The notes under the pieces: generated by a model
The model's database searches: none
The model's input: the letters and a program-made list of their open reading frames with translations, nothing else
What the model was told of the DNA's origin: nothing
In this document: one piece after another, positions 1-64,000 of the stretch
Numbering within the stretch: position 1 is the first letter of the stretch
How the letters are laid out: the number at the start of each line of letters is the position of its first letter
Assembly: GCA_034231615.1 (NCBI GenBank)
Contig: CM067322.1
Location: 62,139,032 to 62,203,031 of the forward strand
Origin: Meghimatium bilineatum
Taxonomy: Eukaryota; Mollusca; Gastropoda; Stylommatophora; Philomycidae
Reading direction: 5' to 3'
Length of the DNA: 64,000 bases
Made by a program: the position numbers and the translations under genes

Positions 1-150
1 ATGGCACTGAGTTTGATCCTCTTAACAGCGGAGAACAAGATTCCAGAAATCAGATACACAGATGACACAGTTTTGATAACAACTAGCGCATAATATTTTA
101 AGCGACTGATTAACAAAGAAGCCAGTGACGCCCACAAATTTTATTTAAAT
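1..150 (+). pseudogene. LINE reverse transcriptase fragment
   Basis: A short stretch reads IPEIRYTDDTVLITTSA before a stop. This is the Y-x-D-D catalytic region of a non-LTR reverse transcriptase of the RTE-like kind, with the A of YADD replaced by T. It is cut by the window edge, and no other RT motif is visible. It is a decayed fragment. Confidence 0.6.
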
Positions 151-1435
151 TATAATGGCACATTTAAATACTGATATAAATTCATAATACATTGAGTAAT
201 AATAATTTTATACATCTCGTTTCACATTGTTGAAGCAGAGGAATCAGCTTGTTGGGTTACACCTGATACTGTCGATTTATCTTCATATGGGAAATACAGT
301 GTTAATTGTTATATATTTTTCAGTGCACTTGACATGCTAGGGAGATGTGGTCAGAATCACACAACTGCTTTTACTTTTCCATATGTTCTTATTTTACTTT
401 ATTTCTAAATGTTTTTCACAATTCAATCACAATGGCTCTTGGGTCAACCCAGCCATAATTGGGTACAGGATTAATCTGGGAAGTAAAGACTGTGAGAGAG
501 AGGAGAAGGCTACTGCCCTCATATAGCAGAGCCACTGAAATGTGAGATCACTAACATCTCACATCCGTATGTCATTAATAAATGCAAAAGGTTAACTTTA
601 CTAAACATCCAGTCAGTTCGGAGATGTCCTGAAATACCATTATTAAAACGAGAACTGACTTTAAAGATTGATTGATATACATACATATATACTATGTACA
701 CATGATGTAAATATTGTCAAAAATAATCATGTGTAAATTTGTGAGCAAATGTAAAACACATAAAATAACCGGTGTATCCCTTAGCATCAATGAGTTCTGC
801 TTCTGTTTTTCTGGTTATAGATTATCAAATAAGTTCATAATAATTGATTTATGTACATGTGATCTTACATGAAGTTCATTTTTTTAAACCTGATATGTGG
901 CCATATTGAAGCCATACAGTCATATGTGTGGAGGGTAGAAGTGGTGTCTAACCTGGTTAAATTAAATTACCCCAAAAATATAAAATCACATAAGTTTTGA
1001 TTAATTGTGATCATTTTGGTGGTTGGGGACAATTAAGGAGTGTCTTAGTGTTAAATGGCATGCTTCATTTTCGCAAGGGTAAGGTGGTGTGGGTTTGACC
1101 ATTACCTCCCTCCCTTATAGACTTGGTCAAAAGTGGCAAACATTAAAACAACCAAATGGTTGCAAGCTTTCATGTGATTTGATGTTTGCATATACAACAG
1201 TGGAACATGTCTTCTAAATACACACATCAAATGAGAGGAAATCTTCTGGGTATTAAAGAAAGTTATGAAAAGTAAAGAAATCCCCCCACCCAAAAAATGC
1301 AATTGTGTATCCAGACCGTTAAGAAAGCAATGCTAAATTACTGAAGGTATTTATATTGCCTAGAAAATTACGGGCAGATAATTCTGGGTTGATGGCTGTG
1401 TCCAGAATAAGATATGCTACCAATATATATATATA
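151..1435. other. No gene seen; AT-rich, possible old SINE
   Basis: No conserved coding signal was found on either strand. The segment near 430-490 has the look of an old SINE body but could not be tied to a family. Around 1392-1435 a GC-poor tail ends in ATATAT, as LINE 3' ends often do. Confidence 0.4.
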
Positions 1436-1439
1436 TTAG

Positions 1440-1735
1440 CATATAATCAAGATAATAATAATCAATATAGAACTAGCATGTGTAAGCAAATTCTGGGAGA
1501 AAATATAAACAGTTCCAGAGATTGTTCAGTTGGGATTAGAAGAAGACTCACAATTGCAACACTCAATACAAATGAGAAAGCAATGACAAAGCAGTAATAA
1601 TGACACTAACCCTTTTAAGATATGTGTATTCCCAGTGGCAACATATGGATGTAAGAAATGGCAAATTCAGAATAAAGTAAAAAGGTTACTATGAATACCT
1701 AACTATCGATATAAAGAATAAATAAAGAAAAGAAC
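1440..1735 (+). pseudogene. RTE-like LINE thumb-region remnant
   Basis: Broken frames on the plus strand recall the region after the RT active site of RTE-like elements. One piece reads VFPVATYGCKKW, equivalent to the common YGCETW motif, and is preceded by a degraded IRRRL.IA segment. Stops and frameshifts throughout mark it as dead. Confidence 0.55.
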
Positions 1736-1744
1736 AAGGACAAT

Positions 1745-1865
1745 TATCCACATATCTGTCCATAATTATTTTTGTTCTTTGTTTTATTGTTATTTATTTA
1801 TGTTTTATATCAATAGTTAGATATTCACAGAAACCTTTTTACTTTATTCAGAATTTGCCATTTGT
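1745..1865 (+). repeat. Penelope-like tail fragment
   Basis: The segment resembles the outer part of the repeats at 4304-4467 and 15735-15950 (TTTGTTTTATTGTTATTT, then a TATATCAATAG-like block, then TTTACTTTATT). It is probably a piece of the same terminal repeat family. Confidence 0.45.
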
Positions 1866-1909
1866 TCGTTTGGTTACTGTTGCACTTTGCATTTTGTCAG
1901 ACATTTATT

Positions 1910-3560
1910 TATATAGGTCATGTGATGTATTCCTTCCAGAACGTTGTCTTCCCGATGAACTCTCTGAACCTCTCTCTGTCTTGGGCGATGTGACTTGCAT
2001 TTTCTAGCGATGTATTCATGTTATCTTTAATGTAGTCAGTCCATCATCTTCTTGGTCTGCCCTTTCTCCTCTCTCCCGGTACTCTTCCCTCCATTATTTG
2101 TCTTTCTAAACATTTGTGTCTCTTTATATGACCAAACAGAATATTCCAGCACAGAATATCACTGACTGAAGCAAAAACCCTCATCAAAGGAAAATACAAA
2201 CATACATGGAATCAGAGAACAGGCAGTAACTTTCCACAGGACCCTACTCTAAAGCTAAACATATCACAACAAACCACAATTTTTAGACTTCACACAGGAC
2301 ACTGCAGACTACAAGCACATCTCCACAAAATTAAGGCTGCCCAAACTGACCAATGCCCATGTCAAAAGGGTCACCAGACTCCAGAACATATTCTGCAGAC
2401 ATGCCTACTCTTTGATGATGTGAGAACCAAAATATGGCCGCAAGAGACAGATCTGAAGGTGAAGCTGTGGGGCAATCGTAAGGACCTCCTGCTGACGACT
2501 GAATTCATGGAGGCGGCCCACCTTCCTGTATAGACTTATGAGCATAGGAAACTGATCGCAGAAGAAGAAGATATGACCAAACTGGCATAGTTTTCTTTTT
2601 GTTATTGTGTTTAGTATTGTGTTCAAGAATCTTCAATGTGTTTATAATACTGAGTTTTTGATTTTTTCCTTCCATGATATTCTAAGTATCTTTCTGTAGC
2701 ATTTCAGCTCGAAGGCGTTGATCTTCTTTGCCACTGTTTTACTTAGGGTCCATGTTTCACAGCCGTATGTTGCAACTGGAAAAATAAAAGTTCGTAACAT
2801 TAGCACTTTCGTTTCTATTTTGTTGTTTTTCCATATGTTTTTCAACTGTGTTATTTTGCAATATGCCATTGCCAATCTCTTCCTTATTTCAGCCATGCAG
2901 TCTCCTGCACCATTGATGTTTGCTCCTAAGTATTCAAATTTATCCACACATTCTATCTCGGTATTGTCTATTCTGATTTTTGGTTGTTGTGTTGTTATAT
3001 CTGTTGACATGATTTTTGTTTTTTGCATGTTTAAATACAAGTTTTGTGCGTCACTATATTTCTTTGTGTTCTTGATTAGTTGTTCCAATCCCTTTATATC
3101 ATTTGAAAGAAGCAGTGTTTTCTGCATAGCGTAGTTCCGGGATTAGGAATCCACCTATGTTTAAAGTGTGGTAGTCAGCGTTGTGTATATCTTCTCTCAC
3201 ATTCCTCATTATACTTTCTGCGTAGATGTTGAACAGGTATGGGGAGAGTGTGCATCCCTGCCTTACTCCACTCTGTACCTCAAACCACTCTGAGAGATCA
3301 CCCTCTAACTTCACTGTAGTCTTTTGATCTTGGTAAAGTTCTTCTATTAGATGAATCAGATGTCTTGGGAAACCCATGCAGTTCATTATCTCTCATAGTT
3401 GCTGGTGTTGGGCACAGTCGAATGCTTTTAAGTAATCTATGAAACACATGTGCCAGGTCAGTTGAAAAATCCCTACACTTTTCTATGATCAATCTCATGT
3501 TAAGGATGTGATCTCTTGTTCCTCTGCCCGATCTGAAACTGACCTGTTTCATTTATCTCC
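1910..3560 (-). mobile_element. RTE-like LINE, 5'-truncated and split
   Basis: Read on the minus strand, three frames give successive parts of one reverse transcriptase. 3552-3300 has FRSGRGTRDHI. 3386-3099 has VRQGCTLSPYLFNIYAE and then RYAENTA, where the catalytic YADD should stand. 3127-2642 has the thumb with FPVATYGCETWTLSK and AFELKCYRKILRI. The reading then continues past an inserted element into 2130-1910, which ends with MEGRVPGERRKGRPRR and QDRERFREFIGKT. The catalytic aspartate pair is lost (YAEN) and several frameshifts are present, so the element is inactive. The endonuclease half is missing. RTE-like is assigned from motif style only. Confidence 0.85.
2138..2570 (+). mobile_element. 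5'-truncated LINE with 12-bp target duplication
   Basis: This plus-strand insert encodes the C-terminal end of a LINE polyprotein, with IFRLHTGHCRLQAHL followed by a C-x-C...H...C knuckle (CPCQKGHQTPEHILQTC). It stops near 2530 and ends in GCAGAAGAAGAAG. It interrupts the minus-strand LINE around it. ATATGACCAAAC occurs exactly at 2126-2137 and again at 2571-2582, a clear target-site duplication. This fixes the element's 3' terminus at the GAAGAAGAAG tail. Confidence 0.93.
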
Positions 3561-3679
3561 ATCTCTAATTTCTGTTTGATTCTTTGCATTATGTTTTGAA
3601 ATTACTGAAACTAAATGAAGGGTGGTTTCTAAATACCATTATAAGAAGGAAGCTTCTGGAAACTTAAAGCGACATGATG

Positions 3680-3850
3680 GTAACAAAAGGTTGATTCTGG
3701 AGGACAGAGTGCCAGGTGAGAGAAGAAGAGAAAGACCAAGAAAATGATGAACCAGAGTACATACAAAAATGATGACATCAAAGAATGTATGCACATCTCT
3801 GGCCAATGCAGAGTATCCACAATGAAGACAATGTTCTGGAAAGACTATGT
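3680..3850 (+). pseudogene. LINE C-terminal tail fragment
   Basis: Plus-strand reading gives a basic RRMPGERRRERPRK segment, the low-complexity arginine-rich stretch found just before the stop in RTE-like LINEs. It is followed by a decayed TSLANAEYPQ-like end. Only the last few dozen codons remain. Confidence 0.55.
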
Positions 3851-4083
3851 CACTTTTATATATATATATATGCCTATACATTGTCAGCTCTGTAGTAAAG
3901 TGATTAGTTGGCCCTCCTAAAAAAACACAAATCAATCAAATGTGTATGTAGTTTGAAAGTCAATTGTCCACAATGAAGGGTGCTGTGATTGATTGTATGG
4001 GTGCCTAAAAATGCAAATATAAATAACACAAATATCGGAGGATGACCGACAAAAAGGAAGTGCCGCAGTAACCATACAAATAG

Positions 4084-4467
4084 AGGTAAATGCAAATAAA
4101 GTAAATAGGTTACTATATCAATATAAAATATAGAAAATAACAATAAATAAAAGGAACAAATACAATAGTCAACGTGTCGGTCCAATTGGGACCTTTAAAG
4201 ACAACAAAAACAGTTAAGAACAAAAAACCATAACGAATATAAACAAAATGGATTTCTCCCACCAGGAAATCAACAAAAAGCCAATAATTTTTTTGGCTCA
4301 ATTTATTCGTTATGGTTTTTTGTTCTTAACTGTTTTTGTTGTCTTTAAAGGTCCCAATTGGACCGACACGTTGACTATTGTATTTGTTCCTTTTATTTAT
4401 TGTTATTTTCTATATTTTATTATTTTATATTGATATAGTAACCTATTTACTTTATTTGCATTTACCT
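4084..4467. repeat. Near-perfect 156-bp inverted repeat
   Basis: The left arm (4084-4239) and right arm (4304-4467) are reverse complements, separated by a 64-bp spacer. By eye the only difference is an 8-base insertion in the right arm. Both arms carry a GGTCCCAATTGGACC block followed by GACACGTTGAC. Related single copies lie at 15735-15950 and 41105-41340. The arms look like the terminal repeat of a Penelope-like element in head-to-head arrangement. As one strand it would fold into a long hairpin. Confidence 0.95.
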
Positions 4468-4950
4468 AAAAATGCAAATCTATGTCAGATACAACAGGAT
4501 ATGCTACAATTATTATTATTATAAATACCTGTACATACATTTCATTATTTGATATCACCTGTCTTATTTAGACCACTTAATGGCATCATTTACTCAGTTA
4601 TTACAGTCAATTGGTCATTGCTGAACTTTCTTCATTTTCTTTTGAAGATTATTTATTATCACATATTTTACAAATGATGAAGCCAAAACTGAATAAAGAA
4701 GCACTATCTGTATGGCAAGCTGTGGAAGTGGTTAGTGCACTGACTGCCTAGTTTGCTTGTCTATGGTTTAGTTTCAAGTTGAGGGGATATATTTTTAGAC
4801 CACAAATGATACGTAGTTCAGTTCAGTCAAAGGAAAGGTGACAAACATGATGATGCCTACATTAGTCTTGTCAACAATGTATTGATTTAACATAACCTTA
4901 TATTGATTGATTGATATACATCAATTTGTCATACTATTGGTTGACAAATA

Positions 4951-5049
4951 CAGTGGAATATCTCTATAGCGCATTCTGTTATAATAACAAATCCCCAATT
5001 ATATATATTTTGTTGGTACAGACCAAGTTGTTATAACGGCATTCCACTG
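4951..5049. mobile_element. Short pogo/Tigger-like MITE
   Basis: A 99-bp non-coding element begins CAGTGGAAT and ends ATTCCACTG, and is flanked by TA on both sides. This end sequence and TA duplication are typical of pogo/Tigger-type Tc1-mariner elements. A diverged, longer relative sits at 37090-37262. Confidence 0.8.
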
Positions 5050-5334
5050 TATTATTAGCTTAGTAGTGTATTCTCTATAGGTCTCATTCTATGAAGAGAC
5101 TTTCCTTATTAGATATGTGAAAGCTGGCACAGTCAAGTTGTTAGAGAGCTGGCCTAGCAATAGACAGAGAAACGTTTCACTTAAAAAAAATTGGCACTTG
5201 TCTCAATGAGTTAGATAGTAAAAATAAAAGAGAACTGATCACTTCACTTTCATATGCTAAGGCCTAGAACTGTTAGCCCTCTAACACTGCATCATTATAT
5301 ATCATTTGATTATGTTTTATATTTCTTGTTGCAA

Positions 5335-5695
5335 CAGAAATGACTTGTCTATGCAGAATTCTCAGAGTAAAGATAAGCAGCAGAATCAGAAATGAGAACA
5401 TCAGAAGATCAACAAACACAATGCCAATCCTGGATTACATCAGAAGACAACAGATTAAGTGGTTCTCACATGCTTCCAGACTACCATCAGATGGTGCCCC
5501 TCAAAAAAGCATTGCTATACAGATACAATGGATGCAAGGCCAGGGGCAGACCATGCAAAAGATGGATCACAGAAATAAAGAAATAAACGAAAACAAACAA
5601 ATATGAAGCACACAAAAAGCCATCTCCAGAGAACTCTTCTACTCCTGATGTTGGCAAGGCATAAAAAGGTATAATGTGAAAAGAATGAAAGAAAG
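5335..5695 (+). pseudogene. RTE-like LINE 3' end
   Basis: The plus strand reads ILDYIRRQQIKWFSHASRLPSD, then in a second frame QARGRPCKRWITEIK-like, the usual end of an RTE-type polyprotein. It is followed by a 3' UTR shared with the copies at 31440-32215 (plus) and 42513-42890 (minus). A frameshift lies inside, and only the last ~110 codons are present. Confidence 0.8.
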
Positions 5696-5699
5696 ATTA

Positions 5700-6655
5700 C
5701 GTTTCAGTTATTTAAATATAATTATTCTTTAATTTTCTATGTACTGGTACCTTATTAAACAATTTTTGATATCTTGCATCCGTTTTCAAACTTTCATAGA
5801 TTTCTGTTACAGCTAGACAATGCATAACACCATATTCTTCATAATATTCCTCAATGGTATAGAAATATAAAATGTTACTTTACATCCAAGAAGTCAATGG
5901 TGATCACACATTGTGATGTCCTGGAGGGGTGCAGCAAACTTTCTGCACTTTACTTTGTCTATGGTCATCCTTCACAGACTATTCCAGGAATGGTTCTTAT
6001 ACTTATACTTCACCTACATTTTTCCAGACTATCATGAGTCTGTCTATGACCTTCTCTCTAGGCTTCACATCATGGTCATTCTTGTGACATTTATTTGCTG
6101 TAATTTATTGTTAGCTCTTATTCTCAGTTATTTCTCTACTACTTAAATAAATTTCATTCAAGACTTGTTTATCCTTCATGAAAGATGAACACAACATGAT
6201 ACAAAAAAATTTCATAAAGCGGCAACAATACAACATTTGAATAAAAAAATGTATATCAAGAACTCACCACAAAATAAACAGTAATTAAATATCTTTGGAA
6301 CCAGATAAATAGGTAGCATGGTTTTAATGATACATGTACATGCATTATACTCTATTATACTTCCTAATGTGCTTCACTCAATCTAATAATCATTTCCAGC
6401 AACCATCAAATACAAATACACTATACAAATTGTTTAATTCTTTTATCAACATTGATAAAATAGTAAACTCCCTAAAAATTTTGAATCCTTTATTCATGAA
6501 CATTAAACTCACTAGAAATTTTTTCTTTCATTAATAGTAAGCTTTATATATTCTAATTAAATCAAATTTCCATGTGTATTTCTCATCTCTATTACAGGAT
6601 GTCCATAGTATAGTTGATTAGCCAGTTACATCGTGTTTATGGGGTTTCGGGTTCA
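5700..6655. other. No gene seen
   Basis: AT-rich DNA with no recognisable coding signal, repeat family or splice-flanked exon on either strand. Confidence 0.5.
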
Positions 6656-6660
6656 ATATT

Positions 6661-6810
6661 TCTTTTTCAGCGTTCATTCTCAAACTCCCGCCGGATCTCC
6701 CTTGTAGCAGGACCATGGTCCTACTAGATTTCCAGTAGGATGGAGTCCAGAGAATGGATTTGCATTGTGTTGCCGTTTTATTTGGCTCAACACATCTGTC
6801 TTCAATGGGA
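6661..6810 (-). mobile_element. SINE, short form, diverged copy
   Basis: Minus-strand copy of the SINE described at 27017-27170. It has the GAGAATGAACGCTGAAAAAG end, the central TAGGACCATGGTCCTGCTAC block and the GATGTGTTGAGCCAAATAAAACGG start region. The tail is degraded and no clear target duplication is seen. Confidence 0.85.
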
Positions 6811-7059
6811 CAAAGCCATAATGTCTTGTTTACAAGTGTTTTTTTTTAGATCTCTTTGGATTATTGCTTAAAGCTTTGTAGTTACATGATATGAGTGGTA
6901 TTATCAGCAGGTTTGTCCGTTGAGAGGGCAGAGTACATATGGGGAAAGATAAGTATACTGAAGTCAATCCTCTATGTCTTTTGAGTCTTTGATTCTCTTT
7001 TCTTTTACTTCCTAAAACTGCATACATATATTTGATTGCACATGTTTTTTCATCATTTT

Positions 7060-7690
7060 TTACTCTTTAACAATACACACACCAGCATCTGCCCTATCTT
7101 TTGTAACATACACAAAGCATCAACTGTGGTATCTCACACAACATACAGATTAGCAACAATAACATCTACATACACAGCAGCAACAATAACATTTACATAC
7201 ACACCAGCAACTATCACATCTCTCACCCCCCCCCCCCCCAATCACATACGCACACCCCCCCCCCCCCCCTAAGCAACTATCACATCTCTCACCACACATA
7301 TGCCAGCAATTATCACATCTCTCACAACACACACACCAATACCTGCCACATCTCTTATAACATAAACATGTCATCAACTGTGGTATCCCACAACATACAG
7401 ATTAGCAACTATAACATTTACATACACACCAGTAGCTATCAATCTCTCACCACACATATAAACATTTCTCACTACACACATACAAGCAAATATCACATCT
7501 CTCATCACACACACCAGCAACTGTCATATATTTCACAATACACACACAAGCAACTGTCACAGGACACACCAGGAACTGTTATATATTTCACAACAAACAT
7601 CAGTAATTTTAAGATAAGATACACATCAGTAACTTTTAAACTAACATAATAAACTGTGATATCTCTTACAATACACCCACACTCAACTTG
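7060..7690. repeat. CA-rich imperfect tandem repeat
   Basis: Units of about 30-36 bases built from CACATCTCTCACAACACACA and CAGCAACTATCA are repeated with drift. They are interrupted by two poly-C runs at 7227-7240 and 7254-7270. Long open frames here, such as the Cys/Gly-rich one on the minus strand, are by-products of the repeat. Confidence 0.85.
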
Positions 7691-7699
7691 CCACATTTG

Positions 7700-8690
7700 A
7701 AAACTATCTCAATTGTATTTCTACATCTCAACAGCAGTTAAATTAATGGTATTATTGATTCAAAAACAACATAACAACAAACATTAATGAGCACTGCCAA
7801 TGAAGAAACATTAATCTGTGCCCACTAGCTTGGAATGTATATGAACATGATCATAAATAAAATGGCAACAAGCTTGACAGTTTTTTGCTCACCTGGATAG
7901 GTAGTTAATGAGTTTGCTTCTCTTTTGGAGAGGAGTGCTCCTTTCAACCAGTGGACAAAGTCCAATTAGGTTATACCAGGACATACTACCATAAAATATT
8001 ATAGGTAAAAAAGACCTCAACAGTTTGTGCTCACTTAATGGCCAAATATGCAAATTTGGCCTACATCTGCTATTATCTAAATGATAGAAATGTATTTCTG
8101 CATGAAATTCCGAGTATTTAGAAAGAATCTTAAAAAGATTAAATTCTGAGATTCCTTGTAATTGCTGGAATGGTAATTTATGTGATTTTAATTGATTTAG
8201 TTTAAAAAAAGGAGACAATAATTAAATAAAACTACCTAAATATGAAGAGAAACCATCAATTTTCATATTATCTCTCTTTAATAAATTACCTTCCCATGTG
8301 GAGCTGGCCTGGAAAGGGAGGAAATAATAGCACCTAGCAGTTCAACAGTACCAGGTATATATTATAGTTATCTTTCCCTGATTTTTATGTAACATAACAT
8401 AACTAAGGACACAAGTGATTTTGAAATAGAGCTTTATGGGAAACTTAAGGGTGTATTTATAAAACTCACTGTGTACACTGCAGGCATGATCGAAATATTT
8501 TGAATTTTGCAGAAAAACAGCAGAGGCAATGCTTAAAGTAATTTCAATTGTTAGAACTATACAGAGTGATTGAGAATGCAAAGAAATAAATATATGCACA
8601 CAGGCCACACCTATAGAAGAGAGAGAGAGAAATACTGGGAATGAACTGGTTGAAGTTTAATAATGAAATAGAGATAATGACAAACACACA
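7700..8690. other. No gene seen
   Basis: AT-rich sequence without recognisable coding or repeat content on either strand. Confidence 0.45.
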
Positions 8691-8697
8691 AGTATAT

Positions 8698-8859
8698 CTT
8701 CTTCTTCAGCGTTCATTCTCAAACTCCCATTGGATCTCTCTTGTAGCAGGACCATGGTCCTATTAGATTTCCAGCAGGATGTAGTCCAGAGAATGGAAAT
8801 GCGCTGTGTCGCCGTTTTATTTGCGCCAATGGCCCGACACATCTGTCTTCAGAGGAACG
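8698..8859 (-). mobile_element. SINE, short form, with 9-bp target duplication
   Basis: Minus-strand copy close to the consensus, with GAACGCTGAAGAAGAAG at the 3' end. CAAGTATAT flanks it on both sides, at 8689-8697 and 8860-8868, marking a retroposition event. Confidence 0.92.
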
Positions 8860-9134
8860 CAAGTATATAACAATTCTAGAATGAAGTCATTACAAATTGT
8901 ATTCTATCTGGAGTGTATATTTATATATACTATATGCAGGTCTAAGAATAGGATTAACAATATACCAAATTCAAATTCAGCCGCAGCCTGCTGTGTGTTT
9001 GGACAGTTCAGAGTGTAATGGCAACATAATATATTGAACACAATATATTGCCTAGATATTCAACACAGACAAAAACTTGCTGACGTGATCCTACATCTTG
9101 AATAAGATATACCACTATTTTTAATATTTACATT

Positions 9135-9430
9135 AATATGCGCTCACGTCCGTGTGATGCCAGGGTCTGAAAAGGGAGCAAAGAATGGCAACACAGTTTA
9201 ACTTCCATGCATGTCGCAAAGGGTAACTAAGGAAGTTATGGGGTAGTGTTGGCTGTACTATCCCATATAGTGTCAAAGTGACTCAAAAACCATGATGAGG
9301 TTGATGTGTCAGGCCAAAAGGAACAGATATTACAGCAAAGCTGTAATCAATGACACAATGCATTCTGTTTTCCAGACTACATCCTGCTAATCTGCAGAAG
9401 TTTGAGAATGAACATAGAAGAAGAAGATTG
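9135..9430 (+). mobile_element. SINE, long form
   Basis: This copy has the extra 5' part seen at 12778-13033 (GCCAGGGTCTGAAAAGGGAG, then CTTCCATGCATGTCGCAAAG). It is followed by the shared 3' part with CTACATCCTGCTAATCTGCA and a GAACATAGAAGAAGAAGA tail. No exact target duplication was found, which fits an older copy. Confidence 0.85.
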
Positions 9431-9959
9431 AAGTTAAATCATTATCAAAAATATTTGTTTTTTTAGAACAAGTACCAAGTGTATACAGTATACTGGTTGT
9501 GGAGCATTTTAATGTACTGTACATAAACCCACACACAACTTCTTCTTACCTAGTTTCAATCAACCCCATTTTAACTTTTACTCAATAAAAGGTAATACTG
9601 CCAGTAAAACTGTATGAAAATAATACTTACTTGACAAAATTCTATGTGCATCATTATTAGATTCCCCAGAGATATAGAAATATTGACGATGTGCTTCTTG
9701 TTGAATTATTTTGTCTGATTACTATAGTATAAAGAGCAGAGATATGTCATGCTCATTCTTACCTGTGTAGACAAGAACTATCTATTACATGATGCCATTG
9801 GAAGGATCAAAGGAAACATGAAAAAGGGGGCAACCATGGCTTGGCAGGGGAGGTTATTAACAGTACGCATGCTAGGTGATATAGAGCATAGAGAAGAGTG
9901 GGAAAGTAAGCTAATTTACAACTTCCATTCAAGTGATAATCACACTTTCCAGGAAACAT

Positions 9960-10690
9960 GACATTCCAGTGCATATACCGATGGATTCAGAAGATCTAAT
10001 CAGTTAGAACTCCTCAGATGGAGATACTGTCTACATTGATGCATCTGTTGATTCAGCACATGTACAGTTCTTGGAAATTTACAGCTTAAGTGCAGAGATG
10101 AGTGTATTAGGGAATCAAATAGTACTTTCTATACAACCACTAATAGTATGATGATGGAGGTGTTGGCAGTGACAAGGACAATGAAATGGCTGTAGACTCA
10201 GAATGCTACATGTATCTGTTTCTGACTAATTCTATGAGTATGCTTCAAAAGATTCAGTCGGGCTATCTACTTCCATCAGTGACTGGAGCCGATGACAAGT
10301 CTGTGTTGAAGGCTACCATTATTTTTGTATATGAACAATGTTTGGGGAAATGATAGAGCTGATAAACTCGTCAGTGTGGTCACAGTGACTGGGGGTATTT
10401 AAATTGACTACGCTAATATTTTGAATGTAATCAGTTGAAAGATATTGGGTGTATTTCTTCTTTCATATCTATGGCTAGAGTTCAGAATATGGGAGTGAAG
10501 TGTGGTGCTGCAAGAAACGAATGGCATATAGGAATCAAAAGAAGAGTTAACCAATACAAAATCCAGTTAACTAATACAATATCCAGTTAACCACAGGATA
10601 AAGGACATACTTAATATGAGATCGGAGCATCTATGACTGTGTGCAGAGTGCTATGATGATGATCTGACAACTAACTTACAGGCCTTGTGA
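9960..10690 (+). pseudogene. R1-like LINE RNase H region, decayed
   Basis: Broken frames match the RNase H and C-terminal part of the LINE family also seen at 48650-49440: an ATYTDGF-like start, then VKCGAARNEWHIGIKRRVNQ near the end. It finishes near a GATGATGATCTGACAACTAAC stretch similar to the (ACTA)n end of the other copy. Many stops are present. Confidence 0.6.
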
Positions 10691-10929
10691 ATGCAAAGTA
10701 TTGAATATTCTATATGATTTTAGAAAATGTATTAGAAATAATACCTTATTTACATCTAAAATCTTGTACTGACTTATGCATAATAATGTGTAATTACATT
10801 ATATCTATACTAGTATTGTATGTCTATTCATTAATAACTAACAGGAGATTCTAAAGAAACATTTCAGCTTAAAGAGAAAGACTATATTGTGATTATATAT
10901 TTCAATTAATAGAGACATTATATAAATTT

Positions 10930-10985
10930 ATATGTATGTATGTATGTATATGTATATAAACACACACACACACATGATGGTAAAC
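10930..10985. repeat. TATG/CA microsatellite
   Basis: A short TATG run passes into an (AC)n run. Confidence 0.85.
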
Positions 10986-10989
10986 ACAC

Positions 10990-12095
10990 ATGCATATATA
11001 TTTTATGACACCATTTCCCTATTATGCAACTGAGTTTAAATGGTTATATACTATATGTAGCATTTTAAACATGTATTTATTTATACACAAAAGTAGGAAC
11101 AAAAAGAAAAACTATATAGTAATTTACTGTCTTTTATCATAGCATATTTTGGTTCAATACAGGGATCAGTGGCCAAAACATGTGACAATATACCGATTTT
11201 TAAATTTCATATGCTATTGCACAGAGCTTCCGTTTCTTGGAAACTTTAAAAAAGTTGTAATTCGGATACTGATCAAGCGATATGTGTGCAATGAACTGGC
11301 CATCCACCTCCCACTCAGTGTGTAGCGCGTATATTGAGTGATTGGAGCTCTCATCGCATAACATGTAGAATGTTGGATGTGTCGGTTAATGTGTCTTTAT
11401 TGGAATTTCTTTCCGTTTAATTATGTTAGCTATTTGTTTTGTAGAAACCTGGCCACTGATCCTTGTACAATACCCATATTTCTTATAATAGTGTTACTAG
11501 GGGTATTTTTAGGTTGAGAAATAAAGAAAATTGAAAGTTTTGTATTTTATCATTGAAAGAAAAAACATGGCCCTATTTAAAATACACAAGCTTAAAAATA
11601 CTGTTTATCAAACACCACAGACATTGTATATTTTTCTTCTTATTTCATTTGCTACTGAAATGAATTCTTAAACAAATCACATCAGAATATGTAACAGTAA
11701 ATCTTGAAATATTAAAGTTGGAAATCAATTAGTGTGATCTTGGCAGGAACTTTGATATTCCAAAGAAATCACAACTAAATTTTTAAAATATACACTGCCA
11801 GAATAAATTTTACAAGTTAATTCACTAAAGTAAAATCAATTGAACACATGCTTTTTATTGAGCGAATGTGTTCATGAACCACATGTAACAACTGTATTAT
11901 AACCTTGATGTATGAATAGGCACATTCCTGTTATTGAGTGAATCACCATTGATGTCAGATCCTTTCCTCAGAGATGGGACTTAAATCAGTCACAGAAGCT
12001 AAAAACGAAGACTGGTCAGGCTCTCCTATAATCGAGCAAGACCAGTCTACTCTAGCAAGTGCAGGTGTTTAAGATGGAGGTAACAAGCCAAAAGG
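10990..12095. other. No gene seen
   Basis: AT-rich, with no coding or repeat signal recognised on either strand. Confidence 0.45.
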
Positions 12096-12099
12096 CTCA

Positions 12100-12725
12100 C
12101 CACAGAAATCAATCAATCACCACGCTAAGTGGTATAGACAATCATGCTTCTTCACAACTCTCTATCTCTTGTTTTGTTAATAAGTTCAGTTGGTGACTTC
12201 TTTTTGTGCCACTGTGACAACTCATACAGAAATTTCTCTCTTTGTCTTCCTATATTTCTTCTCCCCATGATCTTTTCGGTGGTTACTAAATGTTGAAGTT
12301 TTACTTTTCTCATCACATGCCCTAAAAATCTTGTCTGTTTCAAATTTTCGCTATAATTTGTCATTTTACTTCAGCATCTCTGAGAACATAGAAATATTCT
12401 TGGCTGTCCATGTAATTTTCATCATTCTTCTTAAAAACCACATCTTAGTTGCCTCCAGCTTATCTTGGGCACTTTTATTTACTGTCCATGCTTCAGGATT
12501 GGCTCAATATAACATCCTAACACTCAAACTTGTGCATGAATTGTACTACACTGTCAAGCAGAGCTTGAAGTTCGTGTTCGCTCCCTGCAGTCAGAACTGT
12601 ATCAGCAATCAGGATGTCATAAACACAACAGTGAATCAAAGAAGAGTGAATCAGGTATACTGAGACACTTGCCCATTTGTGGTAGAAGGGATGACAAACC
12701 CAAACTGGCGAGCCAAAAGTTAGAA
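12100..12725 (-). pseudogene. RTE-like LINE 3' half, decayed
   Basis: Minus-strand frames contain DILIADTVLTAGSEHELQAL (active-site region with YADD mutated), a thumb remnant, and RFLGHVMRKVKLQHLV...IMGRRNIGRQREKFL with KTRDREL near the stop. Several frameshifts and stops are present. It resembles the fragment at 62740-63150, which is probably the same family. Confidence 0.8.
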
Positions 12726-12777
12726 ACAAAATAGGAACTTCAGAAATAGTGTCTGCTGTGATTTAAACCAATTTTAT

Positions 12778-13033
12778 GCCCGTGTGTTGCTGTGGCCTGA
12801 GAGGGGAGCAAAGAATAGCAACACTGTTTACCTTCCATGCATGTCACAAGAGGCTACTAAGGAGGTTATGGGGTAGAGTTGGCCGTCCCATTCCATATAG
12901 GGCCGAAGTGACCCAAAGCCATGCTGAAGTCTCATGTGTCAGTAAAAAAGGCACAGATATTGCAACCATGACACAACTCATTCCGTTCTCTGAACTACAT
13001 CCTGCTAGAGTTTGAGAACGAATGCAGAAGAAG
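12778..13033 (+). mobile_element. SINE, long form, with 13-bp target duplication
   Basis: This is the clearest full-length long form, 256 bp. It starts GCCCGTGTGTTGCTGTGGCC, carries the CATGCATGTCACAAGAGGC block, and ends GAACGAATGCAGAAGAAG. AAACCAATTTTAT is present exactly at 12765-12777 and 13034-13046, which defines both ends. No consensus pol III B box is obvious, so the source RNA is unknown. Confidence 0.93.
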
Positions 13034-13129
13034 AAACCAATTTTATACTGAATGATTTCCACACAGTTTGTCTTAGAAAGGTTATGAACACCAAATGGCA
13101 AGATAAGATTCCGGATACCACTGTGCTTG

Positions 13130-13390
13130 AAAGAGTTGGCATCCCTAGCATTGAAACTTTTCTGATATAAACACAAATTCACTGACAAGTTCAAATAGTA
13201 CTAATGGCTGACCATAGTCTACCAAAAATACTCTATGGTGAAATGAAGAACAGCATGAGGTATAAAGGTGGATAAAAGAAGCTTACAAGGTCTCATTAAA
13301 GATCTCACTGAAAGCCTTTGACATAAACTATAACACATGGAAAGATACTGCATGAAATGGAGCTACATGGTACTCTTAAATTTAAAAAAA
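13130..13390 (+). pseudogene. LINE C-terminal fragment
   Basis: The plus strand reads MADHSLPKILYGEMK followed by a decayed SLKAFDIN-type segment, the conserved stretch near the end of endonuclease/RT LINE proteins (compare the RLPKQLLYGEL motif). The same family appears inverted at 29715-29885. It is truncated and frameshifted. Confidence 0.65.
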
Positions 13391-13559
13391 TGTGCAACAA
13401 TATGTGAAAAAAGGAGAAATGTGAAGACTAGCTAGAAAGTTAAAGGCAGATTAAATACCATCAAAAGTGATCATCCCTTGCCCAAACTGTTCAAGGACAT
13501 TTGGGACTTGCATAGGCTTATCAGCCACCTACAGACTTATAGACAAGGTCATATTTCTA

Positions 13560-15120
13560 ACTGAATTTCATATTGTGTATGTAATATATGGTTATCATTA
13601 CCTGTGATGGATGAACATAAAACATAATGAATAAACAGTATTAGATAAAGGGTAGTGTATCTAAAAAAAATGAAACAAGACATCAGTTTGCACTAGTGAT
13701 CCAAAATAATATATCTAATGATGAGAACATCAAGAAAGATACCAGGGTAGTTATCATACACATTAGCCATGGGAAAAAACTTGGTTTTAACAAAAAAATA
13801 TTTCCTGCATTGCAGTTTGTGCAGGAAAATGAAAGGACATGGGAGACAACCCAGACTAAAGACACATCCCCTGATGCTGAAAATGGAGTGTGTCAGGTAA
13901 TGTAAAATATCAGAAAATATGACGGTCAAATATATCATCACGGCATTTGCTCCTATTATCTATCTACAACCAAAAAAGAGAGTTGGTAGGTCCCTGCATT
14001 GTAAAAGTCCATCCAAATAACTAATGCCTCTACAAAGCAGATGTCAGGACCAAAAAAACAAACCAATGTAATTAATTTTACCTGAAGGTCTAAGGAGAAG
14101 CTGCTTAAAACCTGAAAAAAGACAATGAACTTCACTCTTGTGACAGGATTAAGAATATAGCATGAATACAGATATAACTGCAGAAGAAGAAATAATTAAT
14201 TAGTAATGGTCTCCATGCTCAGGCAATAGCTAAACATACCAATATATCCCACACATTTTTAAACCAAACTAAGCAAATGAAATTATGGTTATAGTCTACA
14301 TAAGAACATTTTTTATTTCAAATAAAAATCTCCCCCTCTCAAAACAATATCCCAATGAACTTTATATACATATATAACAGAAGCAGATTAATGTATTTAG
14401 TATTAACTGTATAGAATATCAGCAGCAAACATTAGTAATACATTAGTAAGCAATATCATTTTTTTAAATTGTGACGTTTCTCACATCACAATTTTTTTTA
14501 AATCATTTTGTTTTATTGTGATGTTTCTTACTTATCTATAATAATTTAATGTAATATACAAATATAATTCTGTAGTTTATGAACACGTTGTTCCTGAGAC
14601 AAAAAAAAATTCACATGTTGGATGTGAGGTCACTAAACACTTTGCTTCACATATCTTACTGCAAATTATATTGCATAAGAACATCTGTATATCAATAAAT
14701 ATGTCTGAAATCATCAATCTCATAACACTATGTACTAATTACAGAGAATTATGACAGCATACATTTAGCTGCAACTGCTTATCCTCCTGTTCATCAGCTA
14801 ATCATGATTGTGGTGGATTGTAACTGCTCACATTGTTGTGATGATGTGCATGTGTTGGTTCACAAATTTCTGTGTTTCTATTCCTGACATAGAAAGTGTA
14901 CAATTTATTTGTGCGCTTCTTACTTATTATTAAATAATGTAACTTTAAAAATAAATTTGAATACGTCAATTTTACAAAATTATCAAACATAGTGCTTGTA
15001 ATGATAATTGTATTTAATAATATTAACATCTGCAATGATGTGTTGTTATTATATAATACTTGAATTACAAATTCAGTTCAAACCCATTATTTGTTGATAT
15101 CATTGGCCATGTTCACAAAA
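13560..15120. other. No gene seen
   Basis: AT-rich DNA with no coding signal or known repeat recognised; short open frames here lack any family resemblance. Confidence 0.45.
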
Positions 15121-15182
15121 AATGTAAACATTAATGGATATATAAATATATATATATATATAAATCCGTTAATGTTTACATT
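15121..15182. repeat. Small palindrome with TA core
   Basis: AATGTAAACATTAA at the left is mirrored by TTAATGTTTACATT at the right around a TA-repeat centre. It would form a hairpin of about 25 bp. Its role is unknown. Confidence 0.8.
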
Positions 15183-15307
15183 AAAAAAATTTACATTACA
15201 GATTATTAAAACACGTCTAAATATACTGGCACAGAATTGCACTAAAATCAGGCTATATTTTTATACATAAAGGAATGTTCAGTTGGTAGAATTTTAAACA
15301 TTTACCA

Positions 15308-15413
15308 ACATTAAGTTACCAATAAACAGGATAACATCTTGACAAAATCTCGTTATCTCCACTTTTTTTGCAGTAGAAAAGTGTGGATGTCATCTTGAAC
15401 ATATACTGGCCTG
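15308..15413 (+). repeat. About 105-bp direct repeat, copy 1
   Basis: Nearly identical to 16475-16573. Both contain CAGGATAACATCTTGACAAA and GTAGAAAAGTGTGGATGTCA. The two copies lie about 1.17 kb apart in the same orientation and may bound an unrecognised element or a duplication. Confidence 0.85.
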
Positions 15414-15734
15414 ATACTGAATTCTTCACATTGACACAACAAACTGAATGAATGCCTGTTGTTTTTTCTTCACCTTTGTTATTAGGCATGTATGCCTATT
15501 GTGGACATAGTTTAACATAAATTGGTCCTTGAAATAATTTCAATCTATGTACAAGTTTTACATTGTTAAATGTTGTATACAAATTATATCCATGTCCCAA
15601 TAAAGCATCGTACTGGTAATTATATCTCACACTTTGCCATCATGAGAATCATCACAAATTATAAGCATTCCAATTATATATCTAAATAACCAAAATTTAA
15701 AAGACGCGATAGAACCGCCACTTGGGCAATGGTT

Positions 15735-15950
15735 TTTTTGTAAGGAAACCACTGTTCCAGTCTTCTTGGCTGTGTTTTTATAGTTGTGTTGTCTTAATTA
15801 GTTTTTGCTTCTTGATAAAGGTTCCAATAGGACCAATACATTGATAATTGTCTTTGTTTTATTGTTATTTCTTATTATTTTATATTGATAGTTATTTATC
15901 TACAGTAACCTTTATACTTAATTTAGTATTTACCAATTATATATCCCATT
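15735..15950 (+). repeat. Penelope-like terminal repeat fragment
   Basis: The copy contains CTTGATAAAGGTTCCAATAG, then an ACATTGATAATTG block, then the TTGTTTTATTGTTATTT tail. This is the same layout as the arms at 4084-4467 and the single copy at 41105-41340. Confidence 0.7.
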
Positions 15951-16474
15951 CTGCCATTGGCACAAATTATAAGCATCTCAATTTTATCTCACACTTTGCC
16001 ATCATGACAATCTGCACAAATTATTTTAGATGTAACGGAAAAATATTCACTTTTTTCTTTTAAAAACTGGCACAAAATAGTTTAGACCTTACAGAAAAAT
16101 ATTGAGTTATTCTTTGCAGAATATAATAAACACACAATGTTTGACTAGAAATGAAAGTGATCTAATTAAATTCAATTAAACTCTATAGATGACTATTTCT
16201 GTTGACTCATTTGAACAATTTAGTACTAAACTCATACAGTTGGGGAGGAAAAAATAGAAATAACACTGACCCACTTACCATAAAATAGAACTTAGGGCTT
16301 AGAGCTATGTGATAGAATACACCTTACATCTTATAACATGATATTATATGGGACTACTTTAACCTTACAATGTGTAGGGACATACAATAATTTATTTGCT
16401 CCCAATTCCCCTGGAATAGAGGGGCATAAATGTCACTTTACACCTATTTTCATTATGACCTGACCTGATAGTTT

Positions 16475-16573
16475 CACATAACCAATAAACAGGATAACAT
16501 CTTGACAAAATCTCCTTATCTCCACTTTTTTGCGGTAGAAAAGTGTGGATGTCATCTTGAACATATGCTGGCA
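16475..16573 (+). repeat. About 105-bp direct repeat, copy 2
   Basis: Second copy of the repeat at 15308-15413. It differs at a few positions, including one T fewer in the poly-T run. The short motif CACACTTTGCCATCATGA also occurs twice between the copies, near 15629 and 15991, so the area looks internally duplicated. Confidence 0.85.
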
Positions 16574-16711
16574 TTAACTAATCTGCTATGATGGTCCTAT
16601 ACGCCTGAGGATAAAAGGTAAAGGCAAGACCAAGGGAGATGACTACTGCTTGCAGTCAGACAGTGAAATGTTACAAAAAGTAGATTTTCTATTGAAATCA
16701 TAAGCAGAGGT

Positions 16712-16866
16712 ACCGCTGATGATGGATGTTGTGGGTCTTGGTGCAAATAAAATGGCAACACAACATATTTTAATTCTCTGGACTACATCCTGCTGTAAAT
16801 CTAGTAGGATCATTGTCCTGCTACAAGAGAGATCCACTCGGAGCTTGAGAATGAATGTAGAAGAAG
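16712..16866 (+). mobile_element. SINE, short form, with 12-bp target duplication
   Basis: Short-form SINE with the central GACTACATCCTGCTGTAAAT and a GAATGTAGAAGAAG end. ATAAGCAGAGGT flanks it exactly at 16700-16711 and 16867-16878. Confidence 0.92.
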
Positions 16867-16879
16867 ATAAGCAGAGGTC

Positions 16880-18560
16880 TGAAGATCAAGCCAAAAAAAT
16901 GCATCATTATCTCACTAAATATGAAAATAGAAAGGTAGTGACAGAATGTGAGAAATAAATGGATGAAAGATACAACAAATATGTCTTTAGCATTGAAATG
17001 TACAAAACAATGAGATATTCGCACACAAAAACTGAAGGACAGCACATAGAAACTAAAACTATATATGAACGTTTGAACAGAACACGAAAGAGCAGCCATA
17101 ATTAATGGACATATGAGACTGCAAACAATATCAAATGTTTTCCAAAAATAAAATAAATGATTACTTTGAACTATGGAATTTTAAATGGATGAAAGTTATA
17201 TTCAATTAAAATCTTAAGTGAATAAAGCCACTACAATTTCATTTTATGAGTAATAACACAGTATACAGCTAATTTCACATGTGTCAATTTCCAGAAGGAT
17301 CATCCTCTATTTCTGTCCAAAATATTCCTTAAATTCAATATGGGTACATTCAATGAAACCTGAGTATTTTCTGTACAAATACAGACAATTTGTATTAGTT
17401 GATAGGTCACCTAATTTCATATTCATAATAGCATGTCATTAGAAGATAGCAGATAAGATTTGAAAGATATAATTTTAGCCAAGAAATCCTGTGCTACAGT
17501 GGACAATCTGCAGAAAACAGGAAGAAAGTTTACATAACTGCTCACTGAACCATACCACAAGAAGAAAACTATAGTTATCAGAAATAGCTCTGATGGATAA
17601 GCTCTACAGTCATGTCATGGGCCACAGTACAGTTCATAGAAAAAAAATGTTGGGAATATGATCAATATACATCAAGTATGTATATTCTTAAGTTACCATG
17701 AATATGAACCGATTGACCAAGACAAAGACAACAAAAACAAACAAACCCAGAGTAAATTCCCAGAGAGCTACAAATATTTCAATAAGTACATACATTATGC
17801 AGTCGTACTACAAGGACCATTTAGGTCTTCTTGCTGTGAAGTGATAAATGTTAATAACACTTAAATAAAAACACAGTTGTTTCAGGTATAACATGGACAA
17901 ATGAACAATATAATTATAAAGTATCAAGGAATTCAGGTGAAACTTGAAACAGGATAATGAAGTTTTGCTAATCACTGCTAACACACACACAAATCAATGT
18001 TTTGACCAAAAAACCTTTATCAAGAACACAACATAACACATGATGAGTAAGAAATGACACTACCCACATTCACACAATAATGGCTAAATTAGATAAAACT
18101 AAGAATTATTTTAAAAATCAGAAGGCAGCAGATGATATTTGAACAAGGTTCGCTCACCTGACATTGATTCACTTCGCAACTAAAGTCAACACATTTTAAG
18201 AATTCGACCAAATCCCATACCTACCCTGTGTCTTGATCTATCATAGTAACTTTAGAATACACATGTACAAATATGATGTCTTGACTACAATCACATATTT
18301 TTTTTACAGATGATTGGTCAAACTTGGAAAGTATTATAATTCAAGTTTCAAAGAAAATCTGTGTCATCTGAAAATACCTACCGGTAGTTCAAATCTAGAA
18401 AACAATCATTTGATTTTTTCAACAATTTCTTATTGTTTCCTTATATTATTCAAATACAGCATGTCAAATAACCAATGCCATTTCATGTATAAAACATCCT
18501 GATATTTTAACTTTTTTTATATTCAACCAAATAATATAAGATTATGTTACAGTTTTAGCA
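16880..18560. other. No gene seen; one Penelope-like tail trace
   Basis: AT-rich DNA downstream of the FAM89-type gene. Around 17930-18060 a minus-strand trace of the tail family also seen at 24440-24810 and 34970-35310 is visible (AACCTTTATCAAGAACACAAC). Nothing else was recognised. Confidence 0.45.
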
Positions 18561-18562
18561 CT

Positions 18563-18871
18563 TTAGAAATCATTGTCGGCTCGCAAGACAAGCTCTGTTA
18601 TCTGCTTTAGAAGACTAGAAGCACTTTGACTGTTTTCTCCAAGTTCTGATGTATCCAATTGATCATGAGATGACAATAGCACCCCATCCTCTCCCCAGTC
18701 ACTATCATCATTCAAGCTTGACATTGAACCCATGTAACTGGCGGTTCCTAAGGAATATTCTGAACCTGTTTCAGAATATCGTTCTGCAATAGTCGATTTG
18801 TATTCCTGGACAGCCTCGTGTAGTGACAAGAGTTGACAAAATAAAGAAATATCAAGATACCTCAGGTCTTT
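18563..18871 (-). CDS. FAM89-like adaptor, last coding exon
   Basis: Exon 2 of the gene whose first exon is at 24947-25366. On the minus strand it begins after a CCCCAG acceptor and encodes KDLRYLDISLFCQLLSLHEA and on to a TAA, 102 residues. The start lines up residue for residue with the FAM89A/B core after the ...EM junction (compare [20 protein letters not shown] in human FAM89B). That core is the leucine-rich helix of the FAM89/LURAP family. After it comes a Ser/Thr- and acid-rich tail with a DWGED patch and a final helix-like SSLLKQITELVLRADNDF. The exon is phase 0 at its 5' side, matching exon 1. In vertebrates the family acts as cytoplasmic adaptors of the MRCK/LIMK actin pathway; that role here is inference. 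Confidence 0.92.
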   Translation of the reverse strand, partial: KDLRYLDISLFCQLLSLHEAVQEYKSTIAERYSETGSEYSLGTASYMGSMSSLNDDSDWGEDGVLLSSHDQLDTSELGENSQSASSLLKQITELVLRADNDF

Positions 18872-19089
18872 CTGGGGATCATAAATCGTAACATGAAATT
18901 AATTTAAAAAATTTAAAATAAAACATTTGTAATATTTTTGTTGCTCATCTCCATTTCCAAAATTGAATGGATCAAGTGATCTAATATTTAAAACACATTT
19001 CTTCTTTAATTTAAATAATTTGAAGTCGAGGCTCAGTACTGTCTCCATCTCAGTTTCTTGTGTTCCTAAATGATCTAATCTGCTAACTG

Positions 19090-20460
19090 CCACAAAATTT
19101 AAGAGTCGCAATGTATGCTGATGACTTGGTGGTGTCGTGTGTAGAAGAACATCTAAAGATCGGCAACAGGAAAATACAAAAAGCAGCAGACAACATATCA
19201 GCATGAGCAGAGAAATTGACAATAAAGATCAATGCTTAAAAATCTCTTCATGCTCTTAAATAAGGACAAAGCAAGATATAAAACTCAGAAATATATGTAT
19301 CTAAACAGAAGAGGAGTTAGTGTACCTGATCACCCCACTAGATAAGAGATTGATATGGAGGCCTCACATTGAGAAAATAGAGGCAACATCATAAAAGAAA
19401 CTTGCTATCCTTAAGAAATTGGCAGGAACAAGCCTCTAAAGAAGGTATTACAGGTGCAATTAGACGAGTACTTACCATATAGGTGGGACACTAAGACAAT
19501 GATCTACGCAGAAAAGTACAAGAGCTTTTCAACACATCCAACACAACCAAGACCAGATTCGGTGACCTAGCGAGTGGAAGGTTGAAGAGAAGCAGTTTTC
19601 TTCACCGATAAAAAAACCTAGAGAATACAAGGACGAACAACCAGACATAAAATAAATAACCAACACTTTTCCCATTCCTTGGGAGAAATATCAAAATCTA
19701 AGTATCAGAACCACCATAGACAACCTACACTATGAAAGAGTTGAATACTCTTAAAAAAACATGCTCACCATTCAGCAACTTGATTGAAGATATGTACCCT
19801 AGAGAAGCATGGATACAAGTATATAATGAAGGATCAGAAACCAAAGAAGTGAAGAAAAGTGGTGCTGGAGTGTACAGAAAATATCAAGAGAAAGAAAATT
19901 CCACATGTTTACCAACTGGAATATTCTGCTGCAACTACTCTGCAGAAGTATAGGCCATAACCATTGTTTCGGAATAATTAAAAGCACAAGCCAATGTCAG
20001 TAGATGGTGTTTCTTACATGTACAGATGTAATGTCTGTCCCTACAAGCCCTTGACAGTGGCAATCTGTCAGACCTGAAGGAAGCCATACAAGAAGTGAGC
20101 ATCCAAAGAATGGTAGTACCACAGTGGATACTATCCTACTGTGCCATACCAGAAATAAAAAGGCAGATATGCAAGAAAAAGAAGGAGCAACAAAAATGTC
20201 AAGAAAGCACAAGGACAGGATACAACAGACTAAACAGCCACTTACATAGATTAAGATTGACTCCATCATGCATGAGCAGGCAGCACAGACTGTGAAACAT
20301 ATCCTGCAAGACTGCATTACATTAAACCAGTTGAAGGAGGAGCAATGGTCTTGAGACAGACATTCACAAAAAGGTGTATGGAAGTCTTGAGGAGCTTTAA
20401 AATACAGCAACATTTATAAAGAAAACCAGACTTGCTGCATAGACATGTTAAACTGCAAAC
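19090..20460 (+). pseudogene. LINE RT to RNase H, decayed copy
   Basis: On the plus strand AMYADDLVVSCVEEHL marks the RT active site near 19110. It is followed by connection-domain remnants and a broken RNase H (IQVYNEGSETKEVKKSGAGV, where YTDGS has become YNEGS). It ends near a CAAACAAGAAGAAGC tail at about 20470. Many stops and frameshifts separate the blocks. It belongs to the same family as the near-complete copy at 44730-48655. Confidence 0.85.
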
Positions 20461-20511
20461 AAGAAGAAGCAGAATAAGAAAAACATGAAGTTTCAACGCA
20501 AATAATGAGCT

Positions 20512-20670
20512 TCCACCGAAGACGGATGTGTCAGGCTATTGGTGCAAATAAAATGGTGATACAACACATTTCCATTCTCTGGACTACATCTTGCAGGAAA
20601 TCTAGTAGGGCTATTGTCCTACAAGAGAGATCCAGTGGAAGTTTGAGAATGAACTCTAAAGAAGAAGAAG
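20512..20670 (+). mobile_element. SINE, short form
   Basis: It begins TCCACCGAAGACGGATGTGT and ends in GAAGAAGAAG. Flanks AAATAATGAGCT (20500-20511) and AAATACTAAGCT (20671-20682) match at 10 of 12 positions, an ageing target duplication. Confidence 0.9.
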
Positions 20671-20789
20671 AAATACTAAGCTGGTACACATTACAAAACA
20701 AATAAGGGGAAACAAAGGAGATAAAGAACTTCTTGTGTAAATGGAAGAAGATAATAATAAAACTAATAGTGTTATTGCATCACTAGGAA

Positions 20790-21340
20790 TATTTTAATGT
20801 AATGCACTACACTCCATGCTCTAGAAAACTACTAGACCTGCAAATATTACTAACAGAACTAAACAGTCTGTGCAAAGTTGCCATGCAGTGAATACACAAA
20901 CTGTGGAGTACCTGTTATGCGAAAGCAGATCAGCTGGCAAGGGAAGATGCTGATGATCAACCAGATGTGCCAATAACTTGCCATCAAAATAAACAGATGA
21001 TCAATGCAATTTGAAAGCCAACATCAACACAAGATGATTACCAAGTTATGAATAGACTAGAATAAGCTGTCATTCTACGCTGAACTGGACACAACTGACT
21101 CCGCAGCCACATGTATTCAAAGTTCAAAATTGGCAACACAGATATGTGTACATATAGACAGACAGCAGACCATATACTTCAAGAATGTTCTGAATATTAA
21201 ATTATGAAGCAAACATACTGGCCAAAAGAAACAACACTATAAGAAAAACTCTATGGATCTCTGTACAAGTTACAAAACCCAGTCAAGTTTATAGAAGAGA
21301 CAAAACTTCAGATATAAACAAATTTCAGGCAAACAAATGA
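20790..21340 (+). pseudogene. LINE RNase H/C-terminal fragment
   Basis: Broken frames match the end of the 44730-48655 LINE: the AKADQLAREDADDQPDVPIT region, then LRSHMYSKFKIGNTDMCTY, and a 3' UTR ending near CAAATGAAGAAGAA at about 21340. The copy is 5'-truncated inside the RNase H domain. Confidence 0.8.
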
Positions 21341-21619
21341 AGAAGAATCTAGTTCTGAAGATGAGGGTGTAAAAAAATATTTTTAACAATTATAATGTTT
21401 CAATGGTTGGGTTAAAAATAAAATAAGATAAGATGCTGATACTTGTTTCTAATGTTCATTAACGGATTGCCATTATTCTAATGGGTATTGGACCACTAAG
21501 GAATATTTCAGGATGAGTTAGTAAATAGATTTTCATTCATAAATTTCACAACTTAATTTTTATTTTTGTAATGCTGACATTCAGAAGGTTTGATTTTTAA
21601 ATATGACCTTCCTTTTAGA

Positions 21620-21800
21620 AAGTGCATGTTAAGAAAGGAATGGGTCACACTAGTAGACAACTCAGTTGTCAGCAGCATCACATGGATATACTGCCTTGAG
21701 CAAGTAGGGGTAAGAGGCAATGAAAGAACAGACTCATTAGAGAGCAATTCTGTGATTAATGACTCAGTGCTTAGAAGAGATAGGGCTGACCTAATAAGAG
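21620..21800 (+). pseudogene. R1-like LINE RNase H fragment
   Basis: The plus strand encodes ITWIYCLEQVGVRGNERTDS. This is the end of a LINE RNase H domain (usually W-x-PGH-x-GVRGNERAD). The active-site His is replaced in this copy. It abuts the left end of the DNA transposon at 21819, so the transposon probably jumped into this dead LINE. Confidence 0.75.
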
Positions 21801-21818
21801 TGGTCACTGACTTACTAA

Positions 21819-21909
21819 CACTGCGCAACAAAAAAAAGTTTTGTTTTTTTACAAGTATAAAATTAGTCAATTCCTACTGAAAATGGGTTGAGAAAAACGA
21901 ATATGACAT
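21819..21909. repeat. Left terminal inverted repeat of the transposon
   Basis: The outer 12-bp CACTGCGCAACA and the inner 39-bp block beginning TTCCTACTGAAAATG mirror 23919-24000. The 40 bases between are poly-A/T rich and not conserved. Confidence 0.9.
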
Positions 21910-21979
21910 CATAAAATGTTTATTAGCTCTAGTTTTTGAGTTATTGTAATTTCAATATTTGTATTAAAAATCCAATTTC

Positions 21980-23647
21980 TTATTGTTTCCTTTTCCTCTT
22001 GTATACCACTTCTGGAGCTTCTCTTGTGACATTCCAGCAGTAGTCAGCAAGCATGGATGTATTCCACTTACCCTGGTACCTTTTTTCCATCAATGCAATG
22101 TCTTGGTGGAAACGCTCCCCATGTTCATCACTTACTGCACCACAATTTGGAGGGAAGAAATCAAGATGAGAATCCAGGAAGTGGATCTTAAGTGACATGT
22201 TGCAACCTAATTGTTGATATGCTGTCAGAAGTTCATTAATAGCAACAGGATAGTTATCACTTCTATGATTGCCCAGGAAATTTTGTACAACACATTTGAA
22301 AGATTGCCATGCACCTTTCTCATTCCCATGAATAATGGCATCAAAATGCTCATCTTTCAACAGTTCCCTTATCTGTGGGCCTAAAAATAATCCTTCCTTT
22401 ATTTTACCATCACTAAGGTAATGAAATTTTTTCCTCAAGTACTTAAATGCCCCTCCCTCCCTATTCATGCCCTTGATAAAGTTCTTCATTAGCCCCAATT
22501 TAATATGAAGAGGAGGTAGAATTATTTTATTTCTATCAACCAAAGAAATTTGCTGTACATTATTTTCACCAGGCTCCATAACCTTCCTATCAGGCCAAGT
22601 TTTCCTAATGTAATGAGAAGTTCTCTGTCGACTGTCCCATTCACACAGAAAGCAACAATATTTTGTGTAACCTAATTGCATGCCAAGTAAAATTGCAATA
22701 ACTTTCAAGTCTGCACAAACCTGCCACTGATGATCATCATATTTTATTGCTTTAAGAAGTAATTTAATATTTTCATAAGTCTCCTTCATGTTGACAGCAT
22801 GGCCTATAGGGATAGAAGGTAATGAATTGCCATTGTGTAGCAAAACTGCTTTCAAACTTAACTTTGATGAGTCAATGAATAACCTCCACTCTTGTTGTAT
22901 GTGCTCTATTTTCAAAGCTTCCATAAGCCCATTAACATCATGGCAAGCAACAATGCTATTATTCATTGTGAAAAATGGAGTTAGAGATTTCTGACGTTCT
23001 CTGTACATAGACACCTTAACATTTTTATCCAGGAGATTCCACTGCTGAAGTCTTGATGCAAGAAGTTCAGCTTTTGTTTTAGATAAGTCAAGATCTCGAA
23101 TTAAGTCACTTAGTTCATTTTGAGAAATTCTATGTAGAATATCAACAGAACCTATTGGTGTGAATTGAGTATCTTCCTGTTCAAACTCAGGTTGTATTTC
23201 TTGACCACAATCTGCATCAAGCTCTATAACTTTCTGGTTGGGTGAGGTAGGAACAGACAGATCTTTTCCATGTGGTACTGGCCGTATAGCTGATGGAATA
23301 TTGGGGTAATTCAAAGTCCACTTCTTCTTTTTAGATATTCCGTGTTGGAGAGGAGGCACCATACAAAAATAGCAGTCACTTACATGATCTCTCGGCTCTC
23401 TCCATATCATAGGAATCGCGAAAGGCATTGAGCGCACTTTGCCATTCAGCCAACCACAGAGTTTCACAGTACATGTAATACAGCAAATGTGAGGTGCCCA
23501 GGGTTTGTCTTGATCACCTATCTTACAGCCGAAGTAAAGATGATATGCAGTTTTAATTAAAGGTGTAATTTTCCGTTTTTGAGACAACGTCCCCTCGCCA
23601 CAAACATAGCATAAATTGTTAGCACTATTAACGCACTTTCGTGACAT
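21980..23647 (-). CDS. CMC-type transposase, intact 555 aa
   Basis: This is the single open frame of the transposon. The first ATG is at 23647; four further open codons upstream start with TTG. The N-terminus (about 1-100) is cysteine-rich, with CYVC at 13-16, more Cys at 41, 55, 56 and 59, and CYFC at 92-95, and probably binds zinc and DNA. Residues 175-208 look like a SAP-type helix pair. The catalytic half has FIDSSK (Asp 259), CADLKVIAILLGMQL (Asp 313) followed by a C-x2-C (332-335) and His 345, then PPLHIKLGLMKNF (from 378), and finally SDEHGERFHQDI (Glu 508/511). Asp, Asp plus C-x2-C, an LH-x-K block and Glu in this order are the layout of CMC/Tnp2-type DDE transposases. Assignment of the exact catalytic residues is inference. 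No stop or frameshift is present. Confidence 0.85.
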   Translation of the reverse strand: MSRKCVNSANNLCYVCGEGTLSQKRKITPLIKTAYHLYFGCKIGDQDKPWAPHICCITCTVKLCGWLNGKVRSMPFAIPMIWREPRDHVSDCYFCMVPPLQHGISKKKKWTLNYPNIPSAIRPVPHGKDLSVPTSPNQKVIELDADCGQEIQPEFEQEDTQFTPIGSVDILHRISQNELSDLIRDLDLSKTKAELLASRLQQWNLLDKNVKVSMYRERQKSLTPFFTMNNSIVACHDVNGLMEALKIEHIQQEWRLFIDSSKLSLKAVLLHNGNSLPSIPIGHAVNMKETYENIKLLLKAIKYDDHQWQVCADLKVIAILLGMQLGYTKYCCFLCEWDSRQRTSHYIRKTWPDRKVMEPGENNVQQISLVDRNKIILPPLHIKLGLMKNFIKGMNREGGAFKYLRKKFHYLSDGKIKEGLFLGPQIRELLKDEHFDAIIHGNEKGAWQSFKCVVQNFLGNHRSDNYPVAINELLTAYQQLGCNMSLKIHFLDSHLDFFPPNCGAVSDEHGERFHQDIALMEKRYQGKWNTSMLADYCWNVTREAPEVVYKRKRKQ

Positions 23648-23918
23648 TATGGAATCCAATCTTTATACAAATTCAGACATTTATAGCACTGGAAAATAAA
23701 ATATATATATACTACTTGAAAATATTAATTATATACACATGTTGAAATATGTGGTTTGTTTTTTACATCAACACACGATTTAAACAATATAGTGGCCATT
23801 GAGAGAAGTCGCACGGTGTCAACATGCATTTGTCGCTGAATAAATTTTTCCTTTTCCACTTTTTTCGACACAATAAACAAGGAATATCACAACAATAAGA
23901 GCAAACTGAGAATTTTTA

Positions 23919-24000
23919 ATGTGATATTCATTTTTCTCACCACATTTTCAGTAGGAAATGATTATTTTCATGTCTGTAATTTTTTATGTGTTGCACAGTG
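23919..24000. repeat. Right terminal inverted repeat of the transposon
   Basis: Mirror of the left end; it ends CAGTG at 24000. The inner block differs from the left one at four positions. Confidence 0.9.
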
Positions 24001-24299
24001 TTATGGAGTGATGCTGGAGGAGAAAATGGACACATACAAATAATGACAGAAATAGGGGTGAGGGGAAAAAGTGTGACCTCTAGGGAAAGGATTAGGTGAT
24101 CACATAATTAACATCTGACTGGGATTGAGTATTAAGACTGAAGCATACTCTTAGATGGCTGCTGTAACAGAAAACAGTGCACTTATGGGGGTATATCATG
24201 TGCCATGATGCTGGTTTCTAATCACGTGCTGGTTTCTAATCAAGCTTGGCACTGACAAACAACTATGCTGAATACCAAATTTAGACTTTCACCTAAAGT

Positions 24300-24365
24300 C
24301 TATCAGTTCACCTGGAACAAGCATATTGAATAGACAGAAGGTAAGCATCAGACTATTAGACATTA
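24300..24365 (+). pseudogene. Short LINE RT fragment
   Basis: CACCTGGAACAAGCATATTG and the bases after it repeat 26568-26630 closely, in the RT thumb of the LINE there. It is a small duplicated or independently inserted scrap. Confidence 0.6.
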
Positions 24366-24439
24366 AGATGAAACTCTCATTGCTTTCTGAATGGTCCAGA
24401 TGCCAGAAAAAATCAAAGGCGAGACAGGAATTAATAATG

Positions 24440-24810
24440 TCAGAAAGAGCTTGGAACAGGGCAATGAAGTTGTGCTAACCACTAGAAACACACATAATAA
24501 CACTCACAAATAGATGATTTGACAAAAGGGTCTCTATCAAGACTACATACACAACAAACATGACGAACAAGAATGGCAATATTGACGTTTACATGGCAGA
24601 GATAAATGTAGAAATTACCTGAAAGGGTTGAAACTAGAATTAGAGGTGAAAAAACAAAACAAAAAATATACAAAACACCCCAATACATGTGAAAAGACAA
24701 GCAGAGAAATGATGAAACAACATATCATCCATATGACTGGTGGGCATTGATCCCAAAAGGTTAAAATTGTGCCAAATTGATATATATATATATATATAGC
24801 AGATTTTAAA
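24440..24810 (-). repeat. Dispersed tail repeat with TA microsatellite
   Basis: This is the reverse complement of 34965-35310. Shared parts include TTTGGGATCAATGCCCA, the GTCTTGATAGAGACCC-type block and GTTCCAAG. A TA run sits at the same end in both. It looks like the 3' end of a retroelement, perhaps Penelope-like, but no coding part is attached. Confidence 0.7.
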
Positions 24811-24946
24811 TGCGTGGCCATCTGGGAACAACATCAGTTTGGCTTCTGGGTTACTTTGATCCTCTATGGGATAGAATGGCCACCTCCACACCTTGATAAT
24901 AGGTTAATTTAAAAAAAAATATTATTATAAAAGGTTTCAAACTTAC

Positions 24947-25366
24947 CATTTCCCTCTGTAATTTTAGGATTGATTCTTGTAATTTCAAAAATGGATTCTT
25001 GTTATCAGCATTAGCACCAGCGATGTCAGGAACTGACTGCTGTAAGAAGGCACTTTGAGGATGAATATTTGAGGTACTCAAACTAACATTTTGACCTGAA
25101 AGACTAATGGGTTCCTCATTGTCGTCAGAGTTTTCTTGCATACTAATACATGATAAATGACTACGTGTCCCATTCATTATATAATGATCAAATTCATCAA
25201 AAGCGTCCATCCTTTCTAATCCTTTCGGTCTGTTCGAAAATCTCGAAAATGAAGGGGGTTCACTGACAGTAAATTGACTGCGAAAGCTTCGAGGTTCCCC
25301 ATCTGTATTTATGACAAGGTGGCTGAAGCAGTCTGGTAGCGGTGGAAAGTCTGGAAGATGTTGCAT
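24947..25366 (-). CDS. FAM89-like adaptor, first coding exon
   Basis: It begins with ATG at 25366 and reads MQHLPDFPPLPDCFSHLV, echoing the LPPLP-x-GLSGLL start of FAM89 proteins. A 100-residue Ser- and acid-rich linker follows. The exon ends FLKLQESILKLQREM at a GTAAGT donor (24946). That final helix equals the LRKEM segment just before the splice junction of human FAM89. Joined to 18871-18563 in phase 0, the product is 242 aa, longer than the roughly 180-190 aa vertebrate proteins because of the linker and tail. No signal peptide or membrane segment is visible, so it is likely cytosolic. The bases upstream show no clear core promoter. Confidence 0.92.
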
Positions 25367-25647
25367 ATTCAGCTCTATCTATAAACAACATAAGCATATG
25401 TTGTCTAACGAATAGACAACACCACTGTTATTATTATTTTGAAATGTTGTTTAAAGATAACGCAATAATAACAATAGGATCAGAAAGGCGGAAGTAACTT
25501 TGTGAAGTCATGACTAACAGTTGTTATGATTTTTATTTGGTCAACATTCTCATATGTACGAAAATTTGGTAGACAATCGTTTATAAGTAGCACTCAGAAA
25601 ACTCCAAACGTATATAAAATAGATCGTCTATAAATACTACACACTTT

Positions 25648-25926
25648 ATGAAGATGAATTTGAGGGATACATACAACAAATATATTAAACAATATGTTGG
25701 TCGTATTTTCTGGCAACATAGTGACGTCCTTGACATTAAAAAATATTTGAGAAACAATCACTTTCTTGTTATTCCGAACGGTGCAACTACTCCTGCGTTT
25801 TTCTCCCACAGATTTTGGCTTTTTTTCGATCAGATCTGGGGATCTTCAATTATTTTCCAAGAATTTTGGCTTTTTTCTCTAGTTCTTTTTTATGAGAACA
25901 TTGAACAGTGTTTGAATAAATGCTGA
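25648..25926 (+). CDS. Hypothetical 92-aa frame, divergent from FAM89-like gene
   Basis: An ATG-started frame begins 280 bp from the FAM89-like start and points away from it. A TATATAAAA at 25610-25618 lies about 30 bases before the ATG. The predicted protein is basic at first (MKMNLRDTYNKYIKQYVGRI) and then rich in Phe and Trp. I recognise no family, and the second half contains a repeated TTTTGGCTTTTTT-type DNA motif that argues against coding. It may be chance. Confidence 0.2.
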   Translation: MKMNLRDTYNKYIKQYVGRIFWQHSDVLDIKKYLRNNHFLVIPNGATTPAFFSHRFWLFFDQIWGSSIIFQEFWLFSLVLFYENIEQCLNKC

Positions 25927-26029
25927 TGCACGTTTCACAAGCCTGGTGGAGCATAGGCCTACTTGTAGAGGAGCATGGGAGAAAATTACCATCGTCCTGT
26001 CTTTCTCATGGTTCATGATAGGCCCTATA

Positions 26030-26860
26030 ACATTGGTAAGGGAGCAATATGGCTTTAGGCAGGGAATCCTACAGCAGAGAAGAGCAAGTCACCTACCTCT
26101 CCCATGATGCCCTTCAGGTGCATACAAGCCAATATGGTAAGATGAGTTCAATCATACCTACATAACAAACGAACTGGAGTCACCATGGATTGTCTGCAGA
26201 GTAAAACGTTGCTACATCGGGGAGCTCCTCAGGCGAGAGTAAAATCGGCAACACCCTTCCTTATTTAGTCCTTGCGAAAAGGACTTTATTAAAGAATTTC
26301 CTACTGGGATGAAAGCGGCACTATGCTGATGACCTGGTAGTGACACTAACGAACACAGCAAAATAGCATACAAAATAATGCAGCAGGCAGCCGAAAAACG
26401 CAATGTCTGGTCTGAGAAATGGAAGATCATAATAAACATAGAAAATACTTCTACAACTATATTCTCCATTTCCCCAAAGGAAAAGAATGCCAGAATACAT
26501 TTAGGTACTACCATTATCAAGGAAGAAGACTGTCCCACATACCTTTGTGTCATATTCGATAAAAGGCTTACCTGGAACAAGCATATTGAATAGACAGAAG
26601 GTAAGAACGGAGACTATTAGACATTCTCAGAAAACTAGCAAGACACACGTTAGAGTGTAAATAAACATACTCTAACAAATATATACAAAGGTGTAGTAAG
26701 ATCTTACTTAGAATTTTGCTCAATAACTTGATCAGCGACTGCAAATACCCATCTCCAGAATGTGGATAGAGTGCAAAATTAAGCGTTCAGACTTATCACA
26801 GGAGCTATGCAGACAATGTCAATACTGGAAATGTAAAGGATTACAGAGTTGCAGTCATAA
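26030..26860 (+). pseudogene. LINE reverse transcriptase, decayed
   Basis: Pieces of RT are in order on the plus strand: an AYGFRQG-like block near 26050, a LLHRGAPQA-like block near 26215, MKAALC.DDLVVTLTN at 26310 (YADD damaged), then TTIIKEEDCPTYLCVIFDKR at 26510. Frameshifts lie between the blocks, and the copy ends before RNase H. Confidence 0.75.
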
Positions 26861-26884
26861 CATAAGGATAAAGGAAACCATTTT

Positions 26885-26995
26885 AAGGTTGACGAGAATT
26901 GAATCAGGTTCGTTCTAGCGGCATCGAATCGCCTTGCAACTCAAGTAAAGAGAACTTCCGTACTTAACTATAGGCTGACGTCAGGTAGGAAAACT
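26885..26995 (-). repeat. Dispersed repeat with tRNA-like segment
   Basis: GAGAATTGAATCAGGTTCGT, GCATCGAATCGCCTTGCAAC and AACTTCCGTACTTAACTA match parts of the repeats at 49755-50030 and 50550-50965. On the minus strand a B-box-like GGTTCAATTC can be read in the better copies. Confidence 0.65.
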
Positions 26996-27016
26996 TATTA
27001 AAATGAGTAGTTAGTC

Positions 27017-27170
27017 TCCACCGAAGACGGATGTGTCGGGCCATTGGCGCAAATAAAACGGCGACACAACGCATTCTCTGGACTACATCCTGCTGGAAAT
27101 CTAATAGGACCATGGTCCTGCTACAAGAGAGATCCAACGGGAGTTTGAGAATGAACGCTGAAGAAGAAGA
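27017..27170 (+). mobile_element. SINE, short form, best-preserved copy with 11-bp target duplication
   Basis: Reference copy, 154 bp. It starts TCCACCGAAGACGGATGTGT. The middle has CTACATCCTGCTGGAAATCT and the near-palindrome TAGGACCATGGTCCTG. The end is GAACGCTGAAGAAGAAG. AGTAGTTAGTC occurs at 27006-27016 and 27171-27181. At least a dozen full or partial copies occur in this window. The tail matches LINE tails at 2558, 29700 and 35640. Confidence 0.94.
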
Positions 27171-27185
27171 AGTAGTTAGTCGATT

Positions 27186-27640
27186 TGGTGCGCTACAACG
27201 GACCTGGTCCAATTCCCGTCAGCCTTAAGAATGGTTTAATTTGTCCTCATTTTTCCTATTTTTAATTATACGCTATTATTTGTAGCAACATTGCCATGCT
27301 TCTATGTTATTATATTATATTGTATTGTATTATATTATATTTCTATTACAAGTAGGCCTTTTGGTCCTTATAGTACGAGTTATGATGTTCTATGTTTGTG
27401 GTCCTTAGGATACTTCAATACTTGTTAGTGTTATAATAGTCCTTGTCTCGATTAGTCCGTTCTCAGTGACTTGAGTACAAGGGCTGAATGTCTTGACAAG
27501 TTCACATCTTTTTTGGGGGATGTGGTTGGTCAAGTACGGAAAACCTGTTCACTTGAGTTGTAAGGCGATTTGGTGCCGATATAATGGATCTGGTTTAATT
27601 CCCGTCATTCTTAAGAATTCAGTCACAACATACAGAAGAG
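27186..27640 (+). repeat. Dispersed repeat, two overlapping copies, plus orientation
   Basis: CGATTTGGTGC...CCAATTCCCGTC occurs at 27181-27235 and again at 27567-27605. Between them lies a stretch (ACTTCAATACTTGT, CCTTGTCTCGATTAGTCC, CTCAGTGACTTGAGTACA) that is the reverse complement of 49860-49990 and 50700-50820. GGTTTAATTCCCGTC resembles a pol III B box. Confidence 0.7.
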
Positions 27641-27649
27641 ATACTAAAA

Positions 27650-28165
27650 GCCTAATTGAGATAGATACTTATAGTAGCGTGATAACATACCCCATTAACT
27701 CTTTCAGGCCTTGATTATGTTTAGGTTTAAACCAAATTAATTTTCAGGAGTAGAAAAATTTCCGTATGTGTGTTTTTCATTGTATCACTTGACATACTAA
27801 TATTGATAAATAGTGTATGTGTAATATATCATTGGAAAGAGGAATGGATACAGAATATTAATATATAAGTACATTGATCATATATGATTACTTCACAAGG
27901 TTAGAGTTAGTAAGACACAAACAAGAAAATGAAAATGTTAATTTAGATTTATTGACTTAACAGTTCTGTGTCTCCGCCAAGATTTTTTCAGACCTGTCAT
28001 ATTTAGAACTCACTGTAAGAATGGAAGATTTGTTGACTTACAGTTCTGTGGGTATCTCCACCGAGGTTTTTTAGTCTTGTCACATGGAAATATACAGCTG
28101 TAAGTTGTAGGCTGAACTTACTCCTGCCATCTAAGCACTACAAACATTTACTACATTATTTGGTA
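27650..28165. other. No gene seen; short tandem duplication
   Basis: AT-rich, with a diverged pair of about 70-bp repeats at 27955-28080 (TTGACTTAACAGTTCTGTG and TTGACTTACAGTTCTGTGGG). No coding signal. Confidence 0.5.
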
Positions 28166-28169
28166 ACCA

Positions 28170-29714
28170 GTTTTACATCTATAGCATAAATGGTCAAACA
28201 TTGCCAAAAGATGAGACACCTACATACTTTGGAGTCACTTTTGATCCAAGACTTACATGGAAACAGCACATAGACAAGTGCCAAACAAAAGGTACAATGA
28301 GGACAGCACTCCTTAAAAAATTGGCTGGAACAGATTGGGGTGCAAATGGAAAAATTCTAAGTAGAGCATATATAGGTTATGTAAGACCAGCCTTGGAATA
28401 TGGAATGTCAGCATGGGTGACTGCAGCCAAGAGTAACACTCAAAAGATCTCAAAGATACAAAACCGCAATCTCAGAATTATAACAGGAGGTATGAATACT
28501 ACCCCAATCACAGAAATGGAAACATGTACAGGTTTGCCATCAGTGGAAGAAAGAAGAAATGAAAAAATCCTCACACAGTATGCAAAGTTCAAATGTTTGG
28601 AGAGTCATCAAATGAACCACAGACTAAGCAGACCTACAAAAGAGCGACTCAAAAAAGGTAGCTTTCTACACTCCACTAAACAGCTACAAAAATCACTCAC
28701 AGATACAGACCTACAAAACCTAAAACCACTAAACACCTTTAACATATACCCAACATGGGACAGGAAAAACTTCCCAAGAATTATGGACAATATACCAAGC
28801 ATTATTTCGAAAACAGAAACTACTATACAAGTACTAAAGGAGACAACTAAGAATCACATACAGAAAGCATACCCAAAGGATATATGGACACATGTATATA
28901 CAGATGGATCAGCGAAAGAGGCAGTACTAGATGGAGGATCAGGAATATATATAGTAACACCAGATGGAAAAGAAATAGAGAAATCCATACCCACAGGCAA
29001 ACATTCCACAAATTTCAAAGCAGAAATGGAAGCCATAATAGAGGCAGCCAAAATGCTCATGAATTGCTTGCCGAGTCACAACAGACATGTAGTATTTCTA
29101 ACGGATGCAAAATCAGTATTGCAGGCATTGAAAGATCCAAAGAACACGAGCATGAATGAACTTACGGCCTGCTTACTACACCTCAGCAGTACCACCAAAG
29201 AAACAGTACTGCAGTGGATCCCAGGTCACTGTGGCATACCTGGAAATGAAAAAGCTGATCTCCTGGCAAGGAAACGGGGATCACTGGAACAAATAGAAAA
29301 TGATAATACGTACTATGAAAGTAAGACCATGTTAAAAGCAGAATATAAGAAAAAGTGGAAGCAAATGAACCCAACTGCAGAACCAAATGACCCCTACCAC
29401 CAAATGTCACGCAAGGAACAAACCATCATTTTCAGACTACGAACTGGTCACAACAGACTGAGAAGTCACATGTTCCGAAAGCTGAAGATTGGTGAGACAG
29501 ACCTGTGCAACTGTGGACTGAGCCCAGAGACTGCAGAACACATTCTTCATGCATGTCAACTCTACTAAGAAGAGAGGGAGAAAATATGGCCTACTGAGAC
29601 GGCACTGCTTCCAGACTTGAGGGGTTCCATGGATGACCTGAAGCGAATCACACAATTCATTGAAGCTATTGGTGCTGTAACCTGATATCTGACTGAAGAA
29701 CGATGAAGAAGAAG
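28170..29714 (+). mobile_element. 5'-truncated LINE with open 455-codon frame
   Basis: The insertion starts inside the RT thumb and runs through RNase H to a 3' UTR ending GAACGATGAAGAAGAAG. Its reading frame is uninterrupted, so it is comparatively young. It is the same broad family as 44730-48655, but clearly diverged in protein sequence. Confidence 0.88.
28201..29568 (+). CDS. LINE polyprotein, C-terminal half (RT thumb, RNase H, zinc knuckle)
   Basis: Partial gene without its own start; the first open codon is TTG. PTYFGVTFDPRLTWKQHID opens the RT thumb, and the connection follows. RNase H spans about residues 220-365: YTDGSAKEA gives the first Asp, AEMEAI the Glu, LTDAKSVL the second Asp, and WIPGHCGIPGNEKADLLA the last His and Asp. 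All four acid positions are intact. The C-terminus has RLRTGHNRLRSHMFRKLKIG and a C-x-C-x8-H-x4-C knuckle (CNCGLSPETAEHILHAC), then the stop. The endonuclease and RT palm are absent, so the copy cannot move alone. Confidence 0.88.
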   Translation: MPKDETPTYFGVTFDPRLTWKQHIDKCQTKGTMRTALLKKLAGTDWGANGKILSRAYIGYVRPALEYGMSAWVTAAKSNTQKISKIQNRNLRIITGGMNTTPITEMETCTGLPSVEERRNEKILTQYAKFKCLESHQMNHRLSRPTKERLKKGSFLHSTKQLQKSLTDTDLQNLKPLNTFNIYPTWDRKNFPRIMDNIPSIISKTETTIQVLKETTKNHIQKAYPKDIWTHVYTDGSAKEAVLDGGSGIYIVTPDGKEIEKSIPTGKHSTNFKAEMEAIIEAAKMLMNCLPSHNRHVVFLTDAKSVLQALKDPKNTSMNELTACLLHLSSTTKETVLQWIPGHCGIPGNEKADLLARKRGSLEQIENDNTYYESKTMLKAEYKKKWKQMNPTAEPNDPYHQMSRKEQTIIFRLRTGHNRLRSHMFRKLKIGETDLCNCGLSPETAEHILHACQLY

Positions 29715-29885
29715 GTCTTTAACGAATCCCTGTAGTACTTTTCTTTGGCCCTCTTGAGATCGTATGCCCTTCTGCAACTCACCATAGAGAAGTATCTTTG
29801 GGAGGTGATCATCTCGCATACTTACCACGTGACCTGCCCAACTAATCTGTGTCTGCATCAGAAAAGTGTTAGGAATACCAGATCT
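29715..29885 (-). pseudogene. LINE C-terminal fragment
   Basis: The minus strand reads ISWAGHVVSMRDDHLPKILL then YGELQKGIRSQEGQRK, the well-conserved end of an endonuclease/RT LINE protein. It is truncated at both ends and butts against the tail of the plus-strand LINE at 29714. Confidence 0.75.
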
Positions 29886-29899
29886 GTAAAAGAGAGCGG

Positions 29900-30860
29900 T
29901 ATATATATATATTTACATGCACTGCTATTTTCTGGGAATACGCCATACCTTCACCTTTTTTTCCTTTGGTTATGAGAATGAACCTAAAATTTTGTAGTTT
30001 TCCTATCCATGAAAACAAAAATTCTATCATGAAACTCGAAAGGTCATATCTATTTTTTTCTGAACGATCAAGGACATTGACTCACTGTATATGGTATGTC
30101 TAGAAAAAGTATCATGTTATGGAATTATAGCTGACATCACCCACTTTCCCCCTGGTAGCATAATGATCTCAGGCTGACTGTAGCCTTAACATGATTTTCA
30201 CACAAAATAAGTATGTAGTGGCTATTTATAGAAGTATTTTTCCAGAATAATTCTTTGTGTGGATCCCAAATGTCCTTTAATTTTGCTCATTCAACTGTCC
30301 TGTGTTTTTCATTGGATGGCGAATCAAAGTATATGCAAAATGGTCAATGATCAGAGGCATCAGCCAGGTAAGTAATGATGTGGATTAGCGCACATGATTT
30401 ATTGGGATAAGGGCTTTCCATCTCCAGAGCATGTATGTATTGTGAATGTAAAGTAGAAAGTATTTTCATTACCAAGACTTGGATAAAACCCTTTTGTTGA
30501 GTCTAGATTCCAGATAATACAATTCAGAACTTTGTCTCCACACAAATGAGCTAAAGGAGTTAAGGGAAAAAAGAAAGAATGCTTTCTAGCCAAATATCAA
30601 ACTTTTTAAAGGTACATATCATGATTATGTGCAGTCTCTGTAATGAGGGATGGCTGCAGTGGACTTTCAACATCCCCTGTCATTTGCCTTGGTTGTGCAC
30701 TATGCTATACTATAGGTATGTTTCATATATCAACAATTAAAAAAAATATTTTCAAAGTAATGAATTGTTTTTGTGTGTATTATAAGGGGGGGGGGGTGTG
30801 GGAGAAAAGAGGGGAAAGACGCCATTACAATGTGTAAATACTGCATTAAACGTACAACAG
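29900..30860. other. No gene seen
   Basis: No recognised coding or repeat signal apart from short TA runs near 29905 and a poly-G run at 30786-30796. Confidence 0.45.
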
Positions 30861-30879
30861 TGCTACAAGTGAAGACCAC

Positions 30880-31212
30880 AAAAATAGCACAGTTGAGTTA
30901 CACACAAAACATCAAAAGACAATGAATAGAAATGATCACAATCATGTCCAACCGAAATATGGAAGTCCAGGAAGTGAACTTCCATATTTCGTATTTTGAT
31001 GTTTTGTGCGTATCTCGATAAAGGCCTTTTGGTAGAAACATTGAATATGTCATGTGTATTGTTATTTGTATGATTTTGCTTGTTTTCCATTGTATGTATT
31101 ATTTCATGTGAGCTTCCAATAGTGATAGTGTGTTAGTTGTCGTACAGTTTTCCATTGTGTGTATTATTTCATGTGAGCTTCCGATAGTGATAGTGTGTTA
31201 GTTGTCGTACAG
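30880..31212. repeat. Inverted Penelope-like tails with 66-bp tandem duplication
   Basis: 30890-30965 is the reverse complement of the tail found at 52925-53010. From about 30970 the same tail runs forward (CTCGATAAAGGCCTTTTGGT then AGAAACATTGAATATG). The end carries two 66-bp tandem units (31080-31145, 31147-31211) built on TTTCATGTGAGCTTCC. The mirror-image layout repeats that at 4084-4467. Confidence 0.75.
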
Positions 31213-31439
31213 TAAAACTTCATCACCTGTTTTCTAAATAAGTACTATATTGATTCAGATAGAACATTAGCTGAATCATAATAGTAACTTGGCTAATTAT
31301 GGTGATGTAATACTATGCCAGGTTGCCCCTGATATTCCCAAATGATTTCTTTCATGAAAATGGAACAATGTAAAAGAAAAACACAACTTTTAATTAATTA
31401 ATAGGAAGTCTAGCTTGGATTTATTAATAGAAATAAAGA

Positions 31440-32215
31440 GGCAAAAATAACATACTGGTAACTTATAAATGAGCAACTACAAAGACAAATAGACAGATTA
31501 CATCAAACATGTGAAACCTTTAACATGAAGATAAATATGGAAAAGACAGAAGTAATGAAAATAGGAAGAACAGAAAGAAACACTAATATATACATATATT
31601 GGAAACAACAGACTTAAGCAAGTTACAGAATTCATATACCTAGGAAGTAATATGACAACAGACGGCAAGAGCAGCAAAAAAGCACACAATAGATGTAGTA
31701 AAGCATACCAAGCCCTAGGGCAAATGACACCAATATTCAGAAACAAAAATGTATATTTAAATACCAAAATAACACTATTCAAAATGATTATTATGACAAC
31801 GATGTGCTACCAAAGCCAAACATGGACTAGGACAGCACAAGGCAAACGTAAACTTGTGATAGCTGAAATGGTATGCTTATGCAAATCCTAAGAATATCGC
31901 TAAGAGACAGCCGAAGAATGAGGACAGACAAAGAACCAGCACCATCCTAATCTTGGAATATATTAAGAGATATTAAATATATCAAATGGTTTGCACACAT
32001 CAGCAGACTACCATCAGACAGCACACCACAGCAAGTTATGCTACACAGATACAGTGAAGGCAGACCTAGAGGCTGACTACAAAAACAATGGACCACAAAA
32101 ATAAATAGGTGACAAATTCCACAATATACTCAGCACACACAAGGGCAATCTCCAGAAAGCTCTTCTACCCCTGACTCTTAAAAGCAACAAAAGGTTTAGC
32201 GAATAGATAGAACTC
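31440..32215 (+). pseudogene. RTE-like LINE 3' end
   Basis: Broken plus-strand frames: TCETFNMKINMEKTEVMKIG, then TDLSKLQNSYT..GSNMTTDG, then a MCYQSQTWT thumb remnant, and finally the LPSDSTPQQ and RPRG-type tail region. The 3' UTR matches 5600-5690. The YGCE motif has decayed to CYQS. Several frameshifts. Confidence 0.78.
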
Positions 32216-32219
32216 ATGA

Positions 32220-33795
32220 TTTCCAAAAAATATTCTTCTTGAAAATTTAAATACAAATTTTGAGCATTAAAAACACCGAATGAGTAGATTATCACACAGC
32301 ACATACATTTTCACAATAATTATTTAATATTATACACTTGAATATTTTCAGCCATAAAGTATTACTTTAATGATTTTCACCATACATTGTAATTCTTCTT
32401 TCTTATATTACATCACAACAATCTGCCTCTCATCTTAAAGCACAATATATACCTTCACAAAAACAATCTTTCTTCATAACATTATATTTTCACTTATTTG
32501 TTACTGTGGCACAAAAGACCAATGATGCATGTTACAAGTTTAATAAAAAAAAATTATATGTCCAGAAAAGTGTAAAGGGATATGCATATACTCTTGCACA
32601 ATCCCAGATAACCAAGATCCTAATAGCACCTGTTGTGGTGCACCCTGGAAACAAATTGCTTTGAAGCTCTTGCAAAGCAACTTGGCTAACACTTTGTGGA
32701 TCATGTTCGGGCAGTGTAGAGAAATGGAATAAGAATTGTGGGTACAAGACAAACAATATCTCTGTATAGAACCTCTTGGTCCCCACGGCCAAAAAAACTG
32801 TTGTAGCACAGTTAAAGACAACAGCTGTGCTGGAAGTATGGGTTGTCATGTCCGAAAGCTCACTAATCCAAGAATAGTGAAAAAGTCTCAGGAAAAATAC
32901 AATTCGTCTGTAAGTACATGCGAAGGCAGTGCAGTGCTAGAAGGCAGCACCAATGTGCAAGAATGAGAATATCATAGCCATAATGAAAACAATGTTCATG
33001 CTCGAGAACAAGCTTTCAGCTGTCTTCCAGCAGCAGGTTGCATGGCGGAAAGGTAACTGTAAGAACCCATACTGTCCCAATATGAAGAAAAAGTGGGTAG
33101 AATATTTTAACAGGTTTGCACAATATCAGTGAATAAAACCTCAGCTAAGAGGACATTCCAACCTTAGTTCAACTTCACTATTTCAGAAATTATTTATACT
33201 TGAAGAGGCTCACAGTTTAAATAAGGACCAGTATCAAGAGGCAATAGCATCTAATTACACGAGACAAGTTCGCAGGTAGCGGGACTACTTCAACGAAATT
33301 GACCAAGTTGCCCCAAGTTAAAATCACTGTTTATCATCTCCTCAGAAACTGTCACCCAAGGACACATCTTGGCATACAAAGCCGAAGGGCACAGTGGATG
33401 ATAAACCATCATGGCATAAAGCATATATTCACTCATCTGCCTGGTGACAGGAAGGCTGTCACATGCTAGGGAAGTCACCTGAAATAAAAGTATGCCAAAA
33501 AAAAGATGTATTGGGCCAGAAGGTGCAAAATAATTAAGCTCTGTTGTGAAACCAGTAGCACAACATGAAGTGCTTCACACTCTCTGGCATAAACCCACAC
33601 ACACTTTCGTTGATTATCAGAAAGCAAACACAGACGAAGATTAAGTCCAGATTCCAGAACCTAGTCGTACAAATACTGAGATAGCAATTTTTAAACAAGC
33701 TAATGATAGGAATACCAGCTTGGTTGTAGAGCTGATAATGGGCCCACTGCACAAACCCAACTCAGTCGAATTAACACTTGTTCGAAAGCTAAATC
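32220..33795. other. No gene seen
   Basis: No recognisable coding segment or repeat; the several open frames here overlap each other and show no family resemblance. Confidence 0.4.
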
Positions 33796-33799
33796 TTTT

Positions 33800-33985
33800 A
33801 AGTACAATCTGTACTTATACAACAAAGCATATCTTCACAACAATTTGTACTTATACAACAAAGCATATCTTCACAATAATCTGCACATCTTCACAACAAT
33901 CTGTACATATCACACAGCAAAGCACATATTCACAAAAATGTGCACTTACACAACATAGCATATCTTCACAACAATTTTTCATTCT
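33800..33985 (+). repeat. Tandem repeat, ~36-bp period
   Basis: Five imperfect units built on ACTTATACAACAAAGCATAT and CTTCACAACAAT. The second unit is almost identical to the first; the later ones are drifted or shortened. Confidence 0.85.
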
Positions 33986-34419
33986 CACTTTACATCATAC
34001 ACTTTATGTCTACACACAACCTCCATTTCAATAGAATATGATGAGAACAATATATATTTCTGCAACATCACCACCTCCTTTAACCTTTCCAGAAATTATG
34101 CATACAATATTATGACTCATAAAAAACTAGTATCAGATTAAGCTTTGAACTGATGATGAGCAACAACTTTACTACATTTCTGTTATTGAATCAACAGAAA
34201 TTACATCACGTACAAAACTAAGAATATATAACTCAGATAGGTGCTGTTATATGGCGGGAAAACCAGAAAACTACAAAACCTTCATCAATAGATGCCTGTG
34301 TAGAATTGTAGTAGGCATCATTCTGTCTTTCCAGATAATAGTATTATTTTTGCTTCATAAGAAATCTAATCTATGATCTGTATGTAAAAAAAAAGAGTTT
34401 GAAATGGTATAAGATACCA

Positions 34420-34625
34420 ATTAGTTATCAATGAGGAGTTCAAGCAAAGAACTAAACAAACTCCAGTGGAGGAAGAAAAGGAAATGGTGCTTGAGATAGA
34501 TAGGACATTTATTAAGAAGACCAACTTTAAAACATTGTAAGATTAAGACAGGAATTGCCCTGGAACCCACAGGGAAAGAAGAAGACGAACAAATACCCGG
34601 AGGAAAGAATTAGATGCAGAGACAT
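34420..34625 (+). pseudogene. LINE C-terminal fragment
   Basis: The plus strand reads KWCLR-IGHLLRRPTLKHCK followed by a degraded basic stretch, like the GHVLRR...GRRRRGRP end of RTE/CR1-type proteins. It is frameshifted and short. Confidence 0.55.
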
Positions 34626-34883
34626 CTAATTTTCACCTTCCATTCCCATAGCTCTGCTGTCCATCATGCCCTATTCCAACATCTTTCTTTTCTTCAGTCG
34701 GATCCCAGAATGGGTGATGTGTTCTGTAATCTCCCTTTGGTTGCTTACAGATGTGAAAATAACCTGAAGGATATATTGGCCCAGAGTCATCTCAAGCCTG
34801 ATGTTACTAATAATTTAATGGCAGGTGACTGCCATTAAGTCGCGCTTCTCAGATTACCCGGCCCATCACAAGCTTGAGAACTG

Positions 34884-34889
<6 letters not shown>

Positions 34890-34968
<79 letters not shown>
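34890..34968. repeat. (CT)n(TA)n microsatellite
   Basis: About ten CT units followed by about thirty TA units. The TA run abuts the dispersed tail repeat at 34969. Confidence 0.95.
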
Positions 34969-34970
<2 letters not shown>

Positions 34971-35310
34971 TGTGGCATAATTTAACTCTTTGGGATCAAT
35001 GCCCATTAGTCGTATGGATGATATCCTGTTGTTCCGTTATTTCTCTGTCTTCTTTCACGGATATTTGGATACGTTTCATATATTTTCTGCTTGTGTTGTT
35101 TGACCTCTGACCTAGTTTTAACTCTTCCGGGTTATATCTATATTTAGCTTTGCCATGTGAATGTCAATAGTACCATGCTTACTTGTCATTTTCTGTTGTG
35201 AGTGTATTCTTTAACAAGGTCTTTTGTTCACAATGTTGATTTGTGTGACGTTATGTGTGCTTCCATTGATTAACAAAATTTCCCTACCCTGTTCCAAGTT
35301 TCACCCTATG
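34969..35310 (+). repeat. Dispersed tail repeat
   Basis: Forward copy of the repeat at 24440-24810; the similarity starts at the TA run and ends near CCTGTTCCAAGTTTCACC. ACAAGGTCTTTTGTTCACAATGTTGA sits in the place of the TGATAAAGG...GTTGA block of the Penelope-like tails. Confidence 0.7.
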
Positions 35311-35494
35311 CAGAGAAACAAGCGCATGGTAGAACTAAGAGAGAGCTGGAAGCAATGGCTAAAAATAGGAAAAGATGGAGGTTCATTAAATACCTATTCT
35401 CTGCAGGGAGTTAAAAGGTGTATAAATAGATAACTAAACATTGTGGTAGAGTGGATAACCTCACAAACCAACTTGGATGAATTAGTTTGTGGTT

Positions 35495-35650
35495 TTCAGG
35501 ACTGCCCAACATACAAAGAGCAGAGACAGCAGACCTGGCCAGAGGATACAGACTTGAGGCAAAAGCTATGGGGCAGCCGCTCTGACTTGGAGAAGACAGT
35601 GGACTTTGCCCTGACAATATAATATGACCATAGATGCTGAACGCAGAAGA
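35495..35650 (+). mobile_element. Very short LINE 3' end with 11-bp target duplication
   Basis: A 156-bp insertion encodes TYKEQRQQTWPEDTDLRQKL and on to the stop, then ends GAACGCAGAAGA. AGTTTGTGGTT flanks it at 35484-35494 and 35651-35661. It is the same LINE family as 2138-2570. It shows that extreme 5' truncation yields a piece no longer than the SINE. Confidence 0.9.
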
Positions 35651-35904
35651 AGTTTGTGGTTCAAAAACTGATCTTCCACATTGTACTGTACAGTGGTGCC
35701 TAAAAATTCAACAATAGTTGAATATGCTTCAATTGTTTATTATTGTTTATACTAAACATTAGGTGACAAGACAGGATAAAAAAAAAGAAGAGATCTCGAA
35801 AGACAAACAGACCAAGATCTGGTCGATACCCAGATTAAGGAGAGACAATGAAGATGGATTGGACACACACACTCAGAAAACCAGTAAAAGATATAGTTAG
35901 ACAA

Positions 35905-36045
35905 TATCTTCTTCTTTGTCGTTCGTCCTGAAAAGGACGTTTGTGCATTATGTCTCTTTACAGCTTTGTTGCAATGCTGCACCTTTTGGTCGACATATCC
36001 GACTTCTGCACGGTTATGTTTGTGGATGGGTTGTCCAACAATGAT
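35905..36045 (-). mobile_element. SINE relative, diverged
   Basis: On the minus strand GCAGAAGTCGGATATGTCGA resembles the GAAGACGGATGTGTCGGGCC start, and the end GGACGAACGACAAAGAAGAAG is the family tail. The middle differs, so this may be a subfamily. Confidence 0.65.
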
Positions 36046-36049
36046 ATGA

Positions 36050-36200
36050 AATCTGCAGGGAAAAAGAAGAGGAAGACCTAAGAAAATAATGATAAGATAG
36101 ACCATGAAGTACTTGACAGAGAATCACATAAAATGTGCTGAGAACATATAAAAATATAGACAAATGGAAAAACCTTGTTCGTAGTTTATGCACCTGAGAA
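36050..36200 (+). pseudogene. LINE C-terminal scrap
   Basis: GREKKKRKT-type basic residues and a DRESHKMC.EHIK-like segment on the plus strand recall the last codons of RTE-type LINE proteins. Low-information remnant. Confidence 0.4.
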
Positions 36201-36386
36201 TGTGTAAACATCTGATGAGCCCAAGGGACTGATTAATGTTTAGCAGATAATGTCACTAGGTAAGTATTTACAGATATTTACTGAATCATGTTCTGCCCTG
36301 GAGAAATACCATTATTTAAAATGTAATTTTTTTTTATGTATGATCACAACTATCTATAAAACCAGAGTGAAATCTGAAAGAATATG

Positions 36387-36561
36387 TCATAGTTTTATGG
36401 CAAAAGAAGCCCCACATGAACACCCTTGTTCTGCCTGAGGGTTGTTTATAATTCTAAATGAGGATCTGATCATTTCCTGATAGAAATCAACGGTTGATCC
36501 CTTAACTAACTCTAGAGAGTCTGTATCTATGACCACCTTTGCTCCATCTCTTTCAAATACT
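36387..36561 (-). CDS. ISCA2: ISCA2 exon 4
   Basis: After a TTCTGCAG acceptor it encodes [20 protein letters not shown] and on to IKL-stop (TGA at 36389-36387). It contributes Cys137 and Cys139. The first base completes the Lys90 codon from exon 3. Confidence 0.97.
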
Positions 36562-39500
36562 CTGCAGAATAAGGAAACAAATGAATTAATACTTGCATAA
36601 ACATAAATAGCATAAATATTAAACATCTCAGGTTTCAAATACACAGAAAATATTTTTTTACAGAAGATGGCAGTTTTGACAGAGAAATCAGTAAAAACTA
36701 TCAATGCAGTATCAAATGGATTAAGATTATTACCAAGCGCCTGATTTCTAGCATTCATGCTAAAAAGGAAAGTTTACAGTATCTCCAATTTGAGAAGCAA
36801 AATGACACAAGATGGAGAAAATAGTAGAGATTTTCTGTCCTACTCTGATAACCATCAATTTCCCAATGTGAGATCATTTTTGGGAGTCCTATAATGTAGG
36901 ACTTATGTGAGATAAGGGGGTTTCTATATTTTACAGACGTGTCAATAGGTGTGTTATTTGGTGCATTGACGTGACTAGTTTTTAAGTGTGCATGTTTGTT
37001 GGTGTTGGCTCTCTTTAAGGGTGAGGTTGTTTTTGGGGATTTTATGGATAGATTTATTGGGGTTAGGCAGTATTAGGTGTTGAATGATACAGTGGAATCT
37101 CTGTATAGCACATCCTTTTATAAAAAATTTCCCAATTTAACAAAATTTTTCAAAATTCCCAATTACATTTATTCTTTGTTTGCTTGTAATGTATATAATA
37201 CTTCTGTTATTACATATATATTTTGTTAGTCTAGACCATGTTGTTATAATGGAATATGACTGTATTAGGCTGTATTAATTATAGAAAGAGATGTTGGTGT
37301 AGTTGTTATACTTCCATTTATTTACCATGTGAACACTTCCAATTTCTTTTCCATTCATTATTTTTTAAATGGCTACCACTTTTAGTTCCTTTATGCCACT
37401 ATGCATACTGGTCACATCTTGATTCTGCAGTTCGCTGGGCTATATCCTGATGCATATCTAGTTTGACCAGATACATAGGACTACATCCCATGTGCTATTT
37501 GTTCATAACCAGTCACTCAGTATACATTGGTAGCTAGGATCATGGTCAGGGCCAGAGCTCATTTGGTTATCACAGCATGATGTGCAATTCTTGTTTCTCT
37601 GAATGTTGCACCATACAGGGTAAAGGGAAACATAATTTTACTGCTGAAATTCTGCAGTGTTTCCACAAGAGCATAGCCTCACTATATTGGCATGTCATCT
37701 ACTGAGTTTCCTGTTGCATTACAATTGGCCAAATAGGCCAATGGTGAGATTTTAAAACCATCCATATGTGGAATGTTAGTGATAGATGAAAAAAGAAACT
37801 GTGATATCCCAATGAAGACATGTACACAAGAATTACAAGATACATTCCAATGCTAGGGAGATGATAATACATAGTAGCAAAACTAAAATTAAATGCATTA
37901 GAGAAAAAGGTAAAAGGTAAGTTTAGTTATGAACCAGTGTCATAGCACACGATTTCCCATAAGTGCTCACTGCCCAGTCAGTGGTTGACCAGACTCTGCA
38001 TGTATAGCAACATCTACTGCACTTATGCAGTATCTATAGCACCACTCCTCAATCTTCCCTGAGAATGAAATCTGGCACCCTACCTAGTGGCTGGGTGAAT
38101 TATATGAGTAATTTTTATTTCAAATTACAAAAAGTGAGGGCACTCAGAACCAAGGTCAGCAGGTGAATGACTTAACCCACATTACTGCTGCTTCTAAAAA
38201 AAGGTATTAAAAACACAGGAAACATATACAAGAAAAAAGAAAAATAAGTACCGGTAACAGATACCTGAGATTTAATTCAAGTTCCTCCAAGTGACGGATT
38301 TGTCTCCCTGCTTGAGGCAATTATGACTTGGTGAACTGAGCAACACCATCCTATCACAAGTATTATTTGTTCTGTGGCTACTGAATTACTAGCTCATCAC
38401 AGTCTTCTTTCCATGCATGTCATGGGAGGCAACTAAGGAAATTTGAGGGATATGCTGACAAACCATCACCTATGAAAATATCATTCTCACTGCTTGTCTT
38501 GCCTCAATTTCTTACTTTTGTCTTCTGTCAAATGGTCCCCATGGATGATGGAGAGATGTAAACCAGTGAACATTGCACCTTTGTTCTTTTGTGGCAGACT
38601 TCTAGGTGGTGAAGAATGTCAGATTTACTATAATTGGATATGGGTGATGAACTAGTTGGCCCAGACATATATTATTCACTCCTGGCAGGATGTGATAATC
38701 CTAATATACTGTTGTATTAGACACCCTTGATTCTTGATTAGAAACTAGCATCACAGTAAGTGGGACACTTCCATAAGTGCTCCATTCCAGCAGCCATCCC
38801 AGTGTATGTAGACTCAGTCCCAGTCAGGTGTTGATTATGCGATCTTACGGTCTCCCAAAAAAATATACATTTCCTTCCCTCACCTCTAGACACTCCCATT
38901 AGACACACTTTTGGGATTAAACATGCATCCATAAACCCTCCTTACACAACCTTGCCTTTAAGAAAACAAACATTATGCATTTTAACTTCTGTTAGTCAAC
39001 TGAGGAAGACCTATGCTTTTGCCTGGAAAGGCTATTAAGAGCAAACTGTTCAAATCTAAATGAATTACTTCTCATCACAAATATTACCATTAGCAGTTTT
39101 TAGGAAAAGCAACTTAAAATTACAAAAACTGTAAACAGTAACAAACTCACTAACTTGTCATCTTCATTTATTATTGAATCAAGTTCAAACTTGTATTGAA
39201 ACCCTGAACAGCCTCCTCCTTCAACAAACAAACGTAAGTGTGAGCCATCATCAGATCTGATTTCCTTCAACCTCTGAGGAAAACAAAATTCTCTCTTTAT
39301 ATGTCTATGTCAAATCATTATCTGATTTTAATAGCAATATTTTTCTTCTGACTCAAGTCTTTTCCTCAGAAATTCTTTCTAGCCTTCATTAACCTCAGCT
39401 TCTTTTATTATGCTTGGCATTTTGGTGTTAAGACTATAATCATTGCACTTTCTGCTGATAGTAATTTGTAATTAAATCTTTCTTACATAGGAAGATCTCT

Positions 39501-42423
39501 GCGCATTCTTTTCTACATGTTAATCCTTTGAGCCCTGACTACCACCTAGCCCATAGAACTCCATTGTCATAAGCTCTTGAGCAGGAAACATACAAGGAAA
39601 CAAGAACTAGTTCCTATGACAAAATAATTAATTATGTGACTTCAATTGTTCTATCTGATATGCTCATTGTGATAGTTTTCCCAGCAAGTAAAAATTCTTC
39701 AATTAGGTATACAGACTGTGCTGATTTGACTTATAAGGTGCTTCTAGAAGATGGCTTTCTGGAAATGAATCGCTAAGTCTCAATAATAATGAACACTGCC
39801 TTGACCACTTCTTTCTTATTTCATTGTCCAAAAAGTATTCTCACTTGCATTATGTGCTTCTATCTAGCTAGTTTTGCCTCCACCATAGAAATTCTATTAG
39901 ATAATGTGTCATGATTCATTGGGTCAATCTCACCTAAACATACAAACTTGGGTTGCTAGAACTGGCAATCCAGGCTCATTACTGTTTTTGTCATGCACAG
40001 TACAGTCAGTGTTTTGGCTGTGGAGATCAAAAGATGTTGATCAGGGACATTGTCTTCTGTGCAAACAATTCTCATTGCATCTTAGTCTACATTTTCCAGC
40101 ATCAATCCCTGAGCACTAGCCAGGGCTTTCACACATGCTTTGAAGCAATGTGTTATCAGGATGCAAACAGAGAAGTGCCTTTTGGGTTATGACTATCTGC
40201 TAGACCTGAGAATCACACAAGACCAAAGCAAACCCTTTGCATCATACTGTTGTTACCCTATGTTTTCCTTTCAGGGACTGATAACACACAGATGATAAAC
40301 TACTGGGTATGTATAATATAATCTTGACTAACTGCTATTTTTACCCCTGCCTTACTTTCACACATGAATCGCTAAGTCTCAGATCCTCCAGAACTGTTTG
40401 GTTTACAACTGGAGATGTTGAAGCAAATGCTGCAAAGAATTGGTGTCCCATTAAGGTACTAGCAGAATTGCAAATCTCATCTTTGTTGGTAATGTTATTA
40501 ACAGTTAACCACGTAGAATACCTGCAGGAAGATCATGAATAAGCAATTTAAGACTCATATATTTTTAAAAAGTTTATTTCTTACACATATCTATATCCAA
40601 CCGTATATACTAACTTCTTCCTATCCTTGGAACACTGAGCTGTAACTCACCAATACATTCTATTTAATGCTGTATTTACTATTGTCCACAAGACTTAGAT
40701 TACTCTGACTTCTTCTGACCCATGTCATCACTTCTTTACTCTTTCCAGTGGTTTCCAGTCCAGAGCATACCTGGCCTCATTGTTATATTATTTTTATTTT
40801 TCACTGCATTATTCCTCTTTAATCTTCACTTTTACCATTAACCATTACTATTTTGACCTTTTCCACAAGTCTGTATTTATTACTTCCAACCATCTAATAT
40901 TGAGCTGACCTCTGTGATAAAGGAGCTAATATAAGATTGTAGAAATCACAATTATTGCAAACTAGGCCATGGTTTGAGTGAAAAGGATGACAATGTTACT
41001 GAAATTATGAGTAATGTCTAAAAAAATTCAACAGTTGAAAAGTAATGTGCATTATAGAATATTCTTCAATTATTTTATGATTATCTAATACAAATCATAC
41101 CATATTCTTCTTGAATAACAAGAGGTAAATACTAAATAAAGTAGACAGGTTACTGAAGATAACTGTCAATATAAAATAATTAAATATAGAAAATAACAAT
41201 AAAACAAAGAACAAATACAATTGTCAACGTGTCTGTCCAATTGGGACCTTTATCAAGACAACAAAAACAGTTAAGAAAACAAAATCATAAGGAATATAAC
41301 CAAAATGCCTGGGAGAATGATTTCTCTCATCAGAAAATCATCACCGGAAAATTTACTGGGTAATTTACTTTGCCCCTGTTGCCTTCTATCATCCACTCCA
41401 GTAACACCCTCTCCATGCCATCATGTCTCTTAATGTGACTGAAAAAAAATAGCTTTTTCTTTAATATGGTGTTCAGAAACTAGCTTTCTTGGAAGTTAAT
41501 TTCATAAATACTTCCTGGTTTGTTTTTCAGACTTGCTGTCCATCATCATATCATGGTATAAATGGTACATCTTTCTTTCCTACGTACACTGTACTATAAA
41601 TAGCACACTGTTTTAATTTTTAAGTAGACGATGTCACTGAGTTCCACGAGAAAACCAATCAACTTCGGCGCGTGCATTGACGCCCACCGCCAGAAGTGGG
41701 ATCAATAAGCAATTCAATAAGTTCGTCTTGTCTTCGCGAACAAAATATGTATAGTTTGTATGTTGTATTATTGAAAATAACAAATATAATTTAAAAATTA
41801 TCAGCTTGACTACATTTTGTGGGGACAAGTTTTATTTATATTTTCCTATATGTTTCATGTAAACTATTTGATGTCAAATTAATTAGAAAAAAAATTCGTA
41901 AATTTTTTCAGGGTTGACGTACAGACTTGGTTGAGGTATCGTTGAATTGCAATTTTTAAGGGCTATCTAACTATATTATTTGTAATTATGTAGCATTATT
42001 TAGAAAATTGTGTCCAAGTACCTACGCCTACTAAAGATCAGGCAAATAAAATATTTTGGACACAATTAAAAGACATGCCACCTTATTGAAGACCTTACTT
42101 GAGGGTAAAGTCAAAGGGAAGCGAGCAAGAGGTAGGCAAAGATACAAGTGGGAGAGTAACATCACACGATGGAAGGTTACTACACAAGACTACCTACTCA
42201 CTACCTACTGTGACACCACCACAGTCACAGTGCTAGCATGAGACAGACAGAGAGATCCGTTGCAGCCAACTATCGTTGCGGAGACGGCAATTAATAATGA
42301 TAGCAGACATATAAGTATGGAAAGCACATGTTTGTAGGCTATATTTTTTTTTAAAGATAATAATTATTAATATTACCTTCTCACTTGCGCGAGTTTTGCA
42401 ATTTCACTGACGACTCTCAACAT
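36387..42423 (-). CDS. ISCA2: ISCA2, mitochondrial iron-sulfur carrier, complete four-exon gene
   Basis: Minus strand: exons 42423-42377, 40458-40356, 39273-39155 and 36561-36387 join with matching phases (2, 0, 2) to a 147-aa protein; human ISCA2 is 154 aa. The start [15 protein letters not shown] is a basic, acid-poor presequence. The A-type carrier core begins near residue 43 ([14 protein letters not shown]). The three cluster cysteines are present: Cys72 in [12 protein letters not shown], and Cys137 and Cys139 in [14 protein letters not shown], which forms the C-terminus. With ISCA1 and IBA57 the family matures [4Fe-4S] clusters for lipoate synthase and aconitase in the matrix. The protein has every expected motif and no break, so it is very likely functional despite TE insertions in introns and next to the start. 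Confidence 0.97.
37090..37262. mobile_element. pogo/Tigger-like MITE, diverged
   Basis: It starts CAGTGGAATCTC and ends in a degraded TATGACTG, with TA on both sides. Internal similarity to 4951-5049 is clearest at TATATATTTTGTTAGTC...CCATGTTGTTATAA. Confidence 0.75.
38405..38500 (+). mobile_element. SINE fragment (5' part of long form)
   Basis: CTTCCATGCATGTCATGGGA followed by GGCAACTAAGGAAATTTGAG matches the 5' half of the long-form SINE at 12778-13033. The 3' half is not present. Confidence 0.7.
39155..39273 (-). CDS. ISCA2: ISCA2 exon 3
   Basis: From a TTTTCCTCAG acceptor it encodes [20 protein letters not shown] and on to INEDD plus two bases, then a GTTAGT donor. It holds the first cluster cysteine, Cys72. 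Confidence 0.97.
40356..40458 (-). CDS. ISCA2: ISCA2 exon 2
   Basis: It begins after CTGCTAG and encodes (S)[18 protein letters not shown] and on to LRLSDSCVK, ending at a GTAAGG donor. The acceptor was chosen because only it restores the phase left by exon 1; a better-looking TTTGCAG acceptor further in would break the frame. It covers the end of the presequence and the start of the carrier domain. Confidence 0.9.
41105..41340 (-). repeat. Penelope-like terminal repeat in ISCA2 intron 1
   Basis: A copy of the arm at 4084-4275, including CAACGTGTCTGTCCAATTGG and GGACCTTTATCAAGACAACA. This better-preserved version shows that the full motif on the minus strand is CTTGATAAAGGTCCCAATTG, then GACAGACACGTTGAC. 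Confidence 0.75.
42025..42310 (+). pseudogene. RTE-like LINE 3' end in ISCA2 intron 1
   Basis: The plus strand reads [20 protein letters not shown] then [14 protein letters not shown], the basic C-terminal end of an RTE-type protein. A 3' UTR with ACTATCGTTGCGGAGACGGC ends in AATTAATAATGATA. It lies antisense to ISCA2 and ends about 70 bp from the exon 1 donor. Confidence 0.8.
42377..42423 (-). CDS. ISCA2: ISCA2 exon 1
   Basis: ATG at 42423; it encodes [15 protein letters not shown] plus two bases of a Ser codon, then a GTAATA donor. The leader is basic, as expected for a matrix-targeting sequence. An internal CAA/GTGAGA could also serve as a donor but would not keep frame with exon 2. Confidence 0.88.
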
Positions 42424-42450
42424 TGTTGTTGTTTTCTTCAACTGTATGGT

Positions 42451-42459
42451 GTTTCCGGT
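42451..42459 (-). promoter_or_regulatory. Possible ETS-type site upstream of ISCA2
   Basis: ACCGGAAAC lies about 30 bp before the ISCA2 ATG, in the 90-bp gap between the ATG and a LINE. ETS/GABP sites of this kind are common in promoters of mitochondrial genes in animals. It is a single short match only. Confidence 0.3.
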
Positions 42460-42512
42460 TCTTTTATGATAGTAGCCAGATTTTGGAGAAAGCCTTACTT
42501 CGGAAAATCTCG

Positions 42513-42895
42513 TCAACTGATCATTATAATTTTTGTCCTTTCTTGTTTACCTGTTTGTAGAGTCAGGGGTAGACGAGTTCTCTGGAGATGACTTTTTGTG
42601 TGTGTATACTTCATATATGTTTGTTTTCGTTGATTCCTTATTTCTGTGATCCATCTTTTGCATGGTTTCCCTTGACTTTGTATACACCGTGTCTGTATAG
42701 CAAATGTTTTTACATGAGCACTGTCTGATAGTAGTCTGGAAACATGTGAAAACCAGTAAATTTGTTGTCTTTTATGTTGGTTAGTTTTCTGATGTTTTCG
42801 TTTCTGATTTCGTCTCATATTGTTACTCCGATAATTATTATACGTAGACAAGTCATTTCTGTGGTAGCAAGTTTTTTCCATCGTGTCCTACCGAC
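42513..42895 (-). pseudogene. RTE-like LINE 3' end directly upstream of ISCA2
   Basis: The minus strand reads QQIYWFSHVSRLLSDSAHV, then CIQSQGKPCKRWITEIRN, then SHLQRTRLPLTL to a stop at 42513. It is the same family as 5335-5695 and 31440-32215. It lies in the same direction as ISCA2 and ends about 90 bp before its ATG, so it occupies the promoter or 5' UTR. Confidence 0.82.
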
Positions 42896-43199
42896 CTCAC
42901 AAACACGATCTCATACAAATGTTTTCCTCAGAAACAGAATTAGCAGCTAACACGGGAAACAGCAAAACGCTATTCCATATTGTACAAGAACTTACTAACT
43001 AACCTCCAACTACAAATATTCCGGAGAAAAACAAAGACAACAAAATTATACTCTCACAACAAGCTCAGCAAGACAAATATGATGAACATTTCCAACAATA
43101 TTAGGTAATAAGCCTACTGCAATGAAAGGGGACAACAATAGTACTTACGTAGAACACTGGTTTTTTATGTTTCACTTGGACAACAGACGGACTATCTCA

Positions 43200-43845
43200 G
43201 ACTAAGGGGTTATGAGGTGTAAACACGAAAACACACACATTACAATACATAAGACATTTTCAACATTTCGAACCGTTAGGTCGTTCTCAAGAATATATAA
43301 AACAAACAATGAAAACAGTAAAAACAATGTTACCACCACAAAGATACTAGATGCACTATTGGCATTTAAAACAATACAAATTTCAAGGTGACAATGATAT
43401 ATCTGGAAACATGTAGTCACGGAAGCGGGTTTTGCTGAAAATTGGACGGGATATGATAATATAGGCCTGTATAAAAAATGATTACCCAACAAAAAATGGA
43501 TAGCAGTACAATAAGGACTACACCAACAAAATTTAAACAAGTGAATGTTCTGAACTAAGTCCAAACGACTTGAAAGTACCAAACTCAAAAATAGGCCTAC
43601 ATTGATTTTCAAGAGCTTACCTAGATTTGTTATCCGCGGTGCAGAATCTGCGGACAGCGACCTGGATATTGAAGGCTCCATGACAATCACCATTGAAATG
43701 AATAGCTATAGGGCTAGGTTCTCTGTGTTTTATAGCATGAAGATGCATACAGAAGCGGTCACTCAATTGTAAGTCCGTTTCACCGATATACTTCTTGTCA
43801 CAACGTTTACATACGATAACGTAAATGACATTACGGGATTACTGT
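43200..43845 (-). pseudogene. Penelope-like element 3' part with GIY-YIG endonuclease
   Basis: On the minus strand, from about 43835, one reads NVIYVIVCKRCDKKYIGET, then LSDRFCMHLHAI and HFNGDCHGAFNIQVAV. This is a GIY-YIG nuclease domain of the kind at the C-terminus of Penelope-like reverse transcriptases: IY...YIGET, a C-x2-C between them, and the Arg/His helix. Downstream (43310-43215) follows a tail with TTGAGAACGACC-taac-GGTTCGAAATGTTGA. The RT part is absent. This piece anchors the tail-like repeats in the window to Penelope-like elements. Confidence 0.8.
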
Positions 43846-43894
43846 TCAGCAGCAGAGCACAGATTACAGTATTGCCGTGCAATGGCGTAACTTC

Positions 43895-44088
43895 AAATAC
43901 ATGCAGATAAGGAACAACCGTTGTATTAAAAAAACCCAAAGAAAGTTAAAGGCAGCAGACTTAAGAGAGGGAAGTCGTGGATGGGACGTGCTGAGGATGT
44001 CATATAAAGCGTCTGCAGATTGCAAGATGTGGCAGCAATTGTGGAATAGATACCTCTACCTGCAGATTTCGAATATGTGCAGTGAGGA
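43895..44088 (+). pseudogene. R1-like LINE connection-domain fragment
   Basis: RLKRGKSWMGRAEDVI is readable near 43960, the same block as GKSWMGRAEDI at 58090. The fragment switches abruptly near 44080 to a different LINE family. Confidence 0.6.
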
Positions 44089-44549
44089 ATGGAGGTGCAG
44101 GTGTATAGGCCCTATATAGAATATCCACACAAGTCTAGAGATACGATCAGAAAACCAACAGGGAAATTCTGCAATAATTATGATGCAGAAATTCAGGAAA
44201 TTAGGGTAGCAACTGAAAAACTGCTGAACTCTATTCCTGGCCCACAGCCCGAGGTATTCCTGACATATGCAAGGTCAGTGCTTCAAGCTCTCCAGTCTGG
44301 AAAACTAACAGACCTGCAAAAACTACTTAATGAACTGTCTTACCAGTACAGGGTAACCATGCAGTGGATACCTTCTCACTGTGGGAATACCAGGAAATGA
44401 AAAAGCAGACCAACTGGCTAAGGAAGGTGCTGCCGAAGACCAACCAGATGTACTAATCACCTACCATTAGAAAAAACAGATGATCAAGTCAATAAGAAAG
44501 TCACAAACATCAACACAAGATGACTATCACATTATGAATAGACCAGAAC
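44089..44549 (+). pseudogene. LINE RNase H fragment, close relative of the 44.7-48.7 kb element
   Basis: Almost the same DNA as 47900-48365: YIEYPHKSRDTIRKPTGKFC, LTYARSVLQALQSGKLTDL and TMQWIPSHCG. It keeps the PSHC histidine, which the main copy has lost (PSYC). A frameshift follows. The copy is cut off in the middle of a codon at GTAATTCT, where an inverted LINE tail begins. Confidence 0.88.
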
Positions 44550-44725
44550 ACGTTGTAATTCTTCTTCTTCTTCGGCGATCATTACTCAGTCAGGTTGGGA
44601 CTTCGGATTCTATTATATAGGCTGATGTCTGTTTTTAGAGTGTCCACTGTGCCATACAGTTTCTCTTCAACACTGATTGGGGTGGGCCATGTCTTGTTTC
44701 TCAGGTCTGCATACTCCCCATCAAG
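44550..44725 (-). mobile_element. Inverted LINE 3' end
   Basis: The minus strand encodes DLRNKTWPTPISVEEKLYGT then DISLYNRIRSPNLTE-stop, followed by GATCGCCGAAGAAGAAGAAG. It is a truncated 3' end of a related family, inserted opposite to its neighbours. Confidence 0.85.
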
Positions 44726-44765
44726 GCCAGCACCGTGCAGTGGTGATGGGGCTTAGTTAATCAGG

Positions 44766-46025
44766 ATGCCACGCACAAAACACAATGGAAACATGTCTGT
44801 ATCTATAAAAAGTTATGGTGCCTGCCCTGTGGCGGAAGTTCAGGCAGGGACGGTGCCGGGCCCTATACCTCGAAAGGGCCCAACCTCAGTTACTGAAAGT
44901 CCTTCTCAATTGCCCCGAGGAGCCAGGAGGCAAGGGAATAGAGCTACTGGCCAAACAAACTTTAAACAACCAAATAAAAATAATGCACTGGAATGCTGAG
45001 GGTATCAACAGTAAAAGTGATGGATACATCAAAAAATTGGAACTTGAAAATGTCCAGTGAAGAACAAGTTAATATATGCTGTATCCAAGAAACACACCTC
45101 AGCAGCGACATAGCCTTCAAAATCAGAGGCTACCAGTGCTACCGATCTGACCGAAAGGACAGGCGAAAGGGTGGAATTCTGACACTTGTTAAAAACAATA
45201 TCAGCGCATGTCAGCTGGAAGTATATATGGAAGGGGCAGAATACCAGATGCTCCACCTAAAAATAGACTGCAGAATTCCATCTCCTGAACTACTACTGCC
45301 CAAATGATAAACCATTGGCACTAGACACAATTCCAGATAAAGAGAGGCTTGTGGTGTGTGGTAACTTCAACAGCCACTCTAAGAGCTGGGGCTACGATCA
45401 TATCGACAAGAGAGGTGAGGAACTTGAGAGCTGGCAGGATGAAAATAATCTCATCCTTATTAACCAGCCAGCTGACTCACCAACCTTCTACTCGAGAGCA
45501 TGGCACACCACCTCTACACCAGATCTGGCATTCCACTCACCAGGCATGGAATGGAACATCACACGTCTCGTTGGAAAGCAGCTTGGGGGTAGTGACCACA
45601 GACCAGTATTTCTGGAAATCCACAATGAATTTACCAAGGACAGCAGCACGCTCACTAGGTGGAACTATAAGAGGGCAGACTGGAAAATGTACCAGCATTT
45701 AACCAGTGTTCTAGCTAAGGACATGAACTTGGACAAAGACATCAATAGAGCAGTGAGTGAATTTAATAGATGTATACTACATGCTGCTAGTAAAACCATA
45801 CGCAGGGGGGCACGCAAAAACTACAAACCCTACTGGAATGATGAACTGGAAAAGCTGCAAAATGAGATGGAAACATCTAGACAGCAGTCTGAGAACAGAC
45901 CTAGCCAAGAACATCACAACAAATATCAGCAAACAAAGGCTAAATTTCAAAGAGCCAAGTTACAAGCCAGACGGAGTAGCTGGAAAGATAAAAACAGAGT
46001 CGCTGAACCTAGAAAGAGATACTAG
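44766..46025 (+). pseudogene. LINE endonuclease region, frameshifted
   Basis: Endonuclease motifs are spread over four frames: MHWNAEGI at ~44980, CCIQETHL at ~45080 (the QE-T-H metal-binding motif), then RKGGILTLVKNNI, VVCGNFNSHSKSWGY at ~45350 (normally GDFN-x-H), and GSDHRPVFLEI at ~45590 (the final SDH catalytic motif). Frame changes fall near 44955, 45050, 45285 and 45988. Each is consistent with a one- or two-base slip, because the protein reads on in another frame. GDFN is GNFN here. The endonuclease cannot be made as one protein from this copy. Confidence 0.88.
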
Positions 46026-48528
46026 GAAATTATGGAAACTTGTAAAACAACTAAATGATGAAGGTACAGGGAGAAATACCAGGATCACACTTTATAAAGA
46101 TAGAAACATTTTAACAAGTAAACATGCGGCTGATTACTTTGCAGATTCCTTTGCAGAAGACAATAACATCAAAGTCATCCCAGACAAACAACAGGAGGTT
46201 CGAGAGAACCAGCAAAAAATTGGACAAGGCGAACCTATACCTGAAGTCATGGAGGCACCAATCACAATGAGAGAACTGGAGCATGCAATATCCAAATTGA
46301 AAATGAAAAAGTCCCCTGGAGCTGATGGAGTGTCCAATAAAATGATTAGAAACCTGGGAATTGCAGCAAGAGCAAAGCTACTGCAGATCTTTAACACAAG
46401 CTGGTCCACGGGTAATGTACCACAGGCGTGGAGAGAAGCAATAATGATACCACTCCTCAAATCAAGAAAAGATGGCAACACAGTCTCCAACTACATGCCC
46501 ATCAGCCTCACAAGCTGTCTATGCAAAACAATGGAACGCATTGTTAATCTTAGGATGCAGTGGTACCTTGAAAGTGAAAACCTTCTGGTATCACAGCAAG
46601 CAGGTTTCAGACAGTGCTACTCTACTGAATATCAGGCAACCTACCTCTCCCAAGAGATTGAGGATGCCTTCCAAGAAAAGAAACTGGTACTAGAAGCATG
46701 GATAGACCCCAGAAAAGCATTTAATAAGGTCTGGAAAGAAGGGCTCCTAAAGAAATTGCGAAATTGCAGGGTTAGCTCAAGAATGTACAAATGGGTAAAA
46801 GCATACCTGCATAATAGAAGAGCCAGTGTACAATTAGATGGTCGCAAGAGCAAGAAAGTTCTACTGCGTCATGGAGTCCCCCAGGGAGGAGTCCTGTCGC
46901 CCACACTTTTCTTGGTTTACATCAATGACCTAGTTGCTGAACTACCACACGGGATCAAAGTGGCAGTGTATGCTGACGACCTGGTGATCTGGTGCACAGA
47001 AGAACATGCGACAGTGGCCACTAAACAAATACAAAGAGCTATCGATGCCCTAACCTTATGGGCTAATAGATGGTGCGTCAGCATTAACACAGATAAGTGC
47101 AGCACTACACTTTTTACCCTCTCACCAAAACAAAAAGCCGGTCATATCAATATAGATGGAGAGCTCTTGAAAGAAGACAAACAACCCACATATCTCGGAG
47201 TTACTTTTGATGATAAACTGATATGGAAGCAGCACATAAACAAAGCAACAACAAAAGCCAGGAGGAAGTTAGCTATCCTGAGAAAACTAAGTGGAACCAC
47301 ATGGGGAGCCAGTGGGAATATACTCAGTAAAGTTTACCAGCAAGGCATAAGACCACACCTGGAATATGGTTCAGCTGCGTGGTGTCCTGCATCAAACACC
47401 ACATTACAAGATCTAGATAAAGTGCAAAACCAGGCACTTAGAATAATGTTGGGAGCAATGAAATCAACACCCATAGCAGAGATGCAGAAAATGGGAAGAA
47501 TGCAAACACTTGGCGAACGCAGAGACACAAAAGTACTAATTCAGGCAGAAAAGTTTCAGTGTATGCCAAGTCATCCAATGAAGGAAAGATTCCAAAATCT
47601 AGCAATGGGACGACTGAAAAGAAGCAGCTTTATCCATCATGCTAAACGACTCCGCAGACAACTTACAGACCTACCTGAAGTTGACAGCCCCTTAAGGCCT
47701 GTACCAGAACAAACCCCGTGGAGTGAAAGGCATGTAATGCCAATATACATTCAGACCCATGTGAAAGGAATACTAAGCGAGGACGAACAGAACAGTGTGC
47801 AGCGAAGGACAGTCACCCTCAGTTTCCTGGATGAGGAATATCCACAAGATATATGGGTCAGAGTATACACAGATGGGTCAGCACAGAATGCTGTGAGGAA
47901 TGGAGGTGCAGGTGTATATATAGAATATCCACACAAGCCTAGAGATACCATCAGAACACCGACAGGAAAATTCTGCAATAATTATGATGCAGAAATCCAG
48001 GCAATTAGTGTGGCAGCTAAAAAACTGCTGAACTCCAACTCTGACCTACAGCCTGTGGTATTTCTGACAGATGCAAGGTCAGTGCTTCAAGCACTCCAGT
48101 CTGGAAAACTAACAGACTTGAAAAAACTACTTAGCAAATTGTCTTACCAGTATAGGGTAACCATGCAGTGGATACCCTCTTACTGTGGAATAACAGGAAA
48201 TGAAAAAGCAGACCAACTGGCTAAGGAAGGTGCTGCCGAAGACCAACCAGATATACCAATCACCTACCATCAGAAAAAACAGATGATCAAGTCAATAAGA
48301 AAGCCACAAACACCAACACAAGATGACTATCATATTATGAACAGACCAGAGCAAGTTATAATTCTACGTCTCAGAACAGGACACAACCGACTCCGCAGTT
48401 ACATGTATACAAAGTTCAAGATTGGCAACACAGCCATGTGTACATGTGGACAGGCAGCACAGAGTGCCAAACATATACTTCAAGAGTGTTCTGAGTATGA
48501 AATGCTGAGGCAGACATATTGGCCATAG
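45757..48528 (+). CDS. LINE reverse transcriptase-RNase H, open 923-codon frame
   Basis: True protein starts near 45990 (LNLERDTRKLWKLVKQL); the first ~75 codons are a shadow of the neighbouring frame. RT: KMKKSPGADGVSNKMI, WREAIMIPLLK, QQAGFRQCYSTEYQ, AWIDPRKAFNKVW (first Asp), HGVPQGGVLSPTLFLVYIND, VYADDLVIW at ~46968 (catalytic pair intact), PTYLGVTFDDKL. RNase H: VYTDGSAQNAV at 47863, YDAEIQAI, FLTDARSVLQ, then MQWIPSYCGITGNEKADQLA, where the usual PGHCG/PSHCG His is Tyr. A CTCGQAAQSAKHILQEC knuckle precedes the end. RT looks usable; RNase H has lost one conserved residue and the endonuclease is broken upstream. Confidence 0.9.
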   Translation: MNLIDVYYMLLVKPYAGGHAKTTNPTGMMNWKSCKMRWKHLDSSLRTDLAKNITTNISKQRLNFKEPSYKPDGVAGKIKTESLNLERDTRKLWKLVKQLNDEGTGRNTRITLYKDRNILTSKHAADYFADSFAEDNNIKVIPDKQQEVRENQQKIGQGEPIPEVMEAPITMRELEHAISKLKMKKSPGADGVSNKMIRNLGIAARAKLLQIFNTSWSTGNVPQAWREAIMIPLLKSRKDGNTVSNYMPISLTSCLCKTMERIVNLRMQWYLESENLLVSQQAGFRQCYSTEYQATYLSQEIEDAFQEKKLVLEAWIDPRKAFNKVWKEGLLKKLRNCRVSSRMYKWVKAYLHNRRASVQLDGRKSKKVLLRHGVPQGGVLSPTLFLVYINDLVAELPHGIKVAVYADDLVIWCTEEHATVATKQIQRAIDALTLWANRWCVSINTDKCSTTLFTLSPKQKAGHINIDGELLKEDKQPTYLGVTFDDKLIWKQHINKATTKARRKLAILRKLSGTTWGASGNILSKVYQQGIRPHLEYGSAAWCPASNTTLQDLDKVQNQALRIMLGAMKSTPIAEMQKMGRMQTLGERRDTKVLIQAEKFQCMPSHPMKERFQNLAMGRLKRSSFIHHAKRLRRQLTDLPEVDSPLRPVPEQTPWSERHVMPIYIQTHVKGILSEDEQNSVQRRTVTLSFLDEEYPQDIWVRVYTDGSAQNAVRNGGAGVYIEYPHKPRDTIRTPTGKFCNNYDAEIQAISVAAKKLLNSNSDLQPVVFLTDARSVLQALQSGKLTDLKKLLSKLSYQYRVTMQWIPSYCGITGNEKADQLAKEGAAEDQPDIPITYHQKKQMIKSIRKPQTPTQDDYHIMNRPEQVIILRLRTGHNRLRSYMYTKFKIGNTAMCTCGQAAQSAKHILQECSEYEMLRQTYWP

Positions 48529-48659
48529 GAAACAACAATGGAATCAAAGCTCTATGGGCCATTGTATGAACTACAAAAAACAGTGAGTTTTATTCAGGAG
48601 ACAGAATTACAGATTTAGACATGTTCCAAGTGAACGAAAGAGAATAAGAAGAAACTTGT

Positions 48660-49440
48660 TTGGCTGTAGTAATATCACTTAGCAGGGAATGCAGAGCATG
48701 GTGTACCGCAACTGTGGTTAAAGAAGTGCATACTTTGGTCAGTGAGAATGTCAAAGAGGGAGATGCGATTATATACACTGATGGATCTGTGATTAGACAC
48801 GTTCGCAGTGCTTGGACCTTCACAGCTCAGTGCGCAAGTAAAACGACCAGGGAGGAGAGTGGGGCATGTGCGATTACTACGAGTGGCATGACTATGGCGG
48901 TGATCATGGCATTTGAATGGGTATGCACACAGAAGGTAACGCAGGTTTGTACCTTGAGTGACTATGAGTATGATTCGGAAGGTACAAGTGGGTCTCATTC
49001 GCGAACAGTGGATTAAGGCCTCGAGGAAGGCGAGGCAGAAAGTGGTTACATTTAATTTCGTGCCGAGATATGTGGGTGTTCGAGGCAATGAAAGAGTATA
49101 TCAACTGGTGTCATGCGACATTGTAGCACAGGGCAATGGATCGAGTTGACGTTTTGAACACATTAAGAGATATAGCACGCGAGAGGGAGACTAGTGTGGA
49201 TGATGATTCCGTTTTAATGACCAGGATTACAGATCAGGGTTTGAAATGCGATGTTGCTAGAAGTGAACATTTTGGAGGACGCAGAAGAATTATGGTCAAC
49301 TAGCATAGGACTGGTACTGTCAGTAGAAGTGTAATGACGGATACACTAAGGGAGAGATCGTAGCAACTATGAACTTGTCCAATTTGCAGTGATGATGATC
49401 CGACGACTAACTAACTAACCTACTAACCGACCAACTAACA
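48660..49440 (+). pseudogene. R1-like LINE RNase H and C-terminal end
   Basis: DAIIYTDGSVIRHVRSAWTF opens an RNase H domain. CTLSDYEYD follows where ...SDSMSML is expected, then FVPRYVGVRGNERVYQL, and GLKCDVARSEHFGGRRR near the end with CPICSDDDP at 49377. It finishes in (ACTA)n at 49410-49440. Frameshifts and stops are present. It is a different family from the LINE just before it; copies of it are at 9960, 21620 and 57840. Confidence 0.82.
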
Positions 49441-49754
49441 AAACTAACATTACGGGATTCACATGCAAAGGCATCGTCGATTTTGAAAATGTTCTTAGGA
49501 AATGAAACAGAGCGAATCTGAATTACATAGGGGCATGTGTAGCAATGGCCAATTTGCAACGAATAGTGCCAAAGTGAGCAGGAACATAAGACCTGAGGTG
49601 ACTGTGGACCACGATGTCATTAAGACTTTTGTCACGCCTATAGGCAACCAAATGAAAGTTCTGGAAAGCGGAATAAGTTTCAGAATCTTATTGGAGAATG
49701 GAATAATGTTTGAACAAGATTCGACGGACAGTAGAGTTATGAATTATTTAGAGT

Positions 49755-50035
49755 AACGAGAATTTAACAAGGTACTTCCGACGGCACCGAATCTCATTGC
49801 AACTCGAGTAAACGGAGTTTTCCGTACTTGACTAACCGCATTCTCCCAAAAAAAGTATGCAATTTTGTCAAGAGATTCAAACTGTGTACTCAAGTCACCG
49901 AGAAAGGACCAATCGAGACAAAGACTATTACAACAACAACGAACATCCCGTACAAGTATTGAAGTATCCTCGGTAACACAAACATATAACATCCGTATTC
50001 ATACTAAAAGGGTCAATAGGTGATGAAAAGTAGGA
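49755..50035 (-). repeat. Dispersed repeat, copy A
   Basis: It shares with 50580-50840 and 53405-53560 the stretches TTTTGTCAAGAGATTCAAAC, ACTCAAGTCACCGAGAA, GACCAATCGAGACAAAGACT, CAACAACGAACATCCCGTAC and TATTGAAGTATCCTC. No coding capacity. Confidence 0.8.
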
Positions 50036-50274
50036 ACAAGTTTAATCCTATCAGAAGCGGATGAAGTATCCTGAGTATTAGTAAAGATATCAAGTCGAGC
50101 TTCAGAAGATTCGGATTTTTTCTCAATTTGGCTTCAGAAAACAGGGGTTAATTGCACAGACGCCTTGTTCACACTTTGGCAAATGAGTGTGTGAGAGAGA
50201 GAGAGCAATATAATACAACAACGAACTAAACTATCACGGACTAGGGAAGCCTACTACCCGAATTAAAGGCAAGA

Positions 50275-50447
50275 CGAAAACGGATGTGCTGGGCCTCGGA
50301 CGTCCAGACTACAAATGGCCAACAGAGGTGCAAATAACATTATTTTACTGTGGAACATGCAGCACAACGTATTTCACGCTCCCCGGAAAAAATCACACGA
50401 TATATTCATTGTGGTTATAAGAGAACGAACGCAGAAGAAGAAGAACG
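50275..50447 (+). mobile_element. SINE relative
   Basis: AAACGGATGTGCTGGGCCTC at the start and GAGAACGAACGCAGAAGAAG at the end are family hallmarks; the middle is diverged. No target duplication found. Confidence 0.75.
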
Positions 50448-50549
50448 CACTAGTGAGTTATACAGTTTAGTTTTCATTTTAACACTGATATTGTGTTTCC
50501 AAATCAAGTTTAGCCGTGATTTGTGACCCAGAGACAGTGCTAAAGTCGG

Positions 50550-50970
50550 GTAAATTCAAGTAGGAAGCAGGAGGATAAATTAAATTCTTGAGACCAACGG
50601 GAATTGAACCAGCCCATTCTAACTGCACATAATCGCCTGGCAGCTAAACAGGTTTTTCAGTATTGGACTAACTGTATCTCCAATAAAAGATGCGATTTTG
50701 TCAAGACATTCAAACTATGTACTCAAGTCACTGAAAACTGACCTATCGAGACAAGGACTATTGCAACAACAACGAACATCCCGTACAAGTATTGAAGTAT
50801 CCTCAGTAATACAAACATATAACATCCATATTCATTCTACAAGGGTCAAAAACATAAACAGGCAGGTTCTTGTAAACATAAATAATATATAGACAGTACA
50901 ATTTTGCTTCAAATAATTGCTTATGCAAGTAAATTCAAGTAGGAAGCAAGAGGATACATTTTAAAATTTC
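50550..50970 (-). repeat. Dispersed repeat, copy B, bounded by direct repeats
   Basis: TAAATTCAAGTAGGAAGCAG at 50550 recurs as TAAATTCAAGTAGGAAGCAA at 50931, about 380 bp apart. Next to the left one, on the minus strand, TGGTTCAATTCCCGTTGGTC resembles a tRNA T-arm with a pol III B box. The rest matches 49755-50035. Confidence 0.8.
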
Positions 50971-51185
50971 AAAAGCAAACTACGTGAATTGTGAACTTAC
51001 ACCAATTTTGAAACACACATTAATCCCGATGGAAACCAAAAGACAAATAATAAATTCAACGATGTGTTATAATGTTAGACATAGACACTAACTAAAGAAC
51101 AAGAGAGACAGCTTACTTCGTGTGAAATGAGATGTCTAAGAAAAGCAGCAAGCAAAAAGAAATTACAAGAACTGTTGGAACAACA

Positions 51186-51348
51186 ACTTCTTCTTCAGCG
51201 TTCATCCTCAAAATTCCTGCTGGATCTCTATTGTAGCAGGACCTCGATCCAATCTAGATTTCCAAGAAGGATGTAGTCTAGAGAATCGAAATGCATTGTG
51301 TCGCCGTTTTATTTGCGCCAATGGCCAAACACATCCATCTTCGACAGG
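51186..51348 (-). mobile_element. SINE, short form, with 9-bp target duplication
   Basis: Minus-strand copy with a GAACGCTGAAGAAGAAG end; GGAACAACA flanks it at 51177-51185 and 51349-51357. Confidence 0.92.
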
Positions 51349-51399
51349 GGAACAACATCTGTGGTGAAGTATATTGAAAAACAGACTGAAATGGTTAGA

Positions 51400-51560
51400 A
51401 CACTTATGAGAATAAATTCTTATTGGCCAGCGGCAACAGCATACAACATGAAAATAGAAACAGCAAGATACAGAGAAAGACCAAGAAGAAGGTAGATTGA
51501 AGGTGTTACAGACGTTCTGATATGTCATAATGTTATTGCAAATCAAGCGACCAAATAAGC
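51400..51560 (+). pseudogene. LINE C-terminal scrap
   Basis: METARYRERPRRR then IEGVTDVLICHNV on the plus strand, with a stop between, recalls the GRPRKRW-DGV end of RTE/CR1-type LINE proteins. Confidence 0.5.
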
Positions 51561-51954
51561 AATGGCCCGGTCGTTATTCAACCCTGCGACGTCTTACAGC
51601 AAAAACAGAGAAAAACCAATAGAGACTGGATATTTAAAAAAATATATATATATTTAGAGAAGTAAACCCCTACAGGAAATCCCAAGGGGAGATGACCCTA
51701 AGGCAGATAATGATATATTAAACCATCTTCTGTAGTCTGCTTGTTTCCAAGCATATTAGCATTGCTTTTCCCTTCTAAATTATTATTCAAAGCCTCCAAG
51801 TAAAAATTCATAAAGCAGTATCTTAATAAAACTTGCTTGTTTATTTGGGTGGTCTTTGTTCATTTTTCTGCTTCTTTCATAAGCCTCCATTGCAGCTATA
51901 TCTCTCCGCATCTCACGGGGTTCTACATTTGTAGAAAAAACTTGCAAACAACTT

Positions 51955-52800
51955 GTAGAAAACTGGCAACCAAACAACGGAATAAAACAAAAGTCAGTTC
52001 TAAGCCTTGTCAATGAAATAAAAGACAGCTATCACCTCCCAGACAAGAGACAAGAACTGCAAAGAGTGGAAAAAAGTTTACCACCACATGCAGGTTTTAA
52101 ATTGCCGGAAATCAAGACACAATTAAGAGATAATGCAACGAAAAGTTCTGACCCAGTAAGTCTTATGAAAGCAACACAGAAAACAATAGACACCTACCCA
52201 GAACAATGGATTCATGTCTATACTGATTGGTCTGCTTTCAAGGCCACCATCAAAGCAGGTTATGGTGTCTATATAGAATATCCAGACAAAACATTTGGCA
52301 AGTTTTTTGATGCCTGTGGGGAGATATGTTCTAACTATGAAGCCGAAATAACAGCACTAGAGGTTGCATTGTGCCACTTTAAGACCATATTTGATGCCTT
52401 TCCATCAAACGTCCACAACATTGTGATTTTCACAGACTCTATGTCCGCTCTTCAAGCACTAGAATGTGATGGACATTGTAAGCCTGAGCTGGTGAAAATA
52501 TATCACCATGCCAACCAGCTATTTACATCTGATTAAGTCAGCCTTGTTATGCAGTAGATATCTGTCCACTCACACACCTGGCAATGACAAGGCAGACAGA
52601 CTAGCAAAGATGGGAGCTCGACAAGAACAGCCATATACACAAACAACCATGCTCACAGTTGAAATGATGCTGAAATCTGTGAACAAAGAAAATTGGATGA
52701 ACAGATGGACCATGGGAAAAATTGGGAGGGAAATCTATAAATATATGACCATCATAAATCCTAAAGATAATATCAACCTCCTGGGAAGAAAAGACCAGAG
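51955..52800 (+). pseudogene. Third LINE family: RNase H region
   Basis: VEKSLPPHAGFKLPEIKTQL leads into an RNase H domain: WIHVYTDWSAF (DGS changed to DWS), YEAEITALEVAL (Glu), FTDSMSALQAL (Asp). After a frameshift near 52530 comes STHTPGNDKADRLAKMGARQ, where the H-x-GI-GNEKAD site has lost its CG. It ends at about 52800, where a Penelope-like tail begins. It differs in sequence from both other RNase-H-bearing LINE families here. Confidence 0.85.
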
Positions 52801-53070
52801 TATTTGTCTTTATTCTATGCTAGTGTGGTCTTTGTCTTTATTCTTTTTGTTCCGTCATTTACTCATCTTTTTTTTCGTTTCGTTTCCACACATATTTACG
52901 TTTTCTATGTACTTCCTGACCTTCCGGCATCTCAAGTCCATATTTCCGTTGGATACGTTTGTTTGTTGTGATAATTTTTCCATTCGTCGTCTTTTGATGT
53001 TTTGTGTGTATCTTGATAAAGACCATTTGGTTGAAACGTTGAATATGATTTGTGTATTGTAATTTGTATG
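52800..53070 (+). repeat. Penelope-like tail
   Basis: It contains TTTTGATGTTTTGTGTGTATCTTGA, then TAAAGACCATTTGGTTGAAACGTTGA and a TTGTGTATTGTAATTTGT end. This is parallel to the tail at 43310-43215 that follows the GIY-YIG domain. No coding part is attached. Confidence 0.7.
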
Positions 53071-53324
53071 TTTTCTTATGTGCACATCATTACCCACTAG
53101 TTTTAGTTATAGTCTGTCGTGTCTGATTGAAGCATTGTATAAACCTGTGTTTTACGTAAGTACAATTGTTGTTATGTTTCACGTAGTTACCTTGTATTGA
53201 TTGTCATATGTACCATTATAGGCCTGTAAATCTAAAAATCATACATTTTCTATTTGTATGGGTACGAGAGTTGGACATTTACAGTGGTAATTGAGAGAAG
53301 AATCACAGCCTAAAATCTCGTAAC

Positions 53325-53410
53325 CCTTCAGGGTCGTAGGGGTACCACATTGGACTTCTCAGCAGACAGAGTCCTCCAATGATTTCTATCTTCAACGATG
53401 CGGGTGAGTA
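53325..53410 (+). repeat. Unclassified repeat, copy 1
   Basis: CAGGGTCGTAGGGGTACCAC followed by ATTGGAC and a TTCTATCTTCAACGATGC end; recurs at 58997-59090. Confidence 0.75.
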
Positions 53411-53414
53411 AGGC

Positions 53415-53625
53415 ATTCAAATCGTGCACACAAAGTCACCCGAACGGACCAATCGAGACAAGGACTATTACAACAACAACAAACATCCCGTACAGGTATT
53501 GAAATATCCTCAGTAACAACAAACACATAACATAATATCCGTATTAGTTATACAAAGGCCGATAGGTCTTCTTGTAAACATGGATAACATATATAGACAA
53601 TACAATTTTGCTTCAAATAATTGTT
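53415..53625 (-). repeat. Dispersed repeat, copy C
   Basis: Third copy of the repeat at 49755 and 50550 (ACCAATCGAGACAAGGACTA, CAACAACAAACATCCCGTAC). It leads straight into the hairpin at 53630. Confidence 0.8.
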
Positions 53626-53629
53626 TATA

Positions 53630-53771
53630 CAAGTAAATTTAAGTAGGAAGCCAGAGGACGTGTGCAATTGTTGCTAGGCGATTTGGTGCCGTAGAACGGA
53701 CTGGTTCAATTCCCGTTAGTCTCAAGAATTTTAAAAAAATTGTCCTCTGGCTTCCTACTTAAATTTACTTG
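53630..53771. repeat. 30-bp perfect inverted repeat around a tRNA-like core
   Basis: 53630-53659 and 53742-53771 are exact reverse complements (arm begins CAAGTAAATTTAAGTAGGAA). The 82 bases between include GTTGCTAGGCGATTTGGTGC and GGTTCAATTCCCGTT, like weak A- and B-box segments of a tRNA-derived unit. The arm is the same sequence that forms the direct repeats at 50550/50931. Confidence 0.93.
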
Positions 53772-53778
53772 AGTAAGG

Positions 53779-55332
53779 CAGCGGCGTACCTAGGGTAAAT
53801 GCAGCCTGGTGCGGTGAATATTTTGATCCCCCCTCCCCCGCCCGAAATTGTTAAAAAAAATTCCGAGTAAAAATTTACACGTTTATTATTTTTATCGATT
53901 TTATCCGCATTTAACAAAGATAGAAACACATTTTAAAATGTAAATTAAAAATTACAAATTCACTTTACGAGCTTTTTGACTAGCGAAGTCATTAATGACT
54001 GTGTCGAAGCTCACATCATTGACCAGCTCATGTTCGATTGATTAAATTGCGAGTTGTTTAATCTCAAGTTTCTCATAGTTGACCTGAGATAGTTTTTGAT
54101 TAATTTGAGTTTGGTGAAACTTCTTTCACATGTAGCTATACTAACTCCTAGAGTTAGGAACATACACAGTAAGATGACAATGTCGGGTACTGAATGGGAA
54201 AGCTGATGTTTCTGAATGAAGGCAAGTAATTCCATAGGCCCTTGGTCCTTTAAGTTCAAGGCCGACGATGCTGCGACAAAATTCAGTAGTCGCTATCTCT
54301 CGAGTAAAAATTCATCCTTGTTGATATCATCATCAGGAGCGTTGTGAAGATCAATGTCGACTCGATCGTCTAACAGTTGCTTTGGAGAAAGAAAGCCAAA
54401 CTTGTCAGCAACCTCAAGCAGTTGTGCAATTCTTGTTGAAATCTCCTGATTCACTCTGTCCAAGAAAGCGCATATTTCCAACAAAAGTTTATTTCTGTAG
54501 CTTAACCCGGCATCGGCGGCTTCTTCTCCAGGTATTTTATTTTTACGACGTATTCGCCGCTGTGGCTCCGTAGGGATTCCAAGTTCAGAACACACCGACT
54601 GCGCATAGCTCAAACTCGCATCGGCTACTTTTTCCCCTCGAAATTGTGAGGAATTCACTCAAAACTTTAATTTTTACTGCACAATCCTTAATGCTCATGT
54701 CCTTCTTCTGCATATATGTCTGCGCGTCATTTATTTCCGATAAAACCGGTGCCAAGAACAGAACCCTAGATACGTCAGGAACGTGAATGACTGTATTACC
54801 ACCAGCAAGCTGTCAGCAGCGGATCTCGTTTCTGAATTTTCTGTTCTCTCAGTTAAAATTTTCAGAAAGTGGCTTTTAACCATTTTGACCACTTCTGCTT
54901 CTCGCGCTCCAGCGTATTTCGGCTAATCATTTGAGACTCATTCGAGTAGTTTTCATCAGCACTTCACAACGGTGAGTGGAATTGGAGAAGAAGGTGTGCA
55001 GACGATCAAGCGTGCCGAAGAAGACCTCAGCAGTCCATGAAGTCGAGGTCGTCCGCCTCTAGCTTCTTCAAAATCATTCAATCCCGGCGGCATTTTTTTC
55101 TGTGTCAATAAAGTCGATAACAGAATCTTCAACAGACACACGATGGCCAAATGTGCTTAACAAGAAAAAAAAATTGTTCATCAACTTTTCAACAACGGGC
55201 ATGAACTTTGGCACGGCAAAGACACTTAAATTCCATTTCAAAGTTTTTCATTTTTTGAGGGGCATTTTGATAGCCCTCAAGTCTTGATGCCCGGTGCGAC
55301 CGCACCTCCTCACCAACCTTGGTACACCTCTG
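53779..55332 (-). mobile_element. hAT-type DNA transposon, inactive
   Basis: The left end CAGCGGCGTACCTAGG pairs with the right end (reverse complement CAGAGGTGTACCAAGG) at 13 of 16 positions, a hAT-like CAG...CTG terminus. The flanking octamers GAGTAAGG and GAATTAAC match only partly, so the duplication is decayed. The interior encodes hAT transposase remnants on the minus strand. Confidence 0.85.
54011..54960 (-). pseudogene. hAT transposase (ZMYM1-like), broken
   Basis: Pieces in order on the minus strand: ADENYSNESQMISRNTLERE, VLFLAPVLSEINDAQTYMQK, then KKDMSIKDCAVKIKVLSEFL, then LLLEICAFLDRVNQEISTRI and ADKFGFLSP, and lastly VSIATCERSFTKLKLIKNYL with RSTM. The last is the hAT C-terminal dimerisation motif. 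Stops and at least two frame changes separate the pieces. Confidence 0.85.
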
Positions 55333-55334
55333 GA

Positions 55335-56110
55335 ATTAACTATTAATTAATCGTTAATTTTTATCAAAGTTAACTATTAAAATTAAATTAATCGTTACCA
55401 GCAATAATTATATATATATATATATAATTTGTGTGAATGTTTGCGTGGTACTTTTTGTTGCTCGTTCTCATACTCAACACTCCCCTCAAAACTATTAGTA
55501 GTCTCTTATGACATGCATGGAGATCATAGTGTTAATATTCTTTTCTCCTCCTTCTGACACTGTCAACACACGAAATAATTGAACCCTCCCCCTTTAGATA
55601 AGTAACCTCATAATTAACACTACGGAGAATGCACACCACCGCGCGTTTTTTAATATGATAGTAGAACTAAGAAAACTATTTAATTACTCAAAAGGTTACA
55701 TACGTAAGGATTGTGTTTTTTTTTCTTCAAAACTGTCTATGTGCAAAGTATTCGGCCAAATGAGGGGGAGGGGGGAATTCATATTAAAATATTGATCACC
55801 CACTTCTGTAAACCCCGTATACCCACTTTTTTCATAGATAAATATATATCTGTGTGTGTATGTGTGCGTGTGTGTGTATTCATTATTACATGATGGTCAA
55901 GCAGCCCCTTATGTAAGCTTAAATTTGTGTATTTCAAGTAATAACATAATGATCACATTATGTTTATATAATAAATCTCTGTTTTGTTATCCTCATGTTT
56001 CATTATTACCTAACACTTATTTGTACCACAAACTATGTTATTATTATAATTAATTTTATTTAAGGTATCCTTATGGTGAGGCGCACTTCTTTAAAACGCG
56101 GATAAGGTCC
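55335..56110. other. No gene seen; microsatellites
   Basis: (TA)n near 55408-55427 and (GT)n near 55852-55878. Otherwise AT-rich with no recognised content. Confidence 0.5.
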
Positions 56111-56114
56111 AATT

Positions 56115-56345
56115 TATCTCTTCTTCTTCTTCTTTTTCAGACTCCTGAAGATTAGCATTATGTAGTTCGAAGAACGAAGTGCATTGTATCATAGCTTATA
56201 TCTTAGCTGGGATATCTGCGCCTTTCGGTCTGATGCATCCTACTTTAACATAACTTCTGCGTCACTTTGCCCCTTTTGGGGATGAATCAATCAACGAGAG
56301 GCCAAGACCTGCTTAGTCGCCTCTTACAACATGATTGGCAGGTAA
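56115..56345 (-). mobile_element. SINE, long form
   Basis: On the minus strand ATGTTGTAAGAGGCGACTAA at the 5' side and TAAAGTAGGATGCATCAGAC in the middle lead to a (GAA)n-rich end. It is a diverged long-form copy. Confidence 0.8.
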
Positions 56346-56349
56346 TAAT

Positions 56350-56995
56350 GTCACAATTCCCCCCCCCCCTTTTTCTTTCTGTTCTCTGGCAACACATGGG
56401 CGCCAATTTGGTTAAATCATAGTTTTTTAACCATAAAATAATAATAGAGTTCACGTTCTGATAATCCAGCCACCACGAATTCGAATCTGTATTTAAGGTC
56501 GTAGCGCAGAACCATAACCGCTGGAGTATATAATCTAATACGTTTTTGTCATCACAATGTTAATATTGAAGTCCTGGTGACGAGATATCTGAAACACAAC
56601 CCCTTGATTTTCTTTTATTGATATCAGCATCTGATGTAATTAAACTAGACTCATCACCGTAGTTGAAAGAGTCGTAACTCAGCGCAAAGGGACACCATCC
56701 TTTAGTTTGGTACCATTATTGATGCTATTATTTTACAGAATTGCCCTATATCACAGCACAAAGGGAAACGATGACCATCTGAAACAGCTCTGACGGAAAG
56801 CTCTACTGTACTGTCATGGAGCTGCCGACCACAGTTACGTTCTTTAATGGAATCCATATCAGCATATGACTTCTGCTGGAAAACGAGGAAGAAGAAGGAG
56901 AAAAAAATATGTGACCCATAAGACATACGCTAGTAATAATCCTTGAGGAAAGATGATAAGCATTTTTCTGGTCTATAGAAATTAATCTCTAGCGC
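56350..56995. other. No gene seen
   Basis: A poly-C run lies at 56358-56368. Around 56775-56830 CAGCTCTGACGGAAAGCTCTAC resembles AGCTCTGATGGATAAGCTCT at 17583, a faint shared repeat. Nothing coding. Confidence 0.45.
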
Positions 56996-56999
56996 TGGG

Positions 57000-57480
57000 A
57001 ACAACCCATCGGCAGGAAATACGAGGGCTGGGGCAACACATAAGGAAAAACGGAAATAGACATGTGTTGTCAATATGTATAAACACGACATACTATCGAA
57101 TAGACGCAAAGACATACGACATTTTGAAGCCACCATCAGGACAAACGACAGCTGACTAACAATGAATAGAAACACACACATAACGACGCTGGGAGGCAGG
57201 GAATGGTGAAAGTGGGGGGGGGTGGGAGAAATAAGTGAAGCATAATTGGATATTAAGAGAGAGATATTACGGACCATGTGACCAACCCTGGTAACAGAAG
57301 ATAAAAAGGAAATTGAGACCTGGTCAACAAGGCATAGATGCTTTAAAACATGCAATAAAACAAAACAGGACAATTTTCGACGTATCGGTCCAAATGAGAC
57401 GTTATTATTTTTCTTGAAAAAGTTTCCATTTAGACCGATACGTCGAAAATTGTCCTGTTTTGTTTTATTGCATGTTTTAT
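57000..57480. repeat. Penelope-like tail with 53-bp inverted repeat
   Basis: 57344-57396 and 57427-57479 are reverse complements with one mismatch, around a 30-bp spacer; the arm has ACGTATCGGTCCAAATG. To its left, on the minus strand, GTCCTGATGGTGGCTTCAAA then ATGTCGTATGTC resembles the stem-loop block of the other tails. This is the third mirror-image tail in the window. Confidence 0.85.
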
Positions 57481-57649
57481 ACCTTTTTATCTATATTTAT
57501 CCATATTTAACATGTTTACTTATTTTGCATTACTATTTGTTCCTTTGACTACTGTGGCACCCTCCAATTTGTCGGGCACCCTCCGACCATTTGGTTATTT
57601 ATATTCATAGATGCATTCATTCTTAGTTCTCACTCTGGATAATTGAATT

Positions 57650-57845
57650 TCTACGTTCGTTCTCAAACTCCTGCAGATTAGCAGGATGTAGTCCGGAATG
57701 CGTTTAGTAATGGTTCACATCATTGATACGAAATCTTTGCTTTTGACCTGACACATCCGACTTTAGAATGCCACTGCATAATTTTGACCCTATATGGGAT
57801 AGCCAATTCCACCATATAGCCTCCTTAGTAATGCAGGCGCCACTA
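57650..57845 (-). mobile_element. SINE, long form, diverged
   Basis: On the minus strand TACTAAGGAGGCTATATGGT, then AGTCGGATGTGTCAGGTCAA, then CTACATCCTGCTAATCTGCA and GAGTTTGAGAACGAACGTAG. It is flanked on the right by an R1-like LINE. Confidence 0.82.
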
Positions 57846-58830
57846 TCATCGCCAGTCACATACAGATAGAGAGGCTGGAGATAATTCAAAACGAAGCGAT
57901 GCGAATCATCATTGGTTGCACAAGGGACACACCCTGTGTTGCTATGAGATTTCTCCTTGATTTTCCCAGCACATCTTATAGAATATATGGGTGGCCTGCC
58001 CGCGCATACTTCAAAGTGAGTTCTGACATAGTCCACCCACTACACAGCGAGCTCCCACATGTGAAGGGAAGCAGGCTCTAGACAGGCAAATCGTGGATGG
58101 GTCGGGCCGAGGATATCGTTATATATATTTGTGCCCCAAAAGACATAACTCCTGGCGAAGAATGTATACCTATTCCCACGGTCTTTCAAGAGGCAGTCAA
58201 GACCGTCATTGCACTCAATAGTGCAGGGAACTCAGCCATGAGATCGTGGGTGCTGAGTTCAAGGCAATAATCTGCGAGAATACTGATGACACAGATGTTG
58301 TGATTTGTACGGACTGGTCTGTCATCCGTCACCACCGATGCGCATGGGCCTTTACAGCCAGATCAAAAGGAAGCACAGTACACGAAGCCAGTGGTGCAGT
58401 TACCGCAATAACACGCAGTCTCACAATCGAAGTATTTGCCGTAACGTACGTACTTAACTGGATGGAATCGCAATCCTATTCCCATGCGTGCATACTAAAT
58501 GAGACAATGAACATGATTTAGAAAGTAAAAACAGGTAATGTACGTAGGAAATGGGTAGAGTCATTAGAGAGAGCAAAAAACGCGGGCTTCACTACGAAAG
58601 CTCATGCTTATTTCTGTCCCCGGACACGCGGGTGTGGAGGGAAACGAACGAGCAGACCAATTAGCTGATCTCGCCACCACAACAGACGGTCTGCCTATGG
58701 ACTGAGCAGACATTCTCATTGCTCCTCGTGAATCCTCATGATCAGAGGATTTTGAGATGAATGAGCATGAGTCAATATCAAGAATGCGCAAATTGGGAGT
58801 GAGGATGGGCGTGACCCGTAGAGAACCCCT
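57845..58830 (+). pseudogene. R1-like LINE connection and RNase H, decayed
   Basis: RLEIIQNEAMRIIIGCTRDT begins a post-RT region. GKSWMGRAEDI follows, then RNase H with VVICTDWSVIRHHRCAWAFT (DGS changed to DWS), CPRTRGCGGKRTSRP in a shifted frame, and near the end EHESISRMRKLGVRMG. Same family as 48660-49440. Confidence 0.8.
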
Positions 58831-58900
58831 GACAAAGTAATGGAATAGCGTTGTTACCGTTTTATTCGCGTCAATTGTCCGACACATTCGTCTTCGGCGG
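58830..58900 (-). mobile_element. SINE fragment (5' end only)
   Basis: On the minus strand CCGCCGAAGACGAATGTGTC and AATTGACGCGAATAAAACGG match the first 65 bases of the short-form SINE. The 3' part is missing, unlike a normal 5' truncation. Confidence 0.75.
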
Positions 58901-58996
58901 TTATTAATTTAAGATGTTGTACCGTCTTCGCACGAAATGTCATCAACAGCCCCCATTTACCGCATGTTTTCCTCCTCAATCATACCATACTATAAG

Positions 58997-59090
58997 CCAT
59001 AACCTGTCAGGGTCGCAGGGGTACCACATTGGACGAAACAACATACAAAGTATTCCAGCAAATTCTATCTTCAATGATGCAGATAAGTGT
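58997..59090 (+). repeat. Unclassified repeat, copy 2
   Basis: CAGGGTCGCAGGGGTACCAC then ATTGGAC, and TTCTATCTTCAATGATGCAG at the end, as at 53325-53410. Confidence 0.75.
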
Positions 59091-59099
59091 GAAAATATC

Positions 59100-59980
59100 T
59101 TGACCTATCCAGCCCTTGATGCTGTATGTATGTCCATGATTGTATTAGTCTGCGTGTTCTGCCAGGATTAAGGGCTTGTGAATTTAAGTTAGCATAATAT
59201 ATGCAGACATACCAATATTTCTTTCAATGAAACAAAACGGTTGTTATGTGGGGAGGGGATTGCCAGCTATGATGGTTGTAGAGATTGTACGCTGAGTTCT
59301 ACAGAAGGTTCTTTCTTGCATGTATTGGCCAATTAATTCACACTACCTCTCAAAATTGACTATTACTTTGCGATCCACATAACCCAACTGCTCCTCGTAC
59401 TCTTTTCAGCCAGTTATCTATTCTACAAACTTTCCACTTTACCACCCCCCCCTTCCCATCCGCTTTTGCAGAAATAAAAATATGTGACTTTTCAGTAAAT
59501 TCGCATGTACGTTGTTTGAGTAGAGTTTACACCCTCCCCCCATTTCCCCCGCTGAAAATAGAACATTACTTTTAGTACTAAATTTCTCATATTCACGACT
59601 GAGGCGCATCAGGGAATGTAACGTTTTAACAGTATTTTTCCGTTACCAACGGATGATGTGTTTCACATCACGCCCGTTCCTTTACTTTCTCAGAATATCT
59701 CGTACCCATTTCTTTAGGCTGTGTCGATCTAAGGCCGTTGGTTTAAAAATATCTGCAGTTGAACTGGAACTAGGTACAATAAAAATACGTGTATCCTATT
59801 TATTATTCCTCTAAAAAAACAAGCTCGAATATCCCATCCCAAACAAACAGCAAAGCGGAAAGCTTTTAGAACATCTCCCCATCAACCAAGCCTGTAGATA
59901 AGGAGGAGGAGGAAGGGAGGATTAAAGCCAGACCCGAGGATAAGTGGTCTGGGAGGGGTTTGAACCTCACTCCTATTAAC
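59100..59980. other. No gene seen
   Basis: No recognised coding signal or repeat upstream of the kinase C gene. Confidence 0.45.
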
Positions 59981-59984
59981 AAAT

Positions 59985-60360
59985 CAAACATGACTTTTTG
60001 AACTAAGAACAGCCAAAAGGTCCATAAAAATCAATCCTTAGCGATTTTTCGCAAAAAATGTCTTTAAATTTCTCGCCAAACAGTGAAATTTACATACGAA
60101 AACGGACGAATGACCTATTTAATAACAATTTAAAAAATAAAACCCTTCCTTTAAGTATTCATATCTACGGCCCTGGTTTAACCCTTCGACAACAGTCTTA
60201 GGACATTCGAATATGACTTTTAGTACTAGGAACTTAGCGAAAAGGTGGGTAATCATATTTCAACCAGTTTGCAATGAAAATGGGCGAATTACCCTTTTTA
60301 GTTAAAGCACATCACCCCTTTCTGAGTATGTATCCTTTTGCATGTACGGCCCTGTCCTTA
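59985..60360 (+). repeat. Diverged tandem duplication, ~220-bp period
   Basis: CATGACTTTTTGAACTAAGAAC...GTATTCATATCTACGGCCCTGG is echoed about 220 bases later by ATATGACTTTTAGTACTAGGAAC...CTTTTGCATGTACGGCCCTG. Similarity is patchy. Confidence 0.6.
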
Positions 60361-60657
60361 ACAAAGTCGCATCTACGGTCTGGTGCACTGAAAAAGATAT
60401 GTGCAGTGAGCCCTACTACTGTACTCAAACAGGACATAAAATTGGGAGTGTCCCAACGTATTAAGACATGTATATTAGCAATTAAGTAATATACATACTC
60501 GTAAAATGTAAGAGATGAATTGTTTTCTTGTATCAGACCAGAGTAAATCAATAGCGTCAAGAGATAAGCAACAACTGTGATGGAATAGCACCAGAGCCTG
60601 GTCGCGAGGCTGAGTGGACCGAGCGGGTATGCCGAGGCATTCAAACCAAGATTGATG

Positions 60658-60667
60658 GCGCATGCGC
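60658..60667. promoter_or_regulatory. NRF-1-type palindrome upstream of kinase C
   Basis: GCGCATGCGC, a perfect match to the nuclear respiratory factor 1 core, lies 200 bp before the kinase C ATG in an otherwise CpG-poor window. Such sites mark core promoters in animals (the fly factor is Ewg). Likely part of the promoter. Confidence 0.5.
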
Positions 60668-60866
60668 AAGCCTATCTGCATTTTCGACGACTAATATTTG
60701 TATTACAACTTCCGCGATATTTTTTTTTGATGTGATTGTCTCGTTTTATTTGGATTAATTTCTGATCTCAAGATTTCTAAATGCATCGTCGTACGGCAGG
60801 ATTTGGGTAAATTTCATTCCCTGGTCAAGGACCAGTTATCGGGCTTGAGTGCACGAGGGAGTCAAA

Positions 60867-61199
60867 ATGGTCTTCTTCAACGGTTCCGTGAAAATAAAGA
60901 TCTGCGAGGCAGTGGATCTGAAGCCGACTAACTTCTCCATACGTCTGCACATGAAGGCCTCGCAGATGATTGAACCATACGTTAATATAGGTGTAGATGA
61001 AGTGTATGTGGCTAAGACGACCACGAAGACTAAAAGTATGAAGCCACAATGGATCTGGAATGAAGATTTCACTTCTGAAGTTCACAACGGACAGAATTTA
61101 AATTTGACAGTTTTTCACGACGCTGCTATTCCACCCGACGAGTTTGTGGCAAATTGTACTATTCCCTTTGATGATGTCAAAGAAAAATCAGATCTTTGG
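60867..61199 (+). CDS. PRKCE: Novel protein kinase C (epsilon/eta type), first coding exon
   Basis: ATG at 60867 opens [20 protein letters not shown]; the exon ends EKSDLW at a GTAAGT donor in phase 0, 111 codons. It is the N-terminal, calcium-independent C2 domain of PKC epsilon/eta (fly Pkc98E, Aplysia Apl II). [40 protein letters not shown] and [10 protein letters not shown] are near-identical to that family. Key calcium-binding aspartates of classical C2 domains are missing, as expected for a novel isoform. Odd: [10 protein letters not shown] has two residues more than the usual KPxWNE, as if a Trp-containing pair was inserted. The full kinase (C1 pair, catalytic domain) lies beyond the window. 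Confidence 0.97.
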
Positions 61200-61472
61200 G
61201 TAAGTTGGACTTTCATTATAGCTTCAGATTTTAAATTTCTTAATGCTCATGCAAAGCTTGGCAGCGGTAGCCATTTTCTACCTCAGATTTCGAACACCTC
61301 ATCCGGACATTTTCTGATTTCAACTCTTCTTATAAATTATAACTTGGTTTCTTTATTAATACCCATTTATCCGTAGTTCCACCAATATTTCCTCTATCCA
61401 GTATGCTTAATAAAGTGTATGTCTTGACAAGAAGCGAACGGGTCCTAATTGTTTACCGTGTCTGTTCTTTAG
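61200..61472 (+). other. Kinase C intron 1, 273 bp
   Basis: GTAAGT donor and TGTTCTTTAG acceptor. The reading frame happens to stay open for 59 more codons past the donor, but these have no PKC similarity. Confidence 0.93.
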
Positions 61473-61536
61473 ATCGATTTGGAACCGATTGGAAAACTGC
61501 ACATTGTTATCGAACTGTGCGGCTCACAAACGGAAG
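61473..61536 (+). CDS. PRKCE: Novel protein kinase C, second coding exon
   Basis: After the acceptor it encodes IDLEPIGKLHIVIELCGSQT then E plus one base, ending at a GTAAG donor in phase 1. It completes the C2 domain: DLW joined to IDLEP matches the DLWVDLEPxGK segment of Pkc98E. The next exon, expected to carry the pseudosubstrate and first C1 domain, was not found up to 64000. Confidence 0.95.
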
Positions 61537-62735
61537 GTAAGAATACTTTGATTAAATAAATAACATTGCCATGGGCTCGCATCTCTGCCTTTTTTTATTT
61601 TGCTAGTTTGTACATTTGCTAGAGCTTGCATGATTTTTATGGTGTATTTATTTGGGCTCATCAATTAGTCTCTCACACCTCTGGGACATTAATTGCTCTC
61701 GCTAATCATAGAAACAAATGCCAGTATTTCTCTGACGAGAAACTGCCGCGCTCCCTGTTTTATGATAATGAGCAGCGAATAGCTGCGGTCTGCTACTTTG
61801 TCAAATTGTCTTCATTGAAATAGCCCGAAGAAAGTTATATTTTAAATAAAATATATTGAAAACTTATGCGAATTAATATAATCAAAATAAGAATAGTTTG
61901 AAATGTTACAAGAATCATATAGGTCTACTATAATCGCGCCGGTGGCCTTGGTAATTGACCTGACCTCAGGTCAACAACTGCTGACGATAGATAAAATAAA
62001 GCTAAGGTCTCAAGAAAATAATATAGACAGCCACTTAAGCAATTGTCTTGTGTACATAAACACAGCCTTGAAATGAGCAATTACAAACAGAGTTGTGTAA
62101 AGGTAAATGCATTAATAGATATAGACTTTTTTTTCAGTAGACATTTTTAAATTGCATGATTGTTTTTGTTAAGCAAAAGCCTACTGTTCTGACTTCTGAG
62201 TGTTACTGTTAGTCTTAGTACTGTTAGTTAGTGTTATCCACCAGGGTCTGAATGTTCAATGCCAATCCAATGAGCTGAACTATTTTTCATTGACAAAATT
62301 ATTGTAACTTATTAGGCCTATTCATATTTTCATGTAGATACTAGTTGAAATGGTTATGGAGATTTTGTTCACTTGTAGTTGATGCAATGATTTTTGATAT
62401 CATTTCAATGAGAAAAAAGGCACTTAGGATTCAAATCTTACAATTGTTTAGGCCTATATAAAATTTGAAAATACTGTTTTTTGGTTTTCTTATACACATT
62501 TTATTTTTCAAAGACATTTTATAGCATTTGTCACAATTGCAAAACCACAACACTGCTTTTTTAACCTCAAATGATCTGTATTTGAAATCAAAGTTTTTAA
62601 TTAAATACCCTCCACTGTTGAACATTACAAAAAACTTTGATTTCATATAACAATTTCCATCTTATGCTGTGTAGCTCATGTTTTACAGTTTTAGATAGTC
62701 TGTGATTTTATATTTTCTCAGCTCATGGGGCAGTA
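61537..62735 (+). other. Kinase C intron 2, first part; no gene seen
   Basis: AT-rich intron sequence with no recognised repeat or exon. Confidence 0.6.
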
Positions 62736-62739
62736 TATA

Positions 62740-63150
62740 TCATCATCAGGTGCCATGCCGGCTGGCATAGGCGATCATGGCTCTATCTCTAGTATTATGT
62801 ATCAGGATCATTATAGTTTCCCTGCCATGCTAGGTTCTTAACTGTCAAATATTTTATCATGTTGTCACCCTCTGTCTCTGTTACCTTCAATCTTGTCTGT
62901 TGTGACTGTTCTCCAAATCTCCTTGTCTCATAATGTGGCAAAAAAATGAAGATTGTCTTTTTCTTATATTATTGATTAAGCTCCGACTTGCATTTGACTT
63001 CTTCAACACCTCCACATTAGTTTTCCTGGCATTCTGTGGTATTCTCAGCATTCTTCTGTTAAACCACATCTCTACTGCCTCTAATTTCCCACTTTCCTGT
63101 TTGAGCGACAGTCTATATAGTAATTTTAAATCAGCCTGGAGAGTCAAGAA
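62740..63150 (-). pseudogene. RTE-like LINE 3' end in kinase C intron 2
   Basis: The minus strand reads AVEMWFNRRMLRIPQNARKT, then RKRQSSFFCHIMRQGDLENS, in the style of the AFE-W-WRRMLRI..W and FFGHIMR motifs of RTE-like LINEs. A 3' UTR with GCCAGCCGGCATGGCACC ends in TGATGATGATAT. It lies antisense to the kinase gene. Confidence 0.82.
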
Positions 63151-63154
63151 AAAT

Positions 63155-64000
63155 TGTGTAGTGTGCCATCAGGCCCATAAAAAGGAAGATTTGAACATCA
63201 GGTTGTATTTTGCCCTGGATTAGAGAAACATTTTTATTAGAATATTTTATAAAATTAGTGTGTTTAGTTTAACATTAAAAAAATACATCCATAAATTCCT
63301 ACATGCTTATTTAATATAGAAGAAAAATATTTTTTTAAAATGAGAGCGAGGGAAAAATAAATTGTTTGCTTTAGATAATCTGGGCACATTGGCTAACTAT
63401 TTATATACTAGTGCTTATTATTAGTGTAACCTAACATTGTTTCCCTACTCTTGATTAATAGGGTTATTCTTGAAGGTAACAGAAGCTAATGTTTAATTAT
63501 TGTTATTTTAAAGTTTACCTTGTATTGTTCATAAGTTTACATAAATTTTGATACTATACTTATGCTTTTATGCTGAGTTAAACACCTTCTCTATTTTGTA
63601 CTTGCTCAGTCCTAAGTTCAACATTCCAAATGTTTCCAAATTCCCTTCATTCCTTGTATAAATATATCACAATGTATTGTGTACTCACTAGGCAACAACA
63701 GTATGTCCCACTTATCAGTCTCCTGTAACATACTATAAGTGTTTTTAATTAATACAGGTTGTATGCTCTCTCATACCTGCATGCCCAGGACTATAGATTT
63801 ATATAAGAGGAGGTTGAAAGTATTTATAGATGCAATCACTGTTAAGCTGTAGATATGGCTTTGCTGGGGTGGGGTGGATCCCAAAAGAAAATAAGATATT
63901 TTAACTCTACATTAGGGGGCCTTTTTTAAAACCATTATTCTCCCAGTAGTTTTATCATAAGGGGTGTTTAACCATTTTTTAAATTAGCCTCCTAAGCTAC
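63155..64000. other. No gene seen; continuing kinase C intron
   Basis: AT-rich; no kinase C exon recognised on the plus strand and no known repeat. Confidence 0.5.

What the first reader, a model, noticed from the sequence alone, without database searches (positions are those of the whole stretch)
21819..24000. Apparently intact CACTG-ended DNA transposon with a CMC-type transposase that lacks a family name here
Matching ends CACTGCGCAACA / TGTTGCACAGTG and a second 39-bp inverted block (35/39 by eye) enclose one 555-codon frame with no stop. The protein combines a cysteine-rich N-terminus, a SAP-like helix pair, and the order Asp, Asp + C-x2-C, PPLH-x-K, Glu known from CMC (Tnp2-like) transposases. 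At ~2.2 kb it is far smaller than typical CACTA elements and intron-free. An open frame with paired ends suggests recent or current mobility.
Basis: partly seen in the sequence, partly recalled or inferred. Interest (0 to 1): 0.85.

Follow-up and report, generated by a model that had tools for sequence, protein, structure and literature searches.

The report
Recent Chapaev3 jumping gene in snail
The stretch is one of dozens of near-identical copies of a cut-and-paste transposon with the marks of the known Chapaev3 group, whose transposase is predicted to fold like the RAG1 enzyme of our immune system; it is real and spread recently, but of a known kind.

Summary
Window 21819-24000 is a full-length DNA transposon copy, and the same ends bound many others. 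In the window's own genome (1.61 Gb, probably a gastropod) 826 candidate places were found; the 40 that were scored (the window copy and 39 others at about 98%) are full length or nearly so. The end plus target (ATWACACTGCGCAACA) occurs 232 times, the reversed control never. Sixty copies compared lie 0.55-1.37% from a consensus. Target duplications are 3 bp, mostly TWA between A and T; three paralogous empty sites carry one TWA.

These are published hallmarks of Chapaev3 (PMC4079192): CAC...GTG ends, TWA duplication, C(2)C, LH and H(4)H motifs, the residues invariant in 113 aligned proteins. The predicted fold matches RAG1 and one HzTransib structure best.

So it is a new family of a known group, not a small CACTA element; a tree with named Chapaev3 proteins could not be made. 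The window copy itself looks like a drifting copy: unequal target triplets, an altered right end, two private deletions, 10 amino-acid differences from consensus. Weak lead: the N-terminal zinc domain folds like a ZAD domain.

The parts
21819..24000 (-). Complete Chapaev3-type DNA transposon copy (2,182 bp; consensus of 40 copies 2,194 bp)
   Evidence: Ends; [quoted passage not shown]
21819..21830 (+). Left terminal inverted repeat, CACTGCGCAACA (on the 3' side of the transposase gene)
23989..24000 (-). Right terminal inverted repeat; the consensus pairs perfectly with the left end, this copy has one CpG-type change that 1 of the 39 others shares
21871..21909 (+). Subterminal inverted block, left arm (35 of 39 paired); likely transposase binding site (inferred)
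23919..23957 (-). Subterminal inverted block, right arm
21980..23647 (-). Transposase gene, 555 codons plus stop; D259, D313, E511 as likely catalytic triad; C332/C335 and H489/H494 as likely zinc motif; LH at 380-381
23243..23647 (-). N-terminal zinc region (residues 1-135; C13, C16, C56, C59, H88, C92, C95 conserved); residues 8-71 fold like a ZAD domain (weak)
21816..21818 (+). Left target-site triplet TAA (preceded by C)
   Evidence: differs from the right one
24001..24003 (+). Right target-site triplet TTA (followed by T)

Best explanation
It is one copy of a multi-copy, recently amplified family of autonomous Chapaev3 cut-and-paste transposons in what is probably a gastropod genome. The single protein is a RAG1/Transib-type DDE transposase. 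By analogy it binds the 12-bp ends and the subterminal inverted blocks, pairs the two ends, cuts next to CACTG, and inserts the excised DNA into an A-TWA-T site with a 3-bp stagger, so each copy ends up flanked by TWA. Shown here: ends, many copies, low divergence, target duplication, empty sites, conserved candidate catalytic and zinc residues, RAG1-like predicted fold. Inferred: that the protein is active, end binding, cleavage chemistry (hairpin on the flank as in RAG/Transib, recalled) and present-day mobility.
Confidence: 0.92

Rival explanations
1. A small, intron-free CACTA/EnSpm (Tnp2-type) element, as the finding's wording suggests.
For: CMC elements share DDE with C(2)C and H(3-4)H motifs and mostly CA..TG ends; EnSpm also makes 3-bp duplications (PMC12730594 passages).
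Against: Ends are CACTG, not CACTA; the TWA target in A/T context is the published Chapaev3 signature; no Pfam family at all, so no Tnp2-type family, at E up to 10 for the window protein.
Confidence: 0.04
2. A Transib/ProtoRAG-type element.
For: Best structural matches are RAG1, one HzTransib structure and BbRAGL.
Against: 3-bp duplication instead of the 5 bp of Transib (recalled); 11-15% identity in the structural alignments to RAG1, Transib and BbRAGL; no sequence-level match to a solved Transib or RAG1 chain.
Confidence: 0.03
3. A domesticated host gene derived from a transposase, with the ends left over.
For: The frame of the window copy is open.
Against: Many copies at about 98% on many contigs; changes inside the frame 297 nonsynonymous to 66 synonymous (4.50 against 3.51 expected from the substitution spectrum) and 30 stops over 40 copies.
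Confidence: 0.01

Closest known systems
Chapaev3 group of Chapaev transposons (Garfield, Merrow, Conan; PMC4079192)
   Same: CAC...GTG ends, TWA duplication between A and T, C(2)C, LH, H(4)H motifs; Garfield and Merrow full-length elements of 2.29-2.46 kb with transposases of about 556-562 aa (table 1); mostly copy-specific changes
   Different: One exon here, two in Garfield and Merrow (most other Chapaev3 appear to have one); no pair shorter than 2 kb among the 37 end pairs seen, whereas that paper reports short non-autonomous derivatives; probable gastropod host, none in its table 1, though its outgroup lists Chapaev elements of Aplysia (abbreviation spelled out in PMC4411706)
RAG1 / Transib / ProtoRAG (BbRAGL)
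   Different: 3-bp not 5-bp target duplication (5 bp recalled), no second gene seen, 11-15% identity over the aligned part
CACTA/EnSpm (Tnp2)
   Same: CMC/CMCT clade motifs (PMC12730594 passages)
   Different: CACTG not CACTA, TWA target; size and gene content as recalled for CACTA
ZAD (zf-AD) domain of insect C2H2 transcription factors and ZNF276
   Same: Predicted fold of residues 8-71 with two C-x2-C pairs; all 5 entries listed by VIA-align are ZADs

Membership tests
Chapaev3 | 5'-CAC ... GTG-3' termini with inverted repeats | tested here: met
   39 of 40 copies start with CAC at the aligned end (L027 lacks the first 3 bases in the alignment); 40 of 40 end in GTG
Chapaev3 | 3-bp TWA target-site duplication, inserted between A and T | tested here: met
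   For the family: 31 of 40 identical TWA, 28 of 40 with A and T context, controls 0-2 of 40; 20 of 20 agree in the ends-picked set; three empty sites. The window copy by itself does not show it (TAA/TTA, preceded by C)
Chapaev3 | DDE transposase with C(2)C, LH and H(4)H motifs | tested here: met
   D259, D313, C332, C335, L380, H381, H489, H494, E511 invariant in 113 sequences
Chapaev3 | N-terminal Chapa zinc domain (PMC4411706 passages) | tested here: inconclusive
   C13, C16, C56, C59, H88, C92, C95 invariant in 32 (C13 and C16 only nearly so in 113); no Chapa profile was at hand
Chapaev3 | Groups with named Chapaev3 transposases in a tree | not testable with these tools
   No named Chapaev3 sequence was found in the collections searched
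CACTA/EnSpm | CACTA termini | tested here: not met
   CACTG in the consensus of 40 copies and in 39 of 40 copies
CACTA/EnSpm | Tnp2-type transposase by profile | tested here: inconclusive
   No Pfam family at E up to 10; none of the 18 families with weak matches in 32 members is a transposase family
Transib/RAG | RAG1-like catalytic core fold | tested here: met
Transib/RAG | 5-bp target-site duplication (recalled) | tested here: not met
   3 bp

The most novel reading that the evidence does not exclude
The N-terminal zinc domain of Chapaev3 transposases is a true relative of the ZAD domain of C2H2 transcription factors. The large insect ZAD family (and vertebrate ZNF276) would then share ancestry with a RAG1-class transposase, and this region would act as a dimerisation module of the transposase.
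Probability: 0.18. Interest if true: 0.6.

Novelty: new member of a known kind. Interest (0 to 1): 0.33.

Why it matters
It gives a placement to a protein type with 2,310 relatives at E up to 0.001 and no Pfam match in the window protein, and shows a recent burst of a Chapaev3-type element in a probable gastropod, with near-identical copies, matching duplications and empty sites. Because some copies keep an open frame and the ends are well defined, Chapaev3 transposition, which shares its predicted core fold with RAG1, could be tested at the bench. If the ZAD resemblance holds, it would also link a transcription-factor domain to this transposase class.

Tried and rejected
Window-only test of the ends: not beyond chance at two mismatches; replaced by whole-genome counts. 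Sequence searches of the PDB with the protein and with two alignments gave only chance-level hits. Relatives, and with them named Chapaev3 sequences, were sought in phages and twice in viral contigs: none. BFVD gave nothing under E 0.001. A literature search for Chapaev with snails or molluscs was uninformative: 12 of 12,105 papers listed, none of the 12 with the word Chapaev. 'Lanisha' as a rival group led only to the paper already held (20 of 23 listed). No held paper has RAG1, ZAD, 'zinc finger' and 'N-terminal' together as whole words; among the 12 of 74 papers listed none has both Chapaev and ZAD. ZAD by profile comparison: hhalign against four ZADs aligned 28 columns around the second C-x2-C pair, probability 1.4%, E 0.036, and 14 of 200 column shuffles scored as high; so not claimed. 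In the Pfam scan of 32 members zf-AD has the most members (3, best E 0.24), but RT_RNaseH_2 (2 members) has a better E of 0.0059 and other chance families are similar. Short non-autonomous copies: none among 37 end pairs from the first 100 of 232 places; others were not looked for. Substitutions are denser outside the frame (13.4 per kb) than inside (5.9); without sites variable in 4 or more copies 9.0 against 5.7. This could mean some past selection on the source copies or alignment noise in A/T runs; not settled. An empty site for the window copy: its joined flanks were among the 60 tried locally, without a spanning hit, and the whole-genome try did not complete. Not answered either: a protein search of the own genome, ZAD genes in it, COX1 for the host name.

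Full report
What is there. Window 21819-24000 is bounded by CACTGCGCAACA and TGTTGCACAGTG (11 of 12 paired) and carries a second inverted block, 21871-21909 / 23919-23957, 35 of 39 paired, inside a 97-nt inverted region that is 75% complementary. One frame of 555 codons lies on the minus strand, 23647 down to the stop at 21980. The finding's reading is accurate in these points.

Is it a transposon? Within the window the ends alone prove little. In the whole genome of the window (1,612,235,226 bases, 32 contigs) the element gave 826 candidate places; only the best 40 were scored, the window copy and 39 others at about 98%, all from base 1 (one from base 4) to the end. How many of the other 786 are full length is not known. 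The 16-mer ATWACACTGCGCAACA occurs 117 times on one strand and 115 on the other, its reversed form never. Of the first 100 places listed, 74 form 37 plus/minus pairs of 2,095-2,768 bp with median 2,194. I fetched the 39 other scored copies with 100-bp flanks and 20 more chosen by their perfect ends, with about 3-kb flanks.

Target duplication. In the 40 copies (window included) the two flanking triplets are identical in 35, identical and TWA in 31, and of the form A-TWA...TWA-T in 28; six shifted control offsets give 0-2 of 40. For L027, whose first three bases are not aligned, I placed the triplet three bases further out. In the 20 ends-picked copies the two triplets agree in 20 of 20; TWA itself was required by the choice, the agreement was not. 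Joined flanks of 60 copies against 270 kb of held sequence gave 38 spanning hits; I looked at eight copy-and-place pairs. Three are clean with a single TWA: L062 onto L064 (90.7% over 388 columns) and L023 onto the same place of L064 (77.9% over 199), both with ATTAT, and L047 onto L053 (87.9% over 149), with ATAAT. Two more have no gap at the junction but an altered triplet (L018 onto window 30247-30406, L011 onto L054). Three have gaps at or near it (L011 onto L049, L030 onto L067, L034 onto L049). The remaining hits include many of L015 and L051 within their own loci, as in tandem arrays. The window copy has TAA on the left and TTA on the right, so its own duplication is not intact, and no empty site was obtained for it.

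Age and state. The 40 best-scored copies are 0.55-1.00% from their consensus (2,194 bp; mean 0.77%), with mean pairwise difference 1.47% among the 39 others, about twice the mean distance to the consensus; 466 of 673 substitutions occur in one copy only. This fits a star-like burst, but I built no tree. The 20 ends-picked copies are 0.64-1.37% away. The first set is biased to good copies, the second to copies with perfect ends. The window copy has 18 substitutions, 14 of them in no other of the 39, and private deletions of 3 bp inside and 9 bp outside the frame; the change in its right end is shared by one other copy. A frame of 550-570 codons is open in 19 of 40 best-scored copies, but the longest frame reaches 550 in only 1 of 20 ends-picked copies. 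Changes inside the frame number 297 nonsynonymous, 66 synonymous and 30 stops, a ratio of 4.50 against 3.51 expected from the substitution spectrum of the same copies: no sign of purifying selection after insertion. This looks like a recent burst from few source copies; no age in years is given, and whether it goes on is not shown.

Placement. PMC4079192 (passages, two sections) states for Chapaev elements CAC/GTG termini and C(2)C, LH and H(4)H motifs, and for Chapaev3 a TWA duplication between A and T confirmed by empty sites; Garfield_BM is 2,289 bp with 556 aa; most Chapaev3 other than Merrow and Garfield appear to have one exon. Each of these is met by the family here. PMC12730594 (passages) groups EnSpm, Mirage, Chapaev, Transib and others as CMCT with shared C(2)C and H(3-4)H motifs. 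So the finding's 'CMC' is right and can be narrowed to Chapaev3. Membership by tree was not tested, for want of named sequences. The best protein relative listed is at 71% identity, so I treat this as a family of its own; whether Repbase already names it I could not check.

Host. A gastropod, perhaps a land snail, is likely; the species was not determined.

Noticed in passing
window 23243-23647 (residues 1-135 of the transposase): N-terminal zinc domain predicted to fold like the ZAD domain of C2H2 transcription factors; weak scores, sequence profiles not significant.
   Followed up: partly
L062 and L023 against L064:591-971: Two copies sit at the same ATTAT position of the same repeat family, a hint of target preference.
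   Followed up: partly
window 30247-30406: Repeat related (75% over 164 columns) to the flanks of copy L018, without gap at the insertion point: a likely empty-site relative inside the window.
   Followed up: partly
window 45757-48528 and 45315-46025, + strand: LINE-type retrotransposon with gastropod relatives (best hit 89%, unnamed source); the overlapping frame 45315-46025 looks like its endonuclease part (not tested).
   Followed up: partly
window 28201-29568, + strand: Second LINE-like remnant with an RNase H domain (Pfam E 4.8e-15).
   Followed up: no
window 60849-61376, + strand: Probable host exon with a C2 domain (Pfam E 4.1e-14), looking like the N-terminus of a novel-type protein kinase C (recalled resemblance).
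   Followed up: no
L018: Copy with an open frame of normal length but 28 amino-acid differences from the consensus, against 3-12 in the other 18 open copies; perhaps compensating frameshifts.
   Followed up: no
L015 (same place as L008) and L051: Copies whose flanks match their own locus many times at about 80-90%, as if inserted in tandem arrays.
   Followed up: no
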